The notes under the pieces: model-generated
Told to the model about the DNA's origin: nothing
Database searches by the model: none
The model's input: only the letters and a program-made list of their open reading frames with translations
Made by a program: the position numbers and the translations under genes
In this document: positions 1-64,000 of the stretch, one piece after another
Layout: every line of letters starts with the position of its first letter
How positions within the stretch are numbered: position 1 is the first letter of the stretch
Origin: Marisediminicola senii
GTDB lineage: Bacteria; Actinomycetota; Actinomycetes; Actinomycetales; Microbacteriaceae
Assembly (NCBI RefSeq): GCF_011057645.1
Contig: NZ_JAALGE010000002.1
Coordinates: 1-64,000, forward strand
Direction of reading: 5' to 3'
Length of the DNA: 64,000 nucleotides

Positions 1-1
1 C

Positions 2-112
2 GGCGTCTACTCCCGAATCGCAGGCCGACTACTCGCCCTCGCCGCAGGAATCTGGCACAACTGGCTCATCGGAGCACCCAACAAACGCTCCCTCATCGCC
101 TACGACCATTAG
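2..112 (+). CDS. IS982-family transposase, C-terminal end (cut by window edge)
   Basis: Only the last 36 codons are present, reading in frame 2 to the TAG at 110-112. The tail IWHNWLIGAPNKRSLIAYDH matches the conserved C-terminus that I remember for IS982-type DDE transposases of actinobacteria. The catalytic residues lie outside the window, so activity cannot be judged. The right inverted repeat of the element should lie in the few bases between this stop and the end of the glucosidase gene at 124, but with the left end missing it cannot be defined. Confidence 0.72.
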   Translation, partial: GVYSRIAGRLLALAAGIWHNWLIGAPNKRSLIAYDH

Positions 113-123
113 GACTCACTCAT

Positions 124-1788
124 CTAGGAGCGCTGCACCCACGCCGCCGCATTCGGGGGCAGCAGCCCGGCGACCAGGGGTGCCGAAGTGAGCAGCGGAC
201 GTCCGGGCGGCAGGGGCACCGCGGCATCCCCCATCGCGACCACCACCGTGACGCCGCCCTGCCGCTCGCACATCACCCGCCCGTCGGGGGTGCCGCTCCA
301 CCGCGCGGCGGCCCCGGCGCGGAACACGCCAGACGCCACCAGTTCGGCGCGCGAACGCATCGCCCCTGTGAAGACCGAGAGGGTGGATGCCGCGTCGCCG
401 AGTTGCTTCGAGACCGCCCAGTCACCCCACCCCTCCGGTTGCGGAAGCCACGGCCGCGCAGGCCCCACCCCAGACCCGACCTCGTATCCCACCCCAGATC
501 CCACCGTTGGCCCCACGGGCGAGAACCCGAACGCCCCGGCAGGGTCGGGGTCCCACGGCAGCGGCACGCGGGCACCGTCGCGGCTCACGCCGCCGCGGGT
601 CCACATCGGGTCTGCGCGGTCGGCGAGCGGCACGTCGATCTCGGGCAGGCCGAGTTCCTGCCCCTGGAACACGTACGCCGACCCGGGCAAGCCGAGCAGC
701 GCGACGATGGCGGCGCGGGCCCGTGCGGCACCGAGCTCTCCCCCGCCGAAGCGCGTCACCGTGCGCACGAGGTCGTGGTTCTCGAGCGCCCAGCTCGGGT
801 CGGCACCGGTCTCGACGCGCACCCGCTCGAGCTCGCTGCCGACCGAGACCCACGCCTCCTGGTCCCACCCGAGCCGCGCGAAGGCGAACGCGAACGTCTG
901 GTGCAGCTCATCGGGGCGCGTGTAGCGGCCCGCGCGCTGCGGCTCGAGATTGACCTCGCCGACCAGCAACCGCTCGCGGTCGTACGACTGGGCGAGGCGC
1001 CGCCAGCGGCGGTAGATGGCGTGCACCGGTTCCTGGTCCATCGCGAGCGGGTTCGAGCGCAGCCCGTCGATCACCACGGGAACGCTGTCGGCGTCGGGCA
1101 GGCCTGGCGCCTTGAACAGCCCGTGAGCGACGTCGATGCGAATGCCGTCCACCCCGCGGTCGAACCAGAACCGCAGCACCCGGTCGAAGTAGTCGACGAC
1201 GGCCGGGTTGTTCCAGTTCCAGTCCGGCTGCGCCGATGAGAACAGGTGCAGGTACCACTGCAGGTCGGTGGTCGATGCGGGGTGCGCTCGGTGCCAGGCC
1301 GATCCGCCGAAGACACTGATCCAGTTGTTGGGTGGCACCAGCCCCGCGGCATCCATCGAATCGACGAAGTGGAACATCGCCCGCTCCGGCGACCCCGGCT
1401 GCGCCGCCAGCGCTTTCTGGAACAGCTCGTTCTCGGTCGACGTGTGGTTCGGCACGATGTCGACGAGCACGTGGATGCCTCGGGCATGCGCATCGGCCAG
1501 CAGCGCGTCGAACTCCGCGAGGGTGCCGAACAGCGGGTCGACCGCGCAGTAGTCGCTGATGTCGTAGCCCTGGTCGACCTGCGGGGAGCGCTGGAACGGC
1601 GTGAGCCAGATGCCATGCACGCCGAGCGACTCGAGGTACGGCAGGCGCTGGCGAATGCCGGCGAGGTCGCCGACACCATCGCCATCGGAATCGGCGAACG
1701 ATCTCGGGTAGACCTCGTAGATGACCGCGGTGCTCCACCAGGGTGCGGGTGCGTCGAGTGGGCGCGTTCTGTTCTCGGTCATCTCCAC
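124..1788 (-). CDS. GH13 alpha-glucosidase / alpha-amylase family hydrolase
   Basis: Predicted cytoplasmic hydrolase of alpha-linked gluco-oligosaccharides, 554 aa, no signal peptide. All four GH13 signature regions are readable: DIVPNH (110-115), GIRID with nucleophile Asp219, LLVGEVN with acid/base Glu278, and ENHD with Asp339. The N-terminal WWSTAVIYEVYPRSF is typical of alpha-glucosidases and oligo-1,6-glucosidases. Residues 425-445 form a Gly/Val-rich insert with VGSGVG twice, encoded by a short DNA repeat near 467-501, in the C-terminal part of the barrel. The start drawn is GTG; an ATG two codons later (1782) is equally possible and neither has a well-spaced Shine-Dalgarno sequence. 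No sugar transporter or LacI regulator lies beside it, so the substrate is open. It runs toward the IS982 end and starts next to the hexamer repeat at 1845-1910. Confidence 0.9.
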   Translation of the reverse strand: MEMTENRTRPLDAPAPWWSTAVIYEVYPRSFADSDGDGVGDLAGIRQRLPYLESLGVHGIWLTPFQRSPQVDQGYDISDYCAVDPLFGTLAEFDALLADAHARGIHVLVDIVPNHTSTENELFQKALAAQPGSPERAMFHFVDSMDAAGLVPPNNWISVFGGSAWHRAHPASTTDLQWYLHLFSSAQPDWNWNNPAVVDYFDRVLRFWFDRGVDGIRIDVAHGLFKAPGLPDADSVPVVIDGLRSNPLAMDQEPVHAIYRRWRRLAQSYDRERLLVGEVNLEPQRAGRYTRPDELHQTFAFAFARLGWDQEAWVSVGSELERVRVETGADPSWALENHDLVRTVTRFGGGELGAARARAAIVALLGLPGSAYVFQGQELGLPEIDVPLADRADPMWTRGGVSRDGARVPLPWDPDPAGAFGFSPVGPTVGSGVGYEVGSGVGPARPWLPQPEGWGDWAVSKQLGDAASTLSVFTGAMRSRAELVASGVFRAGAAARWSGTPDGRVMCERQGGVTVVVAMGDAAVPLPPGRPLLTSAPLVAGLLPPNAAAWVQRS

Positions 1789-1844
1789 CGGCTCAAGGGT
1801 AGGCAGCAGAGATGGAGCGCGCGAACCAGTCGCGGGGCCGGTCG

Positions 1845-1912
<68 letters not shown>

Positions 1913-2020
1913 CACGGACTTCGGCTGACGACCAGTGCAGCGAGAGTTCACCTCCCCCGGCGCCGCAGTCACTACGGTTAACTCACAACCCGTCACGGCT
2001 ACCCCCAGGAGGTGCGCACC

Positions 2021-2695
2021 ATGGCGCAGAAGAAGAATTCGACCAAGTCCGACAGCACGGCGAGCGCGAAGAAGAGCTCGAGCAAGGCTGCCGACAAGAA
2101 GGCGACCGAGAAGAAGGCCGCAGACAAGAAGACTGCAGACAAGAAGGCAGTCGAGAAGAAGGCCGAGAAGGCACTGTCGGCGGCGCAGAGCGCGGTGCAG
2201 ACCGCGCAGAAGGCGGTCGTCGACTCGAACAAGAAGCTGCGCAAGCGCGCGCTGGCGCTCTCGGAGCAGACCGAGAAGCTGGCCGCCAAGCACGCGAAGG
2301 CCGCCGAGAAGCTCGCCGCCGCGACGAAGGAGTCGGAGGCTCAGGCAGCCGCGGCGAAGAAGGCCGATGCCACAGCCGCGTCCGACGCGAAGAAGGCCGC
2401 GAAGGCTGCGGCACCCAAGAAAGCCGTCACGACAGCGGCACCCAGGAAGGCTGCAGCAGCCACCGAGGCACCGGTCGACTCCGCGGCAGCCGACACTGCA
2501 CCGAACGAGACTGAAGCAGCCGCCACCGCAGCAGCCGTGACCCCCACCCGCGCGGCACGCCCCGGGCGCCCCCGCTCGACCGGGCCCACGCTGGTCGAAC
2601 TGCGCCAGCAGGCGAAGGCGAAGAAGATCGTCGGCTACTCGCGCATGAGCAAGGCCACCCTCGTCTCGGCACTCGAGTCGTCGCCTTCGGCATGA
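2021..2695 (+). CDS. Histone H1-like, lysine/alanine-rich nucleoid protein with C-terminal SAP/Rho-N-like motif
   Basis: 224 aa. Residues 1-60 are packed with Lys-Lys pairs (ADKKATEKKAADKK repeats), 60-115 form a probable coiled coil, 115-185 are Ala/Pro/Lys-rich and disordered, and the last 35 residues (LVELRQQAKAKKIVGYSRMS..) look like the small helix-extended-helix SAP/Rho-N DNA or RNA-binding fold. The composition suggests non-specific binding and compaction of DNA, as in eukaryotic H1 tails and mycobacterial HupB tails. ATG at 2021 is chosen because AGGAGG (2007-2012) sits 8 bases upstream; a GTG three codons earlier overlaps that Shine-Dalgarno. Its stop overlaps the ATG of the ParA-like gene (ATGA at 2692), so the two should be co-translated. 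It is not HU itself, since no HU domain is visible. Confidence 0.85.
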   Translation: MAQKKNSTKSDSTASAKKSSSKAADKKATEKKAADKKTADKKAVEKKAEKALSAAQSAVQTAQKAVVDSNKKLRKRALALSEQTEKLAAKHAKAAEKLAAATKESEAQAAAAKKADATAASDAKKAAKAAAPKKAVTTAAPRKAAAATEAPVDSAAADTAPNETEAAATAAAVTPTRAARPGRPRSTGPTLVELRQQAKAKKIVGYSRMSKATLVSALESSPSA

Positions 2696-3453
2696 AGGTC
2701 GTCGCGGTCTACAGCACCAAGGGCGGGGTAGGAAAGACCACCACGGCCGTCAACCTGGCCTGGGAGGCCGCGCGCGAGTTCCGGGTGCTGTTGTGGGATC
2801 TCGACCCCCAGGGCGCCGCCACCTTTCTGCTGCAGGTCAAGCCGAAGGTGAAGGGCGGGGTGGGCGCCCTCGTGTCGGGTGACACGAAGGTGGGCGACGT
2901 GATCCGATCGACGTCAAACGACGCCCTCGACGTGATTCCGGGTGACGCGAGCTACCGCGACCTCGACCTCGTGTTCGACAGCGCGAAGAAATCGGAACGC
3001 AGGGTCGCCCGCATCCTGGAGAAAGTCGCCGACGACTACGACCTGGTCATCCTCGACTGCCCGCCCGGTGCGTCGCTCGTCGCGGAGAACGCGCTGTTCT
3101 CCGCCGATGCCGTCGTGGTGCCCCTGGTGCCGTCCCCGCTGTCGATGCGCTCGCTCGAGCAGGTGACCGAGTTCGTCGCGGCATCCATCTCGACAGCGCC
3201 CATCGTGGCCTTCCTGTCGATGGTCGACCGGCGCAAGACCATGCATCGCGACGCCATCGAGAACCTGCCCCGCGACAACAAGGCGGTCACCGACGTGGTC
3301 ATTCCGGCGACCGTGCAGGTCGAGAGGATGGGAACCATGCGCGCCCCGATCGCGAGCTACGCCCCGGGAGCCGAAGCTGCCGTCGCCTTCGCCGACCTGT
3401 GGTCGCGCGTGCGGGCGACCGTCAAGCCGAAGGCGCGTAAGCGCAAGCGCTGA
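2692..3453 (+). CDS. ParA/MinD-type deviant Walker ATPase (orphan)
   Basis: 253 aa. The deviant Walker A box KGGVGKTTT carries the signature Lys10 and the P-loop Lys15; the A' motif is LLWDLDPQG (Asp36, Asp38) and the Walker B region is DLVILDCPP. These define ParA-family ATPases that dimerise on ATP and bind DNA non-specifically to position cargo. The C-terminus ends in a basic tail (KPKARKRKR) that could help DNA binding. No ParB, parS array or HTH-carrying partner is adjacent, so this is probably not the chromosomal parA but an orphan family member. Four-base overlap with the H1-like gene argues for a joint role, such as nucleoid or polyphosphate-granule positioning; that role is inference. 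Confidence 0.9.
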   Translation: MKVVAVYSTKGGVGKTTTAVNLAWEAAREFRVLLWDLDPQGAATFLLQVKPKVKGGVGALVSGDTKVGDVIRSTSNDALDVIPGDASYRDLDLVFDSAKKSERRVARILEKVADDYDLVILDCPPGASLVAENALFSADAVVVPLVPSPLSMRSLEQVTEFVAASISTAPIVAFLSMVDRRKTMHRDAIENLPRDNKAVTDVVIPATVQVERMGTMRAPIASYAPGAEAAVAFADLWSRVRATVKPKARKRKR

Positions 3454-3475
3454 CAGGCGCCGCGCGGAGCATCCG

Positions 3476-4597
3476 ATGCCAGAACCCCTGATAGAGGTCA
3501 GCGACGCCGACCTGGCCGACCTGCGTTCGCGCCTCGAGAACACCCGGTGGACGCCCGACTGGCCGGTCGACTCCTGGCAGGCGGGAATGGATGCCGCGAC
3601 GCTGCGTCGCCTCGTCGACCACTGGTCGACGGCCTACGACTGGCGTGCACAGGAACGACGCATCAACGCGCTCCCCGCGTTCGACGCCGACCTCGATGGA
3701 GTCGCGGTGCGGTACCTGCGCTTCGACGCGCACGGCGAGCCCGGCATCCCCCTCATCCTCACCAACGGGTGGCCGAGCACCATGCTCGAACTGGTCGAGC
3801 TCGCCAAGCGGCTGTCGAACCCACAGAGATACGGTGTGGATGCCGCGGCCACCCACACCGTGATCGTGCCGGCGATTCCCGGCCTGCCGTTCTCACCCCA
3901 GCGCCCCACGCTCGGCGAGCCCACCCACGAGCTGTGGCACCGCCTCATGGCAGGGGAGCTCGGGTTCGCCCGCTACGGCGCCCACGGCGGCGACCTCGGG
4001 TCAGGCATCACCTCGCGCCTCGGGCAGCAACATCCGGAGGCCGTCGCGGGCATCCACCTGCTCGCAGTCGCGAACTCCACCGAGGTCGATCGCGCCACCG
4101 CGACCGACGCGGAACGGGAGTTTCTCGAGGCGGAGGACCGCTGGCATGCCGAAGAAGGCGCCTACCAGCACCAGCAGGCCACCCGCCCGCTGTCGCTCGC
4201 CCCAGGGCTCGCCGACTCCCCCGTCGGGCTGCTCGCGTGGATCGTCGAGAAGTACCGCGCGTGGAGCGACTGCGGCGGTGACGTGAGCTCCCGGTTCACT
4301 GACGACTTCCTGGTGACGCAGGCTTCGCTCTACTGGTTCACCAACTCGATCGGCACCTCCTTCCGGGCCTACTACGAAGCCGGCAACGGGTACACGATGC
4401 CGGTGACCGAGGTGTCGGTACCTACCGCCATCGCCGTCTTTCCGCATGACCTCGCCCGGCCCCCGCGCGAATGGGTCGAGCGCTGCTACGCGGTGGAGCG
4501 CTACACCGCGATGCCCCGCGGCGGGCACTTCGCACCCCACGAAGAACCCCAGCTGCTCGCCGCAGACATCGCCGCGTTCTTCGCCGGGTGTTCCTAG
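3476..4597 (+). CDS. Epoxide hydrolase family protein (EHN domain plus alpha/beta hydrolase)
   Basis: 373 aa with the two-part build of microsomal-type epoxide hydrolases: an N-terminal EHN lid domain (about residues 1-105; IEVSDADLADLRSRL, the WRAQE segment) and an alpha/beta hydrolase core. The nucleophile elbow GGDLGS places Asp173 as the attacking residue and GGHFAPHEEP gives the catalytic His351. The oxyanion-hole motif reads TNGWPST rather than the usual HGWP, a conservative deviation. Such enzymes open epoxides to vicinal diols by a covalent ester intermediate. No signal peptide. A GGAG at 3466-3469 precedes the ATG. It lies 22 bp after the ParA-like stop and 78 bp before a luciferase-like monooxygenase, a plausible partner in small-molecule catabolism, but the substrate is unknown. 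Confidence 0.87.
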   Translation: MPEPLIEVSDADLADLRSRLENTRWTPDWPVDSWQAGMDAATLRRLVDHWSTAYDWRAQERRINALPAFDADLDGVAVRYLRFDAHGEPGIPLILTNGWPSTMLELVELAKRLSNPQRYGVDAAATHTVIVPAIPGLPFSPQRPTLGEPTHELWHRLMAGELGFARYGAHGGDLGSGITSRLGQQHPEAVAGIHLLAVANSTEVDRATATDAEREFLEAEDRWHAEEGAYQHQQATRPLSLAPGLADSPVGLLAWIVEKYRAWSDCGGDVSSRFTDDFLVTQASLYWFTNSIGTSFRAYYEAGNGYTMPVTEVSVPTAIAVFPHDLARPPREWVERCYAVERYTAMPRGGHFAPHEEPQLLAADIAAFFAGCS

Positions 4598-4675
4598 GCA
4601 CTCACCTTTCGGGAACGTTTCGGCGCCCGCGTCGGTTACCCCTCACGACGCCAAGTTACGAAAGAGGCACGCCGC

Positions 4676-5674
4676 ATGACTATCCCGCTCTCCATCCTGG
4701 ACCTCGCCCCCATCACCCCGGGGCAGACCGCTCGCGAGAGCTTCGCGAGCAGCGTGCTGCTCGCCCAGACGGCAGAACGCAGCGGCTACACCCGCGTCTG
4801 GTACGCGGAGCACCACAACATGGCATCGATCGCCTCGTCGGCCACCAGCGTGCTGATCGGGCACGTCGCCGAGCACACCTCGACCATCCGCCTCGGCTCC
4901 GGCGGCGTCATGCTGCCCAACCACTCCCCGCTCGTGATCGCCGAGCAGTTCGGCACGCTCGCGACGCTGTTTCCAGACCGCATCGACCTCGGCCTCGGCC
5001 GCGCCCCCGGCAGCGACCAGCAGGCCGCGCGCGCAATGCGCCGCGACCCGATGGCCTCCGAGCAGTTTCCACAGGACGTTCTCGAACTGCAGGCCTACCT
5101 GCGCGGCGAATCGATCGTGCCGGGAGTGCAGGCCGTTCCCGGCGGCGGTACCGACGTTCCGCTCTACATCCTCGGATCGTCGACCTTCGGCGCGCAGCTC
5201 GCCGCGGCACTCGGACTGCCGTTCGCATTCGCCTCGCACTTCGCCCCGGACTCGCTGTTCGACGCCATCGAGATCTACCGCCGCGACTTCAGGCCCTCCG
5301 CGCAGCTCTCTGCACCGCACATGATCGTCGGGGTCAACGTGATCGCCGCCGAAGATGAGGACGACGCCCAGCAGCAGTTCATCACCACCCGCCGCGACCG
5401 CGTGCGTGCGATGATCTCGCGTGGACCGGCAGCGCGTGCGTTCACCGACGACGAGATCGACGCGTTCCTCACCACGCGCGACGGCATGTACATCGCCAAC
5501 ATGATGAAGTACACCGCCGTCGGCACCCCGTCGCAGGTGCGCACGTACCTCGAGGACTTCGCCGCGACGACCAAGGCCGACGAGCTGATCACGGCGCACC
5601 AGTCAATCGACATCGCGTCGAGGCTGCGCTCGGTCGAGCTCACCGCCGACGCCATGAGCACGGTCGCAGCCTGA
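4676..5674 (+). CDS. LLM-class (bacterial luciferase-like) flavin-dependent oxidoreductase
   Basis: 332 aa TIM-barrel flavoprotein of the luciferase-like monooxygenase class. Hallmarks are the N-terminal [20 protein letters not shown] (about residues 40-49), [14 protein letters not shown] and [13 protein letters not shown], the pattern of the MsnO8/YhbW-like branch that uses FMNH2 supplied by a reductase. It probably oxidises a small organic substrate; none can be assigned. The ATG follows an AGAGG about 11 bases upstream. Codirectional with the epoxide hydrolase (78 bp apart), so the two may form a transcription unit. Confidence 0.9.
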
Positions 5675-5720
5675 GCCCTGTGAGACGCCAGCACCCCGGC
5701 TTCCCAACCCCGGTGGCCCC

Positions 5721-6248
5721 GTGAGCACCTCCGGGGTTGCCGTGCCCAGCGTCGTAGTGCGCGATCGACGGGACGCTGATGCGGATGCGCTCGGCCGCGC
5801 CCTCGCGGACGCGCAGCCCACCGACAACTACCCGATGCGCGCGGGCAACGCGCACGCCGGCTGGCTGTTCGGCGGCGACGTCGCCGGTGCCTGGGTCGCG
5901 GTGGTGGCCGACGAGGTCGTGGCGCACGTATCCGTGGTTCGGGGATTCGACGTGCCAGGGCTGGCCGAGGCCGTCGGAGTGCGGTCGGGTTCGGCACTGG
6001 GCCTCACGCGGTTGTTCGTGATCCCGGCGTGGAGAGGGCGCGGCGCGGCATCCATTCTGCTCGACCGGGCGGAGCGATTCGCGGCCGCCGCCGGTGTGCC
6101 GCTGGTGCTCGAAGTCGCGGGCGACGCACTCGGTGCCATCGCCCTGTACGAGGGACGCGGCTGGCAGCGCATCTCGACGTACCGCGCCACCTGGTTCGCG
6201 CCCGACGGGCCGCGCCCCATCGCGCACGGCTACCTCGCGCCCGGTTAG
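5721..6248 (+). CDS. GNAT-family N-acetyltransferase
   Basis: 175 aa single GNAT domain. The acetyl-CoA binding motif A is seen as LTRLFVIPAWRGRGAASILL (Arg/Gly-x-Gly-x-Ala) and the C-terminal beta4-alpha4 part as ALYEGRGWQRIS. Residues before it form the usual N-terminal strands. The substrate is unknown. The start is a GTG at 5721 with no good Shine-Dalgarno; an in-frame GTG a few codons later (near 5742) would also give an intact domain. It follows the LLM oxidoreductase by 46 bp on the same strand. Confidence 0.85.
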   Translation: MSTSGVAVPSVVVRDRRDADADALGRALADAQPTDNYPMRAGNAHAGWLFGGDVAGAWVAVVADEVVAHVSVVRGFDVPGLAEAVGVRSGSALGLTRLFVIPAWRGRGAASILLDRAERFAAAAGVPLVLEVAGDALGAIALYEGRGWQRISTYRATWFAPDGPRPIAHGYLAPG

Positions 6249-6254
6249 TCGCTG

Positions 6255-6378
6255 TCATCATTCAGGAGCCCTCGGGTGTCTGATGGAGGGATGCGGCGGC
6301 ACGGCGTGTGTTGTGCCGCAAACGCGCCGCAAATCACGCGATCTGCCACTGCAGCCCCTCACCCCTCCTGAATAATGA
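6255..6378. repeat. 14-bp inverted repeat (13/14) bracketing the arsR upstream region
   Basis: The left arm 6255-6268 (TCATCATTCAGGAG) is the reverse complement, with one mismatch, of the right arm 6365-6378. The right arm ends 20 bp before the -10 hexamer of the ArsR-ArsC gene and would overlap its -35 region. The spacing of 96 bp is long for a hairpin but suits two half-sites joined by DNA looping; no flanking target duplication is visible that would mark a mobile element. Confidence 0.5.
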
Positions 6379-6397
6379 AAGCTCAACCGCGGCTGCA

Positions 6398-6403
6398 TAG
6401 ACT
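6398..6403 (+). promoter_or_regulatory. -10 hexamer TAGACT, leaderless arsR-arsC start
   Basis: TAGACT is followed by 7 bases and then ATG at 6411, so transcription would begin at or beside the start codon. This supports 6411 over the upstream in-frame ATG at 6375. Confidence 0.65.
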
Positions 6404-6410
6404 CGCATCT

Positions 6411-7316
6411 ATGAGTGGAACGACCCTCCCCGACGACCTGCGACTGCTCGCCGACCCGACCCGCGCCCGCATCGTGAACCTCATCCTGCAGAGCACGGGG
6501 GGACGGATGCTGGTGGGCGCCCTCACCGCAGAACTCGGGCTCCGTCAGCCCACGGTCAGCCACCACCTCAAGGTGCTGCACGAGGGTGGTTTTCTCGACC
6601 GCCACCCGGTCGGTCGCACCGTCGGATACTCCGTCTCCCCCGCGCGCATCTCGCGGGTGCAGGACCTGCTGCAGGATTCGCCCGGCGGGGAGATGACCCC
6701 CGGGGTGCTCGAACGCATCTCGGCCGACCTCGCCGACCGCTTCGCCGGCACCTTCTCGCCGGAGACCGTCGACCGCTACGTGCGCGAGAGCCACGCTCTG
6801 CTCGCCGACCGCGCGCGGGTCACCCGCTACCTGCCGTCGCTCACGTCGCGGTTCGCGGCCGACCGGCTCGAGGCGCTCGCGTCGAGCGAGACCGCGGCAT
6901 CGAGCGAGACCGAGGCGTCGGCGCATGTTCCCGAGGTGCTGTTCGTCTGCGTGCAGAACGCGGGACGCTCGCAGCTCGCCGCCGGCATCCTGCGCCACCT
7001 CGGCGGTGACCGGGTGCGCGTGCGCTCGGCGGGATCGGCTCCCGCAGACACCGTGCGCGGGGTGATCGTGGGGGCGCTCGACGAGATCGGCGTCGCCGTC
7101 GGCGGTGAGTTCCCGAAGCCGCTCACCGACGAGGTCGTGCGGGCCGCCGACGTTGTCGTGACGATGGGATGCGGCGACGCGTGCCCGGTGTACCCGGGCA
7201 AGCGCTACCTCGACTGGGAGCTCGACGACCCGGTGGGGCTGCCGCTCGACCGGGTTCGCGAGATCCGCGACCAGATCGACGCGAGGGTGCGCGAGCTGCT
7301 GGCATCCATCACCTGA
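6411..7316 (+). CDS. ArsR-family regulator fused to low-molecular-weight phosphatase/arsenate reductase (ArsC)
   Basis: 301 aa with three parts: a winged-helix ArsR domain (1-90; LRLLADPTRARIV and the recognition helix in RQPTVSHHLKVLHEGG), a short three-helix region (about 95-160, like the N-terminal helical domain of mycothiol-linked arsenate reductases), and an LMW protein-tyrosine-phosphatase fold (from about 178). The phosphatase P-loop reads CVQNAGRS (C-x5-R-S) and the later MGCGDACPVYPG..LDW segment matches actinobacterial ArsC. It probably reduces arsenate while binding its own operator. The regulator half contains no cysteine, so the usual arsenite-binding Cys pair of ArsR is absent. 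No arsB/acr3 pump is adjacent. Converges with the epimerase gene, 5 bp apart. Confidence 0.85.
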   Translation: MSGTTLPDDLRLLADPTRARIVNLILQSTGGRMLVGALTAELGLRQPTVSHHLKVLHEGGFLDRHPVGRTVGYSVSPARISRVQDLLQDSPGGEMTPGVLERISADLADRFAGTFSPETVDRYVRESHALLADRARVTRYLPSLTSRFAADRLEALASSETAASSETEASAHVPEVLFVCVQNAGRSQLAAGILRHLGGDRVRVRSAGSAPADTVRGVIVGALDEIGVAVGGEFPKPLTDEVVRAADVVVTMGCGDACPVYPGKRYLDWELDDPVGLPLDRVREIRDQIDARVRELLASIT

Positions 7317-7321
7317 TCGAC

Positions 7322-8338
7322 CTACCGCAGCTGGGGCGACCCCGGCGTCGACGCGACATCGGCCATGCCGTCGATGAGCTCGGCCATGGCGTCGGTCGAG
7401 CGGATGGCGGGGATCCAGCCGAGCTCGGTCCTGGCGCGCTCGGTCGACATCAGCGGCGTCGCTACCGCGATGTCGATCCACCCGGGGTCGGTCTGCTGCA
7501 GGCGCAGCTTCCAGGTGACACCGGCCAGCCACCGCATGGCCGCGGCGCTGACCGGGATGTGACGCCGCGCCCCGATCGCGCGGGCGATGCGCGCCGGTGT
7601 CAGCACGGGCTCCGCCGCGATGTTGAACGCGCCGGCGGCCTTGCGGTCGATGGCGCGCCAGACGGCATCGGCGAGGTCGCTCGCGTGCACCGCCTGCGTG
7701 ATCATTCGCAGCGGCAACGGCAGCACCGGGGGGCGCACGGCCCGGAGGATGCTGGTCGGCACGAACCGCCCCAGGAACAGGCCGGCGATCTCCTTGGCCG
7801 CCCCACGCTGGAAGACCAGGCCGGGTCGCATGCGGGTCAGCACGACCGACGGGTGCTGCGCCTCGAAGGCGTCGAGCGCCCGCTCGTTCAGCGCCTTGTG
7901 CCGCGAGTAGTGGGAGGTGTGGAGTCCGCCGGTGGGCCAGGACTCGTCGACCCGGCGGTTCTTCGGTCCCGCGCTGTACGCGCCGACGGAGGATGCCACG
8001 ACGACCTGCGGTACGCCCGCGGCAGCGACGGCCGCGAGCACGTGCGCGGTGCCCGTCACGTTGGTGCGGAACATCGCGCGCTCGTCGCGGTTCGGCTGCA
8101 GCGCCCAGGCGAGGTGCACCACGGCGTCGGCGCCCCGGAACGCGGCGGTCAACGATGCCACCGACCCTGGCGCGCCGATGTCGACCTGTCGCCACGACGC
8201 GCCCGCGTATGGGCTCGTCGTGAGGTCGGGGGCACGGCGGGAGACACCGACCAGGTCGATGCGGGGCTCGACCGACCCGAGCCTGCCCAGGATCGCCGTG
8301 CCCAGGTTGCCGCTTGCCCCGACGATGACTACGCGCAT
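7322..8338 (-). CDS. NAD-dependent epimerase/dehydratase (extended SDR)
   Basis: 338 aa Rossmann-fold protein. The N-terminal VVIVGASGNLG is the dinucleotide-binding GxxGxxG, VVHLAW marks strand beta4, ASSVGAYS gives the catalytic Ser, and YSRHK supplies the Tyr-x3-Lys pair. These place it in the extended SDR family of sugar-nucleotide or steroid-type epimerases. ATG at 8338 is preceded by GAGGAG at a good distance, and TACGAT (8365-8370) could be the -10 with a leader of about 20 bases, so unlike many neighbours it has a conventional leader. The longer ORF upstream has no domain content. The substrate is not assignable. Confidence 0.88.
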   Translation of the reverse strand: MRVVIVGASGNLGTAILGRLGSVEPRIDLVGVSRRAPDLTTSPYAGASWRQVDIGAPGSVASLTAAFRGADAVVHLAWALQPNRDERAMFRTNVTGTAHVLAAVAAAGVPQVVVASSVGAYSAGPKNRRVDESWPTGGLHTSHYSRHKALNERALDAFEAQHPSVVLTRMRPGLVFQRGAAKEIAGLFLGRFVPTSILRAVRPPVLPLPLRMITQAVHASDLADAVWRAIDRKAAGAFNIAAEPVLTPARIARAIGARRHIPVSAAAMRWLAGVTWKLRLQQTDPGWIDIAVATPLMSTERARTELGWIPAIRSTDAMAELIDGMADVASTPGSPQLR

Positions 8339-8432
8339 TCGATGCTCCTCGTGTTGTGAAGGACATCGTAGGCATGGTCGTGTGGCCCATCCGCTGGGAG
8401 CGGGAGCGGCACGGCCCGGCCTGCCGCTCGGA

Positions 8433-9332
8433 CTACGGCGCGGCCTGCGCCAGCTGTTCGCGCTGCGCGTGCACGGCGGCGGAACGCACCGCACCGGCAC
8501 TCGCGATCACCACGAGCACGATGGCGACGATGCCGATCGGGGTGAGTGGCTGCCCGAGGATGACGGTCCCCGCTGCCGCCGCGATGGCGGGCGACAGGCT
8601 CATCAGGATCGCGAACGTCGACGCGGGCAGTCGGCGCAGGGCCAGCAGCTCGAGCGCGTAGGGAATGGCCGACGAGAGCGCAGCGACGGCGACTCCGAGC
8701 AGCAGCACTGAGGGCACCAGCAGAGCGCTGCCCGCGCTGGCGATGCCGAGCGGAAGGGTGACGACCGCGCCGATGCACATCGCGATCGCGAGCCCGTCCA
8801 GCCTGGGGAACCTGGCTCCCGTACGGGCGGACATCAGGATGTACCCCGCCCAGAGGGCACCCGCGCCCGCCGCGAAGAGCACGCCGACGGGATCGAGCTC
8901 GCCGAGGCCGCCGCGACCCAGCACCGCGACCCCGATGAACGCCAGCACCGCCCACAGCCAGCTCGCCGCCCGCCGGCTCACGACGACCGAGAGGATGAGC
9001 GGCCCGAGCACCTCGATGGTCACGGCCGCACCGAGCGACAGGCGGTCGAGCGCCTCGTAGAACATCACGTTCATGCCGGCCAGCACGACGCCGAACACGG
9101 TGACGGTGAGCCAGTCGCCGCGCGTGTAGCCGCGCAGGGAGGGCCGGCAGATGGCCAGCAGGATCAGGGCGGAGAACGCCAGCCGGAGCGCGACCATGCC
9201 GAACGGGCCGACCGCCGGGAACAGCAGAACGGCGAACGATGCCCCGACGTCCTGGCAGAGCAGTCCGACGATCACGAGCGACGCCGCACCGAACGATCTG
9301 CCCGGTGCGGTGACGGGCGAGCGGGGAGGCAT
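8433..9332 (-). CDS. EamA/RhtA-type drug/metabolite transporter
   Basis: 299 aa with ten hydrophobic segments forming two EamA repeats; TIEVLGPLILSVVVSRR in the first repeat and SAIPYALELLALRRLPASTFAILMSLSPAIAAAAG in two runs of the second are typical of the RhtA threonine/homoserine exporter branch. It presumably exports an amino acid or related metabolite across the membrane. ATG at 9332 is chosen because the hydrophobic core begins soon after it and TACGGT lies 6 bases upstream; the upstream extension to 9437 has no membrane segment. The epimerase gene follows 94 bp downstream on the same strand. Confidence 0.88.
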   Translation of the reverse strand: MPPRSPVTAPGRSFGAASLVIVGLLCQDVGASFAVLLFPAVGPFGMVALRLAFSALILLAICRPSLRGYTRGDWLTVTVFGVVLAGMNVMFYEALDRLSLGAAVTIEVLGPLILSVVVSRRAASWLWAVLAFIGVAVLGRGGLGELDPVGVLFAAGAGALWAGYILMSARTGARFPRLDGLAIAMCIGAVVTLPLGIASAGSALLVPSVLLLGVAVAALSSAIPYALELLALRRLPASTFAILMSLSPAIAAAAGTVILGQPLTPIGIVAIVLVVIASAGAVRSAAVHAQREQLAQAAP

Positions 9333-9338
9333 TACTCG

Positions 9339-9344
9339 ACCGTA
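9339..9344 (-). promoter_or_regulatory. -10 hexamer TACGGT of the eamA-type gene (leaderless)
   Basis: On the minus strand TACGGT is followed by 6 bases and the ATG at 9332. No Shine-Dalgarno is present in that interval. Confidence 0.65.
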
Positions 9345-9401
9345 TGGTGCCGCCGCGGCATCCGCGAATCGCACGATCTGTCGCCGAGCTATATCAATTC
9401 G

Positions 9402-9568
9402 TACTGTCGGAATCAAGGGCCCCCGAAAGGTGGACACCGGCGTACCTCGTCCCTAGTGTTGACCTCGGTTCACGGTCGAACCCACCAGAGTTCCCCGCCA
9501 TCCCCCGATCGGGCGAGTGCTCATGCCGGCCACACGACATCCCCCCTGTCGCGTGGCCGGCACAATTT
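9402..9568 (+). ncRNA. Possible orphan small RNA ending in a strong hairpin terminator
   Basis: This lies in the 317-bp gene-free interval 9333-9649. A 16-bp stem with one mismatch (9524-9539 against 9547-9562, 7-base loop) is followed by CAATTTAA, the shape of an intrinsic terminator on the plus strand, yet no gene precedes it. TACTGT at 9402-9407 could be a -10, giving an RNA of roughly 155 nt. No Shine-Dalgarno plus ORF with a recognisable product was found inside. It could instead be a protein-binding site. The rest of the interval holds only the two divergent promoters. Confidence 0.35.
9524..9562 (+). terminator. Hairpin with T-rich tail
   Basis: Left arm TGCCGGCCACACGACA, right arm its complement with one mismatch, loop of mostly C, followed by CAATTTAA. 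It is the clearest stem-loop with a T-rich tail in the window and stands at least 80 bp from any coding end. Confidence 0.6.
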
Positions 9569-9637
9569 AACCCGTCGTTTCGATCCGCGTCCCGCCCGCC
9601 GGCACGGGGCCCGGACACATCCCCTGCCGCGCTCTCC

Positions 9638-9643
9638 TACTAT
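9638..9643 (+). promoter_or_regulatory. -10 hexamer TACTAT of the small membrane protein gene (leaderless)
   Basis: TACTAT is followed by 6 bases and the GTG at 9650; this fixes the start against the much longer upstream reading frame. Confidence 0.68.
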
Positions 9644-9649
9644 CGGAGC

Positions 9650-10060
9650 GTGACCACCATTCCCGACGCCCTCGCACTCGTGCTGGAGGTGTTCACCTGG
9701 TTCGGGCTCGTTCCCGGCATCCTGCTCCTTGGCCTCGGCTACCTGCGCCGCATCCTCGCGACGCGGTTCGAAGAGACCTGGGGCATCATCGTCGAGTCCC
9801 CGGCCGGTACGTCGCACCTCTGGTTTCGCTGGATGGACCTCGAGCGCGAGCTGCAGTCTGCCCCGATTCCGCCCGACGCGGACGAGGAGCTCGCGCTGGG
9901 CGACGAGGTGAAGGTCTACTTCGACCGGCGCAACCCGCACAACGGGCGCCTCGACCACCCGTCTGCCGACGGCCGGGTGCTCAGGGTCTGCGGCTGGGTG
10001 CTCGTCTCGGTCGGGCTCGCCGCCGCCGTGATCCAGCTCGTGATGGTGTTCGCGGAATGA
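9650..10060 (+). CDS. Small two-TM membrane protein, DUF3592-like
   Basis: 136 aa. One membrane segment near residues 8-28 (VFTWFGLVPGILLLGLGYL) and another at 112-134 (VLVSVGLAAAVIQLVMVF) flank a soluble beta-rich stretch containing EVKVYFDRRNPHNGRL, which resembles the V-x-YDPxNP motif of DUF3592 proteins. Function unknown. Its stop overlaps the start of the glycerate kinase gene (ATGA at 10057), indicating one transcript. The N-terminal 102 codons that could be added upstream have no membrane or domain character and would contain the orphan hairpin, so they are excluded. Confidence 0.75.
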   Translation: MTTIPDALALVLEVFTWFGLVPGILLLGLGYLRRILATRFEETWGIIVESPAGTSHLWFRWMDLERELQSAPIPPDADEELALGDEVKVYFDRRNPHNGRLDHPSADGRVLRVCGWVLVSVGLAAAVIQLVMVFAE

Positions 10061-11199
10061 CCGGCGAGCCCACCACCACGGCGCCGCTCTCGGTCGTCAT
10101 CGCCCCCGACTCGTTCAAGAACTCGGCGAGTGCCACCGACGTCGCCGCCGCGATCGCTACCGGCTGGCGCGAGAGGCGCCCCGCCGACACGATCGCCATG
10201 CTCCCGCAGGCCGATGGTGGCGAGGGCACCCTCGACGCCATCCAGGCCGCCACCCCCGGCTCGCGGCGCCACGCCGTTCCGGGCATCACCGGACCGGATG
10301 GCGCCCAGGTCGACGGGCAATGGCTCGAACTGTCAGGGGGCATCGCGGTCGTCGAACTCGCCGACTCCAGCGGACTGCCGCTGATGCGCGAACTCGACGC
10401 GCTCGGGGCCACCACGACCGGGCTCGGCGAGACCATCCGCGCCGCACTCGACGCGGGCGCCCGCTCGCTCGTGGTCTGCCTGGGCGGCTCCGCATCCACC
10501 GACGGCGGCGCTGGAGCCCTCGCCGCACTCGGCCTCAGGCTGGCGCGGGCCGACGGCAGCGCCGTGCTGCCGGGCGGCGCGGCCCTTGCCACCCTCGACC
10601 TCGTCGACACGAGCGACCTGCTGCCCGCCCCGGTCGACGGCGTGACCCTCATCACCGACGTGACCGCTCCCCTGCTCGGGCCCACCGGGGCCGCCGCCGT
10701 ATTCGGGCCGCAGAAGGGGGCGGATGCCTCTGCCGTCGCGACACTCGACGATGCCCTCGCCCGCTTCGCCGACATCCTCGGGGGCGACCCTGGCCAGCCG
10801 GGAGCGGGTGCGGCCGGTGGCACGGCCTTCGGGTTCGCCGCCGTGTGGCCCGCCCGCATCGTCGCGGGCTCGGCGTACCTCGCCGAACTGACCGGCCTGC
10901 CGCAGCGCCTCGCCACCGCCGACGTGCTCATCTGCGGCGAGGGCCGGTTCGACGACACCTCCCTCGGTGGCAAGGTCGTCGGGCACCTGATCACCCTGGC
11001 CGACGACAGCGGCGCCCGGGTCGGCGTGATCGCGGGCCAGGTCGCCGCGCACCCGAACACCCCGTCTGGCGACCCGATCTGGACCGCGTCGCTCGTCGAC
11101 ATCGCTGGTTCCGTTCCGGCCGCGATGGCCGACCCGCTGGCTGCGCTGGTCGAGGCGGGCCGGCGGGCTGCCGAGCACTTCGGTCCGCAGCCGGCCTGA
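10057..11199 (+). CDS. glxK: Glycerate kinase, type I (GarK/GlxK family)
   Basis: 380 aa, the usual length. Signature segments are VIAPDSFKNSASA at the N-terminus, LPQADGGEGTLDA, VVELADSSGL, CLGGSASTDGGAGAL and FGPQKGAD, then ADVLICGEGRFDDTSLGGKV near the end; together they define the glycerate kinase 1 fold. It phosphorylates D-glycerate to 2- or 3-phosphoglycerate with ATP, feeding glyoxylate or sugar-acid catabolism into glycolysis. It overlaps the small membrane protein gene by 4 bp. No glyoxylate carboligase or tartronate semialdehyde reductase is nearby. Confidence 0.92.
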   Translation: MTGEPTTTAPLSVVIAPDSFKNSASATDVAAAIATGWRERRPADTIAMLPQADGGEGTLDAIQAATPGSRRHAVPGITGPDGAQVDGQWLELSGGIAVVELADSSGLPLMRELDALGATTTGLGETIRAALDAGARSLVVCLGGSASTDGGAGALAALGLRLARADGSAVLPGGAALATLDLVDTSDLLPAPVDGVTLITDVTAPLLGPTGAAAVFGPQKGADASAVATLDDALARFADILGGDPGQPGAGAAGGTAFGFAAVWPARIVAGSAYLAELTGLPQRLATADVLICGEGRFDDTSLGGKVVGHLITLADDSGARVGVIAGQVAAHPNTPSGDPIWTASLVDIAGSVPAAMADPLAALVEAGRRAAEHFGPQPA

Positions 11200-11292
11200 C
11201 TCACGAGGCGCCCCCAACGAAACGGTCACGGTCTGCGTCTTAGTCGGTGAGAGTACCAGACTGTAGCCACGCAATCGCACCGAGGGGGTGTC

Positions 11293-11916
11293 ATGACACG
11301 ACCGGCATGGGAGGGCGTCGTCGCCGAGCTCATCGAGCACCGGGGGCGCGCCCTCACCGCGTACGCGACGATGCTGTGCGGCAATGTGGATGACGCGGCA
11401 GACCTCGTGCAGGAGGCGCTGGTCAAGACCTTCGGGCGCCTCAGCAACGGTTACACCGTGACGAGCGCCGAGGCGTACGTGCGCCGTGCCATCCTCAACA
11501 CCCACCTGGACGGCACCCGCCGGGCCATTCGCTGGCGCCGTATCGCGCACCTGCAGGCGGCCCCCACCGAGGCGGCGTCTCCCGCGACGGCGACCGACGC
11601 GCGCCTCGACATGCACCACATGCTCGGCACCCTCGCCCCGCGCGAGCGCGCGTGCATCGTGCTGCGCTACTACGACGACCTCAAGGTCGACGACATCGCG
11701 ACCGAGCTGGGCCTCAGCGCCGGCGCCGTGAAGCGCTACCTCAGCGACGGCCTCGCGAAAATGGCGATCGAGACCCACCGCGACGACCCTTCCGAGGGCG
11801 ACCACGCCCGACCGCCGGCTGCCAGCGAGACCGCCGCCACCCGCGCCGCCCGCGGAACCAACACCGCACCGAACCGGCCAACCACCCACGGAGGTTCCCA
11901 TGCCCACCGAAGCTGA
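11293..11916 (+). CDS. ECF RNA polymerase sigma factor (SigE-like)
   Basis: 207 aa. Region 2 is visible at about 12-75 ([29 protein letters not shown]), region 4 at about 110-160 (LAPRERACIVLRYYDDLKVDDIATELGLSAGAVKRYLSDGL). The layout matches the SigE-type ECF group frequent in actinobacteria. The C-terminal 45 residues are polar and low-complexity. A GAGGGGG Shine-Dalgarno precedes the ATG. The next gene overlaps by 17 bp and encodes a single-pass membrane protein, the usual position of the anti-sigma factor. Confidence 0.88.
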   Translation: MTRPAWEGVVAELIEHRGRALTAYATMLCGNVDDAADLVQEALVKTFGRLSNGYTVTSAEAYVRRAILNTHLDGTRRAIRWRRIAHLQAAPTEAASPATATDARLDMHHMLGTLAPRERACIVLRYYDDLKVDDIATELGLSAGAVKRYLSDGLAKMAIETHRDDPSEGDHARPPAASETAATRAARGTNTAPNRPTTHGGSHAHRS

Positions 11917-12739
11917 ACTCCGCGCGATGCTGCGTGACGCGGCGACACCCCGCGACGACGACGACAGCACCCCTGATGCGACCAGGGTGATCCGCCGCAG
12001 CCGCGCCCGGCGACGCCCGAAGCAGCTGCTCGTCGGCGCCACCGCCGTCGTCGCCGTCGCGGGAATCGGCTTCGCCGGTATCGCCGGCATCTCTGCCCTC
12101 ACCCCAGCCCAGACAGGAGCGAGCTCGATGGTCGAAGAAGCAGCGGGAGACAGCGCTGGGGGAACCGCAGGCGAGAGCGCTCCGATGGACCCCGAGGGTG
12201 CGGCATCCGGAGCCGGCATCGGCCGCGCGCCCGCGAACAAGCTCAACCTCTGCGGCGGCACCCTGGCCGAGGTCGCCCCGAGTGCCACCGGGCTCGTCCT
12301 CACGACGAACTTCGCCGCCACCGCCCCGGCGGGCACGAACACGGTCGAAGGAACGGTCACCATGACCAACACGAGCACCGAGCACATCACCGGCACCACC
12401 GCCGCGACCCCCGCGATCACCGTCTCGCAGAACGGGCGGGTGCTCTGGCACAGCAACGGGATGATGATCATGATGGCCGCCCTGGTCGACCTCGCGCCCG
12501 GAGCGTCGATGGAGTACCCGGCATCGTTCACCCCGGTCGAGTGCTCGGTCGAGGATGACTCCGCCGAGTCGTTCCGCACCGACCTGCCCGCCCTCGAGCC
12601 CGGCTCGTATGACGTCTCCGCCGCGATCGACATCACCCTGGACAGCGCCGCCGCGGGATCCGCCGGGGGCACCGCCGGGAACACCGCCGCCCCCGTCGAC
12701 CTCGTCACCGGGCCCACCGCCCCGGTGACCCTGCAGTAG
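11900..12739 (+). CDS. Single-pass membrane protein, probable partner or target of the upstream ECF sigma factor
   Basis: 279 aa. The cytoplasmic N-terminus (1-40) is basic and ends in a run RRSRARRRPK, a membrane segment spans 42-66, and the rest is an extracytoplasmic domain with an Ala/Gly/Ser-rich linker (75-110) and a beta-rich region holding two cysteines (LCGG and VECSV). ATG at 11900 has GGAGG six bases upstream. No zinc-binding ZAS motif (HxxxCxxC) is seen, so if it is an anti-sigma factor it is not of the ZAS type. Its coupling with the sigma gene is the main evidence for a shared role. Confidence 0.7.
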   Translation: MPTEAELRAMLRDAATPRDDDDSTPDATRVIRRSRARRRPKQLLVGATAVVAVAGIGFAGIAGISALTPAQTGASSMVEEAAGDSAGGTAGESAPMDPEGAASGAGIGRAPANKLNLCGGTLAEVAPSATGLVLTTNFAATAPAGTNTVEGTVTMTNTSTEHITGTTAATPAITVSQNGRVLWHSNGMMIMMAALVDLAPGASMEYPASFTPVECSVEDDSAESFRTDLPALEPGSYDVSAAIDITLDSAAAGSAGGTAGNTAAPVDLVTGPTAPVTLQ

Positions 12740-12895
12740 CCGGGGCGACGGGTAGCACCGGGCAGCACGCACAGCGCCGGGGCAGCACCGCCCGGGAGCA
12801 CCGCCCGGCAGCACGCGCGACATCCGCGCACGGCAGCCCCGGGTCAACACCGCAGGACCGCACGTCAACCCCGGGGACGCATAGCAACGACTGGG

Positions 12896-12901
12896 TAGGA
12901 T
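12896..12901 (+). promoter_or_regulatory. Probable -10 (TAGGAT) of the TPM-pspA operon
   Basis: TAGGAT lies 56 bp before the first ATG of the TPM-domain gene and would give a leader of about 50 bases. The preceding stretch 12740-12895 is G/C-rich with short CAGCACG(C/G) repeats and no other visible feature. Confidence 0.4.
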
Positions 12902-12957
12902 CGCAGAAAGCCGCGCTCCCGATTGATCGCCGATTCGCCCTGGAGAATGTCATCCGC

Positions 12958-15039
12958 ATGCACCGCACCGATCGACATGACTCCGTTCGACGGGGGCCTG
13001 CCCACACCGGCCTCGCCCGGAATGCGACCGGGTGGATGCCGCAGGGGCTCCGCCGGGCCGCGGCAGCGCTGCTCGTCGCTGCGACCGTCGCCCTCGGGGT
13101 GCCGGCCACCGCGTTCGCCGCCGACCCGGTCGACCTCAACGGCGCCGACATCGTCGACGAGGTGGGTGCGCTCGACGGCCGCGAGAGCGAGGTGCAGGGC
13201 GCCCTCGACTCGTTGTACGCCGAGACCGGCACGCAGCTGTTCGTGGTGTTCGTCGACACCTTCGACGGCGTTCCGACCAGCGAGAGCTGGGCCGCCGCCA
13301 CCGCGGAGCAGAACCGCCTCGGCACCGACGACATCCTGCTCGCCGTCGCCATCGACGACCAGAACTACGACGTGCGCTACTCCGAAGACTTTCAGCTCGA
13401 CGAGGGCGAGACCGACGGCGTCGAGGCCGACTTCCTCCCCCTGCTCAGCGACGGTGACTGGGCAGGCGCGGTCATCGCCGCCGCTGACGGCTACGAATAC
13501 GCGATCAATGGCAGCGGCATCCCCTGGACCCTGATCCTGGTCGGCGTGCTCGTGCTCGCCGGTGCCATCACCCTCGTCGTGATCGCCGTGCGCAGGCGCG
13601 GGCGCGCCGACCAGAAGCGCCGCGCGCTCGAGGAGGAGCGCAAGCAGCTCGACCTCCGCGTCGGCGCGGTGCTCGTGCAGCTCGATGACGAGGTCACCCA
13701 GAGCCAGCAGGAGCTCGGGTTCGCCGCAGCGCAGTTCGGCGACGAGGCATCGCGCCCGTTCGCTGCAGCCCTCGCATCGGCGACCGCCAACCTCACCGAG
13801 GCATTCACGATCAAGCAGCGACTGGATGACGCGCAGCCCGAGACCGCAGAGGAGCGCGCGTCGCTCAGCCGCCGGATCATCGAGCTGTGCGAACAGGCCG
13901 ACGCCGAACTCGACGCGCAGGCCGACGCGTTCGACGAGCTGCGCGACCTCGAGCAGAACGTTCCGGCCGCCCTCGCCGAGGTGCGTACCGCCATCGACAC
14001 CGTGACCGACCGGCGCGACGCCGCGGTGTCGACCCTGCGAAACCTGCAGTCGACGTATTCACCCGCCGCGATCGCCACGGTCGATGAGAACCCCGCCGAC
14101 GCGTCGGCGCTGCTCGACGTGGCGGTGGAATCCGCGGCCACGGCCGACGCGGCCATCGCCGCGGGCACCGCCGGGGAGGCCGCCGTCGCCGTGCGCACCG
14201 CCCAGGGCAGCGTCGCGCAGGCCAGCCGGCTGCTCGCCTCCATCGACGAACTCGCGGAGGCGCTGGCCGAGGCGAACCTGCGCATCGACGCGGTGGTCGC
14301 GGATACCCGGCACGACATCGACGCGGCGAGGGCGATGACGGATGCCGCGGCATCCGTACCCCTCCAGCCCGCCATCGCAGCCGCCGAGGCCGCACTCGCC
14401 TCATCGTCGGACACGACGGGCGGCGTGGACCCGGTCGCCCGGCTGACCAGGCTCACCGAGGCGAACGCGCAGCTCGACGCCGTGTACGGGCAGGCGAGGG
14501 ACGCCCAGATCGCGGTCGAGCGTGCCCGCACAAACCTGCGGGGAACCCTCGCCACCGCGCACAGCCAGATCACTGCCGCGCAGGGCTTCGTCGGAACCCG
14601 GCGCGGGGCGATGGGCGATGCGCCGAGGACCCGCCTCGCCGAGGCGAGCCGGCACTACGACCTGGCCGTCGGGCTCGCCGACGCCGACCCCGTGCGCGCC
14701 CTCGCCGAGGCCCAGCAGGCGAACCAGCTCGCGGGCAGTGCGATCAGCCAGGCGAAGGCAGACCTGAACCAGTACCAGCAGTACGGCCAGGGCCAGGGCC
14801 AGCAGCGCGGCGGCATGGACCCGATGCTCGCCGGAGTGCTCGGCTACATGCTCGGTGGCGGCGGCAGCAGAGGTGGCGGCGGCTTCGGGGGCAGCTTCGG
14901 CGGCTTCGGCGGCGGTTCCCGCTCTGGCGGCAGCGGCTTCGGCGGCATGGGCGGCGGCTTCGGCGGAGGCGGTGGCCGCTCGAGCGGCGGTGGCTTCGGC
15001 GGGGGCAGTGGCTCCCGCAGCAGCGGCGGCCGGTTCTGA
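12958..15039 (+). CDS. Secreted/membrane TPM-domain protein with coiled-coil and Gly-rich tail
   Basis: 693 aa. A signal sequence has its core at 31-50 with likely cleavage at TAFA|ADP (after 54). A TPM domain follows (about 58-180; VDEVGALDGRESEVQGALDSLY, LFVVFVDTFDGVPT, DDILLAVAIDDQNYDVRYS). A membrane segment at 189-210 ends in a basic stop-transfer, then a long cytoplasmic helical region (217-620) and a C-terminal FGGG/GGSR-rich tail (625-693). TPM domains occur in phosphatase-like and envelope-maintenance proteins. Met27 (13036) is an alternative start that would give a more usual signal-peptide length. A pspA homologue follows 103 bp downstream, so a role in membrane stress is plausible. 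Confidence 0.85.
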   Translation: MHRTDRHDSVRRGPAHTGLARNATGWMPQGLRRAAAALLVAATVALGVPATAFAADPVDLNGADIVDEVGALDGRESEVQGALDSLYAETGTQLFVVFVDTFDGVPTSESWAAATAEQNRLGTDDILLAVAIDDQNYDVRYSEDFQLDEGETDGVEADFLPLLSDGDWAGAVIAAADGYEYAINGSGIPWTLILVGVLVLAGAITLVVIAVRRRGRADQKRRALEEERKQLDLRVGAVLVQLDDEVTQSQQELGFAAAQFGDEASRPFAAALASATANLTEAFTIKQRLDDAQPETAEERASLSRRIIELCEQADAELDAQADAFDELRDLEQNVPAALAEVRTAIDTVTDRRDAAVSTLRNLQSTYSPAAIATVDENPADASALLDVAVESAATADAAIAAGTAGEAAVAVRTAQGSVAQASRLLASIDELAEALAEANLRIDAVVADTRHDIDAARAMTDAAASVPLQPAIAAAEAALASSSDTTGGVDPVARLTRLTEANAQLDAVYGQARDAQIAVERARTNLRGTLATAHSQITAAQGFVGTRRGAMGDAPRTRLAEASRHYDLAVGLADADPVRALAEAQQANQLAGSAISQAKADLNQYQQYGQGQGQQRGGMDPMLAGVLGYMLGGGGSRGGGGFGGSFGGFGGGSRSGGSGFGGMGGGFGGGGGRSSGGGFGGGSGSRSSGGRF

Positions 15040-15086
15040 CGGCAGGACCACCGCAGGCCACCGCACCAATCGGCACCCACTACGAC

Positions 15087-15128
15087 CACCCGAATCACGA
15101 TCTCGACCACGACTCACCCGAATCACGA
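15087..15128. repeat. 14-bp direct repeat upstream of pspA
   Basis: CACCCGAATCACGA occurs at 15087-15100 and again at 15115-15128, a period of 28 bp, in the gap between the TPM gene and pspA. It may be a duplicated operator or simply a local duplication. Confidence 0.7.
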
Positions 15129-15142
15129 CGAAAGGAAGCACC

Positions 15143-15886
15143 ATGACGAAGCAATCGATCATCGGACGCATCACCCAGCTCGCGAAGGCGAACATCAACG
15201 CACTGCTCGACCAGGCGGAAGACCCCGCCATGATGCTCGACCAGATGGTGCGCGACTACACCAGCAGCATCTCCGAGGCCGAGAGCGCGATCGCCCAGAC
15301 GATCGGCAACCTCCGCCTCATCGAGCAGGACCACGCAGAAGACATGGCGAACGCCGCCGACTGGGGCAACAAAGCCGTCGCCGCCAGCCGCAAGGCCGAC
15401 GAACTGCGTGCCGCCGGCAGCACCGTCGACGCCGACAAGTTCGACAACCTCGCGAAGCTCGCCATCGGGCGCCAGATCTCGGCGGAGAAGGAAGCCCGCT
15501 CGGCCGAGCCGATGATCCAGTCGCAGACGGCCGTGGTCGAGCAGCTCAAGACCGGGCTGAACGCGATGCGCACCAAGCTCACCCAGCTCAGCTCGAAGCG
15601 CGACGAGCTCATCGCCCGCTCGCGCACCGCCGACGCCCAGCGCCAGGTGCAGGACGCCGTCAAGTCCATCGACCTGATGGACCCCACGAGCGAGATCGGT
15701 CGCTTCGAGGAGAAGATCCGGCGCGAAGAGGCCCGCGTGCTCGGACAGCAGGAGCTCGCGGCATCCAGCCTCGACTCGCAGTTCGAAGCCCTCGAAGCGT
15801 CGGACGAGCAGGTCGAACTCGACGCCCGCCTCGCCGCGCTCAAGGCCGGTTCGCCGTCGCCGCGCTCCATCGGCACGGGAGAGTAG
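15143..15886 (+). CDS. pspA: PspA/IM30-family membrane-stress protein
   Basis: 247 aa, almost wholly alpha-helical coiled coil, with the family opening IIGRITQLAKANINALLDQAEDPAMMLDQMVRDY (given here only as landmark runs IIGRITQLAKANIN and EDPAMMLDQMVRDY). PspA proteins form ESCRT-III-like rings that bind and repair stressed cytoplasmic membrane. ATG at 15143 has AAAGGA 6 bases upstream; the open frame extends further 5' but only over the Gly-rich tail of the TPM gene. The next gene starts 5 bp after its stop. The PspF regulator of Proteobacteria is absent. Confidence 0.92.
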   Translation: MTKQSIIGRITQLAKANINALLDQAEDPAMMLDQMVRDYTSSISEAESAIAQTIGNLRLIEQDHAEDMANAADWGNKAVAASRKADELRAAGSTVDADKFDNLAKLAIGRQISAEKEARSAEPMIQSQTAVVEQLKTGLNAMRTKLTQLSSKRDELIARSRTADAQRQVQDAVKSIDLMDPTSEIGRFEEKIRREEARVLGQQELAASSLDSQFEALEASDEQVELDARLAALKAGSPSPRSIGTGE

Positions 15887-15891
15887 ACACC

Positions 15892-16926
15892 ATGCCCGGT
15901 GAGTCCTCGCGCGTTGTCGGCATCGATGTCGCGCGAGGACTCGCCATCGTCGGCATGTTCGTCGCCCACACGATCCCCCGCTTCGGCGAGGGGGAACTAC
16001 TGGTCGACGGGCGCTCGTCCATCCTGTTCGCCACCCTGGCCGGGGTGTCGCTCGGCATCATGACCGGGTCGACCCGCCCGCTGGCCAAGGGGTCGCGCAA
16101 CGACCGCCTGATCGGCATCACGCTGCGCGCGATGGTGCTGTTCGTGCTCGGCGTGACCCTGAGCACCCTCGGCAGCGGCATCGCGATCATCCTCGACTAC
16201 TACGCGATCATTTTCATGCTGGTGCTGCCGCTGCTCTTCATGCCGCGCCGCATCCTCGCCATCGTCGCGGTCGTGCTGCTGTTCGCCGCACCGTTCGCTG
16301 CATCGATCGTGGACGCGCCCGGCCCGCCGCCATCGGCCATCGTCGAGATCCTCGAGGTGTACTTCCTCACCGGGTACTACCCGGCGCTCGTCTGGGTGCC
16401 GTTCCTGCTGGTCGGCATCATCGCCGCCCGCTCCGACCTCCGCAGTGCCCGCACGCAGGGACTGATGATGCTCAGCGGCGGCATCGCGGCCGCGCTCGGC
16501 TACGGCGCAGCGCTCGTGCTGCCCGGCGTCAGCGCGGCCGAGCACTCCGGGTCGACCGCCGAAGTACTCGGGTCGGGCGGCGTGGCCATCGCCGTGATCG
16601 GCGCCGTGCTGTGGATCACCTCCGACCAGCGCGGGTCGCTCGGGTCGGTGTCGCGCGGGGTGCTGTGGCCACTGGGGGCGATCGGGTCGATGGCGCTCAC
16701 CGTCTACACCCTGCAGATCCTCGCGCTCGCCCTCATCAACGGCATCCGCGACAGCGGAGGCGAGACCATCGACAATCCGGGCTGGCCCCTGCTCATCGGC
16801 ATGACCATCGCGTCGCTCGTGTTCGCCAGCCTGTGGAAGCGCTTCCTCGGGCGCGGACCGTTGGAACGCGCCATCCGTCTCATCAGCCAGTCGGGCTCGG
16901 CGAAGCCGGTGCCGGTCGAGCGCTAG
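15892..16926 (+). CDS. Polytopic membrane protein, DUF418/HGSNAT-like acyltransferase family
   Basis: 344 aa with about ten membrane segments. The opening SRVVGIDVARGLAIVGMFVAH is the hallmark of the YeiB/DUF418 and heparan-glucosaminide-acetyltransferase-like group, in which Asp and His residues near the first helix are conserved. Such proteins are thought to move acyl groups across the membrane; the substrate here is unknown. Only 5 bp separate it from pspA, so it belongs to the same transcript as the TPM and pspA genes. Confidence 0.82.
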   Translation: MPGESSRVVGIDVARGLAIVGMFVAHTIPRFGEGELLVDGRSSILFATLAGVSLGIMTGSTRPLAKGSRNDRLIGITLRAMVLFVLGVTLSTLGSGIAIILDYYAIIFMLVLPLLFMPRRILAIVAVVLLFAAPFAASIVDAPGPPPSAIVEILEVYFLTGYYPALVWVPFLLVGIIAARSDLRSARTQGLMMLSGGIAAALGYGAALVLPGVSAAEHSGSTAEVLGSGGVAIAVIGAVLWITSDQRGSLGSVSRGVLWPLGAIGSMALTVYTLQILALALINGIRDSGGETIDNPGWPLLIGMTIASLVFASLWKRFLGRGPLERAIRLISQSGSAKPVPVER

Positions 16927-16949
16927 CGCCGCACGACGCTGGGGCCTCT

Positions 16950-17040
16950 CACCCGTGCCAGACTTGGCGGTGGTGGGCAGCGCTGTCAGCCTCCTCGCCA
17001 CGCTGAGCGGTCTCGTACCCCCACCCGTGCCAGACTTGGC
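16950..17040. repeat. 19-bp direct repeat carrying a duplicated -10 region before the arginase-like gene
   Basis: CACCCGTGCCAGACTTGGC is found at 16950-16968 and 17022-17040. The second copy supplies the CAGACT hexamer 6 bases before the GTG start at 17043; the first copy is the same promoter core 72 bp upstream with no start codon in register. Confidence 0.9.
17031..17036 (+). promoter_or_regulatory. -10 hexamer CAGACT, leaderless start of the arginase-like gene
   Basis: CAGACT is followed by 6 bases and the GTG at 17043. It deviates from TANNNT at the first base and lies in a duplicated 19-bp segment. Confidence 0.5.
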
Positions 17041-17042
17041 CC

Positions 17043-17879
17043 GTGCCAGCCTCCTTCATCGTCGTTCCGCAGTGGCAGGGTTCCGGTTCGTCCCGGGCAA
17101 TGAGACTCATCGACGGGTGTGACGCCATCGGCGGCGACCTGCCAGGTGCCGCGACCGTCACCGTCACCGTGCCGTCGGGCGCGGGCTCGAGCCTCGGCAC
17201 CGGGGTGCAGCGGCTCAGCGCCGTTCACCAGGTGCGCGATGCCCTCACCATCGCCCTCGAGGCGGCCGACGACCTGCCGATCGTCATCGGCGGCGACTGC
17301 GGAGTAGAACTGGCGTCGATCGCCCACGCGGCGTCGACGGCAGACGTCGCCGTGGTGTGGCTCGACGCGCACCCCGACCTCAACACCCCCGAGTCGTCGC
17401 CCTCCGGCGCGTTCCACGGCATGGTGCTGCGCACGCTGCTCGGCGACGGTGCGCCCGAGCTCGTACCGCCCACCGCGCTGAAGGCCGATCGCGTCATCCT
17501 CGCCGGCACGCGCGCCCTCGACGACGCCGAGAGCGACTTCGCCGAGTCCGCGGGCATCACCACCCTCGCTCCCGGCGATCTGACGCCCGAGGCTCTCACC
17601 GCGGCCCTGCGGGCGACCGGCGCGACCTCGGTGTACCTGCACGTCGACCTCGACGTGCTCGACCCCGCGGAGTTCGACTGCGTCACCTACCCCGAGCCGT
17701 TCGGCATCACCACGCAGGCGCTGCTCGAGTTGATCGCCGCCGCGCGCGCGACACTGCCCCTCGCCGGGGCCGCGATCACCGAGTTCGCCCCCGCGTCGCC
17801 CGATTCCGCGTCCGAGTCGATGTCGACGATTCTGCGGGTCGTCGGTGCCCTGACCAAGGCCGCACCGCCCATCGCCTGA
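17043..17879 (+). CDS. Arginase/agmatinase (ureohydrolase) family protein with an altered metal ligand
   Basis: 278 aa ureohydrolase fold. Metal-binding motifs: IGGDCG (81-87; the family consensus is GGDHS, so the first Mn-binding His is Cys86), WLDAHPD with Asp108, His110 and Asp112, and HVDLDVLDP with Asp202 and Asp204. SGAFHGM matches the substrate-loop region. It would hydrolyse a guanidino compound to urea if the His-to-Cys change is tolerated; the same GGDCG occurs, as I recall, in other actinobacterial members. The GTG start is supported by the leaderless-type spacing. Monocistronic by position. Confidence 0.85.
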   Translation: MPASFIVVPQWQGSGSSRAMRLIDGCDAIGGDLPGAATVTVTVPSGAGSSLGTGVQRLSAVHQVRDALTIALEAADDLPIVIGGDCGVELASIAHAASTADVAVVWLDAHPDLNTPESSPSGAFHGMVLRTLLGDGAPELVPPTALKADRVILAGTRALDDAESDFAESAGITTLAPGDLTPEALTAALRATGATSVYLHVDLDVLDPAEFDCVTYPEPFGITTQALLELIAAARATLPLAGAAITEFAPASPDSASESMSTILRVVGALTKAAPPIA

Positions 17880-17957
17880 CCGACGCCCGCCCTCGGGCTC
17901 GGTGCATGGACGAAGGGCGGGGTGGATGCCACGGCTGACGCCCAGCAACCGCCGCCG

Positions 17958-17963
17958 TAGGCT
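17958..17963 (+). promoter_or_regulatory. -10 hexamer TAGGCT of the crotonase gene (leaderless)
   Basis: TAGGCT, then 6 bases, then ATG at 17970. Confidence 0.68.
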
Positions 17964-17969
17964 GACCAC

Positions 17970-18794
17970 ATGGACTCGCCCGCAGCGTCGCCCGCAGCCT
18001 CCCCCGAACAGCCCACTCCCCGCGTCACCGTGCAGCGTGACGGCCACGTGCTGCTGCTCGGCCTGAACCGCCCGGAAAAGCGCAACGCCGCCGACTACCG
18101 CATGCTGATGGAACTCGCCGCCGCGTACGGCGAGTTCGAGCGCGACGCCGAGCTGCGTGTCGCCGTGGTCTTCGCGCACGGCGAGCACTTCACCGCCGGC
18201 CTCGATCTCGCCGACATCGGCCCGCGCATCGGAGCCGACGGCATCAGCCTGGTGCCCACCGGCGGCATCAACCCGTGGCAGGTCGACGGCGCGCAGCTGT
18301 CGAAGCCCGTGGTCATCGCGGTGCACGGTACCTGCCTCACCCTCGGCATCGAGCTGATGCTGGCCAGCGATATCGCGGTCGCCGCGACGTCGACCGTGTT
18401 CGGGCAGATCGAGGTGAGCCGCGGCATCCTGCCATTCGGCGGAGCCACCATCCGGCTACCCCGCACGGCGGGCTGGGGCAATGCGATGCGGTGGATCCTC
18501 ACCGGCGACTCGTTCGATGCCGCAGAGGCGCATCGCATGGGTCTGGTGCAGGAGCTGGTGGCCGACGGCGAGCAGTTCGACCGCGCGCTCGAAATCGCCC
18601 GCCGCATCGCCGCGCAGGCGCCGCTCGCCGTGCAGGCGGCGCTGGCCAATGCCCGCATCGCCGTGCGGCAGGGGGATGCCGCGGCGGAGGCAGCCCTGCA
18701 GCCCGAGCTGGTTCGGCTCGCGGCCAGCGAAGACGCCCGCATCGGCATGGAGTCGTTCCTCACCCGCACCCCGGCGACCTTCGTCGGCCGCTGA
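17970..18794 (+). CDS. Enoyl-CoA hydratase/isomerase (crotonase) family protein
   Basis: 274 aa. After an Ala/Pro-rich N-terminus the crotonase fold starts with VLLLGLNRPEKRNAAD; VFAHGEHFTAGLDLADI forms the first oxyanion-hole strand, and IAVHGTCLTLGIELMLASDIAVAA in two runs forms the second. The C-terminus (ASEDARIGMESFLTRTPATF) is the usual trimerisation helix. The glutamates of a classical hydratase are not clearly positioned, so it may be a crotonobetainyl-CoA-type or isomerase member. The precise acyl-CoA substrate is unknown. Confidence 0.85.
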   Translation: MDSPAASPAASPEQPTPRVTVQRDGHVLLLGLNRPEKRNAADYRMLMELAAAYGEFERDAELRVAVVFAHGEHFTAGLDLADIGPRIGADGISLVPTGGINPWQVDGAQLSKPVVIAVHGTCLTLGIELMLASDIAVAATSTVFGQIEVSRGILPFGGATIRLPRTAGWGNAMRWILTGDSFDAAEAHRMGLVQELVADGEQFDRALEIARRIAAQAPLAVQAALANARIAVRQGDAAAEAALQPELVRLAASEDARIGMESFLTRTPATFVGR

Positions 18795-18860
18795 GCCGCG
18801 CGCACCGCCACCCGCAGCCCCGACCGGAACGACACGGCCGCACCACACGCACCACCGCAG

Positions 18861-18880
18861 GCACGCACGCACGCACGCAC
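18861..18880. repeat. Tetranucleotide repeat (GCAC)5
   Basis: Five perfect GCAC units in the 124-bp gap before the disulfide-reductase gene, 24 bp upstream of its Shine-Dalgarno. A short slippage-prone tract in a leader region. Confidence 0.9.
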
Positions 18881-18918
18881 GACCCAGAACGCACACACCG
18901 ACCAGGGAGAGCACCGAA

Positions 18919-20361
18919 ATGATCGAAACCGAGTGGGATGTCATCGTCATCGGAGCCGGCGTGGCCGGGGAGAACGTCGCCGACCGCGCCGTGCAGGGCG
19001 GGCTCACGGCGATCATCGTCGAGGCGGAGCTGGTCGGCGGCGAGTGTTCCTACTGGGCGTGCATGCCGTCGAAGGTGATGCTGCGCAGCGCCAGCGCCCT
19101 GCGCGCGGCCCGCGCCCTCGGCGGCGCCCGGGAGGCCGTGACAGGCGACCTCGACGTCGCCGCGGTGCTCGCCCGCCGCGACGAGTTCACCCACGGCTAC
19201 AGCGACGACAGCCAGGTCGAATGGCTCGACAGCGCCGGCATCGGCCTCATCCGCGGGCGCGGGCGGCTCACCGGAACCCGCGCGGTCAGTGTCACCTCCC
19301 CGGACGGAACCGTCACGCAGCTCACGGCGCGGCACGCCGTCGCGATCTGCACCGGCTCAGGGGCCCTCGTTCCCGGCATCGACGGGATCGACACCGTCGA
19401 CGTGTGGACAAGCAGGGAGGCCACCAGCGCCGCGACCCCGCCCGCCACCCTCGCGATCATCGGCGGCGGCGTGGTCGCCGTCGAGATGGCCACCGCATAC
19501 GCCGGATTCGGCACCGAGGTCACCGTCATCGCCCGCAGCGGCCTGCTCGGCGGGCAGGAACCATTCGCCGGAGAACTCGTGCAGGAGGGCCTCGAGGCGC
19601 TCGGCGTGACCATCCGCACCGGCGTCTCCCCCAGCTCGGTGCGCACCGACGGCGACGCCGTCTCGGTCATGCTCGACGACGGCACCGAGGTGCGCGCCGA
19701 GAAGCTGCTCGTCGCGACCGGCCGCACCCCGAACACCGGCGACCTCGGGCTCGACACCGTGGGCCTCGAGTCGGGCGGCTGGCTGACGACCGACGACACC
19801 CTGCGCGTCATCGGTGCAGGGGACGGCGACCCCATCGACTGGCTGTACGCGGTGGGCGACGTGAACCACCGTGCGCTGCTGACCCACCAGGACAAGTACC
19901 AGGCCAGGGCGGCGGGCGACGTGATCGTCGCTCGAGCGACCGGCGGCACCGTCTCGGATTCCCCGTGGGGAACCCATGTCGCGACGGCCGACCACCAGGC
20001 CGTCCCCCAGGTCACCTTCACTGATCCCGAGGTCGCCTCGGTCGGCCTGACCGCGACGGCCGCGGAGGAGGCGGGCTACGACATCCGCGTCGTCGACTTC
20101 GACCTCGGGTCGATCGCGGGCGCCAGCCTGCTCGCCGACGGGTACACCGGCAAGGCCCGCATGGTCGTCGACGAGTCACGGTCGGTGATCATCGGCATGA
20201 CCTTTGTCGGACAGGATGTCGCCGAACTGCTGCAGTCGGCCACCATCGCCGTCGTCGGCGAGGTGCCGCTCGCGCGACTCTGGCACGCCGTTCCCGCCTA
20301 CCCGACGATGAGCGAGATCTGGCTGCGCCTGCTCGAGACGTATGGGCGCCCGACGGCCTGA
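18919..20361 (+). CDS. FAD-dependent pyridine-nucleotide disulfide oxidoreductase (Lpd/MerA-like)
   Basis: 480 aa. FAD-binding VIVIGAGVAGENVA at the N-terminus, the redox-active pair in GGECSYWACMPSK (C-x4-C), a second GGGVVAVEMA NAD(P)-binding site, the AVGDVN motif contacting FAD, and the dimerisation domain ending in HAVPAYPTMSEIW with the active-site His. This is a full-length member of the dihydrolipoamide dehydrogenase, mercuric reductase and mycothione reductase group; the active-site spacing agrees but the substrate is not decided. ATG at 18919 has GGGAGA (18905-18910) upstream; the longer frame to 18481 runs through the crotonase gene in another frame. Confidence 0.9.
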   Translation: MIETEWDVIVIGAGVAGENVADRAVQGGLTAIIVEAELVGGECSYWACMPSKVMLRSASALRAARALGGAREAVTGDLDVAAVLARRDEFTHGYSDDSQVEWLDSAGIGLIRGRGRLTGTRAVSVTSPDGTVTQLTARHAVAICTGSGALVPGIDGIDTVDVWTSREATSAATPPATLAIIGGGVVAVEMATAYAGFGTEVTVIARSGLLGGQEPFAGELVQEGLEALGVTIRTGVSPSSVRTDGDAVSVMLDDGTEVRAEKLLVATGRTPNTGDLGLDTVGLESGGWLTTDDTLRVIGAGDGDPIDWLYAVGDVNHRALLTHQDKYQARAAGDVIVARATGGTVSDSPWGTHVATADHQAVPQVTFTDPEVASVGLTATAAEEAGYDIRVVDFDLGSIAGASLLADGYTGKARMVVDESRSVIIGMTFVGQDVAELLQSATIAVVGEVPLARLWHAVPAYPTMSEIWLRLLETYGRPTA

Positions 20362-20367
20362 GCCGCA

Positions 20368-20410
20368 CCGGCCGCGGCCGGGTCCGCGCCTGCGACAGCT
20401 ACAGCTACAG
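20368..20410. repeat. Palindrome and (ACAGCT)n repeat between convergent genes
   Basis: A perfect 14-bp palindrome CCGGCCGCGGCCGG (20368-20381) is followed by three ACAGCT units ending at the stop of the glycosyltransferase gene. The palindrome could act as a weak bidirectional terminator stem. Confidence 0.45.
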
Positions 20411-21655
20411 CTACAGGCGCACCTGGCCGAGGCTCGCGTACAGCCCGAGCAGGGCGGTGCCGGTCGAGCCCCAGGTGAATCCCTCGGCGTACAGCCGCGA
20501 CCGGGCCGACCAGCCGAGGCCGGTCGCCTCGTCGTCGAGCACCCTCGAGACGGCGGCCGCCCAGTCCCGCGGCTCCCTCGACGCGACGAGCACCCCGGAG
20601 AGCCCGTCGGCCACCGAGTCGGTGAGCCCCGAGCCGCGCTGCGCGATCACCGGGGTGCCGCTCGCCGCGGATTCGAGGGCGACCAGCCCGAAGGTCTCAC
20701 TGTGCGACGGAACGAGGGTGATGGATGACGCGGCGAGCAGGTCGGCGAGGTCCTCACGACCGAGCGCGCCGACGAATCGCACTCGCGCACCGATTCCGAG
20801 GCGGGCCGCGCGCTGCCGCAGTGACTGCAGGTACGGGTCTTCGCCCGGCGTCGATTCCCCGGCCACGATGAGCACAGGTGACCAACGGCCGGCGGCACCG
20901 AGCTCGGCGATCGTGTCGACGGCCAGCTCGAGTCCCTTGAGCGGCTGGATGCGCCCGGCGACCGTCACGATCGGCGATGCGGCGTCGATGCCGTACCGCG
21001 CGCGCATGCGGCTGTCGGCGACCGCGGCGCGGCCGGGCCTGAAGTGCGCGATGTCGACCCCGGGTGGGATGACCCAGGCCCGCTCCGGCGGCATCCGCAG
21101 GCTGTCGATCAGGGTGGTGACCTCGGCCGCAGACCCGGCGACCACAGCGCCGGCCTGGTTGGCGAGGTACGCCTCGGTGCGCAGCCGCATCTCGGGCTCC
21201 GGCTGCTGGCCGGGGGCGAGGGAGGCGTTCTTCATGGCCGCGACGGTGTGGAAGCTCTGCACGAAGGGCAGGCCGAGCTCGAAGGCCACCGGCAGGGTGG
21301 CGAGGCCGCTGAGCCAGTAGTGGGCGTGGATGACGTCGTAGCCGGGTCCGCCACGGCCGGCGAGCTCGGCGACGGCCTCCCCGAACTCGTCGGTCACGGC
21401 CACCAGGTCGTCTTTCGCGAGCGGCCCCGGTGGGCCCGCGCGCAGCTCGCACAGGGTCACCCCGTCGGAGACCGCGTGCACCGCGGGGGCGCCAGTGGCG
21501 CGCGTGAGGAGGTCGACCTCGACCCCGCGCGCGGCGAGCTCTGTGGCGATGGCGAGGATGTAGGTGTTCATGCCGCCGGCGTCGACGGTGCCAGCCCGCG
21601 CGGCCGGCGAGGTGTGCATCGACACCAGCGCGACGCGCGTTCCCCTGTTGACCAT
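20411..21655 (-). CDS. GT4-family glycosyltransferase, MshA-like
   Basis: 414 aa GT-B enzyme. The N-terminal VALVSMHTSPAARAGTVDAG followed by GMNTYI closely resembles the acceptor-binding start of MshA, which joins N-acetylglucosamine to 1L-myo-inositol-1-phosphate in mycothiol synthesis. The C-terminal half has VTVAGRIQPLKGLELAV and the nucleotide-sugar motif SETFGLVALESAASGTPVI (E-x7-E). Actinobacteria hold several relatives of this type, so the mycothiol role is likely but not certain; no mshB/C/D is in the window. ATG at 21655 is fixed by TACAGT 6 bases upstream; the longer frame is not supported. Confidence 0.85.
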   Translation of the reverse strand: MVNRGTRVALVSMHTSPAARAGTVDAGGMNTYILAIATELAARGVEVDLLTRATGAPAVHAVSDGVTLCELRAGPPGPLAKDDLVAVTDEFGEAVAELAGRGGPGYDVIHAHYWLSGLATLPVAFELGLPFVQSFHTVAAMKNASLAPGQQPEPEMRLRTEAYLANQAGAVVAGSAAEVTTLIDSLRMPPERAWVIPPGVDIAHFRPGRAAVADSRMRARYGIDAASPIVTVAGRIQPLKGLELAVDTIAELGAAGRWSPVLIVAGESTPGEDPYLQSLRQRAARLGIGARVRFVGALGREDLADLLAASSITLVPSHSETFGLVALESAASGTPVIAQRGSGLTDSVADGLSGVLVASREPRDWAAAVSRVLDDEATGLGWSARSRLYAEGFTWGSTGTALLGLYASLGQVRL

Positions 21656-21661
21656 GCGTTC

Positions 21662-21667
21662 ACTGTA
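21662..21667 (-). promoter_or_regulatory. -10 hexamer TACAGT of the MshA-like gene (leaderless)
   Basis: On the minus strand TACAGT, 6 bases, then ATG at 21655. Confidence 0.68.
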
Positions 21668-21748
21668 TGCGGGTGTTGCTTGGTCACGGCTGACCGCCGC
21701 GCTACACGTGATGCGTTCGCATGCTTTCGGTCTGCTACTAATGGAGAT

Positions 21749-22183
21749 ATGACTCGCGTACAGCGTCGACCGGTGGTCCAGACAGTCGCCAGCGTGCTCG
21801 TGACCGTGGGCAGGGTGACGCCCGGCGCGCGCATGCTGGTGCTGAACCCGGTGGTGGTGCGACTGGGCTACCTGCTGGTCACGGCGGTCGGCCTGGCATG
21901 GGGTGCGTTGCTCAGCGTCGGGCGGATCGAGGAGAGTGGAGGCGTGATCGTGGCGCGCGGGTGCCCGTCGTGGGCCTTCGGCCGCGGGGGCACTACGGTC
22001 GGCGCCGTGTACATCACCCGGTTCAACGTGTCGCACGACGTTCTCGAGCACGAGGCAGTGCACCGCGCGCAGTGGCAGAAGTACGGCCTCGCACTGCTCC
22101 CGCTGTACCTGGCCGCGGGTCCCGATGCCAGGGGCAACAGGTTCGAGGTCGAGGCGGGCCTCACCAAGGGCGGATACCGCTAG
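21749..22183 (+). CDS. Small membrane-associated protein with an HEXXH motif
   Basis: 144 aa. A hydrophobic stretch near 38-58 (GYLLVTAVGLAWGALLSV) is followed by a compact domain with HEAVHRAQWQKYGLALLPLYLAAG and NRFEVEAG split as landmarks: HEAVH fits the zinc-metallopeptidase HEXXH pattern and the later Glu in FEVEAG could be a third ligand. I remember small actinobacterial proteins of this build but no assigned function. ATG at 21749 lies just after TACTAA; the frame is open far upstream, but that part overlaps the antisense glycosyltransferase gene. Confidence 0.68.
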   Translation: MTRVQRRPVVQTVASVLVTVGRVTPGARMLVLNPVVVRLGYLLVTAVGLAWGALLSVGRIEESGGVIVARGCPSWAFGRGGTTVGAVYITRFNVSHDVLEHEAVHRAQWQKYGLALLPLYLAAGPDARGNRFEVEAGLTKGGYR

Positions 22184-22281
22184 GGCAGGTCGTCGTCCAC
22201 GGTGCGATCGCCGTACCCGGGCATCAAGCTGCGGGCGGCGAGGCCCGTCGCTGTAGTGGGTGCCCGCGGGGCGGGCGGTGG

Positions 22282-23250
22282 CTAGCTCTCGGGTCGCCCG
22301 GCGCGCCAGTAGCCCATGAAGGCGACGTCGTTGCGGTGCAGCCCGGTGTCGCGCACCAGGAAGCGACGGAGTTCGCGGATGCAGCTCGCCTCGCCGGCGA
22401 TCCAGGCGTACAAGCCGTGGTGCTCGCCGGTGGCCGGCGGAACGTCCCACAGGGGTTCAGCGTCGGCATCGGCGTCACCGAGCGGGGCGTTGCCCGTCGT
22501 TTCGACCGGTTCGTCGGCGGCGGCAGGGGCGACCATCTCGCTGACCCAGGCCCGCACGGCCCGGTTGAGGGCCTCGCCGTGGCTGGCGTCGCGGGTGTCG
22601 CGGGCGAGCCAGGTGACGGTCATGCGCCCCGGGGCGGTGACCGGCAGGATGTCGTCGTCGGTGGCGACCTCGATGAACACCTGGCCGCGCGTGTCGGCCG
22701 GCAGCTGCTCGATGATGCTGCAGATGGCGGGTGCCGCCGTCTCGTCTCCCGCGAGAAGCACGCGGTCGGCGTCTCCGGCGCGGAACTCGACGCCGCCGAT
22801 CGGACCCGCGCCGACGACCAGCGTCCTGGCGTCGGGGCCGACGACGAGCAGCTCGTCTCCGACGCTGGCGCGGTTGACCCAGCGGGTGGCCGGACCGGTG
22901 TCGCCGTGCACGGCGAAGTCGACGTCGATCTCGCCGGCGGCGGTGCGGGCGGCGCGAACGGTGTAGGTGCGCATGGGGCAGCGTTCGTGCTCCGGCAGGT
23001 CGCGCCATCCGGCGTACCAGTCGCTGCCGCCACGCGGAAAGGTGGTGAGCCCGGTCGTGGCGAGGGGGAAGATGAGCTTGACGCGCTGGTCGAGGCCGGC
23101 CGCGTGGAAGTGCTCGAGGTCGTCGCCACCGAGGGTCACGCGCACGAAGTGGGCGCCCATTTTCTCGATGCGGCGCACGGTCACGGCGAAGGCGACGAAG
23201 TCAGCGGTGGTCGCCCTGGTCGCTGCGGTGCCTGCTCGGGTCGTCGTCAT
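22282..23250 (-). CDS. Siderophore-interacting protein, NAD(P)H-dependent ferric-siderophore reductase
   Basis: 322 aa SIP/ViuB-type flavoprotein. The FAD-binding domain shows MRTYTVRAAR (the RxYT box) and FAVHGDTGPATRWVN; the NAD(P)-binding half has LLAGDETAAPAICSII and YAWIAGEASCIRELRRFL. It releases iron from imported Fe(III)-siderophores in the cytoplasm. A DtxR/IdeR-like site overlaps its promoter, which supports iron control. A poly-Ala/Asp insert (about 250-275) sits in the second half. The gene is divergent from the lipoprotein gene. Confidence 0.92.
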   Translation of the reverse strand: MTTTRAGTAATRATTADFVAFAVTVRRIEKMGAHFVRVTLGGDDLEHFHAAGLDQRVKLIFPLATTGLTTFPRGGSDWYAGWRDLPEHERCPMRTYTVRAARTAAGEIDVDFAVHGDTGPATRWVNRASVGDELLVVGPDARTLVVGAGPIGGVEFRAGDADRVLLAGDETAAPAICSIIEQLPADTRGQVFIEVATDDDILPVTAPGRMTVTWLARDTRDASHGEALNRAVRAWVSEMVAPAAADEPVETTGNAPLGDADADAEPLWDVPPATGEHHGLYAWIAGEASCIRELRRFLVRDTGLHRNDVAFMGYWRAGRPES

Positions 23251-23256
23251 AGCCCA

Positions 23257-23262
23257 AGTATG
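23257..23262 (-). promoter_or_regulatory. -10 hexamer CATACT of the siderophore reductase gene (leaderless)
   Basis: On the minus strand CATACT, 6 bases, then ATG at 23250; the hexamer lies inside the putative iron box. Confidence 0.55.
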
Positions 23263-23277
23263 GCATGCCTTACCTAA
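23259..23277 (-). promoter_or_regulatory. Putative DtxR/IdeR iron box
   Basis: Read on the minus strand the 19 bases TTAGGTAAGGCATGCCATA match the DtxR consensus TTAGGTTAGSCTAACCTAA at 13 of 19 positions, with the left half nearly perfect. It covers the -10 region of the siderophore reductase gene, the right place for iron-dependent repression. Confidence 0.68.
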
Positions 23278-23423
23278 GTAAGTGCGCCCTTCGCTGTGAC
23301 GTGCTCCTCGTGGCGCACCGCCTCGCCGTGCGACGCGCGTAACAGCATGGCAACGACCGCGCGCCGGATGCCTGCCCCCCGGGGCGTCTGGGTAATGTGA
23401 GCGTCATATCGGGGGGATATTCC

Positions 23424-24095
23424 ATGACGGTTCGACGATCGATTCCAGCACGCGTCTCGTGGGCCGCCGCGGCACTGCTCGGCGGCATGCTACTCAGCGG
23501 GTGCTCCCCAGTGTCGAGCACGCTCATCGGCGCCTCCCCGAGCCCGACCCCGTCATCCCCGGCGGCGAGCGCCAGCCCGCGCCCCACCCCCTCACCGACG
23601 TCGACGTCGTCGGCCAGCCCCGCGCCATCCGCATCGGCGAGCCCGTCGCCGACAGCATCGCCATCACCCACCACACCCCCGGTCGCCACCGTCGACGAGG
23701 AGGCACCGTGCCGCGCCCTCGTCGATGCCGACGTGCTCGCCCGCATCGACGCCACCGCCGACTGGTCGTTCCGCCCGTCGTCCGAACGCCCGGGCGCCAC
23801 CACAGTGCTGCCGTTCGATGCCTACGGAGGACTGGAATGCCTGTGGGGCCCACCCGCAGGCGACCTGAGCTACTACTTCGGCTACGTCGCGCTGCCCGCC
23901 GCCGAGAGCGACACCCGGCTGCAGGCCCTGGTCGACACCCAGTGGACGACGACCGAGACCGCCGAGGGCACCCAGTACTGCAATCCCGCCCTCGAAGCCG
24001 GCCTGGTCGAGTGTTACCTCGTCGCCGGCACGAACTGGTACTTCTCCAACGCCGACGGCGTCTTCCCGACCCTCACCGCACGCGCACCGATCTGA
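23424..24095 (+). CDS. Lipoprotein with Pro/Ser/Thr-rich linker
   Basis: 223 aa. A signal peptide ends in the lipobox LLSGC with Cys27 as the lipidated residue. Residues 28-90 are a Pro/Ser/Thr/Ala linker, probably spanning the cell wall. The globular part (91-223) has four cysteines (PCRAL, ECLWG, YCNPA, ECYLV) suited to two disulfides, and aromatic-rich strands. No family was recognised; it could be a surface-exposed ligand-binding domain. ATG at 23424 follows GGGGGA (23411-23416); a GTG nine codons earlier would only lengthen the signal peptide. Confidence 0.78.
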   Translation: MTVRRSIPARVSWAAAALLGGMLLSGCSPVSSTLIGASPSPTPSSPAASASPRPTPSPTSTSSASPAPSASASPSPTASPSPTTPPVATVDEEAPCRALVDADVLARIDATADWSFRPSSERPGATTVLPFDAYGGLECLWGPPAGDLSYYFGYVALPAAESDTRLQALVDTQWTTTETAEGTQYCNPALEAGLVECYLVAGTNWYFSNADGVFPTLTARAPI

Positions 24096-24108
24096 GCCGA
24101 GAGCACCG

Positions 24109-25524
24109 TCACCACATCGCGGGGTGGCGCCGCTGCCAGTAGAGGCGCCGCTCGAGCTGCGCACCGATCGACAGCAGCACGTGCTCCCCGCCCGGGCGCC
24201 CGATGAGCTGCACCCCCATGGGCACGCCGTTCTCCGTGGCGTGCACGGGCAGCGTGATCGCCGGCAGTCCGGTGACGTTCGCGAAGCTCGTGAACGGGGT
24301 GTACAGCACCTGCTGCGCGAAGTTGCGCTCTGCATCCCGCTGGTCATACCAGCCGACCGGGCGCGGGGTGAGCGCGGTCGCGGGGGTCAGCACGGCGTCG
24401 TACCCGGAGAACTGGCGGATGATCGACCGCTCAAACAGCGAGAGGGCGGCGAGGGCCTCGGCGAGCTGCCGGGCACTCAACGACCTTCCGCGTTCGACGA
24501 GCCAGCGGGTGAGGGGCTCCAGCAGGTCGAGCTGCTCGCCCTCCGCGGGGATGCCGGCTGCCCCGGCCTGCCAGATGGTGCGGAACGCCGGGGCATAGGT
24601 CGGGTCGGGCTCGAGCGCCATCGCCTCGAGGCCGTGCCCCATCGCGTCGAGTTCACGCACCGCGACGTCGACGGCGGTGGATGCCTCGGGCGCGACCACT
24701 ACGTCGTAGGCGTCGTCCCACGGCGACGTCGACATCACGCCGATCTGAAACCGGCCCTCCCCGCGTGCCGCCGCGTTGAGGAGCGCGCCGCCGTCCCAGC
24801 GTGGTGCGCGCAGGGTGAACGGATTCGGAATGCCCTCGACGAGCGCGTCGAGCACCATCGCGGCATCGGCGACGGTGCGCGCGAGCGGCCCTGGCACCAC
24901 GAGGCCGGCGAGCTTGTCGATGCCGGTGCCGCTCGGCACCAGCCCGCGTGACGGCTTGAGGCCGACGAGTCCGGTGGCAGCCGCAGGAATGCGCACCGAG
25001 CCGCCGCCGTCCGTTCCGGGAGCGAACGGCAGCAGGCCGGCCGCGACGGCGACGGCGGCGCCGCCGCTCGACCCGCCGGCCCCGAGCGACAGGTCGTATG
25101 GGTTCCGCGCTGGCGGCCCCACCGCGCTCTCGGTGTAGGAGCTGAGCCCGAATTCCGGGGTGCTGGTCTTGCCGAGGCTGACCGCGCCGGCGGCATCGAA
25201 TGCACGCGCCAGCTCGTCGGATTCTCTCGGCACGTAGCCTGCCATCAACCGGGAGCCGCTGCCCATGGTCACGCCGGCGCGGGCGGTGAGGTCCTTGTCG
25301 GCGAATGGCAGGCCCCACAGCGGCGCCGTGCGCGACGCCGTCGCCTCGAGGTGGCCGGCCCGCCGCAGTGCCGCATCGGTGGTCACGGTCACGAACGCGC
25401 CGAGCTCGCCGTCGAGCCGCGCGATGCGCTCCAGGTAGTGCCTGGCCAGGTCGAGCGGGGTGATGTCGCCCCGGCGAAGCCAGGCCCACTGCTCCTGCGC
25501 ACTGAGGTGGTGGAGTTCGAACAT
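24109..25524 (-). CDS. Amidase signature family enzyme
   Basis: 471 aa. The Ser-cisSer-Lys triad region is clear: Lys in LPFADKDL (about 75), GAGGSSGGAAVAVAAG with the cis-Ser, and GTDGGGSVRIPAA with the nucleophile Ser. Enzymes of this family hydrolyse amides, including aryl-acylamides and nitrile-derived amides; the GatA subunit is unlikely because gatB/gatC are absent and the C-terminal half is divergent. The gene converges on the lipoprotein gene, 13 bp apart. Confidence 0.9.
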   Translation of the reverse strand: MFELHHLSAQEQWAWLRRGDITPLDLARHYLERIARLDGELGAFVTVTTDAALRRAGHLEATASRTAPLWGLPFADKDLTARAGVTMGSGSRLMAGYVPRESDELARAFDAAGAVSLGKTSTPEFGLSSYTESAVGPPARNPYDLSLGAGGSSGGAAVAVAAGLLPFAPGTDGGGSVRIPAAATGLVGLKPSRGLVPSGTGIDKLAGLVVPGPLARTVADAAMVLDALVEGIPNPFTLRAPRWDGGALLNAAARGEGRFQIGVMSTSPWDDAYDVVVAPEASTAVDVAVRELDAMGHGLEAMALEPDPTYAPAFRTIWQAGAAGIPAEGEQLDLLEPLTRWLVERGRSLSARQLAEALAALSLFERSIIRQFSGYDAVLTPATALTPRPVGWYDQRDAERNFAQQVLYTPFTSFANVTGLPAITLPVHATENGVPMGVQLIGRPGGEHVLLSIGAQLERRLYWQRRHPAMW

Positions 25525-25530
25525 TCCCAG

Positions 25531-25536
25531 AGCCTA
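25531..25536 (-). promoter_or_regulatory. -10 hexamer TAGGCT of the amidase gene (leaderless)
   Basis: On the minus strand TAGGCT, 6 bases, then ATG at 25524. Confidence 0.68.
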
Positions 25537-25565
25537 CGTCGCTCTTGACTTCGCTCCCGCTGGAT

Positions 25566-25593
25566 GGTTGGTTAGTTACTAAACTAACCAACC
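25566..25593. promoter_or_regulatory. Perfect 12-bp palindromic operator of the GntR-ABC operon
   Basis: GGTTGGTTAGTT (25566-25577) and its exact reverse complement (25582-25593) are separated by ACTA. TAAACT (25580-25585), a good -10, lies inside, so bound regulator would block transcription of the GntR gene and the ABC genes after it. It is A/T-richer than its surroundings and 57 bp before the GntR start. Confidence 0.8.
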
Positions 25594-25649
25594 AACGAAC
25601 CAACGCCCGGCAGCGATGGCGGGTCTGGTACCAGCGAATCCGGAGCACC

Positions 25650-26006
25650 GTGGACGACAGCCGGCCCATATTCCTGCAGATCGCCGAGCAGATCGAGAAC
25701 GACATCCTCTCGGGCGCCCTGCAGGAGGAGTCGCAAGCCCCGTCGACCAACGAGATCGCGGCGTTCTACCGCATCAATCCGGCGACCGCGGCCAAGGGCG
25801 TCGGCCTCCTGGTCGAGGGCGGGATCCTCTACAAGAAACGGGGTATCGGAATGTTCGTGGCAGAGGGATCGAGGTTGGCCATCGCGCGCGAGCGGCGCGA
25901 ACAGTTCCACGCGGAGTACCTCCGCCCGCTGCTCGTCGAGGCGACGAAGCTCGGCATCACGCGGGACCAGATAGCAGAGATGATCGGAAAGGAAGGGATC
26001 GCATGA
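25650..26006 (+). CDS. GntR-family regulator, YtrA type
   Basis: 118 aa, the short YtrA form: an N-terminal winged helix (PIFLQIAEQIENDILSGAL, then PSTNEIAAFYRINPATAAKGV as recognition part, wing ILYKKRGIGMFVA) and only a 40-residue C-terminal helical dimerisation region, without an effector domain. YtrA regulators typically repress the ABC operon they head and respond to cell-wall or membrane-active compounds. GTG at 25650 with CGGAG just upstream is chosen; the longer frame begins inside the operator. It overlaps the ATPase gene by 4 bp. Confidence 0.86.
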   Translation: MDDSRPIFLQIAEQIENDILSGALQEESQAPSTNEIAAFYRINPATAAKGVGLLVEGGILYKKRGIGMFVAEGSRLAIARERREQFHAEYLRPLLVEATKLGITRDQIAEMIGKEGIA

Positions 26007-26893
26007 CTGCAGCGATCGAGGTCACCGGCCTCACCAAGAGATTCGGCAAGATGCTCGCCGTCGACGACGTCAGCATCCGCGTCGAGGAGAACCAGATCAC
26101 CGGTCTCCTCGGCCGCAACGGCGCGGGCAAGACCACCCTGATGCAGCTCATCACCGGCCAGCAGTTCGCCACCTCCGGCTTGATCTCGGTGTTCGGCGAG
26201 TCGCCGGTCGAGAACGCGCGGGTGCTGCGCGACGTCTGCTTCATCAAGGAGAGCCAGAAGTATCCGGAGGACTTCGCGCCGAAGCACGTCTTCGCCACCG
26301 CTCCCCTGTTCTTTCCCCGGTGGGACGCGGAGCTCGCCGAACAGCTGATCGACGACTTCAGGCTGCCGCTGCACCGGCGCATCAAGAAGCTGTCGCGGGG
26401 CCAGCTGTCATCGATCGGCGTGATCGTCGGGCTCGCGTCGCGCGCCCCTCTCACCCTGTTCGACGAGCCGTACCTCGGCCTCGACGCGGTCGCCCGGCAG
26501 GTGTTCTACGACCGGTTGCTGCGCGACTACGCCGAGCACCCCCGCACGGTGATCCTGTCGACCCACCTCATCGACGAGGTGAGCGACCTCCTGGAGCACG
26601 TGCTGCTCATCGACGACGGGCGCATCGTGATGGACGAGACGGCAGAGAACGTCCGAGGGTCGGCGAGCGCCGTCGCCGGACCCCGCTCCTCCGTCGACGC
26701 CTTCGTGGCCGGTCGGCGGGTGCTGCACCGCGACGACATCGGAGGGCTCAGCTCGGTCACGATCCCCGGCCTTGGCTACGACGACCGACTCGCTGCCACT
26801 GCAGCGGGACTGGAGATCGTGCCGGTGTCGCTGCAGCAACTCGTCATCAGGACCACGTCGATTCGCGCGGAAGAACTGGAGACCAGCGCATGA
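26003..26893 (+). CDS. ABC transporter ATP-binding protein
   Basis: 296 aa. Walker A GLLGRNGAGKTTL, signature LSRGQLSSIG (consensus LSGGQ, here Gly to Arg at the third place), Walker B LTLFDEPYLGLD and the H-loop STHLIDE. The C-terminal 80 residues extend beyond the nucleotide-binding domain. It resembles the YtrB/BcrA-type ATPases found with YtrA regulators. ATGA overlaps link it to the regulator (26003) and to the permease (26890), so all three are translated from one mRNA. Confidence 0.9.
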   Translation: MTAAIEVTGLTKRFGKMLAVDDVSIRVEENQITGLLGRNGAGKTTLMQLITGQQFATSGLISVFGESPVENARVLRDVCFIKESQKYPEDFAPKHVFATAPLFFPRWDAELAEQLIDDFRLPLHRRIKKLSRGQLSSIGVIVGLASRAPLTLFDEPYLGLDAVARQVFYDRLLRDYAEHPRTVILSTHLIDEVSDLLEHVLLIDDGRIVMDETAENVRGSASAVAGPRSSVDAFVAGRRVLHRDDIGGLSSVTIPGLGYDDRLAATAAGLEIVPVSLQQLVIRTTSIRAEELETSA

Positions 26894-27648
26894 CAACCAC
26901 CGCCATCGATCGCCCCGCCGACACGGGCGGCCGGGTCATCGCCGTCACCAGGCTGCACTTCGCCAATGCCGTCAACACCTTCGTGGTGCCCTGGGCCATC
27001 CTCGGCGCCATCTTCCTGATGAACCTCGGCATCTGGGCCATCATCATCGGGGTCGCCGCCACCGAGAGCGACCGGGCGGATGCCAGGGCCGGCCTGAGCT
27101 GGAGCGGCTCGACGGGGTTCATCTTCATCTGGATGATGGTCCTCGCCATCCAGGCGGTCACCCTCACGTTCCCATTCGCCCTCGGGTACAGCGTCACGCG
27201 CAGGCACTTCGCACTCGGCACCGGACTCGCGCTCGGCATCCTCGCCCTGCTGTACGGCGCCGGCCTGACCCTGCTGTCCTACATCGAGGACTGGACGGGC
27301 GGCTGGGGACTGGGTGGCCGCATGTTCACCGCGGTCTACTTCGACGACGGCGGCCTCGGCTCCCGCCTGCTGTCGTTCACCGGGATCATCCTGTTCTTCA
27401 TGGCCACCGGCGCCGCCTTCTCGGCAATCTACATGCGCTGGCGCGCCTGGGGACTCGGGGCGGCATTCGTGCTGCTGACGCTCGCCACCGGATTAATGAT
27501 CACCGGTTTCACCGTCACGTCGAGCTGGCCCGCCGTCGGCGAGTGGCTGGTCGACGCCGGCCAGACGGGGGTGGTGGCGTGGTCGCTCATCCCCACCGCG
27601 CTGTGCGCCGTGCTGGGCTACCTGGTGCTGAGCCGGGCGACACCCTGA
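26890..27648 (+). CDS. ABC transporter permease, six-TM
   Basis: 252 aa with about six membrane segments (near 27-55, 75-100, 105-130, 155-180, 187-207, 222-247), basic cytoplasmic ends and no substrate-binding protein nearby. It completes the GntR-ATPase-permease operon, which has the pattern of an exporter or of a sensor of envelope damage. The substrate is unknown. Confidence 0.85.
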   Translation: MTTTAIDRPADTGGRVIAVTRLHFANAVNTFVVPWAILGAIFLMNLGIWAIIIGVAATESDRADARAGLSWSGSTGFIFIWMMVLAIQAVTLTFPFALGYSVTRRHFALGTGLALGILALLYGAGLTLLSYIEDWTGGWGLGGRMFTAVYFDDGGLGSRLLSFTGIILFFMATGAAFSAIYMRWRAWGLGAAFVLLTLATGLMITGFTVTSSWPAVGEWLVDAGQTGVVAWSLIPTALCAVLGYLVLSRATP

Positions 27649-27663
27649 CGCGAGGCGACAGAC

Positions 27664-27702
27664 GCAGGGGCCGGAGAGCGTGCACCGCTCGCCGGCCCCT
27701 GC
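27664..27702. terminator. Bidirectional stem-loop terminator
   Basis: GCAGGGGCCGG (27664-27674) pairs exactly with 27692-27702; the loop contains a further GAGCG/CGCTC pairing. It stands between the convergent permease gene and the small gene at 27725. There is no T-run. Confidence 0.7.
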
Positions 27703-27724
27703 GGCTGTCGGTCAGCTGCGCAGG

Positions 27725-27973
27725 TCAGCTGGCGCTGGACGACTCGATCTCGCCCGCGACGATCGCGTCGGCGTACTTGCGCAGGTCGGGGCCGGGCTCG
27801 AAGTCGATGAAGCGGTCCTTGAGGCGGGCGTTGAGTTCGGCGAATGCGGCGTCGGACGGCTCGCCGACCATCGTCTTGGCGAGGTCGAGAACGGCCTCCT
27901 GCAGCACGCGGTCCGAGTCGTCGAGGATCTTTGCGCGGGCTTCGTCGTTCCAGCGGATGTCTGTGGTTTCCAT
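27725..27973 (-). CDS. Small acidic protein of unknown function
   Basis: 82 aa, largely helical and acidic (IRWNDEARAKILDDSDRVLQ, LNARLKDRFIDFEPGP). No family recognised. The ATG at 27973 rather than the upstream start is chosen because TAGCGT lies 7 bases before it. Downstream is the shared terminator; upstream, 101 bp away, is another small gene on the same strand. Confidence 0.66.
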   Translation of the reverse strand: METTDIRWNDEARAKILDDSDRVLQEAVLDLAKTMVGEPSDAAFAELNARLKDRFIDFEPGPDLRKYADAIVAGEIESSSAS

Positions 27974-27980
27974 TCCGTCG

Positions 27981-27986
27981 ACGCTA
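27981..27986 (-). promoter_or_regulatory. -10 hexamer TAGCGT of the 82-aa gene (leaderless)
   Basis: On the minus strand TAGCGT, 7 bases, then ATG at 27973. Confidence 0.62.
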
Positions 27987-28074
27987 CCCGCGGGCTGCGA
28001 ACTCACCGTCGCCCGCAGCCCCCGCCGCGACGGATTCCCAGCTTGGCGTGACCGCGCCGTGCACCGCGTCCGGG

Positions 28075-28452
28075 TCAGGGAGCGGGGCGCTCGAGTTCGG
28101 CCCGCAACGCCTTGATCACGTCGTGGAACGCCAGCGGGGCATCCGCGACGACCCGGCGTCCCGCCACGAGAGCCGCCCGCTCACCGCGCTGCGCGACGTT
28201 GACGATGACGTGCTCGACCTGCACCGCGGATCCGTGCGGGACGACGCGGTATTCCGCCCGGTACCACCACGACCCCTGGGTGACGATCAGCAGGTCGGCC
28301 GGATCGGCGAGGTACGCGGTGTACGAGCCCTCCGGTGGCTGCAACCGGGCGTCCAGCGAACGGAACACCACGTCGGGGGCGGCCACGATCCGCGCCGAGT
28401 AGGTGTGCAGCACGGTGTGCTTGTCCGGCCGGGAACGCGGAGCCTCTGGCAT
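28075..28452 (-). CDS. Conserved-looking small protein, possibly START/SRPBCC-like
   Basis: 125 aa with alternating beta strands (HTVLHTYSARIVAAPDVVFR, LLIVTQGSWWYRAEYRVVPH, VEHVIVNVAQ) and a long C-terminal helix (FHDVIKALRAELE), an order that recalls the START/SRPBCC lipid-binding fold but is short for it. I do not recognise the family with confidence. ATG at 28452 follows TATGGT by 6 bases. It is divergent from the SDR gene with only 38 bp between the two start codons. Confidence 0.62.
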   Translation of the reverse strand: MPEAPRSRPDKHTVLHTYSARIVAAPDVVFRSLDARLQPPEGSYTAYLADPADLLIVTQGSWWYRAEYRVVPHGSAVQVEHVIVNVAQRGERAALVAGRRVVADAPLAFHDVIKALRAELERPAP

Positions 28453-28458
28453 GGAACG

Positions 28459-28464
28459 ACCATA
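28459..28464 (-). promoter_or_regulatory. -10 hexamer TATGGT, divergent leaderless promoter (minus)
   Basis: TATGGT, 6 bases, then ATG at 28452 on the minus strand. Its partner on the plus strand lies 14 bp away. Confidence 0.65.
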
Positions 28465-28478
28465 ACCCTCCCCCAACG

Positions 28479-28484
28479 TACGCT
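28479..28484 (+). promoter_or_regulatory. -10 hexamer TACGCT, divergent leaderless promoter (plus)
   Basis: TACGCT, 6 bases, then ATG at 28491. The two divergent -10 boxes are so close that the -35 region of each lies within the opposite gene. Confidence 0.65.
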
Positions 28485-28490
28485 CGAACC

Positions 28491-29285
28491 ATGAGATTCG
28501 ACCCACGGGGAACCACGGCCGTCGTCACCGGAGCCAGTAGCGGAATCGGCCGGGAGTTCGCCCGGCGGCTCGCCGAACGCGGCGCCGACCTGGTGCTCGT
28601 CGCACGCAGGGAGGACCGCCTCACCGAACTGGCCTCGGAACTCGCGACCGCGCACGGGGCCGTGTGCACCGTGATCGCGCTCGACCTCGCATCGCCGGAT
28701 GGCGCGGCCAGCCTCGTGCGGCAACTCGCCGACCGCGGCATCCACCCGGCGACCCTCGTCAACAACGCCGGATTCGGCAACCACGGCGAGTTCGCGACCC
28801 TCGACCCCTCCGCCATCGAGCGCGAGGTGCAGCTCAACGTCGCGACCCTCGTCACCCTCACCAGGGCGCTGCTGCCCGACCTGCAGGCCGACGGGCGCGG
28901 TGCGCTCGTCAACGTCGCCAGCACGGCGGCATTCCAGCCGCTGCCCCGCATGGCCGTCTACGGGGCAACGAAGGCGTTCGTGCTGAGCTTCACCGAGGCG
29001 ATCGCGTGGGAGAGCCGCGCGTCGCGCCTGCGCGTGCTCGCCCTGAACCCCGGCCCCACGTCGACCGAGTTCTTCGACGCCGCGGGCTCCGACGACGCGG
29101 TCTTCGGACGGATGCAGCAGCCGGCGCGCGTGGTGGAGACGGCGTTCCGCGCGCTCGACAACCGGCGCCGACCGGCCAGCGTGGTGAGCGGCCGGCAGAA
29201 CCTGCTGCAGACGATCGGCGTGCGACTCTCGCCGCGCGCACTGGTGCTCGCGATCGTCGGGCGCGGCGGCGAACCGCGGCGGTAG
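28491..29285 (+). CDS. Short-chain dehydrogenase/reductase
   Basis: 264 aa classical SDR: cofactor motif TGASSGIG (residues 13-20), LVNNAG, catalytic Ser in NVASTAAF, and YGATK (Tyr-x3-Lys). A basic residue near the end of the second strand (LVARR) suggests NADP preference. The C-terminus is basic and may sit at the membrane. This branch is often labelled DltE-like or steroid/fatty-acid SDR, but the substrate is unknown. Confidence 0.9.
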   Translation: MRFDPRGTTAVVTGASSGIGREFARRLAERGADLVLVARREDRLTELASELATAHGAVCTVIALDLASPDGAASLVRQLADRGIHPATLVNNAGFGNHGEFATLDPSAIEREVQLNVATLVTLTRALLPDLQADGRGALVNVASTAAFQPLPRMAVYGATKAFVLSFTEAIAWESRASRLRVLALNPGPTSTEFFDAAGSDDAVFGRMQQPARVVETAFRALDNRRRPASVVSGRQNLLQTIGVRLSPRALVLAIVGRGGEPRR

Positions 29286-29333
29286 CGGGGGCGCCCGCAC
29301 TGCGCATTCGCTGTGCACTCGGCCCCGGAGTTT

Positions 29334-29361
29334 CTATTCTGGTACAGATGTACCAGAATAG
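29334..29361. promoter_or_regulatory. 11-bp inverted repeat, probable TetR operator over the SMR start
   Basis: CTATTCTGGTA (29334-29344) and its exact complement (29351-29361) flank CAGATG. The site contains TATTCT (29335-29340), a -10, and the ATG at 29348, so binding would block initiation. The TetR regulator encoded downstream is the natural ligand. Confidence 0.78.
29335..29340 (+). promoter_or_regulatory. -10 hexamer TATTCT of the SMR gene
   Basis: TATTCT, 7 bases, then ATG at 29348; inside the palindromic operator. Confidence 0.58.
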
Positions 29362-29698
29362 AACCATCATGGGTTATCTATTCCTCGCACTGGCCATCGT
29401 GGGCGAAGTCATCGCTACCACGTTCCTCAAGTTCACGTCCGGCGATCGCTCCGCCTGGTGGGCGTATGCCGCCGTCGTCATCGGCTACGTCTTCGCGTTC
29501 TCGATGCTCTCGCAGTCGCTCTCGCGCGGCGTTCCTCTCGGTATCGCCTACGGCATCTGGGCGGGCGTCGGCGTCGTGCTCGTCGCCCTGGTCAGCTGGC
29601 TGCTCTTCCAGGAGTCGCTGACCTGGGTGCAGCTGGTCGGCATGGGACTGGTCGTCGGGGGCGTCGTGCTCCTCGAACTCGGCGGGAGCCACGAGTGA
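29348..29698 (+). CDS. Small multidrug resistance (SMR/EmrE-type) transporter
   Basis: 116 aa, four membrane segments. The family signature MGYLFLALAIVGEVIATTFL carries the essential Glu (Glu20 here, Glu14 in EmrE), and the fourth helix has QLVGMGLVVGGVVLLEL. It should exchange protons for cationic drugs, or guanidinium, as a dimer. ATG at 29348 fits the leaderless spacing; ATG at 29369 gives 109 aa, closer to EmrE length, and cannot be excluded. The 3' end is duplicated in the following 62 bp. Regulated by the palindrome over its promoter. Confidence 0.88.
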   Translation: MYQNRTIMGYLFLALAIVGEVIATTFLKFTSGDRSAWWAYAAVVIGYVFAFSMLSQSLSRGVPLGIAYGIWAGVGVVLVALVSWLLFQESLTWVQLVGMGLVVGGVVLLELGGSHE

Positions 29699-29764
29699 GC
29701 ACGGGACAGTACATCCGCGGCGTCGTCGTGCTCCTCGAACTCGGCGGGAGCCACGAGTGAGCAC
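29662..29764. repeat. 41-bp tandem-type direct repeat spanning the SMR-TetR junction
   Basis: 29662-29702 is repeated exactly at 29724-29764 (offset 62). Each copy contains the last codons of the SMR gene, its TGA stop and the GTGAGCAC start-codon context of the next gene. Confidence 0.95.
29695..29760 (+). CDS. 21-codon mini-ORF created by the SMR-TetR junction duplication
   Basis: GTG at 29695 overlaps the SMR stop (GTGA) and its own TGA (29758-29760) overlaps the TetR GTG (GTGA). The product begins MSTGQYIRG and ends with the same VVLLELGGSHE as the SMR protein. It could be a relay for translational coupling or the remnant of a lost second SMR gene. Expression is unproven. Confidence 0.4.
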   Translation: MSTGQYIRGVVVLLELGGSHE

Positions 29765-30344
29765 CCCCCGCATCACGCCCAAGGGCGAGGCCCGCCGCGA
29801 CGCGCTGCAGGACGCGGTCGTGCGGGTGCTCGAACGCGGCGGCCCCGGTGCCGTCACGCACCGGGCCGTGGCGGCGGAGGCCGGCGTGCCCGTCGCCGCG
29901 GCGACCTACTACTTCGCGACCCTCGACGACCTGCTGGTGAGCGCGCTGCTGCGCACCGCCGAGTCGCAGGCCGCCCTGTTCGCGTCGGTCAGCACCGGCG
30001 CGCACGACGGCGCACCAGGGCGGGCCGCGTCACTGCGCGAGCTCGCGACGCTGCTGTACGAGTGGACGCACACCGAGCGCTCCTCCGCCATCGCGCAGTA
30101 CGAGCTGTTCTTCCTCGCGATGCGCCGCGACGCCCTGCGCGCAGCCGCCGAGCAGTGGTACAGCGCCCTCGAGGGTGCGGTCGCCGCGGCCGGGTACGCG
30201 GAGCGCGCGTCCACCATCGCGCTGGCGATCGACGGGCTGCTGCTGCGCATGCTCTGGCGGGGCGAATCGGAGTCGATCGACGGCATCGAGGCCACGCTCA
30301 CCGAGATCGTGGGTGCGCCGCAGCATCCACGGTCCCCGGCCTAG
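29757..30344 (+). CDS. TetR/AcrR-family regulator
   Basis: 195 aa. The N-terminal HTH is clear (ALQDAVVRVLERGGPGAVTH, RAVAAEAGVPVAAATYYFATLDDLL as recognition segment), followed by an all-helical ligand-binding domain (about 60-190). It very probably represses the SMR pump gene through the palindrome at 29334-29361 and releases it when a drug binds. GTG at 29757 overlaps the mini-ORF stop. Confidence 0.9.
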   Translation: MSTPRITPKGEARRDALQDAVVRVLERGGPGAVTHRAVAAEAGVPVAAATYYFATLDDLLVSALLRTAESQAALFASVSTGAHDGAPGRAASLRELATLLYEWTHTERSSAIAQYELFFLAMRRDALRAAAEQWYSALEGAVAAAGYAERASTIALAIDGLLLRMLWRGESESIDGIEATLTEIVGAPQHPRSPA

Positions 30345-30381
30345 TGAGAATGGGCCGTTTCGCCCCCGAGCCGAACTCGCG

Positions 30382-30960
30382 CTACTTGAGGCTCTTCTGC
30401 ATGAGCACCGTGCCGAGCCAGCGGCCGAACTTGAACCCGACCTTGCCCATGTGCCCGATGGTGCGAAACCCGAAGCTCTCGTGCAGGCGAATGGATGCGT
30501 CGGCTCCCCGGTCGGCGATGACGGCGACGATCTCCTTGAGGCCCGCAGCCTTCGACCTCTCGATGAGCGCGGCCATCAGCGCCTTGCCGAGGCCCTTGCC
30601 GGTCGCCGCCGGGCCCAGGTAGATCGAGTTCTCGACGGTGAAGCGGTACGCCGCCTTCGACTTCCACGGGTAAACGTAGGCGTAGCCGAGCACGTGGCCG
30701 TTGGGGCTCACCGCGACGATGAACGGCAGCTTGGACTTCTGCAGCTGGCTGAACTTCGCGCGCAGCGATCGCAGCGTCATCGGCGTCTCGTCGAAGGTGA
30801 CTGTCGAGTTCGCGACGTAGTGGTTGTAGATGGCCCGCACGTCTGGCAGGTCTTCGAGCGTCGCATCGCGGATCTCGTACTCGAACGGCACCTGCAGCGG
30901 CGGCAGGTTGCGCTGGGCGCCGAACGGGCGGTGGCCCGACTGGTATTCCTCTTCGAGCAT
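30382..30960 (-). CDS. GNAT acetyltransferase, phosphinothricin-acetyltransferase-like
   Basis: 192 aa. After a 28-residue polar N-terminus the PAT-like domain begins IRDATLEDLPDVRAIYNHYV, with STVTFDETP, VLGYAYVYPWKSKAAYRFT, and the acetyl-CoA loop GKGLGKALMAALIE; SFGFRTIGHMGKVGFKFGRW closes it. This is the Pat/MnaT/YncA group that acetylates methionine sulfoximine/sulfone, phosphinothricin or other amino-group acceptors. The ATG shares its A with the TGA of a 14-codon upstream ORF (TGATG at 30962-30958), and no independent Shine-Dalgarno is visible. Confidence 0.87.
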   Translation of the reverse strand: MLEEEYQSGHRPFGAQRNLPPLQVPFEYEIRDATLEDLPDVRAIYNHYVANSTVTFDETPMTLRSLRAKFSQLQKSKLPFIVAVSPNGHVLGYAYVYPWKSKAAYRFTVENSIYLGPAATGKGLGKALMAALIERSKAAGLKEIVAVIADRGADASIRLHESFGFRTIGHMGKVGFKFGRWLGTVLMQKSLK

Positions 30961-31004
30961 CAGCGACCGTGTGCCAGGAGCAGGGCGGCGACGTGAGCGT
31001 GCAT
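30960..31004 (-). CDS. Leaderless 14-aa leader peptide coupled to the acetyltransferase
   Basis: ATG at 31004 lies 7 bases after TACAGT (31012-31017). The peptide is MHAHVAALLLAHGR and its TGA overlaps the acetyltransferase ATG as TGATG. Ribosomes finishing the peptide could restart on the acetyltransferase, which lacks its own ribosome-binding site. Confidence 0.5.
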   Translation of the reverse strand: MHAHVAALLLAHGR

Positions 31005-31011
31005 GCGCTCG

Positions 31012-31017
31012 ACTGTA
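31012..31017 (-). promoter_or_regulatory. -10 hexamer TACAGT before the leader peptide
   Basis: TACAGT, 7 bases, then ATG at 31004 on the minus strand; 14 bases after the end of the ung gene, so the acetyltransferase has its own promoter. Confidence 0.58.
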
Positions 31018-31030
31018 GTCGAGGGCCCCG

Positions 31031-31708
31031 TCACTGGATGGCCCAGTCGATGGGCGGCGCGCCGAGCTCCTCGAGCATGGCGTTGGCACGGCTGAACGGC
31101 TTCGATCCGAAGAAGCCGCGCGATGCGGAGAGGGGGCTTGGATGCGGCGACTCGATGATCGGCGCAGACCCGAGCAGCGGACGCAGCGACGCGGCATCCT
31201 TGCCCCACAGGATGGCGACGAACGGACGCTCCCGCTCGACCAGCGCGCGGATCGCCAGCTCGGTGACCTGCTCCCAGCCCTTGCCGCGGTGCGAGCCGGA
31301 CGCGCCCGGCTGCACGGTCAGCACCCGGTTGAGCAACATGACGCCGGCGCGCGACCACGCGGTCAGGTCGCCGTGCGTCGGCGGGGTGATGCCGAGGTCG
31401 TCCTTCAGCTCGCGGTAGATGTTCTGCAGGCTGCGCGGCACCGGCCGCACGGCGGGATCGACGGCGAACGAGAGCCCGATCGGGTGCCCCGGGGTCGGGT
31501 AGGGGTCCTGCCCGACGATCAGCACCCGCACGTCGTCCATCGGGTAGCCGAACGCGCGCAGCACGTTCGGCCCCGCCGGCAGGTAGCCGCGGCCCTCCGC
31601 GGTCTCGGCGCGCAGGAAGTCGCCGATCGCGGCGATTCGCTCGGCCTCCGGGGCGAGGGCCGACGCCCAGCCGGGGTCGACGAGCTCGGTGAGGGGTTTC
31701 GGAGTCAT
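31031..31708 (-). CDS. ung: Uracil-DNA glycosylase, family 1
   Basis: 225 aa, the normal length. The water-activating loop [16 protein letters not shown] holds Asp68, the uracil pocket includes LLNRVLTV, and the DNA-intercalation loop is [15 protein letters not shown] with its catalytic His. It excises uracil from DNA to start base-excision repair. Start ATG 12 bp after the phosphoribosyltransferase stop, so both are in one transcript. Confidence 0.96.
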
Positions 31709-31720
31709 GATGCTGTCGGG

Positions 31721-32242
31721 TCAGGCGGTGACGGGCGAGGCGGTGACGGGCGGGAGCGAGCTCCACGGAAAGTCGATCCACCGCGAGGTGGACTTCCACA
31801 CGAAGTCGGGCTCGAGCACGGTTCCCGGCTTGCTGTAGAGGCAGACCGAGCGGGCGTCGGCACCGGCCCTCGCGACGAGGTCGACCACCATGGCGAGGGT
31901 GCGCCCCGAGTCGGACACGTCGTCGACGATGAGCACGCGCTTGTCGTCGAGCGACTCGCTGTCGAGCAGCGGGGCGAGCACGACCGGCTCAGGCAGGCGC
32001 GCGTCGACCCCGGTGTAGAACTCCACGTTGAGGGCACCGCAGCTCTTGACGTCGAGCGCGTAGGCGACGGCACCGGCCAGCAGGAGGCCACCGCGCGCGA
32101 TGGCGACGACGACATCGGGCCTGAACCCGGAGCGCAGGATGTCGGCGGCCAGCAATCGCGCGGCCTCGCCGAATTCGTCCCAGCCGAGCGTCTCGCGCTC
32201 GTCCACTACCTGCCCGGTGTCTGCCCGCTCGTCGTCACTCAT
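31721..32242 (-). CDS. Phosphoribosyltransferase family protein
   Basis: 173 aa type I PRTase. The PRPP-binding motif is VLIVDDVSDSGRTLA (two acidic residues then the Ser/Gly/Arg/Thr loop); IARGGLLLAGAVAYALD is the N-terminal loop. It resembles the xanthine/hypoxanthine group found singly in actinobacteria. It may salvage a purine base or serve as a regulator; specificity is undecided. Confidence 0.88.
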   Translation of the reverse strand: MSDDERADTGQVVDERETLGWDEFGEAARLLAADILRSGFRPDVVVAIARGGLLLAGAVAYALDVKSCGALNVEFYTGVDARLPEPVVLAPLLDSESLDDKRVLIVDDVSDSGRTLAMVVDLVARAGADARSVCLYSKPGTVLEPDFVWKSTSRWIDFPWSSLPPVTASPVTA

Positions 32243-32248
32243 GGTGCA

Positions 32249-32254
32249 ACGCTA
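32249..32254 (-). promoter_or_regulatory. -10 hexamer TAGCGT of the PRTase-ung operon (leaderless)
   Basis: TAGCGT, 6 bases, then ATG at 32242 on the minus strand. Confidence 0.66.
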
Positions 32255-32292
32255 CCCGCGTCGCGGCACCGCGGAGACCCGTGCGCTGGGCG

Positions 32293-33078
32293 TCAGTCGC
32301 GCGGGCGGAGTTCGCCGCGGATCACCTTGTGCGGCGCGGCCTGCGCGACGGGCTTGATGGTGATGAGGTCGAGGTTCACGTGCGCCGGAAGCTCGACCGC
32401 GTGCACGATCGCCTCGGCGATGTCCTCGGCCACCAAGGGGTCGGGAACGTTGTCGTAGACCGCGTCGGCCTTCGACTGGTCGCCGGCGAAGCGCACGAGG
32501 CTGAACTCCTCGGTCTTGACCATGCCGGGGGCGACCTCGATCACGCGGATGGGCTCGCCCGCGAGCTCGAGCCGCAGCACGTTCACCAGGGCGCGCGCCG
32601 CGAACTTGGCCGCGTTGTACCCGCCACCTCCCTCGTAGGCCACGTGCCCGGCGATCGAGGTGACGGTGACGATGTCGGCGCTCTGCCCTCCAGCACCCTG
32701 CCCTCCCGCAATGGCCGCGCGCAACAGCGGCAGCAGTGCGCTGGTCACGCGCTTGGTGGCCACGACGTTGACGTCGTACATGCGGGTCCAGTCATCCGGG
32801 TCGCCGTCTTCGACCGACGCCATGCCGAACGCGCCCCCGGCGTTGTTGACGAGCGCGTGCACAGGCCCGCCGTCGCGCACGAAATCGCGTAGCGCGTCGA
32901 CGTCGGCCTGCTTCGTGAGGTCGGCGGTGAACACCTCCGCTCCGGTGTCTGCGGCGAGCGCCTCGAGGCGGTCGGTGCGCCTGGCGACGCCGACCACGTT
33001 CCAGCCCCGCTCGCGGAACAGGCGAACGGTGGCCTCCCCGATTCCGGAACTGGCACCGGTGACGACAACACGCTTCAT
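32293..33078 (-). CDS. Short-chain dehydrogenase/reductase (YdfG-like)
   Basis: 261 aa. VVVTGASSGIGEATV cofactor site, VARRTDRL (basic, NADP-type), LVNNAGGAFG, catalytic Ser in TSIAGHVA, and YNAAK (Tyr-x3-Lys). The end VNLDLITIKPVAQA is seen in the serine/3-hydroxy-acid dehydrogenase (YdfG) branch. ATG at 33078 is preceded by GAGGAG with good spacing; a GTG two codons earlier overlaps that site. Confidence 0.9.
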   Translation of the reverse strand: MKRVVVTGASSGIGEATVRLFRERGWNVVGVARRTDRLEALAADTGAEVFTADLTKQADVDALRDFVRDGGPVHALVNNAGGAFGMASVEDGDPDDWTRMYDVNVVATKRVTSALLPLLRAAIAGGQGAGGQSADIVTVTSIAGHVAYEGGGGYNAAKFAARALVNVLRLELAGEPIRVIEVAPGMVKTEEFSLVRFAGDQSKADAVYDNVPDPLVAEDIAEAIVHAVELPAHVNLDLITIKPVAQAAPHKVIRGELRPRD

Positions 33079-33158
33079 TTTCACTCCTCGACTGGCGGGC
33101 GGGGGCGACCCCCGCTCAACGCTAGCGGTCGCGCGGGGTCATCTAGGCTGTGAGCGTT

Positions 33159-34256
33159 ATGGCGACCACCGGCACCATCCCGACGCAGGGCGAGAGCCCT
33201 GGCACGGGTCGCCGCCTTGCCCCGCGGGTTCCGGTCTGGGACAACGCGCGCTTCGCCTGCGTGACCCTGGTGGTGATCGGGCACGGCGTCCAGCGGCTCA
33301 CCGCCGAGTCGAACAACGCGCTGATCGTGTACCTGTTCATCTACGCGTTCCACATGCCGGCGTTCGCGTTGATCAGCGGCTACTTCTCGAAATCCGGCCC
33401 TCCCGGCGTGCACCAGCTGAAGAAGGTCATCACCGACATCCTGCTGCCGTATTTCATCATGGAGACGATCTGGACGGTCGTGCAGTTCCTGGTGGAGGGC
33501 AAGCAGGAGCTCAACCCCACCTCGCCCAGCTGGACGCTGTGGTTCCTGCTCGCACTGGGCATCTTCCGGCTGATCCTGCCGTACCTCGCGCTCGTGCGCT
33601 TTCCGCTGTTCTGGGCGCTGCTGTTCTCCGTGGGAGTCGGCTACCTGCCGAACGTCGACAGCACGTTCTCACTGTCGCGCGCCATCGGCATCCTGCCGTT
33701 CTTCGTGCTCGGCTGGAAGCTGAAGGAGTGGGGCATCATCGAGAGGTGGCCGACGCTGAAGGCCGCCGCGTGGTGGATCCGCGCGCTCGCGGTCGGCATC
33801 TTCGGCGCCTGGCTGTACGTGGTGGTCGCGAACATCCAGGTCTGGCGCGACGTCGACCTGCGGTTCTGGTTCTTCTACGACGACTCGTACTCCGGACTCG
33901 GCGAGGATCAGTGGTGGGCCGGCGGCGTGCGGCTCGCGATCATCGTGCTCGCCGTGCTGCTCAGCGCCTCGTTCTTCGTGCTGCTGCCCCGCGGTGAGAC
34001 CTGGTTCACCGACTTCGGCCAGGCGACGATGTACGTCTACCTGCTGCACAGCTTCATCCTCTATCCGATCCGCGAGACCGGCGTCATCTCGGGCGAGCGC
34101 ACCTCGGCGGTGTGGCTGCTGTCGATGATCCTCGCCTGCATCGCGATCTCGATCGCGCTGTCGAGTCCGCTCGTGCGGCGCATCTTCCGGCCCCTGATCG
34201 AGCCGAAACCCGAGTGGCTGTTCCTCGACGCCGACGAGAAACAGCGGCGCAGCTGA
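33159..34256 (+). CDS. Acyltransferase-3-like integral membrane protein (COG3594 type)
   Basis: 365 aa with about ten membrane segments. The opening RVPVWDNARFACVTLVVIGH carries the conserved Arg/Asn and His of acyltransferase family 3; AFHMPAFALISGYF is the next landmark. COG3594-like proteins (fucose 4-O-acetylase related) O-acetylate surface sugars. TAGGCT (33144-33149) is 9 bases before the ATG, giving at most a 2-3 base leader. Its stop is next to the convergent MFS gene (2 bp). Confidence 0.85.
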   Translation: MATTGTIPTQGESPGTGRRLAPRVPVWDNARFACVTLVVIGHGVQRLTAESNNALIVYLFIYAFHMPAFALISGYFSKSGPPGVHQLKKVITDILLPYFIMETIWTVVQFLVEGKQELNPTSPSWTLWFLLALGIFRLILPYLALVRFPLFWALLFSVGVGYLPNVDSTFSLSRAIGILPFFVLGWKLKEWGIIERWPTLKAAAWWIRALAVGIFGAWLYVVVANIQVWRDVDLRFWFFYDDSYSGLGEDQWWAGGVRLAIIVLAVLLSASFFVLLPRGETWFTDFGQATMYVYLLHSFILYPIRETGVISGERTSAVWLLSMILACIAISIALSSPLVRRIFRPLIEPKPEWLFLDADEKQRRS

Positions 34257-34258
34257 CC

Positions 34259-35719
34259 TCAGCCGCGCCTCGGGCTGTCGACGCGCTTCGGAAGCGCGAA
34301 CACCAGGGCGAACGCGATGATGCCGAACCCGGCACTCACCGCGATCGCGACGGTCGCACTGTCGGCGAAGCCCTCCGCGACGGCATCGGGGCCGGAACCC
34401 GCGACGGTGAGGGTGCCGAAGAACACGCTTCCGATCACCGCGATACCGATCGCGCTGCCGATGCGCTGCGCGGTTCCCAGCACGCCACCGGCCGCGCCCG
34501 CCTGAGCCTTGTCGACGGTCGCGACGATGAACTCGGTGTTCGGGGCGATGAAGAACCCGCTGCCCAGTCCCGCGACGAGAAGGGCTGGCAGCAGCATCCA
34601 GTTCGTCACCCCTGCGCCGGCCACCAGCAGGATCGCCCAGATCGCGATGAGACCGAGGGTCACCATGCCCACCCCGAGGGCGAGCACCGACCGGCCGAGG
34701 CGCTGCGCGAGGCGGTCGCTGTTCGCGGCACCCACGATCGTGCCGAGGGCGAATGGCAGGCTGACCAGCCCCGCCTCGAGCGCGCCCGCGCCGAGCCCCG
34801 CCTGCCAGAAGATCGTGATGACGAAGAAGATGCTGGTGAACGCCGCGAAGTAGACGGTGGCGAGGATGACGCCGCCGGAGAATGCGGCGTGGGTGAAGAG
34901 CGACGGCGGCACGATGGGGTTGCGGTCGAGCCGCGCCTGGTGCAGTTCCCAGAACGCGAACGCGACCAGCAGCAGCACGCCCCCGACGAGGGTGAGGTAG
35001 GTCCACAGCGGCCAGCCGAGGGTCTGCCCCTCGATGAGCGGGACCAGGATGGCGACGAGCCCTCCCGACAGCAGGATGAGCCCGACCACGTCGACGCCCG
35101 CGGCGGAGCGGCGCGGTCTCTCGCGGGGCAGCAGTGCGATCGCCGCGATGATCGCGACCAGGCCGATCGGCAGGTTGACCCCGAACACGAGCCTCCAGCC
35201 GAGCTCCTCGCCCGCGAACTCGATGATGAGCCCGCCGACGATAGGGCCGAGGGCGGCGGAGAGGCCGAGCACGGCGCCGAGCACGCCGAACGCCTTGCCC
35301 ATCGACCGGCCGGAGAACATGATGCGGATCAGCGCGGTCACCGCGGGGAAGAAGATGCCACCCGCGGCACCCTGCACGACCCGCGCGACGATGAGCTGCG
35401 TGCTGTCCTGCGCGAGGCCGCAGGCGACGCTCGCGACGGTGAACAGCGACAGCCCGGCGACGAACACCCATTTATGGCCGAACCGGTCGCCGACCCGCCC
35501 CGACGGGATGAGGGTGAGGCCGAACGCGAGGGCGTAGCCGGAGATGATCCACTCGAGCGTCGAGGTGGAGGCATCCAGGCTCTCCCGGATGCTCTGCAGC
35601 GCCACGTTGACGATTGTGGTGTCGAGCAGCGACATGAACGCGCCCGCCATCAGCACGACGAGGGCGAGCCAGGTGCGACGGGGAGTCGTGGCGGTGGGAG
35701 ACAAGGGAGAGTCAGTCAT
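34259..35719 (-). CDS. MFS transporter, DHA2 (EmrB/QacA) 14-TM drug exporter
   Basis: 486 aa, 14 membrane segments. Motifs LVVLMAGAFMSLLDTTIVNVAL (in the first helix; landmark LDTTIVNVAL is motif D1 of the 14-TM family) and GRVGDRFGHKWVF (motif A). It should export drugs or metabolites with proton exchange. ATG at 35719 is preceded by AAGGA; the in-frame upstream extension lacks hydrophobic character. No regulator is adjacent. Confidence 0.9.
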   Translation of the reverse strand: MTDSPLSPTATTPRRTWLALVVLMAGAFMSLLDTTIVNVALQSIRESLDASTSTLEWIISGYALAFGLTLIPSGRVGDRFGHKWVFVAGLSLFTVASVACGLAQDSTQLIVARVVQGAAGGIFFPAVTALIRIMFSGRSMGKAFGVLGAVLGLSAALGPIVGGLIIEFAGEELGWRLVFGVNLPIGLVAIIAAIALLPRERPRRSAAGVDVVGLILLSGGLVAILVPLIEGQTLGWPLWTYLTLVGGVLLLVAFAFWELHQARLDRNPIVPPSLFTHAAFSGGVILATVYFAAFTSIFFVITIFWQAGLGAGALEAGLVSLPFALGTIVGAANSDRLAQRLGRSVLALGVGMVTLGLIAIWAILLVAGAGVTNWMLLPALLVAGLGSGFFIAPNTEFIVATVDKAQAGAAGGVLGTAQRIGSAIGIAVIGSVFFGTLTVAGSGPDAVAEGFADSATVAIAVSAGFGIIAFALVFALPKRVDSPRRG

Positions 35720-35925
35720 CGGGTGTCCTTCGGCGGCAGCGAACCGGCCGCGATCACGCTGCCGACCCGCTCGGCAGAAGGTCACTCTTACACGGATTCG
35801 CGGGCCCGCATTACGGCGTATGTCACCGCCGTTGACCGGTCGCTGGCGCATTTCTAGGCTCGACGCGTGCGATGCTCCCGGATCCCGGCCGATAGAGGAG
35901 TCTCGCGAACCCTAAGGAGAACCTC

Positions 35926-37254
35926 ATGAGCGACAACACCAGCGACTGGAAGTTCGAAACCAAGCAGATTCACAGCGGGGCGGCACCCGACCCCGTCACC
36001 GGCGCCCGCGCCACCCCGATCTACCAGACGACGTCATACGTCTTCCGCGACGCCGACCACGCGAAGAACCTGTTCGCGCTCGCCGAGTTCGGCAACATCT
36101 ACACGCGCATCCAGAACCCCACCCAGGCCGTGGTCGAGGAACGCCTCGCCGCACTCGAGGGGGGCACCGCCGCCCTGCTCGTGGCATCCGGCCAGGCCGC
36201 CGAGACCTTCGCCGTGCTCAACATCGCACAGGCCGGCGACCACATCGTCTCGAGCTCGTCGATCTACGGCGGCACCTACAACCTGTTCAAGTACTCGCTC
36301 GCGAAACTCGGCATCGAGACCACCTTCGTCGAGGACCAGGACGACGCGGCCGAGTGGGCCCGCGCCGTGCGCCCCAACACCAAGCTGTTCTTCGCCGAGA
36401 CCATCGGCAACCCGCGCACCAACATCCTCGACATCGAGAAGGTCGCGGGCATCGCGCACGAGGCGGGCGTTCCGCTCATCGTCGACAACACCATCGCGAC
36501 GCCCTACCTCATCCGCCCGTTCGAGCACGGCGCCGACATCGTCGTGCACTCCGCCACCAAGTTCCTCGGCGGGCACGGCACCGTGATCGCCGGCGTCATC
36601 GTCGACGGCGGCAAGTTCGAGTGGTCGAAGAACGTCGACAAGTTCCCCGGCCTGACCGAACCCGACCCGTCGTACCACGGCGCCAGCTACACCGGCGCAG
36701 TCGGCGACGCGATCGCGTTCGTCATCAAGGCACGCGTTCAGCTGCTGCGTGACTTCGGGTCGTCGGTCGCCCCGGCGAGCGCCTGGCAGCTCATCCAGGG
36801 CATCGAGACGCTCAGCCTGCGCATCGAACGCCACGTGCAGAACGCCCAGGCCGTCGCCGAGTGGCTCGACAACCACCCCGACGTCGCCGACGTGTACTAC
36901 TCGGGCCTGCCCGGCAGCCCCTGGTACGCCGCAGCCAACAAGTACGCCCCCAGGGGCGTCGGCGCCGTGCTGTCGTTCGAGCTCAAGGGCGGAGTGGATG
37001 CCGGCCGCGCCCTGGTCAACAACGCTGGCCTGTTCAGCCACCTCGCGAACATCGGCGACGTTCGCAGCCTCATCATTCACCCGGCGTCGACCACGCATTC
37101 GCAGCTCACCCCGGAGCAGCAGTTGACCTCCGGCGTGACCCCGGGCCTCGTTCGACTCTCCGTCGGTCTCGAGAGCATCGACGACATCCTGGCCGACCTC
37201 GCAGCCGGACTGGATGCCGCTCGCGCCGTCTCCGCGCAGGGAGCCGTGCGCTGA
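35926..37254 (+). CDS. metY: O-acetylhomoserine sulfhydrylase (aminocarboxypropyltransferase)
   Basis: 442 aa PLP enzyme of the Cys/Met-metabolism family. [20 protein letters not shown] at the N-terminus, [31 protein letters not shown] in landmarks, and the PLP-lysine motif [11 protein letters not shown]. The longer length (about 430-445 aa) is typical of MetY rather than MetB/MetC/MetZ. It makes homocysteine directly from O-acetylhomoserine and sulfide. AAGGAGA (35914-35920) precedes the ATG. A candidate -10 TAGGCT near 35855 gives a leader of about 60 nt, too short for a SAM riboswitch. metX follows. Confidence 0.93.
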
Positions 37255-37277
37255 CCACCCGATGATGCGCTGCCGCG

Positions 37278-37312
37278 CGGGGCACGACGTCACACGACGC
37301 CGCCGTGCCCCG
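37278..37312 (+). terminator. Stem-loop between metY and metX
   Basis: CGGGGCACG (37278-37286) pairs perfectly with 37304-37312 around a 17-base loop holding a further ACGTC/GACG pairing. No T-run follows, so it may be a partial terminator or an mRNA-stability element within the metY-metX unit. Confidence 0.5.
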
Positions 37313-37334
37313 ATAGCGGCGATACTTGAGACAC

Positions 37335-38540
37335 ATGGACTGGCAGACCCCCGAAGACACGATCCCCTCGTCCTTCGTCACCGAGGCAGACACGAGGGCG
37401 ATGGCGGGAGGACCTCCCGCATCCGGGGCGTGGCGCGAGGGTGACCACCCCGGCGACCGCCGCTTCGTGTCGATCGGCTCGCTCGACCTCCAGCTCGGCG
37501 ACACCCTCCCCGCGGTGCGCATCGCCTACGAGAGCTGGGGCACCCTCAACGCCGACGCATCGAACGCCGTGCTGGTGCTGCACGCCCTGACCGGCGACAG
37601 CCACGTCATCGGCGACCCCGGCCGCGGCCACGCGACGGCCGGCTGGTGGGGCGACCTCGTCGGCCCCGGCAAGGCCATCGACACCGACCGCTGGTTCGTG
37701 GTCGCCCCCAACATGCTGGGCGGCTGCCAGGGCACCACCGGCCCCGCATCGCTCGCGCCAGACGGCCGCGAGTGGGGCGCACGCTTTCCGTTCGTCACGA
37801 TCGGCGACCAGGTCGTCGCCCAGCGCGCCTTCGCCGAGCGCATCGGCATCACGTCGTGGGCCGCCGTCGTCGGCGGGTCGATGGGAGGGATGCAGGCACT
37901 CGAGTGGGCCGTCGCCTTCCCGTCGATGGTGCAGCGCGTCGCGGTGCTCGCCGCACCCGCGATCAGCAGCGCCGACCAGATCGCGCTCAACTCCGTGCAG
38001 ATCGAGGCGATCAGGGTCGACCCCGGCTACGCGGGCGGCGACTACTACGAGGCACCCGACGGCGAGGGACCATCGCGCGGCCTCGCGCTCGCGCGGCGCA
38101 TGGCACTGCTCAACTACCGTTCACCCACCGAGCTCAACGACCGGTTCGAGCGCAGCTGGCAGAGCCCGATCGACCCGCTCGGCGGCGGTGGCAAGTTCGC
38201 GGTCGAGAGCTACCTCGACTTCCACGGCAACAAGTTCACCCGCCGGTTCGACGCGAACAGCTACATCACCCTCGTCGGCGCGATGAACTCGCACGACATC
38301 GGCCGCGGCAGGGGCGGCATCGCCGCGGCGCTCGCCATGGTCACCGCGCGCACCCTCGTGATCGGCATCGACAGCGACCGGTTGTTCCCGGTGCCCGACC
38401 AGCACGTCGTGGCGAGCGGAGTGGCATCCAGCATCACCGGCACCGCCCCCGTAGTGATCGAGTCGCAGTTCGGGCACGACGGGTTCCTCATCGAGCACGC
38501 CGCGGTCGGTGGCTGGCTCCAGCGCCTTCTCGACACCTGA
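37335..38540 (+). CDS. metX: Homoserine O-acetyltransferase
   Basis: 401 aa alpha/beta hydrolase-fold acyltransferase. LVLHALTGDSHVIG, NMLGGCQGTTGP, the nucleophile elbow GGSMGGMQALEW (Ser), the Asp in IDSDRLFPVPDQ and the His in FGHDGFLIE form the catalytic triad. It acetylates homoserine with acetyl-CoA, making the substrate for MetY next door. ATG at 37335 starts 9 bases after GATACT; an upstream TTG (37326) is less likely. No Shine-Dalgarno. Confidence 0.95.
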   Translation: MDWQTPEDTIPSSFVTEADTRAMAGGPPASGAWREGDHPGDRRFVSIGSLDLQLGDTLPAVRIAYESWGTLNADASNAVLVLHALTGDSHVIGDPGRGHATAGWWGDLVGPGKAIDTDRWFVVAPNMLGGCQGTTGPASLAPDGREWGARFPFVTIGDQVVAQRAFAERIGITSWAAVVGGSMGGMQALEWAVAFPSMVQRVAVLAAPAISSADQIALNSVQIEAIRVDPGYAGGDYYEAPDGEGPSRGLALARRMALLNYRSPTELNDRFERSWQSPIDPLGGGGKFAVESYLDFHGNKFTRRFDANSYITLVGAMNSHDIGRGRGGIAAALAMVTARTLVIGIDSDRLFPVPDQHVVASGVASSITGTAPVVIESQFGHDGFLIEHAAVGGWLQRLLDT

Positions 38541-38662
38541 TGCACGCCCTCCGATAAATCCGAGTTAGTGTCACTGTACCGGCGCCGACGGGCGTCACCG
38601 CAGGCTCGGGTGGGCCCCATCGGGATCGACCCCGGCGACTCGACGCGGAGGTGAACGGCACC

Positions 38663-39319
38663 ATGGCCACGAGGAGAAACCGTGCTGCCGGGCCCCGCGT
38701 CGCCATCGTCGAAGACCACCGCCTGCTGCTCGACGGACTGCAGGCCCTGATCGGACCGCGGCGGTCGGGCCTCGACGTCGTGATCAGCGAGACGTCGTGG
38801 CACGGCATGCTCGAGCACTCGCAGTTTCCCGTCGACGTCGCGGTCGTCGGGCTCAACCTCGGCGACGGCATCGCCATCGGAACCAAGATCCGCGCACTGG
38901 CCGCGGTCGGCACGCGAACCGTCGTGCTGAGCCGCCTCACCGACCTCGAGGCGACCGCCGGCGTGCTCGCCGCCGGCGCCTCCGCGTGTATCGCCCGCAC
39001 CGACTCGGCCGCCGAGCTGATGGCCGCCGTGACCGCGGCGGCCAGGGGTACAGCATTGCCCAGCCCCGAGGTTGATGCCGCCGAGCATCGTCACCCCGCA
39101 GACCCCGGGCTGGGGCGGCAGGAGCAGCGGGCGATGATGCTCTACGCGTCCGGGCACTCGATCAAGGCCGTCGCCGATGAGATGCAGACCACCGAGGAGA
39201 CGGTGAAGTCCTACATCAAGCGGGCCAGGCGCAAGTACCGCCACATGGGCGTCGACGTCGGCACGAAGATCCTGCTCCGCAGGCGCGGAATCCATGAGGG
39301 GTGGCTCACCCCGGAGTGA
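38663..39319 (+). CDS. NarL/LuxR-type response regulator with a degenerate receiver (phospho-Asp replaced by Gly)
   Basis: 218 aa. The receiver fold is intact (RVAIVEDHRLLLDGLQALI, acidic pair Glu17-Asp18), but where the paralogue at 41995 has LLDVD with Asp59 this protein has VVGLN with Gly63, and the conserved Lys is Arg112 (CIARTD against YLVKSE). Only the switch Ser90 remains. The output domain (QEQRAMMLYASGHSIKAVAD, ETVKSYIKRARRKYRHMG) is a LuxR-type HTH very like that of the paralogue, sharing KSY.KR and GVDVGTK. It is therefore expected to bind similar DNA without phosphorylation. ATG at 38663 is chosen; GGAGG at 38646-38650 is somewhat distant. Confidence 0.82.
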   Translation: MATRRNRAAGPRVAIVEDHRLLLDGLQALIGPRRSGLDVVISETSWHGMLEHSQFPVDVAVVGLNLGDGIAIGTKIRALAAVGTRTVVLSRLTDLEATAGVLAAGASACIARTDSAAELMAAVTAAARGTALPSPEVDAAEHRHPADPGLGRQEQRAMMLYASGHSIKAVADEMQTTEETVKSYIKRARRKYRHMGVDVGTKILLRRRGIHEGWLTPE

Positions 39320-39397
39320 CCCCGGCGTGACATTCCGCTGGGATCGGACGATCGCTGAGCGGGGCTCGGCGAGGCCGCTCGGCGGCTCCGAATCGAC

Positions 39398-39454
39398 TTC
39401 GGGGGACACGCCGGAGCACATTCGGCGTGTCGCAGTTGCCCGCGAGCCCCCGAA
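39398..39454. other. Nested stem-loop between the pseudo-receiver gene and the histidine kinase gene
   Basis: Outer arms TTCGGGGG (39398-39405) and 39447-39454, inner arms ACACGCCG (39406-39413) and 39423-39430, all perfect. It is 79 bp after the regulator stop and 18 bp before a -10-like TAGTGT (39472-39477). It could be a terminator, an operator for the two regulators, or an RNA structure. The rest of the 224-bp gap is G/C-rich without a gene. Confidence 0.55.
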
Positions 39455-39543
39455 ATAGGCACGCGTGGTACTAGTGTCGAGCAGGGGGGAGGGTATGGGC
39501 TGTCCCTGTATTTCTCACAGACACTCAGCACCACGGGGCCGGC

Positions 39544-40707
39544 ATGGAACAGTTTGCTAAAGAGCGGGATCGACTGCTGCAGTCGGCCGCGCGGGCAATC
39601 GGTCTGGGTGCCCTCGCCGTCTCGCTCGTCAGCCTCGCCGTTCCGGGGGTCATCGAGCCGTCGTCCCTGCTGCCGCTGCTGCCCCTCTATGCGGTGCTCG
39701 CGGTCGCGCTCGTGCGCATCGGCGTCAGCCAGTCCCTCATCTGGGTGGGCCTCGGGCTCATCTCCGGCACCGGCATCCTGATTCTCGCGCAGCAGCCCCT
39801 CGGCACGGCTACCACCCCCGAGATCGCGACCGCCCTGGTTCCGCTCGCCGGCGGGGGGATGGCGGCGTTCGGCATCGTGCTCGTCGGTGCGGTGCACCGC
39901 GTGCTGGTGATGGCGGCCGGGCTCGTCGTGAGCACCGTGCTGATCGGGCTGGCCGTGCCCGGCCCCGGCGTCGTCTCGACACAGGCCGCGACCGTGCTGC
40001 TCGGCTGGGTGCTCGCCACCACCCTGGGCTCCTGGGTGAGCGCGGCACTCCCCCGTGCCGCCCGCCGCATCTTCTCGATCGGCAGGGCGCACCGCGCGGA
40101 ACGGCAGGCCAGCGAGACCGAGGCGCAGCGCAGGCAGGGCGCGCGGCTGCTGCACGACACCGTTCTGGCGACTCTCACCCTGCTCGCGCACTCCGGCGTC
40201 GGGGTCTCCCCCGCCGCGCTGCAGCAACAGGCCGCCGACGACGCCCGCCTGCTCCGCCAGCTGCGTCTCGGTGGTGGCCCGGTGCCCCAGCCCACCGGAG
40301 CCGCCGCGGTCGAGCCGGTCGAGGAGTCGGCCCTCGGCCGCACCCTCGAATCGGTCAAGCAGCGGTTCGGGCGCATCGGGCTCGAGGTCAGCTGGCACGG
40401 CACCGGGCAGGTGCTGCTGCCGAGCGAGGTGCTCGACGCCTTTCTGCTCGCCCTCGCCGAGTGCCTCGAGAACGTCCGCAGGCACTCCGGGGTCACCGAT
40501 GCGCACGTCACCATCACCGACGACGACACCACCGTGCGCGCGATGGTCACCGACGCCGGCGTCGGATTCAGCCTCGACGACATCGACTCCGCACGGCTCG
40601 GGTTCAAGGACTCCGTGGTGGGCCGCCTCCGCGAGGTGGGCGGCAACGCCCGCCTGTTCTCCTCCCCCGGGGCCGGCACCACCGTCGTGCTGGAGGTTCC
40701 GCGGTGA
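39544..40707 (+). CDS. Sensor histidine kinase (NarL-type partner)
   Basis: 387 aa. Five to six membrane segments (20-165) without a large extracellular domain, then a cytoplasmic kinase core: dimerisation/phosphoacceptor RLLHDTVLATLTLLA with His204, N-box AECLENVRRHSG with Asn310, and G-box VTDAGVGFS with a C-terminal GTTVVLEVP. All residues for autophosphorylation are present. It sits between the pseudo-receiver regulator and a kinase-like protein and should phosphorylate Asp59 of the regulator at 41995. The ATG has only GGGGCC before it; a 21-codon ORF (39495-39560) with a G-rich leader overlaps its start. Confidence 0.88.
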   Translation: MEQFAKERDRLLQSAARAIGLGALAVSLVSLAVPGVIEPSSLLPLLPLYAVLAVALVRIGVSQSLIWVGLGLISGTGILILAQQPLGTATTPEIATALVPLAGGGMAAFGIVLVGAVHRVLVMAAGLVVSTVLIGLAVPGPGVVSTQAATVLLGWVLATTLGSWVSAALPRAARRIFSIGRAHRAERQASETEAQRRQGARLLHDTVLATLTLLAHSGVGVSPAALQQQAADDARLLRQLRLGGGPVPQPTGAAAVEPVEESALGRTLESVKQRFGRIGLEVSWHGTGQVLLPSEVLDAFLLALAECLENVRRHSGVTDAHVTITDDDTTVRAMVTDAGVGFSLDDIDSARLGFKDSVVGRLREVGGNARLFSSPGAGTTVVLEVPR

Positions 40708-41966
40708 GCGGCTGGGCGCGGCCTGAGGAGAACACCCTCGGCGTCATCCTCGGTCGCGGGCGCGGCAAGACCCGCCTGCCCGCCGGCTCCACCGCGGCCA
40801 AGGCCGTGCGGCAGGCCACCGCACAGGGAGCGAGCCTGGGAACCGCCCACCTCGGCATCGGCGCCGGCGTGCTGTGCTCCATCGAGGCCGTCTACGGGCT
40901 CGGCGTCTTCTCGTCCCAGCTCGGGAGCTACGCCGACCTGCTGCCCATCATCGCGGCGTGGCTGCTGTTCATCGTCGCCTTCGCGGCCGTGAGCCTCAAG
41001 ATCGCCACGCGCGGCGAGAGCTTTCCCACCTGGATGTTCGTCGCCTACCTGGCCGCCCTCGCCGGGGTGGTCGCCCTCGACTTCATCGCGATCTGGCCGC
41101 TCGGCGACATCGGGCGTCACGCCACGGCGTCGGTGACGGCCGGGTTCGGGCTGCTCGCCGCCGTCACCCTGCGACCGGCCCGCGAGCTCATCGCCGTCTC
41201 GATCGCCCTGCTCGCCGCATTCGCGGTGGCGATCGCGATGACCACGCCACTGGACTCCACCACCATCCCGACCCAGCTGGTCACCGTCTCGCTCGCGGTG
41301 TTCCCCGCGCTGTTCGCGATCTTCGTGGTTCGCCGGTTCCGTCGTATGGTGCAGCTCGAACTCGACAGGGTGCTCGTGCAGAGCACGGTGTCTGCGCCGC
41401 GCTTCGCGGTCGGCATGCTCGCGTCGGAAGAGCTCGCCCGGCTCGACCTCGCGGCAGAGGAACTGCTCGACTCGGTGGCGAGCGGCGCTACCGCGCTGCC
41501 ACTCGAGCCGAGGACCGCGTCGATCGCCGCATCGCTGGCCACCGAACTCCGGCTGCACCTGATCGAGGGACGCCGCGAGACGTGGCTGTACCACGCCATC
41601 ACCGAATCGGAGCACCTCGGAAAGTCGGCGACGCTGCACGACCCGGGGAGCCTCGCTGGCCTGCTCGACGCCCAGCAGCGCGACGGGCTGCTCTCGGCGG
41701 TCTGGCTGATGGTGGCCGACAACAACAAGAAGTCGGCGACTACGGCGAAGCTCATGCTCGGCCCGGTCATCCCACCGAGCGACCGGGCGGCGAAGCGCAC
41801 CATCACGATCCCCATCGTCATCACCACCTCGGGAATCGCCCGCAACCGCATCGACCCGACCACCTGGGCGGCCATAGCCAAGGTCGGCCACTACGCCGAC
41901 TCCACCGAGAACTCGAGCGTGCGCATCGAGATCGACTGCGTCGTCGCGAACCCCGCTGACCAGTAA
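40704..41966 (+). CDS. Membrane protein resembling a degenerate histidine kinase
   Basis: 420 aa. Six membrane segments (about 45-215), then a helical segment VRRFRRMVQLELDRVLVQST and a C-terminal domain of about 170 residues. No HD-type phosphoacceptor and no DxGxG box are present; DNNKKSATTAKLM could be a decayed N-box and RIDPTTWAAIAKVGHYADST followed by RIEIDCVV mirrors the end of a HATPase domain. It overlaps the kinase gene (GTGA at 40704), so the two are made together and may form a heteromeric sensor. The homology call is inference; otherwise it is an unknown membrane protein. Confidence 0.68.
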   Translation: MSGWARPEENTLGVILGRGRGKTRLPAGSTAAKAVRQATAQGASLGTAHLGIGAGVLCSIEAVYGLGVFSSQLGSYADLLPIIAAWLLFIVAFAAVSLKIATRGESFPTWMFVAYLAALAGVVALDFIAIWPLGDIGRHATASVTAGFGLLAAVTLRPARELIAVSIALLAAFAVAIAMTTPLDSTTIPTQLVTVSLAVFPALFAIFVVRRFRRMVQLELDRVLVQSTVSAPRFAVGMLASEELARLDLAAEELLDSVASGATALPLEPRTASIAASLATELRLHLIEGRRETWLYHAITESEHLGKSATLHDPGSLAGLLDAQQRDGLLSAVWLMVADNNKKSATTAKLMLGPVIPPSDRAAKRTITIPIVITTSGIARNRIDPTTWAAIAKVGHYADSTENSSVRIEIDCVVANPADQ

Positions 41967-41994
41967 TCACCCACCGAGTAGAGCGAGAGACACC

Positions 41995-42666
41995 ATGCCA
42001 ACAGACGCCCCCATCCGCCTGGCCATCGTGGATGACCACAAGATGCTCCTCGGTGCCCTCACCGAGTGGATCCGCAACGCCACGGCGGACATCACCATGG
42101 TCGCCGCCGTCGCCTCCTGGCCCGAGCTGCTCACGCACGCGGAATTCCCCGTCGACGTGGTGCTGCTCGACGTCGACCTCAAGGACAACCTGCCGATCTC
42201 GCTCAAGATCGCGACGCTCAAGACCGCGGGCGTCAAGACCGTGCTGATGAGCACCTACTCCGACCCCAACCTGGTGCGCGAGGCACTCGGCGCCGGTGCC
42301 CTCGGCTACCTGGTCAAGAGCGAGGACGCCGTGATGATCGTCGAGGCGATCCGGTCGGCCAGCAAGGGCGAGTCCTACATCTCGGCCGAGCTCGACCTCG
42401 CCCTCAGCGCCGGCGACGTCGGCGGATCGCCCAAGCTCAGCGCGCAGGAGCGCCGCGTGATGGCGCTCTACGGCGGCGGCGAGCCGGTCAAGTCGGTCGC
42501 GTACCAGCTCGACATCTCCGAGGAGACCGCCAAGTCCTACCTGAAGCGCATCCGGGAGAAGTACCGGGTCGCCGGCATCGACGTCGGCACCAAGGTCGCG
42601 CTGCGCAAGCGCGCCATCCAGGACGGCATCCTGCTGCAGACCGACATGCCGAGCGGCACCTACTGA
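41995..42666 (+). CDS. NarL/LuxR-type response regulator (canonical receiver)
   Basis: 223 aa. Receiver: acidic pair Asp13-Asp14 in IVDDHK, phosphoacceptor Asp59 in VVLLDVDL, switch Ser86/Thr87, Lys108 in YLVKSED. Output: SAQERRVMALYGGGEPVKSVAY then ISEETAKSYLKRIREKYRVAGI, a LuxR HTH. It is the intact paralogue of the regulator at 38663, sharing the unusual ISxETxKSYxKR and DVGTKxxLRxR segments. GAGAG (41985-41989) precedes the ATG. Last gene of the signalling cluster, convergent with the thiamine-binding-like gene 13 bp away. Confidence 0.93.
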   Translation: MPTDAPIRLAIVDDHKMLLGALTEWIRNATADITMVAAVASWPELLTHAEFPVDVVLLDVDLKDNLPISLKIATLKTAGVKTVLMSTYSDPNLVREALGAGALGYLVKSEDAVMIVEAIRSASKGESYISAELDLALSAGDVGGSPKLSAQERRVMALYGGGEPVKSVAYQLDISEETAKSYLKRIREKYRVAGIDVGTKVALRKRAIQDGILLQTDMPSGTY

Positions 42667-42679
42667 GCGGAAGGTTCGG

Positions 42680-43009
42680 CTAGCCTGCCTGCGCGGGGGT
42701 GTCCCCGGCCTCCTCGATGGCGGTCTCCAGCCGCTCCACCTTGCCGGTCAGCTCTCCGGTATGCCCCGGCCGGATGTCGGCCTTGAGTACGAGCGAAACC
42801 CGGCTGCCGAACTGGCCGACGGCCTCGGTGGCGCGCCGGATGACGTCGAACACCTCATCCCACTCCCCCTCGATCGTCGTGAACATCGAGTCGGTGTGGT
42901 TGGGCAGGCCGGAGTCGCGAACGATGCGCACCGCGGCGGCGACAGCGTCGTGCACCGAGTCCGTTCCGCCTGCGCCGCCGCTGGGGGCGACCGAGAATGC
43001 TACGAGCAT
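42680..43009 (-). CDS. MTH1187/YkoF-like thiamine-binding protein
   Basis: 109 aa. LVAFSVAP at the N-terminus, SVHDAVAAAVRIVRDSGLPN, MFTTIEGEWDEVFDVIRRA and VSLVLKADIRPG match the MTH1187 (DUF77) ferredoxin-like fold, whose members bind thiamine or its pyrimidine and form tetramers. It overlaps the GT87 gene by 10 bp. AAGGA lies upstream of the ATG. No thi gene is nearby. Confidence 0.88.
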   Translation of the reverse strand: MLVAFSVAPSGGAGGTDSVHDAVAAAVRIVRDSGLPNHTDSMFTTIEGEWDEVFDVIRRATEAVGQFGSRVSLVLKADIRPGHTGELTGKVERLETAIEEAGDTPAQAG

Positions 43010-44385
43010 GATGGTGTCCTTTCTTCCACGTGCTGGTGGTGGTGCTGCGGGGTTCGTCGGGCCGCCGTGGCGCTGAGCATGGCCAGTACCGCCCAGCCCA
43101 GCAGCACGAACAGCAGTGCGTTGCGCACGGTGAGCACGACCAGCATCGGGGTCGCGAGCCCGAGCAGCCGGCCGTAGAGGTAGGGGTACATCACGTGAGT
43201 CAGCGCGGCGATGACCAGCGAGAGTGCGGCGGGCACCCTGAACGACCGGCACCGCCCTGCACCGTGCGAGACCAGCCCGAGGATCACGGGAACCGCCAGC
43301 CACGACATGAACTGCGGTGATCCGACCTTCTGCATGGCGATCATGCCGACGACGAGCGCGAGCACGAACGGAGGGAGGATCGCCGAGGCATCCACGCCCC
43401 GGCGCATCGCCAGCACTGCCGCTGCGCACACCAGCGCGACCACGAGCAGCAGGGCCGGCGTCACGAGCGAACCGGTGAGGCTCACCCCCGCTCCCGTCAC
43501 CTGCCAGGTCAGCATCTCCTGGTCGTAGTAGACGCTGGTTCCCGGCACATCGGCCCAGGCGAGCCACATCCAGGCGGTGGTCACGGGCGCCTCGACCTGC
43601 AGCCCGCGGCCGGTCTGCTGCGCGACGAAGCTGACGGCATTCCAGCCGGCGCCATACGAGAGGGTGAGGCCGAGGATGCCGGCGCTCGCCGCCACCGCGG
43701 TGAGCAGCACCTGCCAGCGCTGCCGCATGGTCACCACCATCGCGACCACGATGGCCCCTGGCCACACCTTGATCCAGGCGGCGACGGTGAGCAGCAGCGC
43801 GGCGACCCGCGGCCTGGTCGAGATCACCAACACGGCGGCGACCGCGAGCGGCACCGTGACCGCGTCGATGCGGCCGACCGCGATCGGGCCGAGCGCGAGC
43901 AGGAAGGCGATCCACCACCACGCGGCAGCGGTGGCGCCGGCGTTGGGGCCAGTCGTCGAACCGGTGCCGCGCTTGCGCATCAGTACGGCGAATGCGGCCA
44001 GGTCGAGCAGGGTGACCATCGCCAGCCAGCTGATCGCGTACAGTTCGACGCCCGCGGTGGCCGGCGCGATGGCGGGGATGGCCGAGGCGATCGGGTAGGC
44101 GAGGTGCGCGGCGAAGATGGGGACGATCGCGACGATCGGGTACACCGACGGCCCGTCGATCCCGACCCAGAAGTCGGCGGTGAACGCCTGGTCGATCCAG
44201 AACTTGTAGAGGATCGTCACGTCGCCGAGCGGGTAGCCGCGGCCGTACAGGGCGAGCAGCCCGATGACGACGTGCACCGCGACGAAGGCCGCCCACAGGG
44301 CGATCGGGCTGCGCGCCAGCTCGCCGGCCCAGCCGGGCAAGACCGGCTCCCCGTTCGCGGGGGTGCGACGGTGGCCGGCGGTCAT
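43000..44385 (-). CDS. GT87/DUF2029-type polytopic mannosyltransferase-like protein
   Basis: 461 aa with 10-12 membrane segments. An early loop with YGRGYPLGDVTILYKFW has the acidic residue expected of GT-C transferases, and the helices match the GT87/DUF2029 group (PimE-like polyprenyl-phosphate-mannose-dependent transferases). The C-terminus is a His-rich tail (PQHHHQHVEERTPSCS). It probably adds a sugar to a cell-wall glycan or lipoglycan outside the membrane. TACGCT (44394-44399) is 8 bases before ATG 44385, giving a near-leaderless start. Confidence 0.78.
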   Translation of the reverse strand: MTAGHRRTPANGEPVLPGWAGELARSPIALWAAFVAVHVVIGLLALYGRGYPLGDVTILYKFWIDQAFTADFWVGIDGPSVYPIVAIVPIFAAHLAYPIASAIPAIAPATAGVELYAISWLAMVTLLDLAAFAVLMRKRGTGSTTGPNAGATAAAWWWIAFLLALGPIAVGRIDAVTVPLAVAAVLVISTRPRVAALLLTVAAWIKVWPGAIVVAMVVTMRQRWQVLLTAVAASAGILGLTLSYGAGWNAVSFVAQQTGRGLQVEAPVTTAWMWLAWADVPGTSVYYDQEMLTWQVTGAGVSLTGSLVTPALLLVVALVCAAAVLAMRRGVDASAILPPFVLALVVGMIAMQKVGSPQFMSWLAVPVILGLVSHGAGRCRSFRVPAALSLVIAALTHVMYPYLYGRLLGLATPMLVVLTVRNALLFVLLGWAVLAMLSATAARRTPQHHHQHVEERTPSCS

Positions 44386-44406
44386 GAGCGCCAAGCGTAG
44401 CCCGCG

Positions 44407-45225
44407 TCAGTGACCGAGCAGTTCGGCGACCGTGGCGGAGACCGCGACGGCGAGGTCGAGCACGACGAGGGGTCCGCCGGCGCTGGCCCTGGCCGCAGCC
44501 ACACGGTGCACGACGGCCGCGGTCGCGGCCAGGCGCGCGAGCGCCGCCGGATCGTCGGCGATCGACGCCGCGTTCGTCGCGACGACGGCACCGAGGATCC
44601 CGCCGAGGGCATCCCCCGCTCCGGCCGTGGCCGTCCAGGCGACCGGCGACGACACGACGAAGCGCGAGCCGTGCGGGTCGGCGACGTGGGTCGCCGACCC
44701 CTTGAGCAGCACGGTGACCCCGAGCTGGTCCGCGGCGCGCGCCGCCCAGCCGGCCGGGTCGGCGGTGATGCGCTCGCGGTCGACGCCGAGCAGCCTGGAC
44801 AGCTCCCCACCGTGCGGGGTGATCACCGCGGGACCGGTGACGGCGGAGACGAGGTCGAGCGCACCCGCGTCGAGTACGACGGGGTGTGCCTCGTCGAGAG
44901 CGTCGTGCAACGCGGTCTCGGTCTCGGTGTCGCGAGCCGCGGCATCCATGCCCGACCCGAGCAACCACGCCTGGACGCGGCCCGGCGAGGTCACCACCTC
45001 GGGGCGACGCTGCAGCACAAGCTGCGACGGAACGGCGGGGCCGAGGTAGCGCAGCATGCCGACGCCGCAGCGCATGGCGGCCTCGACGCCCAGCACCGCG
45101 GCGCCAGGGTACTGCGTCGACCCGGTGCGCACCCCGAGCACGCCCCTGGAGTACTTGTCGTCGTCGGCGGTCGGCACCGCGATGTGGTCGCGGGTGTCGG
45201 CGGTGGTCCATTCGCGGTAGGTCAC
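44407..45225 (-). CDS. nnrD: ADP-dependent NAD(P)H-hydrate dehydratase
   Basis: 272 aa ribokinase-like fold without the NnrE epimerase half. YSRGVLGVRTGSTQYPGAAVLG is given here as YSRGVLGVRTGS, then AVITPHGGELSRLL, VTVLLKGSATHVADP and the catalytic AGAGDALGGILGA with the Asp that activates ADP-linked dehydration. It repairs hydrated NADH and NADPH. GTG at 45225 has TATCGT 6 bases upstream; the longer frame upstream is on the antisense of the old yellow enzyme. Confidence 0.93.
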   Translation of the reverse strand: MTYREWTTADTRDHIAVPTADDDKYSRGVLGVRTGSTQYPGAAVLGVEAAMRCGVGMLRYLGPAVPSQLVLQRRPEVVTSPGRVQAWLLGSGMDAAARDTETETALHDALDEAHPVVLDAGALDLVSAVTGPAVITPHGGELSRLLGVDRERITADPAGWAARAADQLGVTVLLKGSATHVADPHGSRFVVSSPVAWTATAGAGDALGGILGAVVATNAASIADDPAALARLAATAAVVHRVAAARASAGGPLVVLDLAVAVSATVAELLGH

Positions 45226-45231
45226 CGCTCC

Positions 45232-45237
45232 ACGATA
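45232..45237 (-). promoter_or_regulatory. -10 hexamer TATCGT of nnrD (leaderless)
   Basis: TATCGT, 6 bases, then GTG at 45225 on the minus strand. Confidence 0.66.
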
Positions 45238-45304
45238 GTTCGGGCGATGGTTCGCGGCCGCTCCGGCGGCGCGACCAGCCGGACTCCCCGGGCGCCGGCC
45301 CGGG

Positions 45305-45310
45305 CATAAT
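45305..45310 (+). promoter_or_regulatory. -10 hexamer CATAAT of the old yellow enzyme gene
   Basis: CATAAT lies 28 bases before the GTG at 45338; a GGAG (45323-45326) follows, so this gene has a short conventional leader. Confidence 0.5.
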
Positions 45311-45337
45311 CCGCGGCCGCGCGGAGTTGAGCCGAGA

Positions 45338-46423
45338 GTGCCTGATATCGCGCTGTTCACTCCCCATTCCGTTCGCTCCGTCACCTTTCGCAACCGCATC
45401 TGGGTCGCACCGATGTGCCAGTACTCCGTCGACCGCGAAGACGGGGTGCCCACCGACTGGCACCTCGTGCACCTCGGCTCGTACGCCCGCGGCGGCGCGG
45501 GACTCGTGATGACCGAGGCGACGGGCGTCAGCGCCGTCGGCCGCATCTCGGCGGAGGACACCGGCATCTACACCGATGAGCAGCGTGACGCGTGGGCCCG
45601 CATCGTCGGGTTCCTGCACGAGCAGGGCACCGTCGCGGGCATCCAGCTCGCGCACGCCGGCCGCAAGGCGTCGGTGTTCCGCGAGTGGGGGCCTGAGAAG
45701 GGCACCCGCCCCATCGGCCAGGGCGGCTGGCAGTCCGTCGCTCCGTCGGCGATCGCGTTCGACGGCTACGACGCCCCGGCCGAGCTCACGACCGCCGAGG
45801 TCGTCGACGTGGTCACGCAGTTCCGCGATGCCGCAAGGCGCTCGATCGACGCCGGGTTCGACGTGCTCGAGATCCACGCCGCGCACGGGTACCTGCTGCA
45901 CCAGTTCCTGTCGCCGCTCTCCAATTCACGCGAGGACCAGTACGGGGGCAGCCTGGAGAACCGTGCCAGGCTGCTGCTCGAGATCGTGGCATCCATTCGC
46001 GCCGAGGTCGGCGACGACGTGCCCGTGTTCGTGAGGTTCTCTGCCACCGACTACGCCGACGACGGCTGGGACGTCGAGCAGACCGCCACGGTGGCAGCCT
46101 GGGCGAGGGATGCCGGAGCCGACCTGTTCGACGTGTCGTCGGGTGGCCTCGTCGGCGGGGTCACCATTCCGCTCGGCCCCGGATACCAGGTGCCATTCGC
46201 CGAACACGTCAAGCAGCAGGCTGGAGTCGAGGTCAACGCCGTCGGCCTGATCACCGAGGCCGAGCAGGCCAACGAGATCGTCGCATCGGGCGCGGCCGAC
46301 GCCGTGATGATGGGGCGCGAGATCATGCGCGACCCGCACTTTCCGCTGCGCGCCGCTCACCAGCTCGGTGTCACGCTCGACTACTGGCCGCGCCAGTACC
46401 ACCGGGCACAGTGGCGGTCATAG
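45338..46423 (+). CDS. NADH:flavin oxidoreductase, old yellow enzyme (YqjM/NamA-like)
   Basis: 361 aa TIM barrel with FMN. RNRIWVAPMCQYSVDR has the Cys of the thermophilic-like (YqjM) class, QLAHAGRKAS gives the His-Ala-Gly-Arg FMN site, EIHAAHGYLLHQFLSPLSN the substrate His pair, and REDQYGGSLENR the family signature. It reduces activated C=C bonds such as enones with NADPH. The GTG start agrees with the family's N-terminus (LFTPHSVRSVTFRNRI). Converges with the CNNM/CBS gene. Confidence 0.93.
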   Translation: MPDIALFTPHSVRSVTFRNRIWVAPMCQYSVDREDGVPTDWHLVHLGSYARGGAGLVMTEATGVSAVGRISAEDTGIYTDEQRDAWARIVGFLHEQGTVAGIQLAHAGRKASVFREWGPEKGTRPIGQGGWQSVAPSAIAFDGYDAPAELTTAEVVDVVTQFRDAARRSIDAGFDVLEIHAAHGYLLHQFLSPLSNSREDQYGGSLENRARLLLEIVASIRAEVGDDVPVFVRFSATDYADDGWDVEQTATVAAWARDAGADLFDVSSGGLVGGVTIPLGPGYQVPFAEHVKQQAGVEVNAVGLITEAEQANEIVASGAADAVMMGREIMRDPHFPLRAAHQLGVTLDYWPRQYHRAQWRS

Positions 46424-46450
46424 CCCGCTGAACGCCGGGGCGGTCTCCGC

Positions 46451-47491
46451 TCAGTGGCGCCGGGTGGCGTCCTGCACTTCGCCGACGAGCTCCTCGACGA
46501 TGTCCTCGAGGAACAGCACGCCGGTCGTGGTTCCGGTGGCGCTCAGTACCCGTGCGAGGTGTGCCCCCGAGCGTCGCATCGCGGCGAGCGCGTTCTCGAG
46601 GTCGGTCTCCTCGGCGACCGAGATGAGGCGGCGGATGCGGCGGGGCGGAACGGGGTCGCCGTATTCGCCGACCTCCTCGAGGTCGAGCACGTCCTTGAGG
46701 TGCAGGTAACCGGTCGGCTCGTGGTCGTCGTCGACGAGCACGTACCGGGAGTACCCGTGCAGGCCGACCGCGCGCTCGACGTCCTCTGGCGTCGCCGCCT
46801 CCGACAGGCACTCGAGGTCGGCCATGGGCACGGCGACGTCGCGCACCTTCTTCTCGGTGAACTCGAATGCCGCGTTGAGCTGCCCGTTCTCGTCGGAGAG
46901 CACGCCCTCCTTCTTGGAGGTCGCGATGATGGTGGCGACCTCGTCGACAGTGAACGCGCTCGTCGCCTCGTTCTTCGGCTCGACGCCGAACAGGCGCAGC
47001 ACCCCGTTGGCGATCGCGTTGAGGCTGACGATGATCGGGCGGAACACGGTCGACACCATCACGAGCGGCGGCGCGAGCAGCAGGGCCGCCCGGTCGGGTA
47101 CCGAGAACGACAGGTTCTTGGGTACCATCTCGCCGAACACCACGTGCAGGAACGACACGAGCACCAGGGCGATGATGAACGCCACCGTTCCGACGATCTC
47201 GGGTGAGAGGCCGGTCAGCTCGAGCGGAATCTCGAGCAGGTGATGGATGGCGGGTTCCGAGACGTTCAGGATGAGCAGCGAGCACACCGTGATGCCGAGC
47301 TGGCTGGTCGCGAGCATGAGGGTGGCGTGCTCCATGGCGTAGAGCGCTCTCTTGGCCGCGCGGCTGCCCGCAAGCGCCCGCGGCTCGATCTGCGAGCGCT
47401 TCGCCGAGATCACGGCGAACTCCGCGCCGACGAAGAACGCGTTGACGGCCAGCAGCACGACGAGCCAGACGATTCCCATCACGTCGTTCAC
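46451..47491 (-). CDS. CNNM/CBS-domain membrane protein (hemolysin C/CorC family), short form
   Basis: 346 aa. N-terminal CNNM transmembrane domain (four segments, about 1-190; [25 protein letters not shown]), then a CBS pair (about 205-330; [33 protein letters not shown]). The C-terminal CorC_HlyC domain of its upstream neighbour is missing; the protein ends after the second CBS at [10 protein letters not shown]. Such proteins take part in Mg2+ or other divalent cation efflux. It overlaps the paralogue by 4 bp. Confidence 0.92.
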
Positions 47492-48816
47492 GTCATCACC
47501 GTCTTCTCCACCGTGGCGTCGTCATCGCGGCGCGGGGTGAACCGCGCCCGGTCGATGCGTCGGCCGTCGAGCCGCTCGACGCGGAAGGTGCCGGCATCGA
47601 CCGTGACCGAGTCGCCGACGACGGGCAGGCGGCCGAGAACGCTCATGATGAAGCCGCCGACCGTCTCGTACGGGCCGTCCTCCGGCACCACGACGTCTGC
47701 CCGTTCGAGCAGCTCGTCGGGGCGGAGGCTGCCGGGAAAGGTGAGCCAGTCCCGCGAGCGCACGACGCCGGCCCCGGTGAGGTCGTGCTCGTCTGCCACC
47801 TCGCCGACGAGTTCTTCGACCAGGTCCTCGAGGGTCACCACGCCCGCGGTTCCGCCGTACTCGTCGACCACGATGGCCATCTGGTAGCCACTCTGCCGCA
47901 GCTCGCCGAGCAGGGTGTCGAGCTTCATGGTCTCGGGTACGCGCAGCGCCTCCGACTGGAGATCGGATACCGGTACAGCGCGGCGGTGCTCACGTGCGAC
48001 AGCGAGGGCCTGCTTGACGTGCACGAGGCCGACCACGTCGTCGACGGTGTCGTCGATCACCGGGAACCGGGAAAGCCCGGTCTTTCGCGCGAGGTCGACG
48101 ACGTCGTGGGCAGTCGAGGTGCGGTCGATGCTCGAGACGCGGGGCCTCGGCGTCATCACGTCGCCCGCGATGTGCTCGCTGAATGCGAGGGTGCGCTGCA
48201 GCAGGGTCGCGGTGTTCTCGGCGAGGCTGCCCTCGATTGCCGACCGGCGCAGCAGCGAGGTGAGCTCGTCTGCGGTGCGCGCCGACGACAGCTCCTCCTT
48301 GGGCTCGATGCCCAGCGAGCGGATGATGACGTTCGCCGAGTTGTTCAGCAGCGCCACCGCCGGCCGGAAGACCATGGTGAACCCGACCTGGAACGGCATG
48401 ACGAGCTTGGCGGTCTGCCGGGGAAGGGCCAGCGCGAAGTTCTTGGGTACGAGTTCGCCGATGATCATCGACAGCAGGGTCGCGATGGTCACGGCGACGA
48501 TGGTGGCCACCACGCTCGTCGCCGTCTCGGGAATCCCCAGGTTCGACAGCGGCGGCTCGAGGAATGCGCTGAACGCCGGCTCGAGGGTGTACCCGGTGAG
48601 CAGCGTGGTGAGGGTGATGCCGAGCTGCGCGCTGGAGAGGTGGGTCGAGGTGATCCGCAGCGCCGCGATGGTGATGGTGAGGCGCTTCTCGCCCCTGGCC
48701 TGCCTGGCCTCCAGGTCTGAGCGATCGAGGTTGACGAGGGCGAATTCGGATGCGACGAACAGGCCGGTGCCGACGGTGAGGATGATCCCGATCCCCAGGA
48801 GCACGAAGTCGTTCAC
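47488..48816 (-). CDS. CNNM/CBS/CorC_HlyC membrane protein, long form
   Basis: 442 aa. CNNM domain (1-195; [30 protein letters not shown]), CBS pair (about 210-335; [33 protein letters not shown]), and a C-terminal CorC_HlyC domain (about 350-430; [22 protein letters not shown]). The start is a GTG. A GATAAT near 48873 can serve as -10 with a leader of about 50 bases. It is the first gene of the pair with the short form, and the two may act as a heteromeric cation transporter. Confidence 0.92.
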
Positions 48817-48950
48817 CGGAGGCGCCGGGCGGGAACTGTCAGGAGCACGCGTGCGGAGGGAGGGTCGTCCATTATCGGGCTAGCTTAGCTTCGCTCCCGC
48901 GCCGCGACGGGTGGGATTCGCTGCAGGCGCATCCCCATTGCCCACCCCCG

Positions 48951-50390
48951 TCACACCCGCACCGGAACCGGCTTGCCCTCCTCGTAGCCCGCAGCCGACT
49001 GGATGCCGACGAGCGCCCGCTCGTGGAACTGCCCGAGCGTCGCCGCACCCGCGTAGCTGAACGACGAGCGCAGGCCAGCGGTGATCATGTCGAGCAGGTC
49101 TTCTACCGACGGCCGAAGCGGGTCGAGGTAGACCTTCGACGCCGAGATTCCCTCGGCGAACAGGGTCTTGCGGGCGAGGTCGAACGCGTCGAGGCGGTCG
49201 AACCGGCCGTGCACCGCCTTGGTGGATGCCATCCCCCAGCTCTGCTTGAACAGCTGACCGTTCTCGTCGGTCTCGAGCTCGCCCGGCGACTCGATGGTGC
49301 CGGCGAACCACGACCCCACCATCACCGCGGATGCCCCGGCGGCGAGGGCGAGGGCGACGTCGCGTGGGTAGCGCACTCCCCCGTCTGCCCACACGTGGGC
49401 GCCGCGCTCCCTGGCGGCGTCGGCGGTCTCGAGCACCGCGGAGAACTGCGGCCGGCCGACCGCGGTCATCATGCGGGTCGTGCACATGGCGCCTGGCCCG
49501 ACGCCGACCTTGATGATGGAGGCCCCCGCCGAGACCAGGTCGTCGACCCCGCTCCTCGAGACGACGTTGCCCGCGACGATCGGAATGCCCAGGCCGAGGT
49601 TCGCGACGGTCTCGATCGCGCGCAGCATGGCGTGCTGGTGCCCGTGCGCCGTGTCGATCACGAGCACGTCGACGCCCGCCTCGACGAGGGCGCGTGCCTT
49701 GCCCGCGATGTCTCCGTTGACGCCCACCGCCGCGCCGACCGTCAAACGGCCGGATCCGTCGACCGCCGGGGCGTACAGCGTGGATCGCAGCGCGCTGGTG
49801 CGGCTCAGCGTTCCGACGAGCGCACCCCGGTGCAGCACCGGCACGAAGTCCACGTCGCGGGCGACCATCAGGTCGAACGCGGCCCGCCCCGACGCGACGC
49901 TGTCGGATTCGATCGCGGTGTCAGCGCCCCGCAGCAGGTCGCCGAGGCGCGCGTCCGGCAGCGCGTGCGCCAGGCGGTCGGACGCGACACCCCCAACGTA
50001 GTCGCCACCCCCGTCGACGAGCACGATCCCGAGCCCCGGCCCGTTCGGCAGCCGGCGCCGCGCATCGGCGACGAGCTGGTCTGGGTGCAGCACGACGGCG
50101 GAGTCGAACGCCACCGGCTGCGCCTTGACCCAGCGGATCGCATCGGCGAGCTCGTCCCGTTGCATGTCCTGCGGCAGCACGCCCAGTCCACCCCGCCTGG
50201 CGAGGGTGGCGGCGAGGCGCGGGCCCGTGACGGAGTTCATGTTGGCGGAGACGATCGGCGTGGTGAGGGGCGTGCCGTCGCCCGGCGCGAGCGAGACATC
50301 CAATCGACTGCGCACGTCAGACCGGCTGGGAACCAGGAACACATCGGAATAGGTGAGGTCGTGAGAGGGCGCGGCGCCGTAGAACTCCAT
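48951..50390 (-). CDS. guaB1: GuaB1 family IMP-dehydrogenase-related protein (probable GMP reductase)
   Basis: 479 aa. IMPDH/GMPR barrel with an internal CBS pair (about 95-210). YSDVFLVPSRSDVRSR is the N-terminal hallmark, VLVIDTAHGH, VAGNVVSRSG, and the active-site loop VGVGPGAMCTTRMMTAVGRPQ in landmarks with the catalytic Cys. The MCTTRMMT loop differs from the CxTR of true GuaB (SxCxTR, flap) and fits GuaB1, which has been shown in mycobacteria to act as a GMP reductase. TAGCGT is 7 bases before ATG 50390. Divergent from kgd. Confidence 0.92.
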   Translation of the reverse strand: MEFYGAAPSHDLTYSDVFLVPSRSDVRSRLDVSLAPGDGTPLTTPIVSANMNSVTGPRLAATLARRGGLGVLPQDMQRDELADAIRWVKAQPVAFDSAVVLHPDQLVADARRRLPNGPGLGIVLVDGGGDYVGGVASDRLAHALPDARLGDLLRGADTAIESDSVASGRAAFDLMVARDVDFVPVLHRGALVGTLSRTSALRSTLYAPAVDGSGRLTVGAAVGVNGDIAGKARALVEAGVDVLVIDTAHGHQHAMLRAIETVANLGLGIPIVAGNVVSRSGVDDLVSAGASIIKVGVGPGAMCTTRMMTAVGRPQFSAVLETADAARERGAHVWADGGVRYPRDVALALAAGASAVMVGSWFAGTIESPGELETDENGQLFKQSWGMASTKAVHGRFDRLDAFDLARKTLFAEGISASKVYLDPLRPSVEDLLDMITAGLRSSFSYAGAATLGQFHERALVGIQSAAGYEEGKPVPVRV

Positions 50391-50397
50391 GGCTTTC

Positions 50398-50403
50398 ACG
50401 CTA
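50398..50403 (-). promoter_or_regulatory. -10 hexamer TAGCGT of guaB1 (leaderless)
   Basis: TAGCGT, 7 bases, then ATG at 50390 on the minus strand. Confidence 0.64.
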
Positions 50404-50444
50404 GCCCCTGCCTCCCCGGGTCTCCCCGCCGCCGGGAAAGTGAT

Positions 50445-50450
50445 TAAGCT
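50445..50450 (+). promoter_or_regulatory. Probable -10 TAAGCT of kgd
   Basis: TAAGCT gives a leader of about 60 bases that contains an imperfect GTGTTG/CAACAC inverted repeat (50459-50464 and 50475-50480). Confidence 0.45.
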
Positions 50451-50519
50451 TGAAGGGAGTGTTGCCAGCGGAGACAACACAGCTTCTGCACAGAACACAA
50501 TGAGAGTGGGCGATAGGCC

Positions 50520-53500
50520 GTGTCTAGCCAAGTGACCGGAATCGATTCGGACGACAATTCCGCCAACTCTTTCGGGGCCAACGAGTGGCTCGTCGACGAG
50601 ATGTACGAGCGGTACGTGGCCGACAAGAACTCGGTTGACAGCTCGTGGTGGCCCATCCTCGAGAGCTACCACCCCGGCGGCGACGAGACGCCTGCGTCGC
50701 AGGAGCCCGCGACCGGAACGCCTGCGCCGTCCGCAGCCTCCGCGACGCCGAAGACCGCGGAGCCCGAATCGCACACTCCAGCCGAGCCGTCGGCCGAGAA
50801 GGTCGCCGACGCCAAGGACACCGCAGACCAGGAGCCGCAGATTCCCGTCGAGGTCGAGTCGGAGGCCGGACAGGTGGATGTCGCGGCCGTCGCTCCCTCG
50901 ACCAAGACCGGTTCGCAGCCGGTCGCCCGCACCACCTCGATCCAGGCCAAGGCGCAGCCGATCCCCGCCGAGATCCCCAAGTCCGACGCGAAGCCGAAGG
51001 CCCAGGCCACCGAGCCGCCCGCCGAGGACGCCAGCGTCGTCTCGCCGCTCCGCGGCATGGCGAAGAGCCTCGCGACCAACATGGATGCCAGCCTCACGGT
51101 TCCGACCGCGACGAGCGTTCGCACCATCCCCGCCAAGCTGATGATCGACAACCGCATCGTCATCAACAACCACCTCAAACGCGCACGCGGCGGCAAGGTG
51201 TCGTTCACCCACATCATCGGCTGGGCGATCGTGCAGGCGATCAAGGACTTCCCGAGCCAGAACGTCTTCTACGACGAGGTCGACGGCAAGCCATCGGTGG
51301 TCGCCCCCGCCCACATCAACCTCGGCCTCGCGATCGACATGCCGAAGCCCGACGGAACCCGTGCACTGCTGGTGCCCGGCATCAAGAAGACCGAGACCAT
51401 GGGCTTCGGCGACTTCGTAGCCGAGTACGAGGCACTCGTCAAGAAGGCCAGGGCCAACAAGCTCGCCGCGGGCGACTTCGCCGGCACCACCATCTCGCTC
51501 ACCAACCCCGGTGGCATCGGAACCGAGCACTCCGTGCCTCGCCTCATGAAGGGGCAGGGCTGCATCGTCGGCGCCGGAGCCCTCGAGTACCCGGCCGAGT
51601 TCCAGGGCATGTCGCAGACCACCCTCGCCGACCTCGGCATCGGCAAGACGATCACCCTCACCTCGACCTACGACCACCGGGTCATCCAGGGCGCGGGGTC
51701 CGGTGAATTCCTCAAGAAGGTTCACGAACTGCTCATCGGGCAGCGCGGCTTCTACGAGGGCATCTTCTCCGCCCTCCGCATCCCCTACGACCCCATCCAC
51801 TGGGCGTCCGACATCCACGTCGACCTCGCCGACCAGGTCAGCAAGACCGCCAGGGTGCAGGAGCTGATCAACTCGTTCCGGGTTCGCGGCCACCTGATGG
51901 CTGATATCGACCCGCTCGAGTACCGCCAGCGGTCGCACCCCGACCTCGAGATCACGAGCCACGGCCTGACCTTCTGGGATCTCGACCGCGAATTCGTGAC
52001 CGGCGGCTTCGGCGGACGACGCTCCGCCCTGCTGCGCGACATCCTCGGCGTGCTGCGCGACTCCTACTGCCGCACCATCGGTATCGAGTACATGCACATC
52101 CAGGATCCGGAACAGCGTCGCTGGATCCAGAACCACGTCGAGAAGCCCTACTCCAAGCCGTCGCACGATGCGCAGATGCGCGTGCTCGGCAAGCTCAACG
52201 AGGCGGAGGCCTTCGAGACGTTCCTGCAGACCAAGTACGTCGGGCAGAAGCGCTTCAGCCTCGAGGGCGGCGAATCCACCATCGCGATGCTCGATGCACT
52301 GCTGCAGGGCGCAGCCGAGGCGGGACTCGAAGAAGTCGCGATCGGCATGGCCCACCGCGGCCGCCTCAACGTGCTGACCAACATCGCGGGCAAGACCTAC
52401 GGCCAGATCTTCCGCGAGTTCGAGGGCACGCAGGATCCTCGCACGGTTCAGGGCTCCGGCGACGTCAAGTACCACCTCGGTACCGAGGGCACCTTCACCG
52501 GCTCGACCGGCGACCAGATCCCGGTCTACCTCGCCGCGAACCCCTCGCACCTCGAGGCCGTAGACGGCGTGCTCGAGGGAATCGTGCGCGCCAAGCAGGA
52601 CCGCAAGGCCATCGGCACGTTCCAGGTCCTCCCGGTGATGGTGCACGGCGACGCGGCGATGGCCGGCCAGGGCATCGTCGTCGAGATCCTGCAGATGTCC
52701 CAGCTGCGCGGATACCGCACCGGCGGAACCATCCACATGGTCGTCAACAACCAGGTCGGGTTCACCACTCCCCCCGGCGAGGGTCGCTCGTCGATCTACT
52801 CCACCGACGTGGCGAAGACCATCCAGGCCCCGATCTTCCACGTGAACGGCGACGACCCCGAGGCCGTCACGCGCGTCGCGGAGCTCGCGTTCGCCTACCG
52901 CCAGCAGTTCCACCGCGACGTCGTGGTCGACCTCGTCTGCTACCGCCGCCGCGGCCACAACGAGGGCGACGACCCGTCGATGACCCAGCCGCTGATGTAC
53001 AACCTCATCGAGGCCAAGCGCTCGGTACGTTCGCTGTACGCCGACGCGCTCGTCGGTCGCGGCGACATCACCGAGGCCGAGTACGAAGCGGCGCACGCCG
53101 ACTTCCAGGACCGCCTCGAGCGCGCGTTCGCCGAAACCCACGCGGCGCAGACCGCGTCGATGCCGATCGTGGTGCAGGACGACAACGCGGTGGCCGACCT
53201 CGAGCGTCCCGACTCGCAGCGCGACGACGCCACCGGAGAGCCCGAGACGACGGGGGTGGATGCGAGCGTGATCGAGATGATCGGTGACGCGCACGCCAAC
53301 CCGCCAGAGGGCTTCTCGGTGCATCCCAAGCTGCAGGCCCTGCTCAAGAAGCGGGTCGATATGAGCCGCAACGGGGGCGTCGACTGGGGCTTCGCCGAAC
53401 TGCTGGCACTCGGGTCGCTGCTCACCGAGGGCACCCCGGTGCGCATGGCCGGACAGGACACCCGCCGCGGAACGTTCGTGCAGCGCCATGCGGTGCTGCA

Positions 53501-54404
53501 CGACCGCCAGAACGGCCAGGAATGGCTGCCGCTCGCGAACCTCAGCGACGGACAGGCCAAGTTCTGGATCTACGACTCCCTGCTGAGCGAGTACGCCACC
53601 ATGGGCTTCGAGTACGGCTACTCGGTGGAACGCGCCGACGCCCTCGTGCTGTGGGAGGCCCAGTTCGGTGACTTCGCCAACGGTGCGCAGACCGTCATCG
53701 ACGAGTTCATCTCCAGCGCCGAGCAGAAGTGGGGCCAGCGCTCCAGCGTCGTGCTCCTCCTCCCCCACGGCTACGAGGGCCAGGGACCCGACCACTCGTC
53801 GGCGAGGATCGAGCGGTTCCTGCAGATGTGCGCCGAAGACAACATGACGGTCGCCCGTCCGTCCACCCCGGCATCGTACTTCCACCTGCTGCGCCGCCAG
53901 GCATACGCCAGGCCCCGTCGTCCGCTCATCGTGTTCACGCCCAAGGCCATGCTGCGCCTGCGCGGGGCCACCAGCGAGCAGGCCGACTTCACGTCGGGCA
54001 AGTTCGAGCCCGTGCTCGACGACGCCACCGTGACCGACCCGTCGGCGGTGAAGAGGGTCGTGCTGCACGCGGGCAAGATCCACTACGACCTCGCCGCCGA
54101 GGTGCAGAAGCGCGACATCGACAGCATCGCGCTCGTGCGCCTCGAGCAGTACTACCCGCTTCCGATGGAGCAGCTGCAGGCGGTGCTGGCCAGGTACCCC
54201 GAGGCGCAGCTGGTCTGGGCACAGGAAGAGCCGGAGAACCAGGGCGCGTGGCCGTTCGTGTCACTCGAGCTCGCGCGTCATCTGAAGGGCCGCACGATCT
54301 CTGTGGTTTCACGCGCGTCAGCGGCATCCCCCGCCACCGGATCCACCAAGCGCAGCGCCCAGGAGCAGGCCGACATCATCGACCGCGCACTGACCGTCCG
54401 GTAA
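50520..54404 (+). CDS. kgd: Multifunctional 2-oxoglutarate metabolism enzyme (2-oxoglutarate decarboxylase / dehydrogenase E1-E2)
   Basis: 1294 aa. Order: E1 N-terminal motif (FGANEWLVDEMYERY, 18-32), a disordered Pro/Ala/Glu linker (45-175), an E2-type succinyltransferase domain (about 180-415; TYDHRVIQGAGSGEFL with the catalytic His), then the E1 thiamine-diphosphate part (GMAHRGRLNVL, GDAAMAGQGIVVE, VVNNQVGFTT, YGYSVE). The lipoyl domain is absent, as in mycobacterial KGD and corynebacterial OdhA. It carries out TCA-cycle 2-oxoglutarate decarboxylation and acts with E2p and Lpd for succinyl-CoA formation. The GTG start follows a weak AGG. A strong terminator follows. Confidence 0.96.
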   Translation: MSSQVTGIDSDDNSANSFGANEWLVDEMYERYVADKNSVDSSWWPILESYHPGGDETPASQEPATGTPAPSAASATPKTAEPESHTPAEPSAEKVADAKDTADQEPQIPVEVESEAGQVDVAAVAPSTKTGSQPVARTTSIQAKAQPIPAEIPKSDAKPKAQATEPPAEDASVVSPLRGMAKSLATNMDASLTVPTATSVRTIPAKLMIDNRIVINNHLKRARGGKVSFTHIIGWAIVQAIKDFPSQNVFYDEVDGKPSVVAPAHINLGLAIDMPKPDGTRALLVPGIKKTETMGFGDFVAEYEALVKKARANKLAAGDFAGTTISLTNPGGIGTEHSVPRLMKGQGCIVGAGALEYPAEFQGMSQTTLADLGIGKTITLTSTYDHRVIQGAGSGEFLKKVHELLIGQRGFYEGIFSALRIPYDPIHWASDIHVDLADQVSKTARVQELINSFRVRGHLMADIDPLEYRQRSHPDLEITSHGLTFWDLDREFVTGGFGGRRSALLRDILGVLRDSYCRTIGIEYMHIQDPEQRRWIQNHVEKPYSKPSHDAQMRVLGKLNEAEAFETFLQTKYVGQKRFSLEGGESTIAMLDALLQGAAEAGLEEVAIGMAHRGRLNVLTNIAGKTYGQIFREFEGTQDPRTVQGSGDVKYHLGTEGTFTGSTGDQIPVYLAANPSHLEAVDGVLEGIVRAKQDRKAIGTFQVLPVMVHGDAAMAGQGIVVEILQMSQLRGYRTGGTIHMVVNNQVGFTTPPGEGRSSIYSTDVAKTIQAPIFHVNGDDPEAVTRVAELAFAYRQQFHRDVVVDLVCYRRRGHNEGDDPSMTQPLMYNLIEAKRSVRSLYADALVGRGDITEAEYEAAHADFQDRLERAFAETHAAQTASMPIVVQDDNAVADLERPDSQRDDATGEPETTGVDASVIEMIGDAHANPPEGFSVHPKLQALLKKRVDMSRNGGVDWGFAELLALGSLLTEGTPVRMAGQDTRRGTFVQRHAVLHDRQNGQEWLPLANLSDGQAKFWIYDSLLSEYATMGFEYGYSVERADALVLWEAQFGDFANGAQTVIDEFISSAEQKWGQRSSVVLLLPHGYEGQGPDHSSARIERFLQMCAEDNMTVARPSTPASYFHLLRRQAYARPRRPLIVFTPKAMLRLRGATSEQADFTSGKFEPVLDDATVTDPSAVKRVVLHAGKIHYDLAAEVQKRDIDSIALVRLEQYYPLPMEQLQAVLARYPEAQLVWAQEEPENQGAWPFVSLELARHLKGRTISVVSRASAASPATGSTKRSAQEQADIIDRALTVR

Positions 54405-54423
54405 CCGGCCGGAAAACTCGAAA

Positions 54424-54454
54424 GCCGGCCGCGGGATTGCTCACCGCGGCCGGC
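54424..54454. terminator. Bidirectional terminator between kgd and rsrA
   Basis: GCCGGCCGCGG (54424-54434) pairs perfectly with 54444-54454 around a 9-base loop, 19 bases after the kgd stop and in the gap between convergent genes. Confidence 0.75.
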
Positions 54455-54510
54455 AGTTCGTGGGGGCTGGAAGCCCTGGGTGGTGCGTAGCGCCGGGGGC
54501 GCCAGTGCAT

Positions 54511-54750
54511 CTAGTGCGACTGCATCTCGCGGATGCGGGCGAGTACCTGGTCGCGCAGCACCTCGGGTGCGGTCTCCTTGCACGCGCGCTGCACCGCCTG
54601 GGTCAGCACGACCCCGACGTGGTGCTCGCTGTCGCATGACGTGCAGTTCTTGATGTGCTCGGCTATGTCTTCGGCATCGGTGGCCTGCAGTTCGTCGTGC
54701 AGGTATTCCTCGAGCTCGGCCTTGGCCTTGTCGCAACCGCAGTCAGTCAT
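54511..54750 (-). CDS. rsrA: Redox-sensitive zinc anti-sigma factor (RsrA/RshA-like)
   Basis: 79 aa. ZAS signature His32-x3-Cys36-x2-Cys39 (HIKNCTSC) with extra cysteines Cys4 and Cys6 near the N-terminus, the set that binds zinc and forms a disulfide trigger in RsrA. On thiol oxidation it would release the sigma factor encoded upstream. Its ATG overlaps the sigma gene stop by 4 bp, so both are made in balance. Confidence 0.92.
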
Positions 54751-55415
54751 TTCGTCTGTCCTTTCGCGGACGTGCTCAGTCCGCGGTCACCTGCATAGTC
54801 GGCGAGCATGCCGCGCAGCATCCGTCTGCCCCTGTGCAGCCGGCTCATCACGGTGCCCACCGGCGTCTTCATAATGTCGGCTATCTCCTGGTAGGAGAAG
54901 CCCTCCACGTCGGCGAAATAGACCGCCAACCGGAAGTCCTCTGGAATGGACTGCAGGGCGTCCTTGACCGCGCTGTCCGGCAGGTGATCGATCGCCTCGG
55001 CCTCGGCGGACCGAGTAGAGCGACCCTGGGTGACCGACTCGGCCCCGCCGATCTGCCAGTCCTCGAGATCGTCGATCGTGCCCTGGTAGGGGTCACGCTG
55101 CTTCTTGCGGTAAGTGTTGATGAACGTGTTGGTGAGGATGCGGTAGAGCCACGCCTTGAGGTTCGTGCCCTGCTGGTACTGCGCGAAGGCGGCGAACGCC
55201 TTGACGAACGTCTCCTGAACCAGGTCGGCCGCGTCTGCCGGGTTGCGCGTCATGCGCAGCGCCGCGCCGTAGAGCTGGTCCATGAACGGGATCGCCTGCG
55301 ACTCGAACAGCGCGCGCTTCTCTGCGGCCGCTGCCTCCGGGTCGACCGGGTCGGCGCCGGCTGCCTCGGGGTCGGCCGCGCCGACGGTGTGCGGGTCTTC
55401 AGTGGGGGTGCTCAT
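54747..55415 (-). CDS. sigH: ECF sigma factor SigH/SigR, oxidative-stress response
   Basis: 222 aa, close in length to mycobacterial SigH. Region 2 ([38 protein letters not shown]) and region 4 ([38 protein letters not shown]) are complete. It directs transcription of thioredoxin, mycothiol and proteolysis genes on disulfide stress. ATG at 55415 is preferred; a GTG at 55487 would add 24 residues, like the extended SigR' isoform of Streptomyces. A GGAAT (55509-55513) with GTA 18 bases on suggests self-activation. Confidence 0.93.
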
Positions 55416-55487
55416 CGAGCGCAAGTCTACTTCGCCCTCCACCCGCGACCCGCGGTGTAGCGATGGTCGCTCCAGTACTGACTGCAC

Positions 55488-55513
55488 TACGGCTCCCGCC
55501 CTTCCTTGATTCC
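55488..55513 (-). promoter_or_regulatory. Possible SigH-dependent autoregulatory promoter
   Basis: On the minus strand GGAAT (55513-55509), 18 bases, then GTA (55490-55488); the SigR/SigH consensus is GGAAT-N18/19-GTT, so one position differs. A second TAGACT (55424-55429) 8 bases before the ATG could be a housekeeping -10. Confidence 0.5.
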
Positions 55514-55517
55514 TCGC

Positions 55518-55523
55518 TACCCT
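55518..55523 (+). promoter_or_regulatory. -10 hexamer TACCCT of aroA (leaderless)
   Basis: TACCCT, 7 bases, then ATG at 55531. Confidence 0.62.
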
Positions 55524-55530
55524 GTAACCA

Positions 55531-56937
55531 ATGCAGATATTCAGGTATTCCGGACCCGAGTTCAGCCCCTACGGCGATGACGAGCGGCAGGCCGTGAGCG
55601 ACCCCGGCCCGTGGGCGGCTCCCGTGGCATCCGGGTCCCTCTCCGCGGTGGTCGAGCTGCCGGGGTCCAAGTCGCTGACCAACCGCGAACTGGTGCTCGC
55701 CGCCCTCGCGAATAGCCCGTCCACGCTGTTCTCGCCGCTACGCTCGCGCGATTCCTCGCTCATGGTCGAAGCCCTGCGCAGCCTCGGCACGGGCATCGCC
55801 GAGGGTGACGACGGAACGTACGGTCCCGACCTCGTCGTCACGCCGGGCGAGCTCACCGGTGGCACCTCCGTCGACTGCGGCCTCGCCGGCACCGTCATGC
55901 GGTTCCTTCCCCCCGTGGCATCCCTCGCGCTCGGACCGGTCGCGTTCGACGGCGACGCCGCCGCACGCCGGCGACCGATGCGCACGACCATCGACTCGCT
56001 CCGCGCGCTGGGCGTCGACGTCTCCGACGACGGTCGCGGCGCCCTGCCCTTCAGCCTGTACGGCACCGGGAAGGTCGACGGCGGGGAGCTCACCATCGAT
56101 GCGTCGGCGTCGAGCCAGTTCGTCTCCGGCTTGCTGCTGTCGGCCCCGCGCTTTCGCCGCGGACTCGACCTCCGCCACGAGGGGGAAACGCTGCCGAGCA
56201 TGCCGCACATCGACATGACGGTCGCAGCCCTGCGGGCGCGCGGCGTCACCGTGGATTCGCCAGAGCCGGGGCGCTGGGTGGTGTCGCCAGGCAGCATCGC
56301 GGCACTCGACGTGGTCATCGAACCCGACCTGTCGAACGCGGCGCCGTTCATGATCGCGGCGCTCGTGGCGGGCGGCACCGTCGCCATCCCGCGCTGGCCC
56401 GAACAGACCACCCAGGTCGGCGCACACCTCGAGGCGCTGCTGCAGCGGTGGGGTGCGACCATGACCCGCTCGGGCGGCGTGCTGACCGTCGACGGTCACG
56501 AGGGCGTTGCCGGTGGCCGGTCGCTGCCGGGGATCGACCTCGACCTGAGCCTGGGCGGGGAGCTCGCACCGGCGCTGGTGGCCCTCGCCGCCCTCGCCGA
56601 CGGCGCGAGCACCATCACCGGCATCGGCCACCTGCGCGGGCACGAGACCGACCGCCTCGCAGCGCTCGCCCAGAACATCAACGCGCTCGGCGGCGAGGTC
56701 ACCGAACTGCCCGACGGCCTGCACGTCGAACCGCGCCCGCTCGTCGGTGGTCCGTGGCGGGCATGGGACGACCACCGGATGGCGCACGCCGGGGCCATCA
56801 TCGGGCTCGCGGTGCCCGGGGTGCTGATCGACGACATCGCCGCCACCGACAAGACGATGCCGGAATTCGCCGAGCTGTGGCGCCACACCGTGGGCGCAGC
56901 GCCGGCAACGAGGGTCGATCCCCTCGGCATCTTCTGA
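55531..56937 (+). CDS. aroA: 3-phosphoshikimate 1-carboxyvinyltransferase (EPSP synthase)
   Basis: 468 aa. [17 protein letters not shown] (shikimate phosphate site, Lys/Ser), [16 protein letters not shown] (PEP site; the usual GNAGT is here GLAGT), [14 protein letters not shown], and [12 protein letters not shown], then [10 protein letters not shown] near the end. It joins PEP to shikimate 3-phosphate in aromatic amino acid synthesis. The N-terminal 35 residues before the fold are longer than in E. coli. rsgA follows with 1 bp between stop and start. Confidence 0.95.
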
Positions 56938-56938
56938 C

Positions 56939-57964
56939 GTGAGCTGGCTTCCCGACGACATCGACGATGATGACGACAAGTACGCCGACTACGAGGCCAG
57001 GAACCGGCCGAACCCCAAGGGCAACCGCGCGAGGACCAAGACCCGGCCGGAGCACCTCGACGCGGTGACCGGCCGGGTGCTCACGGTCGACCGCGGCCGC
57101 TACGCCGTGCTGGTGAACGCGGGCGACCCCGACGAGCACGAGGCGATCGCATCGAGGGCGAGCGAACTGCGCAAGCAGCCCGTGGTCACCGGTGACCTCG
57201 TCGACCTGGTCGGCGACACCAGCGGCGACGACGGAACGCTCTCCCGCATCGTGCGCATCCAGGAACGCAAGACCCTCCTGCGTCGCAGCGCCGACGACAG
57301 CGACGAGGTCGAGCGCATCATCGTCGCCAACGCCGACCAGATGCTCATCGTCGTGGCCGCCGCGAACCCGGAGCCCCGGCCCCGTCTGGTCGACCGCTAC
57401 CTGGTCGCCGCGTTCGACGCCGGCATCACCCCGATCCTCTGCATCACCAAGACCGACCTCGTTGACCCCGCGCCGTTCCTCGCGAACTTCGCCGGCCTCG
57501 ACATCGCCGTCGTCGAGAGCGCCGAGAACGAGTGGCCCATCGAAAGGCTCACCGCGCTGATGAGCGGGCACTCGACGGTGGCGGTCGGCCACTCCGGGGT
57601 GGGCAAGTCGACGCTCGTGAACGCCCTCGTGCCCGAGGCGAACCGCGCGATCGGCCGGGTGAACGCCGTCACCGGGCGGGGTCGCCACACCTCGTCGTCG
57701 ACGGTGTCGCTGCGTATCGGCGACGGCTGGATCATCGATACCCCGGGCGTGCGCAGCTTCGGGCTCGGGCACGTCAACCCCGACAACATCCTGCGCTCGT
57801 TCACCGACCTCGCCGCGATCGCCGCCGACTGTCCGCGCGGGTGCACGCACCTGCCGGATGCCCCGGATTGCGCCATCATCGAGCGGGTCGGTGCAGGCGA
57901 GCTGGGCGAGATCGGGCGGCTGCGGCTCGACTCCCTGCAGCGCCTGCTCACCGCCCTGGCGTGA
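56939..57964 (+). CDS. rsgA: Ribosome small-subunit-dependent GTPase A
   Basis: 341 aa circularly permuted GTPase. OB-fold N-terminal part (about 40-110), then ITKTDL (G4), HSGVGKSTLVNAL (G1), IDTPGVRSFGLG (G3), and the C-terminal zinc finger CPRGCTHLPDAPDC. It aids late maturation of the 30S subunit. GTG at 56939 is directly next to the aroA stop; the N-terminus has an acidic DDIDDDDDKYADYEARN stretch. Confidence 0.95.
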   Translation: MSWLPDDIDDDDDKYADYEARNRPNPKGNRARTKTRPEHLDAVTGRVLTVDRGRYAVLVNAGDPDEHEAIASRASELRKQPVVTGDLVDLVGDTSGDDGTLSRIVRIQERKTLLRRSADDSDEVERIIVANADQMLIVVAAANPEPRPRLVDRYLVAAFDAGITPILCITKTDLVDPAPFLANFAGLDIAVVESAENEWPIERLTALMSGHSTVAVGHSGVGKSTLVNALVPEANRAIGRVNAVTGRGRHTSSSTVSLRIGDGWIIDTPGVRSFGLGHVNPDNILRSFTDLAAIAADCPRGCTHLPDAPDCAIIERVGAGELGEIGRLRLDSLQRLLTALA

Positions 57965-57977
57965 CCCGGACGCCCAG

Positions 57978-57983
57978 TACTCT
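57978..57983 (+). promoter_or_regulatory. -10 hexamer TACTCT of hisN (leaderless)
   Basis: TACTCT, 6 bases, then GTG at 57990, within 20 bases of the rsgA stop; a second promoter inside the aroA-rsgA-hisN run. Confidence 0.62.
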
Positions 57984-57989
57984 GGACGG

Positions 57990-58820
57990 GTGACCGAGTA
58001 CAGCCTGCAATCCGACCTCCTCCTGGCCCGTGAGCTCGCCGACATGGCCGACTCGATCGCGATCGACCGGTTCAGGGCCAACGACCTGCTGGTCACCATG
58101 AAGCCCGACATGACGCACGTCACCGACGCCGACAAAGCGGTCGAGGCGGCCATCCGAGGTGGCCTCGCCGACTCGCGGCCCGGCGACTCCATCCTGGGCG
58201 AGGAGTTCGGGGGCGATGCGGTGGCCGCGGGCAGCGTGGGCGCGGCCGGCAGGCGACAGTGGATCATCGACCCCATCGACGGCACGGCCAACTACGTGCG
58301 CGGTATCCCGGTGTGGGCGACGCTGATCTCGCTGGCGATCGACGGCGTGCCGGTGGTCGGCGTGGTGAGTGCCCCCGCCCTGCGCCAGCGCTGGTGGGCG
58401 GCCACCGGCCAGGGTGCGTGGACGAGCGAATACGTCTCGCAGAGCGAGAGGAGCGAGCGCCGCATCTTCGTCTCCGGCGTCACCGAGCTGGCCGACGCGT
58501 CGCTCAGCTACAACAGCCTCAAGGGCTGGGACGACGAGGGTCGGCTCGACCAGCTCACCACCCTCTCGCGCGAGGTGTGGCGCACCCGCGCCTACGGCGA
58601 CATGTGGTCGTACATGATGGTCGCCGACGGGCTCGTCGACATCGCCGGCGAATTCGACCTCAAGCCCTACGACATGGCCGCGCTGGTGCCCATCGTCGAG
58701 GAGGCCGGTGGGCGGTTCAGCTCGGCCGACGGCGCATCGGGCCCGTGGGGCGGTTCGGCGATCGCGACCAACGGGCTGCTTCACGACCGCGTGCTCGAGA
58801 TCGTGGCCGGCGACCGCTGA
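57990..58820 (+). CDS. hisN: Histidinol-phosphatase, inositol-monophosphatase family
   Basis: 276 aa. Metal-binding motifs: GEEFGG (Glu of the first motif), DPIDGTANYVRGIPVW (motif A, Asp-Pro-Ile-Asp-Gly-Thr) and YDMAALVPIVEEAGG (motif B). The group with GDMWSYMMVADGLVDIAGEF is HisN, which removes phosphate from histidinol phosphate; a general inositol monophosphatase role is the alternative. Confidence 0.9.
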   Translation: MTEYSLQSDLLLARELADMADSIAIDRFRANDLLVTMKPDMTHVTDADKAVEAAIRGGLADSRPGDSILGEEFGGDAVAAGSVGAAGRRQWIIDPIDGTANYVRGIPVWATLISLAIDGVPVVGVVSAPALRQRWWAATGQGAWTSEYVSQSERSERRIFVSGVTELADASLSYNSLKGWDDEGRLDQLTTLSREVWRTRAYGDMWSYMMVADGLVDIAGEFDLKPYDMAALVPIVEEAGGRFSSADGASGPWGGSAIATNGLLHDRVLEIVAGDR

Positions 58821-58854
58821 CCCGCAGCACCCCGCCCAACCGGGGTGCGTTCCG

Positions 58855-59571
58855 CTACCTGCGGCGCTTCGGCGCGACGGTGAGGGCGAAGATGTCGATC
58901 ATCTTGAGGTCGGCGATACGGATGCCGCGCTGGCTGGCATAGTCGGGATCCGGCGGGGTACCGCGGTACCAGTCGAGCCGGGTCTTGATGACCGAGCCGA
59001 TCTCCTCCCACGCCTTCAGGCGCGCGGTCTCGATGACGTCGCTGACCAGGTCGTCGTCGCAGCGCAGCCGCTCCAGCTGAACGGCGAGGCTGCGGTACAC
59101 CACGGCGCGGTTGCGCAGGGCCCGCTGGTCGCCCTTGCGGTAGTCGTGCCCGTGGGACTGCGGGCCGCGCGCCTTGCCCGCGACCTCGCCGATGTGGTCC
59201 ATGCGGCGCGCGTACCCGACGTGGCGCTCGGAGAGGAGCCCGAGCTCCGTGCGAACGTACTCGGCGAGTTCGTCACGGTCGAAACGGGCGTCGTCGCGCA
59301 GCGCGCGGAGGATGATGTGGTTCTTGACGTCCATCGTGAGCGCCGACTTGGCGATCAGCAGCCCCTCCTGGGTCGCTCGCTCGACGGTGCCCCGCTCCGT
59401 GGCATCCGACACCGGCTCTTCTGGAGCAGCGGCCTTCTGGCGCGACGCGGCGGGTGCTGCAGCCGCGGGCTCTGGCGGCACTTCGCGCGGAGCCGGCGTG
59501 CGGATAGCGGGCGCGCGCGGCGCACGGGGCGGAACCTCTCCCGCCCACGCAGAGCGCAAGGACTTGCGCAT
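58855..59571 (-). CDS. Unknown helical protein with a Pro/Ala-rich N-terminus
   Basis: 238 aa. Residues 1-60 are Pro/Ala/Arg-rich and disordered; 60-238 form a helical domain (ERGTVERATQEGLLIAKSAL, FDRDELAEYVRTELGLLSER, RNRAVVYRSLAVQLERL, TARLKAWEEIGSVIKTRLDW) ending in a basic tail. No family recognised. GAGGGGG lies upstream of ATG 59571. It converges with hisN (34 bp) and follows the tmRNA gene on the same strand. Confidence 0.75.
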   Translation of the reverse strand: MRKSLRSAWAGEVPPRAPRAPAIRTPAPREVPPEPAAAAPAASRQKAAAPEEPVSDATERGTVERATQEGLLIAKSALTMDVKNHIILRALRDDARFDRDELAEYVRTELGLLSERHVGYARRMDHIGEVAGKARGPQSHGHDYRKGDQRALRNRAVVYRSLAVQLERLRCDDDLVSDVIETARLKAWEEIGSVIKTRLDWYRGTPPDPDYASQRGIRIADLKMIDIFALTVAPKRRR

Positions 59572-59723
59572 CGAAACCCCCTCGCCCGGTAGGAGCCACC
59601 CACCGGGATTACCGCCACACTCCCATGCCAGCCGGCAATGCCGGACCGGCACTGCAAGTATGACCGACCACACGCGCGACCGCATGGATAGGGAGGAACT
59701 CAACAGCGCGTGACTGACCGACG

Positions 59724-60116
59724 TGGTGGAGATGGGGGGAATTGAACCCCCGTCCACTGCTGTGGTCCTGTGCCTTCTACGGGTGTAGCCAGTGCAGACG
59801 TTCTACTCGGCTCCGGAATTTGCCACTGGCACCTATTCCGACAAGCCCAGCCGTAGTTCGAGTCCCGCTGTGCCCTACGACACAACACAGCAGCAATCTC
59901 TCTAAATTACGCCAGTGGCCGGGTAGAGAGCATTCCCGGACTGACGGTCTCTGTAGTAGCTAGGAGAGACTACGCCGCGAGGGCGAAGTCAGCCTTGGCT
60001 GAGACAGTGCTGTTTGATTTGGCACTTATGTTTTACCGGGATCGTTTACGAGTTAACCCGGTGTCCTCGACCCGCTTCTCACAGTTGCGCAGGCAATGTC
60101 GAAACCGATCATCCCC
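59724..60116 (-). ncRNA. ssrA: tmRNA
   Basis: The 5' end reads GGGGATGATCGGTTTCGACAT and the 3' end TTCAATTCCCCCCATCTCC followed by ACCA, giving a seven-base-pair acceptor stem (GGGGATG with CATCTCC, one G-U) with encoded CCA. Total 393 nt. The tag frame runs 60023-59970: AKSNSTVSAKADFALAA followed by TAG. The short T-loop GTTCAATTC and the tag ending ALAA are diagnostic. tmRNA with SmpB rescues stalled ribosomes and tags the product for Clp/FtsH proteolysis. smpB lies 139 bp upstream on the same strand. Confidence 0.96.
59970..60023 (-). other. tmRNA proteolysis-tag reading frame
   Basis: Seventeen codons encode AKSNSTVSAKADFALAA, then TAG. The resume codon is GCC (Ala). The C-terminal ALAA is the recognition end for ClpXP-type proteases. 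Confidence 0.93.
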
Positions 60117-60159
60117 ATGTGCACCCGCTCGGAGTGGTGGCAGTCACGCGCTGTTGAGT

Positions 60160-60165
60160 TGTCAA
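60160..60165 (-). promoter_or_regulatory. TTGACA, candidate -35 of ssrA
   Basis: A perfect TTGACA on the minus strand lies 44 bases before the mature 5' end, but no good -10 stands 17 bases on (TGCCAC). TAAGAT at 60193-60198 is an alternative -10 further upstream, which would put the inverted-repeat arm in the transcript. Confidence 0.35.
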
Positions 60166-60255
60166 TCGCCGCACCTCGCGGTGCAGCCCTCTATCTTACG
60201 ATGGATGCCTGCGCTCCACTACCAGGTCGGCATACTCGAAGCGGTGCCGCAGGAA

Positions 60256-60732
60256 TCAGTCGCCGAGGTTACGGCGGGCGCCCATGGCCCGGTCGGCCTC
60301 GCGCTTGTCCTGGCGTTCGCGCAGCGTCTGCCGCTTGTCGTATTCGCGCTTGCCCTTCGCGACGGCGATCTCGACCTTGGCCCGGCCGTCGAGGAAATAG
60401 ATCGAGAGCGGCACGATCGTGTACCCGCCCTCCTTGATCTTGTTGTGGATCTTGAGGATCTGCTGCTTGTGCAGCAGCAGCTTGCGCTTGCGACGGGGCG
60501 GGTGGTTGTTCCAGGTGCCCTCGTTGTACTCGGGGATGTGCACGGCGTCGAGCCACGCCTCGCCGTACTCGACGAACGCGTACCCGTCGATCAGCGACGC
60601 ACGCCCGGCCCGCAGTGACTTGACCTCGGTGCCGGTGAGCACGAGTCCCGCCTCGTAGGTGTCCTCGATCGTGTAGTCGTGGCGCGCCTTGCGGTTGCTG
60701 GCGACGACCTTCTGGCCACGCTCCTTGGGCAT
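60256..60732 (-). CDS. smpB: SsrA-binding protein
   Basis: 158 aa OB-fold protein. [39 protein letters not shown] and [11 protein letters not shown] are family hallmarks; the basic C-terminal tail ([17 protein letters not shown]) enters the mRNA channel. It binds tmRNA and delivers it to stalled ribosomes. GGAGAG precedes the ATG. Located between ftsX and ssrA, the common actinobacterial order. Confidence 0.97.
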
Positions 60733-60871
60733 TTCACTCTCCGTCGTACTGCTCGCGGGTGCTGCGGAACCGCACTGTTGCGCGAGCAGCCTTCGATCAT
60801 ATCCGACGGAGCCTGCGCGTCACGGCCGGGGCATGCCCGGAGCTCGGCCGGGCAGCGCCGCCTTGGCTCGA

Positions 60872-61789
60872 TCAGACCTTGAGGTAGCGGTTGATCGCCA
60901 CGCCGGCAGACGCCGCAGCGAGCAGCGCACCGATGACCAGCAGCACGGGCGCCACCAGCAGGGCCTCGGTGATGCCGATGTAGGCCGTCGTGGTCTGCAG
61001 GGTCGAGCCGAGGTAGTCGATCACGAAGAACCGCACGATGGCGATCACCGCGAGGGCCGCCAGCACCGAGCCGATCAGCGCGGAGATCACTCCCTCGAGG
61101 ATGAAGGGCGTCTGGATGAACCGGTTCGATGCGCCGACCAGGCGCATGATGCCGAGTTCCCGCCGCCGGGAGAACGCGGACAGCCGGATGGTGGTGGCGA
61201 TGAGCAGCACGGCCGCGACGAGCATCAGGCTGGCGATGCCGATGGCCGTGTAGCTCGCGGCGTTGAGGGCCGCGAAGATCGGGTCGAGGTAGCGCCGTTG
61301 GTCCTGCACCTCCTCCACCCCGGCGAGCCCCGACAGGCTCTCGACGAGCGCGTCGGACTGGGTCGGGTCGTTGAGGTTGACCCAGAACGCCTCGTTGAGG
61401 AACTCGGGTGAGACGAAGTCGGAGAACTCGCTGTCGGAGAACTGCTCGACATACCGGTCGTATGCCTGCTCGTGGCTCTCGAACTCGTAGTCGTTGATGA
61501 GCGAGGCGAGGGCGGGCGACGCCAGCTGGTCTTCTACTGCGTCCTTCTGCTCGTCGGTAGCCTCGGTCAGGTTGCAATTGCCGATCTCGGAGGCCGAGGT
61601 GCAGAAGTACACCGCCACCTGTGCCCGGTCGTACCAGTAGCCCTTCATCTGGCCGATCTGCGCCTGGAGCAGGATGGCGGCCCCCACGAAGGTCAGCGAG
61701 ATGAAGGTGACGAGCACCACCGAGACCACCATCGAGATGTTGCGCCGCAGGCCGCCAGCGACCTCCGACATGATCAGGCCGAACCTCAC
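60872..61789 (-). CDS. ftsX: Cell-division protein FtsX (ABC permease)
   Basis: 305 aa. N-terminal membrane segment (about 21-43), a large extracellular domain (45-185; [19 protein letters not shown] with two cysteines), and three C-terminal segments ([60 protein letters not shown]). FtsX partners FtsE and activates peptidoglycan hydrolases such as RipC at division. Its start overlaps the ftsE stop by 4 bp. Confidence 0.96.
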
Positions 61790-62541
61790 TGTGCTGCCCC
61801 CTTGGTGACCGGGTTCGATACCGTGCCGTCGACGGTCTCGCCGAGCGTGGGAACGGCCTGGGTCTGGTACCCGCCCTGCCGTTCGTCGCGCACGACCTGG
61901 CCACTGACCAGCTCGATCACGCGGCGCTGCATCTGGTCGACGATGCCGGCGTCGTGGGTGGCCATGATGACGGTGGTTCCGCTCAGCGAGATCCGCTCGA
62001 GCAGGGTCATGATGCCCGCGCTGGTGAGCGGATCGAGGTTACCGGTCGGTTCATCGGCCAGCAGGATCGCCGGCCGGTTGACGATGGCCCTGGCGATGGC
62101 GACGCGCTGCTGCTCTCCACCGGAGAGCTCGTGCGGCAGCCGGGACGCCTTGCCAGCGAGGCCGACCATCTTGAGCACATCGGGAACGGCCTCCTGGATG
62201 AAGCCCTTGCTCTTGCCGATCACCTCGAGCGAGAACGCGACGTTCGCGAAGACGTCCTTCTGCGGCAGGAGGCGGAAGTCCTGGAACACCACGCCGAGGT
62301 TGCGGCGGAAGAACGGCACCTTGCGGTGCGACAGCCGACTGAGGTCGTTGCCGAGCACGTGGATGCGCCCCTTGGAGGGGTTCTCCTCCTTCAGCACGAG
62401 GCGGAGGAAGCTCGACTTTCCCGACCCGGATGCCCCGACCAGGAAGACGAATTCGCCCTTCAGGATCTCGAGCGTCACCGCGTTGAGGGCGGGTCTCGCG
62501 GTACCCGCATAGAGCTTGCTGACTTCATCGAACCGAATCAT
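61786..62541 (-). CDS. ftsE: Cell-division ATP-binding protein FtsE
   Basis: 251 aa. [10 protein letters not shown] opens the protein, Walker A is [10 protein letters not shown], the signature is [15 protein letters not shown], Walker [12 protein letters not shown] and H-loop MATHD. The C-terminal 25 residues extend beyond the usual 229-aa form. ATG at 62541 lies 9 bases after TAGGCT (62551-62556), leaving at most two or three untranslated bases. Confidence 0.96.
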
Positions 62542-62646
62542 GACCACCCGAGCCTACGAGGGCCCGGGTACCGTCAGGTACCGACAGGCCGCCCCCAGCG
62601 CATTCATAGCCTGCGCAGCGCGGCCGTTGCGGGCCGATTTACCGTT

Positions 62647-63753
62647 CTATTCCTTGTCGCGCTTACGCCACTTGATGCCGGCGTTGATGAACCCGTCGAG
62701 GTCTCCGTCGAACACGTTCGAGGGGTTGTTGACCTCGTATTCCGTGCGCAGGTCCTTGACCATCTGGTAGGGCGCCAGCACGTATGACCGCATCTGGTCG
62801 CCCCAGCTCGCCGTGATGACACCGGCGAGTTCCTTCTTCTGTGCCGCCTCCTCTTCCCGCTGCAGCACGAGCAGTCGGGACTGCAGCACCCGCAGGGCTG
62901 CCGCGCGGTTCTGGATCTGGCTCTTCTCGTTCTGGCAGCTGACCACGATGCCGGTCGGGAGGTGCGTGATACGCACGGCGGAGTCGGTCGTGTTGACCGA
63001 CTGCCCACCCGGTCCCGACGAGCGGAACACGTCGACCCTGATGTCGTTCTCCGGCACGTCGATGACATCGGTCTGCTCGATCAGCGGAACGACCTCGACC
63101 GCCGCGAAGCTGGTCTGCCGCTTGCCCGCCGAGTTGAACGGGCTCATCCGCACCAGGCGGTGGGTTCCGGCCTCGACGCTGAGGGTGCCGAAGGCATACG
63201 GCGAGTCGACCTCGATGGTGGTCGACTTTATCCCGGCCTCCTCGGCGTAGCTCGTGTCGAGCACGGTCGTGGAGTAGTCGTGCTGCTCAGCCCAGCGCAG
63301 GTACATGCGCTGCAGCATCTCGGCGAAGTCGGCGGCGTCGACCCCACCAGCGCCGGCGCGGATCGTGATGACGGCAGCCCTGGCATCCCATTCCCCATTG
63401 AGCAGGGTCTGCACCTCGAGGTCGCCGAGCACCTTCTGGATACTGGCGAGCTCGTCGACCGCCTCGGTGGCCGAGTCGTCGTCGTCGGCCTCGTTCGCGA
63501 GCTGCACCAGAACGGCGAGGTCGTCGAGGCGCGATTCGATGCTGGTGAGCTTCGCGAGTTCGGACTGGCGGTGGCTCAGTGCGCTGGTGATCTTCTGCGC
63601 GGCGTCGGGGTCGTCCCACAGGTTGGGCTCCCCCGCCTGCTCGCTCAGCTCGGCGATGTCGGATTCGAGTCGCTCGACGTCGATCACCGAGCGGATATCG
63701 GCGAAAGTCGACTGGAGGGCGGCGATCTGGTCGGAGATGTCAAGGTCGGTCAT
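62647..63753 (-). CDS. prfB: Peptide chain release factor 2
   Basis: 368 aa. GGQ motif in [10 protein letters not shown], the stop-codon recognition tripeptide region before SPFNSAG and LVRMSPF, and [17 protein letters not shown]. It ends translation at UGA and UAA. The gene is a single open frame: the programmed +1 frameshift found at codon 26 in many bacteria is absent. TAGGCT (63763-63768) lies 9 bases before the ATG. It is divergent from the MFS gene. Confidence 0.97.
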
Positions 63754-63801
63754 GGCGGCTACAGCCTACCGCCGCGCGTCTGGCTGCCTTCCGCCCGCGG
63801 G

Positions 63802-63807
63802 TAGCAT
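63802..63807 (+). promoter_or_regulatory. -10 hexamer TAGCAT of the MFS gene (leaderless)
   Basis: TAGCAT, 7 bases, then ATG at 63815. Confidence 0.64.
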
Positions 63808-63814
63808 CGAACCG

Positions 63815-64000
63815 ATGACCACCGAAGAGCCCCCATTCCGCTGGCGTGGGATCGCTCTCCCGGCGCTCCTGCCCACCCTGCTCTTCTCGATCGGCGAGGG
63901 CGCCATCATCCCGGTCATTCCCATCGTCGCCGACCGCCTCGACGCGAGCCTCGCGGTCGCCGGCTTGATCGCCGCAATGCTCATGGTCGGGCAGCTGATC
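63815..64000 (+). CDS. MFS transporter, N-terminal part (cut by window end)
   Basis: The first 62 codons are present. IALPALLPTLLFSIGEGAII and PVIPIVADRLDASLAVAGLI form the first helix and the start of the second; the pattern fits a 12-TM major facilitator. The substrate cannot be judged from the fragment. Confidence 0.8.
   Translation, partial: MTTEEPPFRWRGIALPALLPTLLFSIGEGAIIPVIPIVADRLDASLAVAGLIAAMLMVGQLI

Follow-up and report, generated by a model that had tools for sequence, protein, structure and literature searches.

What does a response regulator do when it has kept its DNA-binding domain and its place in a two-component operon but has lost the residue at which it would be phosphorylated? 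According to a 2025 review, a pseudo-receiver is a domain in which the receiver fold is identified and at least one of the active-site residues DD, D, T and K is missing; such domains make up about 6% of bacterial receivers, and their activation and inactivation is called a mystery (PMC12632262). We addressed the question at a locus in a 64,000-nucleotide stretch of the genome of the actinobacterium Marisediminicola senii (NZ_JAALGE010000002.1, positions 1 to 64,000; hereafter the window), where two NarL-type regulators flank a histidine kinase and a membrane protein. A check of the open reading frames agreed with the original prediction on the four genes and their positions, and gave the following layout, in which all features lie on the forward strand:

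35926–38540, plus strand: metY and metX, which flank the locus on its 5′ side and are conserved there, assigned partly by domain matches.
38663–39319, plus strand: RR1 (218 aa), a copy of the NarL-type regulator whose receiver is degenerate and whose helix–turn–helix (HTH) domain is conserved.
38849–38851, plus strand: codon GGG for Gly63, at the phospho-Asp position of RR1; Asp stands here in 27/34 RR1s, all five congeners included.
38996–38998, plus strand: codon CGC for Arg112, at the conserved-Lys position of RR1.
39098–39310, plus strand: the HTH domain of RR1 (residues 146–216), not accelerated.
39320–39543, plus strand: the intergenic region between RR1 and HK, in which the dyad GTGGCACCCCCAnTTnGGGTGnCA of relatives is unrecognisable.
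39544–40707, plus strand: HK (387 aa), a sensor histidine kinase with all its parts: an N-terminal membrane domain and the H-, N- and G-boxes.
40704–41966, plus strand: MP (420 aa), a membrane protein restricted to the family, whose conserved cytoplasmic domain is about 210 aa long.
41995–42666, plus strand: RR2 (223 aa), an intact NarL-type response regulator.

The metY product is presumably of the O-acetylhomoserine sulfhydrylase type and that of metX of the homoserine O-acetyltransferase type. For RR1, a GTG at 38651, 5′ of 38663, is also possible as the start codon. The 4-bp overlap between HK and MP that had been predicted follows directly from the ORF coordinates.

To place the locus in its family, we compared the window with the loci of 101 relatives (102 loci). 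The gene order metY–metX–(RR1)–HK–MP–RR2 is kept in nearly all of the relatives; downstream of RR2 there is usually a small convergent gene together with a glycosyltransferase-like gene. HK and MP overlap by exactly 4 bp in 87/101 relatives, which points to coupled translation of the two proteins. Of 150 genomes sampled from the family (Microbacteriaceae), 105 contain MP, and among 149 genomes sampled across the order MP is confined to that family. Judged by this synteny, HK–MP–RR2 adjoining metY–metX is a conserved unit, a family-wide two-component operon. RR1 does not accompany it throughout: it occurs in 31/102 loci, all of them in one clade. The original prediction had envisaged a pairing of pseudo-receiver and intact regulator, and had itself listed a strain-specific Gly63 and a lack of co-conservation of the four genes as findings that would speak against it. 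Both are what we found, with Gly63 in this species alone and RR1 missing from about 70% of loci.

Individual loci depart from this layout. In one genome (locus L109), RR1 and HK are separated by some 3 kb of additional sequence, and in another (L137, genome G009) HK and MP appear split into several partial ORFs, possibly through frameshifts in a lower-quality assembly. Ten loci (L076, L085, L089, L094, L096, L097, L098, L102, L105 and L108) encode a putative lipoprotein of about 280–320 aa between metX or RR1 and HK, just 5′ of HK. It has a conserved RC(D/E)xHA..(D/E)DKxGT motif, gave no Pfam match and may be a partner of the sensor outside the cytoplasm.

The core of the operon has the features of an ordinary kinase–regulator pair. 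HK contains an LLHD H-box (His204), the N-box residue Asn310, Asp337 and Gly341, and a third Gly box, and its catalytic residues are invariant or nearly so among 102 aligned kinases, as expected of the complete histidine kinase first described. The second regulator, also predicted to be intact, has a receiver whose five active-site residues (DD, D, T/S and K) are all present in 101/101 genomes, and RR2 is the slowest-evolving signalling component of the locus, relatives being 69–89% identical to the window protein. HK and RR2 together therefore carry both hallmarks of a canonical NarL-type pair, namely the H, N and G boxes on one side and a full receiver active site with a GerE HTH on the other. 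From these conserved residues and the gene order, HK would be the catalytic sensor, partnered in the membrane by MP, and would phosphorylate RR2, the probable output regulator.

MP had been described as a decayed, kinase-like protein that forms a double sensor with HK. Its layout is indeed like that of HK, with several membrane helices followed by a cytoplasmic domain of about 200 aa, and a full-length profile comparison of the two proteins gave E values of about 1e-5 to 2e-5; there is also a weak correspondence at the N-box position, which keeps the idea of a true pseudokinase alive. According to that reading, which is compatible with any reading of RR1, MP has lost its H-box and G-box and forms a heterodimeric sensor with HK. 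The membrane helices, however, account for the full-length signal, and reversed controls come within about two orders of magnitude of it, reaching E 1e-3; when the cytoplasmic domains were compared alone, nothing rose above shuffles. Neither MP itself (Pfam, NCBIfam and PDB sequence searches) nor an alignment of 63 members (Pfam and PDB) gave a convincing match, and homology to HisKA_3 or HATPase_c was undetectable with Pfam, NCBIfam, PDB and hhalign. We consequently set aside MP as a kinase homologue, an idea that found no support in BLAST or Pfam searches, in a PDB profile search or in hhalign comparisons controlled by reversal and shuffling. A pseudokinase origin is a realistic possibility, but one that we lean against.

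The label of decay fits poorly for a second reason: the cytoplasmic domain of MP, for all its want of significant profile similarity to HK, is strongly conserved and rich in residues that are invariant among MPs (L244, D248, E252, P266, W294, R326, W334 and others), which argues that it is maintained. The double sensor loses its footing with the same lack of profile similarity. An AlphaFold model of this domain from the single sequence had a mean pLDDT of 35, too low to be of use. LiaFSR-type three-component systems also combine a membrane protein, a sensor kinase and a NarL/LuxR-type regulator in one operon, and the make-up of the present locus is like theirs, although MP had no LiaF-type family match in Pfam or NCBIfam. 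From its conserved residues and its position in the operon, MP is best viewed as a putative translationally coupled membrane subunit.

We then turned to the first regulator. Over 206 aa, RR1 and RR2 share 38% identity, and their alignment sets Gly63 of RR1 against Asp59 of RR2 and Arg112 against Lys108, the very residues that had been singled out in the original prediction. Among 34 RR1s, Gly at the phospho-Asp position occurs in the window protein only, whereas both Asp and Lys are present in 27, comprising the five congeners (5/5) and 22 further proteins. The window RR1 also has Glu17 where 27/27 intact RR1s have Asp, and it scores 29.5 bits against Pfam Response_reg, just under the cut-off of 30.2. 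A single-base sequencing error was rejected as the source of either replacement, since GGG differs from GAC/GAT, and CGC from AAA/AAG, by at least two changes each. By its residues, then, the window RR1 is without the groups for phosphotransfer, and this is not a sequencing artefact; with D→G and K→R, it would be classed as a pseudo-receiver regulator by the definition of the review (PMC12632262).

Across the family, RR1 has a longer history than this single replacement. A tree of the five other proteins confines RR1 to a single clade, within which it has been lost outright several times, and the RR1s form one group beside all RR2s (bootstrap 70), which makes RR1 an old paralogue and not a recent local copy. 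Comparison of its receiver residues across the clade shows that RR1 was ancestrally a normal receiver–HTH protein. Glu replaces the phospho-Asp in 7/7 genomes of one genus (g17) and 2/2 of another (g73), and nearly the whole receiver active site is gone from the g73 proteins. Two species of a third genus (g7) retain the HTH but have lost the receiver by deletion, which leaves proteins of 141 aa and 89 aa; a frame or assembly artefact is unlikely here, as the short ORFs of both species start 44–51 bp after metX. On the tree, the phospho-site was lost independently in four lineages, through Gly in the window, Glu in two genera and receiver deletion in the third. Moreover, three RR1s (loci L069, L101 and L107) each lack one of the two acidic residues, and 25/29 RR1s have Arg at T+1 (column 87 in RR2 numbering). 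Receivers usually have Ala or Gly at T+1 (PMC12632262), so that RR1s which do have the Asp may also accept phosphate poorly, which we regard as a lead.

Loss of the phospho-site might mark either a change of function or the beginning of the end of the gene, and the two domains of RR1 were informative in this respect. The receiver of the window RR1 is 54% identical to those of its congeners, which are 72% identical among themselves, whereas the corresponding values for the HTH are 79% and 84%; the comparison covers five congeners, and with protein-level rates of this kind a weakly constrained domain and a recently lost one are not fully distinguishable. Acceleration was absent from HK (71 versus 71) and MP (68 versus 67). 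Consistent with this, relative-rate chi-square values for the window RR1 were 3.7–9.3 for the receiver and 0–2.3 for the HTH. Where a column is conserved in 85% or more of the intact RR1s, the window protein departs from it in 12/44 cases in the receiver and 2/40 in the HTH, against averages of 3.2 and 1.1, respectively, for the intact RR1s themselves. The simplest account of these substitution patterns is that the receiver of the window RR1 has been released from selection for phosphotransfer and that DNA binding is still selected.

The same data bear on the reading that RR1 here is a decaying gene, functionless now, in which the receiver has gone first and the HTH will follow. Such decay would fit a Gly63 that is private to this species, a receiver that is broadly relaxed and the several RR1 losses in the clade, and in view of those outright losses RR1 may indeed be dispensable and on its way out. 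An open reading frame and an HTH that stands near the congener level (79% versus 84%), with 2/40 columns broken against 12/44 in the receiver, are difficult to reconcile with it, as are the four lineages that dropped the phospho-site or the receiver and kept the HTH, including a clean deletion down to an 89-aa protein. We therefore regard decay as unlikely.

If RR1 still acts, it may do so with or against RR2. The original prediction held that the inactive-receiver RR1 competes or heterodimerises with RR2, in effect as a threshold switch, and that the two HTH domains are so alike that they probably share their sites; we took the heterodimer to form through the receivers. The HTH claim stands in part: the recognition helix EETxKSYxKRxRxKYR is common to both proteins, but over their full length the domains agree at only about half of the positions (a count by eye on the alignment). 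The common helix would suit a heterodimer, as would the retention in the window of a receiver near the Pfam cut-off and the precedents of BldM/WhiI (PMC4125116) and RcsA/RcsB (PMC5651002). The HTH-only RR1s of genus g7, however, could not pair through a receiver; because these proteins keep the HTH only, receiver pairing cannot be a shared or core function of RR1.

The DNA 5′ of the kinase gene gave a further indication. A dyad, GTGGCACCCCCAnTTnGGGTGnCA, is conserved just 5′ of HK in about 30 relatives (shuffles gave 0–1), and when 14 genomes were scanned, all matches with no more than one mismatch were located just 5′ of HK. Genomes that have no RR1 carry the dyad as well, so that it would be either a binding site for the core regulator or a promoter element, and none of the loci compared has a copy 5′ of RR1; both observations speak against the heterodimer reading. 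In the window (39320–39543) the dyad is unrecognisable, and it is missing in some congeners. We did not count it as evidence for a target shared by RR1 and RR2, given that the window has no recognisable copy. Receiver-mediated heterodimerisation as the principal role of RR1 seems to us improbable.

Taken together, the residues, rates and gene order suggest an ordinary kinase–regulator pair with a membrane partner and a duplicated regulator that has turned into a phosphorylation-independent modulator acting by DNA binding, an account that we consider, on balance, probable. RR1, at the 5′ end of the operon in one clade, would in this species be unphosphorylatable at the usual site; it would act through its HTH on sites related to those of RR2, its effect being set by its amount and not by HK. 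Pairing of its receiver with RR2 may contribute without being the core function, as the g7 deletion suggests. The phosphorylation-independent partner regulator of the original prediction is thus retained as the best reading, the phosphotransfer residues being lost and the HTH conserved, and heterodimerisation as its essence is given up, one genus having an RR1 that is an HTH without a receiver. A bolder combination holds that RR1s were repeatedly converted, by Asp loss or receiver deletion, to competitors of RR2 that work through the HTH and without phosphorylation, and that MP is a kinase subunit of a new kind, obligate and restricted to the family. It is possible but tentative, and we think it somewhat unlikely as a whole.

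The arrangement had been called unfamiliar, but related ones have been described. CmrRST of Clostridioides difficile likewise combines a sensor kinase, a normal regulator and a pseudo-receiver regulator in one operon (PMC12632262, PMC12548384). Its regulators are of the OmpR family, whereas RR1 and RR2 are NarL-type, and an MP-like subunit, present in our locus, is not mentioned in the available part of PMC12632262; the atypical state of RR1 is, in addition, species-private and imposed on an ancestrally normal receiver. NarL-type heterodimer partners are known as well. BldM and WhiI of Streptomyces are, like RR1, atypical actinobacterial response regulators, and WhiI heterodimerises with its partner regulator (PMC4125116). 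They are orphans with no cognate kinase in the operon, whereas RR1 sits with HK, and their heterodimer was shown, whereas RR1 is known here from its sequence. The RcsC/RcsD/RcsB system with RcsA also sets a non-kinase membrane protein beside a kinase and has, in addition to its NarL-like regulator, an auxiliary one (PMC5651002). RcsD is a phosphotransfer protein, however, and MP shows no such domain; RcsA pairs with RcsB and needs RcsB phosphorylation for its function, whereas pairing of RR1 with RR2 is a candidate interaction, and RR1, unlike RcsA, is a receiver-bearing paralogue of RR2 (PMC5651002). Our literature searches, incomplete in coverage, found no description of the present locus.

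The locus offers one orthologous regulator, in the same operon, in four states: with an intact receiver, with Asp replaced by Glu, with Asp replaced by Gly and as an HTH without a receiver. This natural series would make the steps from a phospho-switch to a constitutive DNA binder testable in related strains, and in MP the locus adds a histidine-kinase membrane partner that is conserved and uncharacterised.

Regulators and modules of the same kind occur elsewhere. A scan of named genomes for regulators returned distant ones only. The genome of the window has two more regulators of the same HTH type, at L170 (4023–4715, minus strand) and L171, which are 32–36% identical to RR2; the receiver of the L170 regulator is intact, and the surrounding stretch examined contains no relative of HK or MP. 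Some genomes of the family carry second, diverged HK–MP–RR modules elsewhere (L172–L178), in some of which the regulator lies on the opposite strand, and a diverged MP copy in genomes G093 and G087 contains an in-frame TGA.

Follow-up and report, generated by a model that had tools for sequence, protein, structure and literature searches.

A boxC-like leader element and a leader-trailer helix around tmRNA in Microbacteriaceae

The ssrA locus and its inverted repeat

The window, i.e., the whole 64,000-nucleotide stretch of DNA analyzed here, carries a tmRNA gene (ssrA; Rfam search score 163.9 bits) next to smpB on its minus strand (Table 1). The tmRNA gene is bracketed by an inverted repeat with 424 nt between its two arms, which are complementary at 20 of 20 positions (100%); the 5' arm lies 24 nt before the mature 5' end of tmRNA and the 3' arm 7 nt after the 3' end. 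An earlier note on this DNA had described a perfect 20-bp inverted repeat around ssrA, had given the same two distances and had considered a chance match negligible, and all three statements were borne out. As a baseline for chance, displaced flanks from 98 relatives were searched for complements in the same way; the longest exact match averaged 6.6 nt, and with a maximum of only 10 nt, a repeat of 20 nt is far beyond chance. Folding of the precursor placed the 20-bp helix at its base (z = -4.9), with none of 100 shuffled sequences folding as well.

Table 1. Features at the ssrA locus (window positions)
Feature	Position	Strand	Basis
3' arm of leader-trailer helix	59697..59716	-	exact complement, fold, relatives
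tmRNA (ssrA), tag AKSNSTVSAKADFALAA	59724..60116	-	ARAGORN and Rfam RF00023
5' arm of leader-trailer helix, AACTCAACAGCGCGTGACTG on the minus strand	60141..60160	-	exact complement, fold, relatives
boxC-like element AACTCAACAG, context TTGACAACTCAACAG	60151..60160	-	core in 16S/23S leaders; matrix derived from rrn leaders
Leader hairpin GCTGCACC-GCGA-GGTGCGGC, in the usual place of boxB	60168..60187	-	fold; family enrichment
Putative -10 hexamer TAAGAT of ssrA; expected start near 60185	60193..60198	-	sequence; family leaders
smpB, directly upstream of ssrA	60256..60732	-	open reading frame; translated relatives also adjoin ssrA

Two further candidate explanations for the repeat were rejected. 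An intrinsic terminator, for which a short-loop hairpin and a T run after it would be expected, does not fit the distance between the arms, and no terminator-like site was found on the minus strand here. Terminal repeats of a mobile element were rejected by inference, as the arms enclose the tmRNA precursor only and occur in the same place in most genera. With regard to the encoded peptide, the window carries the long form of the tag, while a 12-residue tag of the ANSKRTDFALAA type is found in most relatives.

Conservation and covariation of the arms

A total of 100 genomes of the family Microbacteriaceae (78 genera, including that of the window; a scan with smpB gave Clavibacter, Agromyces, Curtobacterium and Microbacterium among other names) were searched for tmRNA, and ssrA flanks were obtained from 99 of these. 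The longest exact complement between leader and trailer measured at least 10 nt in 74 of the 99 genomes and at least 12 nt in 60. When a stem was defined as at least 9 exact pairs starting at or within the boxC-like element that opens the 5' arm (see below), 75 of the 99 genomes had one, as compared to 11 with swapped trailers. Approximately a quarter of the family genomes showed no clear stem; imperfect stems were found among those failing this definition (e.g., L048, L085 and L098), and in L052 and L030 the 3' arm was displaced to approximately 60 nt downstream. Six stemless family members (L050, L068, L090, L102, L103 and L104) retain the boxC-like motif next to the mature tmRNA; their leaders read AACT(C/A)AAYA directly before its 5' end, as in other families, and several of the six have small genomes.

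Two genomes of the family show unusual arrangements. L072 (genome G082) retains the 5' arm, and a 3' arm was found neither in the 3' flank nor in the whole genome; the 3' end of ssrA may recently have undergone an insertion or a replacement, in which case this locus would be a natural arm-loss mutant. L042 (genome G069) contains two complete ssrA copies approximately 1 kb apart (positions 401-774 and 1797-2173) with the same tag; both copies keep boxC and the leader arm, and their 3' arms are placed differently.

To assess covariation, own leader-trailer pairs were compared with pairs in which the trailers had been swapped among genomes, using an identical procedure for both. The mean exact match was 12.3 nt for own pairs as compared to 6.85 nt for swapped pairs (sd 0.17; 0 of 5000 permutations), and the mean duplex energy was -49.9 kcal/mol as compared to -36.8 kcal/mol (0 of 2000). 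As permutations of this kind ignore relatedness, a comparison within genera that had been sampled twice was added. Among aligned stem pairs that differed between two members of the same genus, both bases had changed in 43 and a single base in 22, in counts that lean towards pairing since the stems had been fitted to it. For example, a compensatory change from CG to TA inside the boxC part of the stem separates the window from its congener L053. RNAalifold, applied to separately aligned flanks, returned no structure because the 3' flanks misalign, and the swapped trailers and same-genus pairs were used in its place. The arms are thus co-conserved and compensatory in relatives, and the excess of own over swapped matches together with that of two-sided over one-sided changes shows that the stem around tmRNA is an RNA helix under selection.

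A boxC core shared with rRNA leaders

The ssrA 5' arm opens with AACTCAACAG, which is also the core of the 16S leader of the same genome, TTGAGAACTCAACAGCGTGC. This 16S leader contains TTGAGAACTCAACAGCGTGCACAATG, with its partner GCACGCTGTTGGG downstream of 16S, and the 23S leader contains TTTGAGAACTACACAGTGGACGCGAGC. The pattern GANAACTNNAYAG has five matches in the 3.2-Mb assembly. Three lie in rRNA leaders (two 16S and one 23S), one at ssrA and one in a coding gene (L248); no RNA gene is present at the last site, and this match was taken as chance. Of 35 sampled Actinomycetes genomes, nearly all have a 16S leader with this core, and most have a 23S leader with it. The earlier note had likened the core of the arm to a processing element in actinobacterial rRNA leaders and had proposed searching for the 20-mer in this genome's rRNA operons. 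The likeness was confirmed, the shared part being the core of boxC in the rrn leader, with the 16S processing arm after it. In M. tuberculosis, boxC reads GAACUCAAUAG, for which a text search of the literature returned nothing relevant. As cited in one report (PMC6614801), M. tuberculosis boxC binds NusA and belongs to the duplex whose cleavage by RNase III frees pre-16S rRNA, and it has been suggested that NusA presents the upstream arm to its downstream counterpart. Structures of M. tuberculosis NusA have been solved (2asb and 2atw), and the genome of the window encodes both RNase III and NusA.

We further applied a weight matrix built from rRNA leaders alone to ssrA leaders, with the 99th percentile of shuffled sequences as threshold. 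Matches were found in 80% of the ssrA leaders of the family as compared to 1-2% of control stretches, in 46% of 132 leaders from other Actinomycetes (representing 23 of 40 families) and in 6 of 23 ssrA leaders of a phylum-level sample; in several families (f19, f28 and f30) the motif was absent or unclear. Possibly, AACTCAACAG is kept for a reason other than NusA, e.g., recognition of the leader by RNase P or a role as initiation sequence, in which case its likeness to rrn boxC would be incidental. Binding of NusA to the ssrA leader is predicted here from sequence, and outside the family 50 of 61 matches, generally without a stem, end no more than one base from the mature 5' end, i.e., where RNase P cuts. 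Within the family, however, the motif is conserved despite lying mostly 20-60 nt from the RNase P site; moreover, it is detected by a matrix that contains no ssrA sequence, and apart from the single match in a coding gene, its matches across the genome all lie in rRNA and ssrA leaders. We thus consider a role independent of NusA the less likely reading and favor a boxC function of the element.

Like the actinobacterial rrn nut site (boxB-boxA-boxC), the ssrA leader has a boxC core, and this core is often preceded by a hairpin that may correspond to boxB; in 86 family leaders, a hairpin between the -10 hexamer and boxC was found in 46, as compared to 12 of 86 for a control segment. Unlike the rrn sites, which have G at position 3 (TTGAGAACTC), the ssrA element has C (TTGACAACTC); in addition, no clear boxA was identified in the ssrA leader, where the comparison was limited to a shared TTGA, and the transcript is only approximately 0.5 kb long.

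As TTGACA adjoins the 5' arm, the earlier note had offered the alternative that this arm is promoter DNA. The hexamer is indeed present (60165-60160) and overlaps the arm by one base, as might be expected if TTGACA were a -35 element and the arm part of a promoter or an operator. However, TTGACA is intact at this position in only 17 of the 86 family leaders, TAnnnT was found 16-18 nt after a TTGACA-like hexamer in none of the 86 and not in the window either, and a promoter scan of the window identified no sigma-70-type site at the 5' arm. Hexamers of the form TANN[AC]T instead peak 20-49 nt upstream of boxC in these leaders, and the arms covary, which would not be required of an operator. The promoter reading was therefore rejected and appears highly improbable. 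As the conserved -10-like hexamer lies upstream of the 5' arm, both arms are predicted to be transcribed.

A proposed maturation pathway for pre-tmRNA

The ssrA helix is similar to the leader-trailer helices of 16S and 23S rRNA in that its arms bracket the mature RNA and begin at boxC; the ssrA arm and the 16S arm of the same genome have the core CAACAGCG in common. On the other hand, the ssrA helix encloses tmRNA and is found in some lineages only, and at approximately 20 bp it is shorter than the 16S helix of enterobacteria (25-40 bp; PMC10250234). In the actinobacterium P. acnes, the complementary sequences flanking 16S and 23S rRNA are cut in a staggered manner, and these cuts have been assigned to RNase III (PMC3848588).

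We infer a pathway, on the strength of the sequence comparisons, in which pre-tmRNA would be bound by NusA, cleaved by RNase III, and finished by RNase P and exonucleases. The order of elements would be promoter, leader hairpin, boxC (AACTCAACAG), 5' arm, mature RNA and 3' arm. RNA polymerase would start upstream of the 5' arm; NusA, riding with the polymerase, would bind boxC and hold the 5' arm until the 3' arm has been made; the arms would then pair, RNase III would cut each side of the duplex, and the ends of tmRNA would be finished by RNase P together with 3' exonucleases. Overall, boxC and the leader-trailer helix probably serve to present pre-tmRNA to RNase III on the plan of an rRNA operon, and these data suggest that in most Microbacteriaceae, including the genome of the window, tmRNA is made and trimmed by borrowed rRNA processing machinery.

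The helix could also be real without being a substrate of RNase III, closing the precursor so that it folds more readily or its ends are protected from exonucleases while RNase P and trimming carry out all processing. In E. coli, rnc is dispensable, and yet the leader-trailer helix of 16S rRNA is important for subunit formation (PMC10250234). Relatives that lack the stem evidently mature their tmRNA anyway, which likewise agrees with a purely structural helix. Yet a perfect 20-bp duplex is a typical RNase III substrate, and the core that the ssrA arm has in common with the 16S arm belongs, in actinobacteria, to an RNase III processing duplex. A helix that RNase III does not cut thus seems unlikely, and we retain cleavage by RNase III as the preferred explanation. 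In a Streptomyces venezuelae rnc mutant, ssrA was up, yet it was not among the direct targets (PMC12096830). As Streptomyces-like genomes (f31) are without the stem, this result bears little on the helix. Together with the P. acnes and E. coli work, it agrees with the proposed pathway without settling it.

Maturation of tmRNA in E. coli proceeds by RNase P at the 5' end and trimming at the 3' end and gives identical mature tRNA-like ends; to our knowledge, neither a leader-trailer helix nor a boxC is known for it. In the open-access literature that we searched, no account was found of tmRNA having a boxC or being flanked by an RNase III stem. If boxC is shared, production of the RNA that rescues ribosomes would be coupled to the machinery by which ribosomes are made. 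In addition, the role of boxC becomes directly testable in an RNA of 0.5 kb that needs no long-range antitermination, and natural genomes with boxC alone or with boxC and helix are available for this question.

Outside Microbacteriaceae, stems occur in f5, f11 and f15, three families that belong to its order. Most other actinobacteria carry the boxC part alone, immediately ahead of the mature 5' end, and the helix thus looks like a lineage-limited addition. The simplest history would be an old boxC beside the RNase P site, with the helix inserted between the two later. That a NusA-binding boxC in the tmRNA leader extends throughout Actinomycetota, with the RNase III helix in Microbacteriaceae and a few related families, is a tentative generalization to which we assign slightly less than an even chance. 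If true, tmRNA would be transcribed and matured with Nus machinery of the rRNA type, and the rRNA processing pathway would also serve a non-ribosomal RNA, pre-tmRNA. One genome from another family of the same order (G128) contains two full-length tmRNA matches, with scores of 146 and 118 bits (C3:130901-131262 and C1:2366442-2366807).
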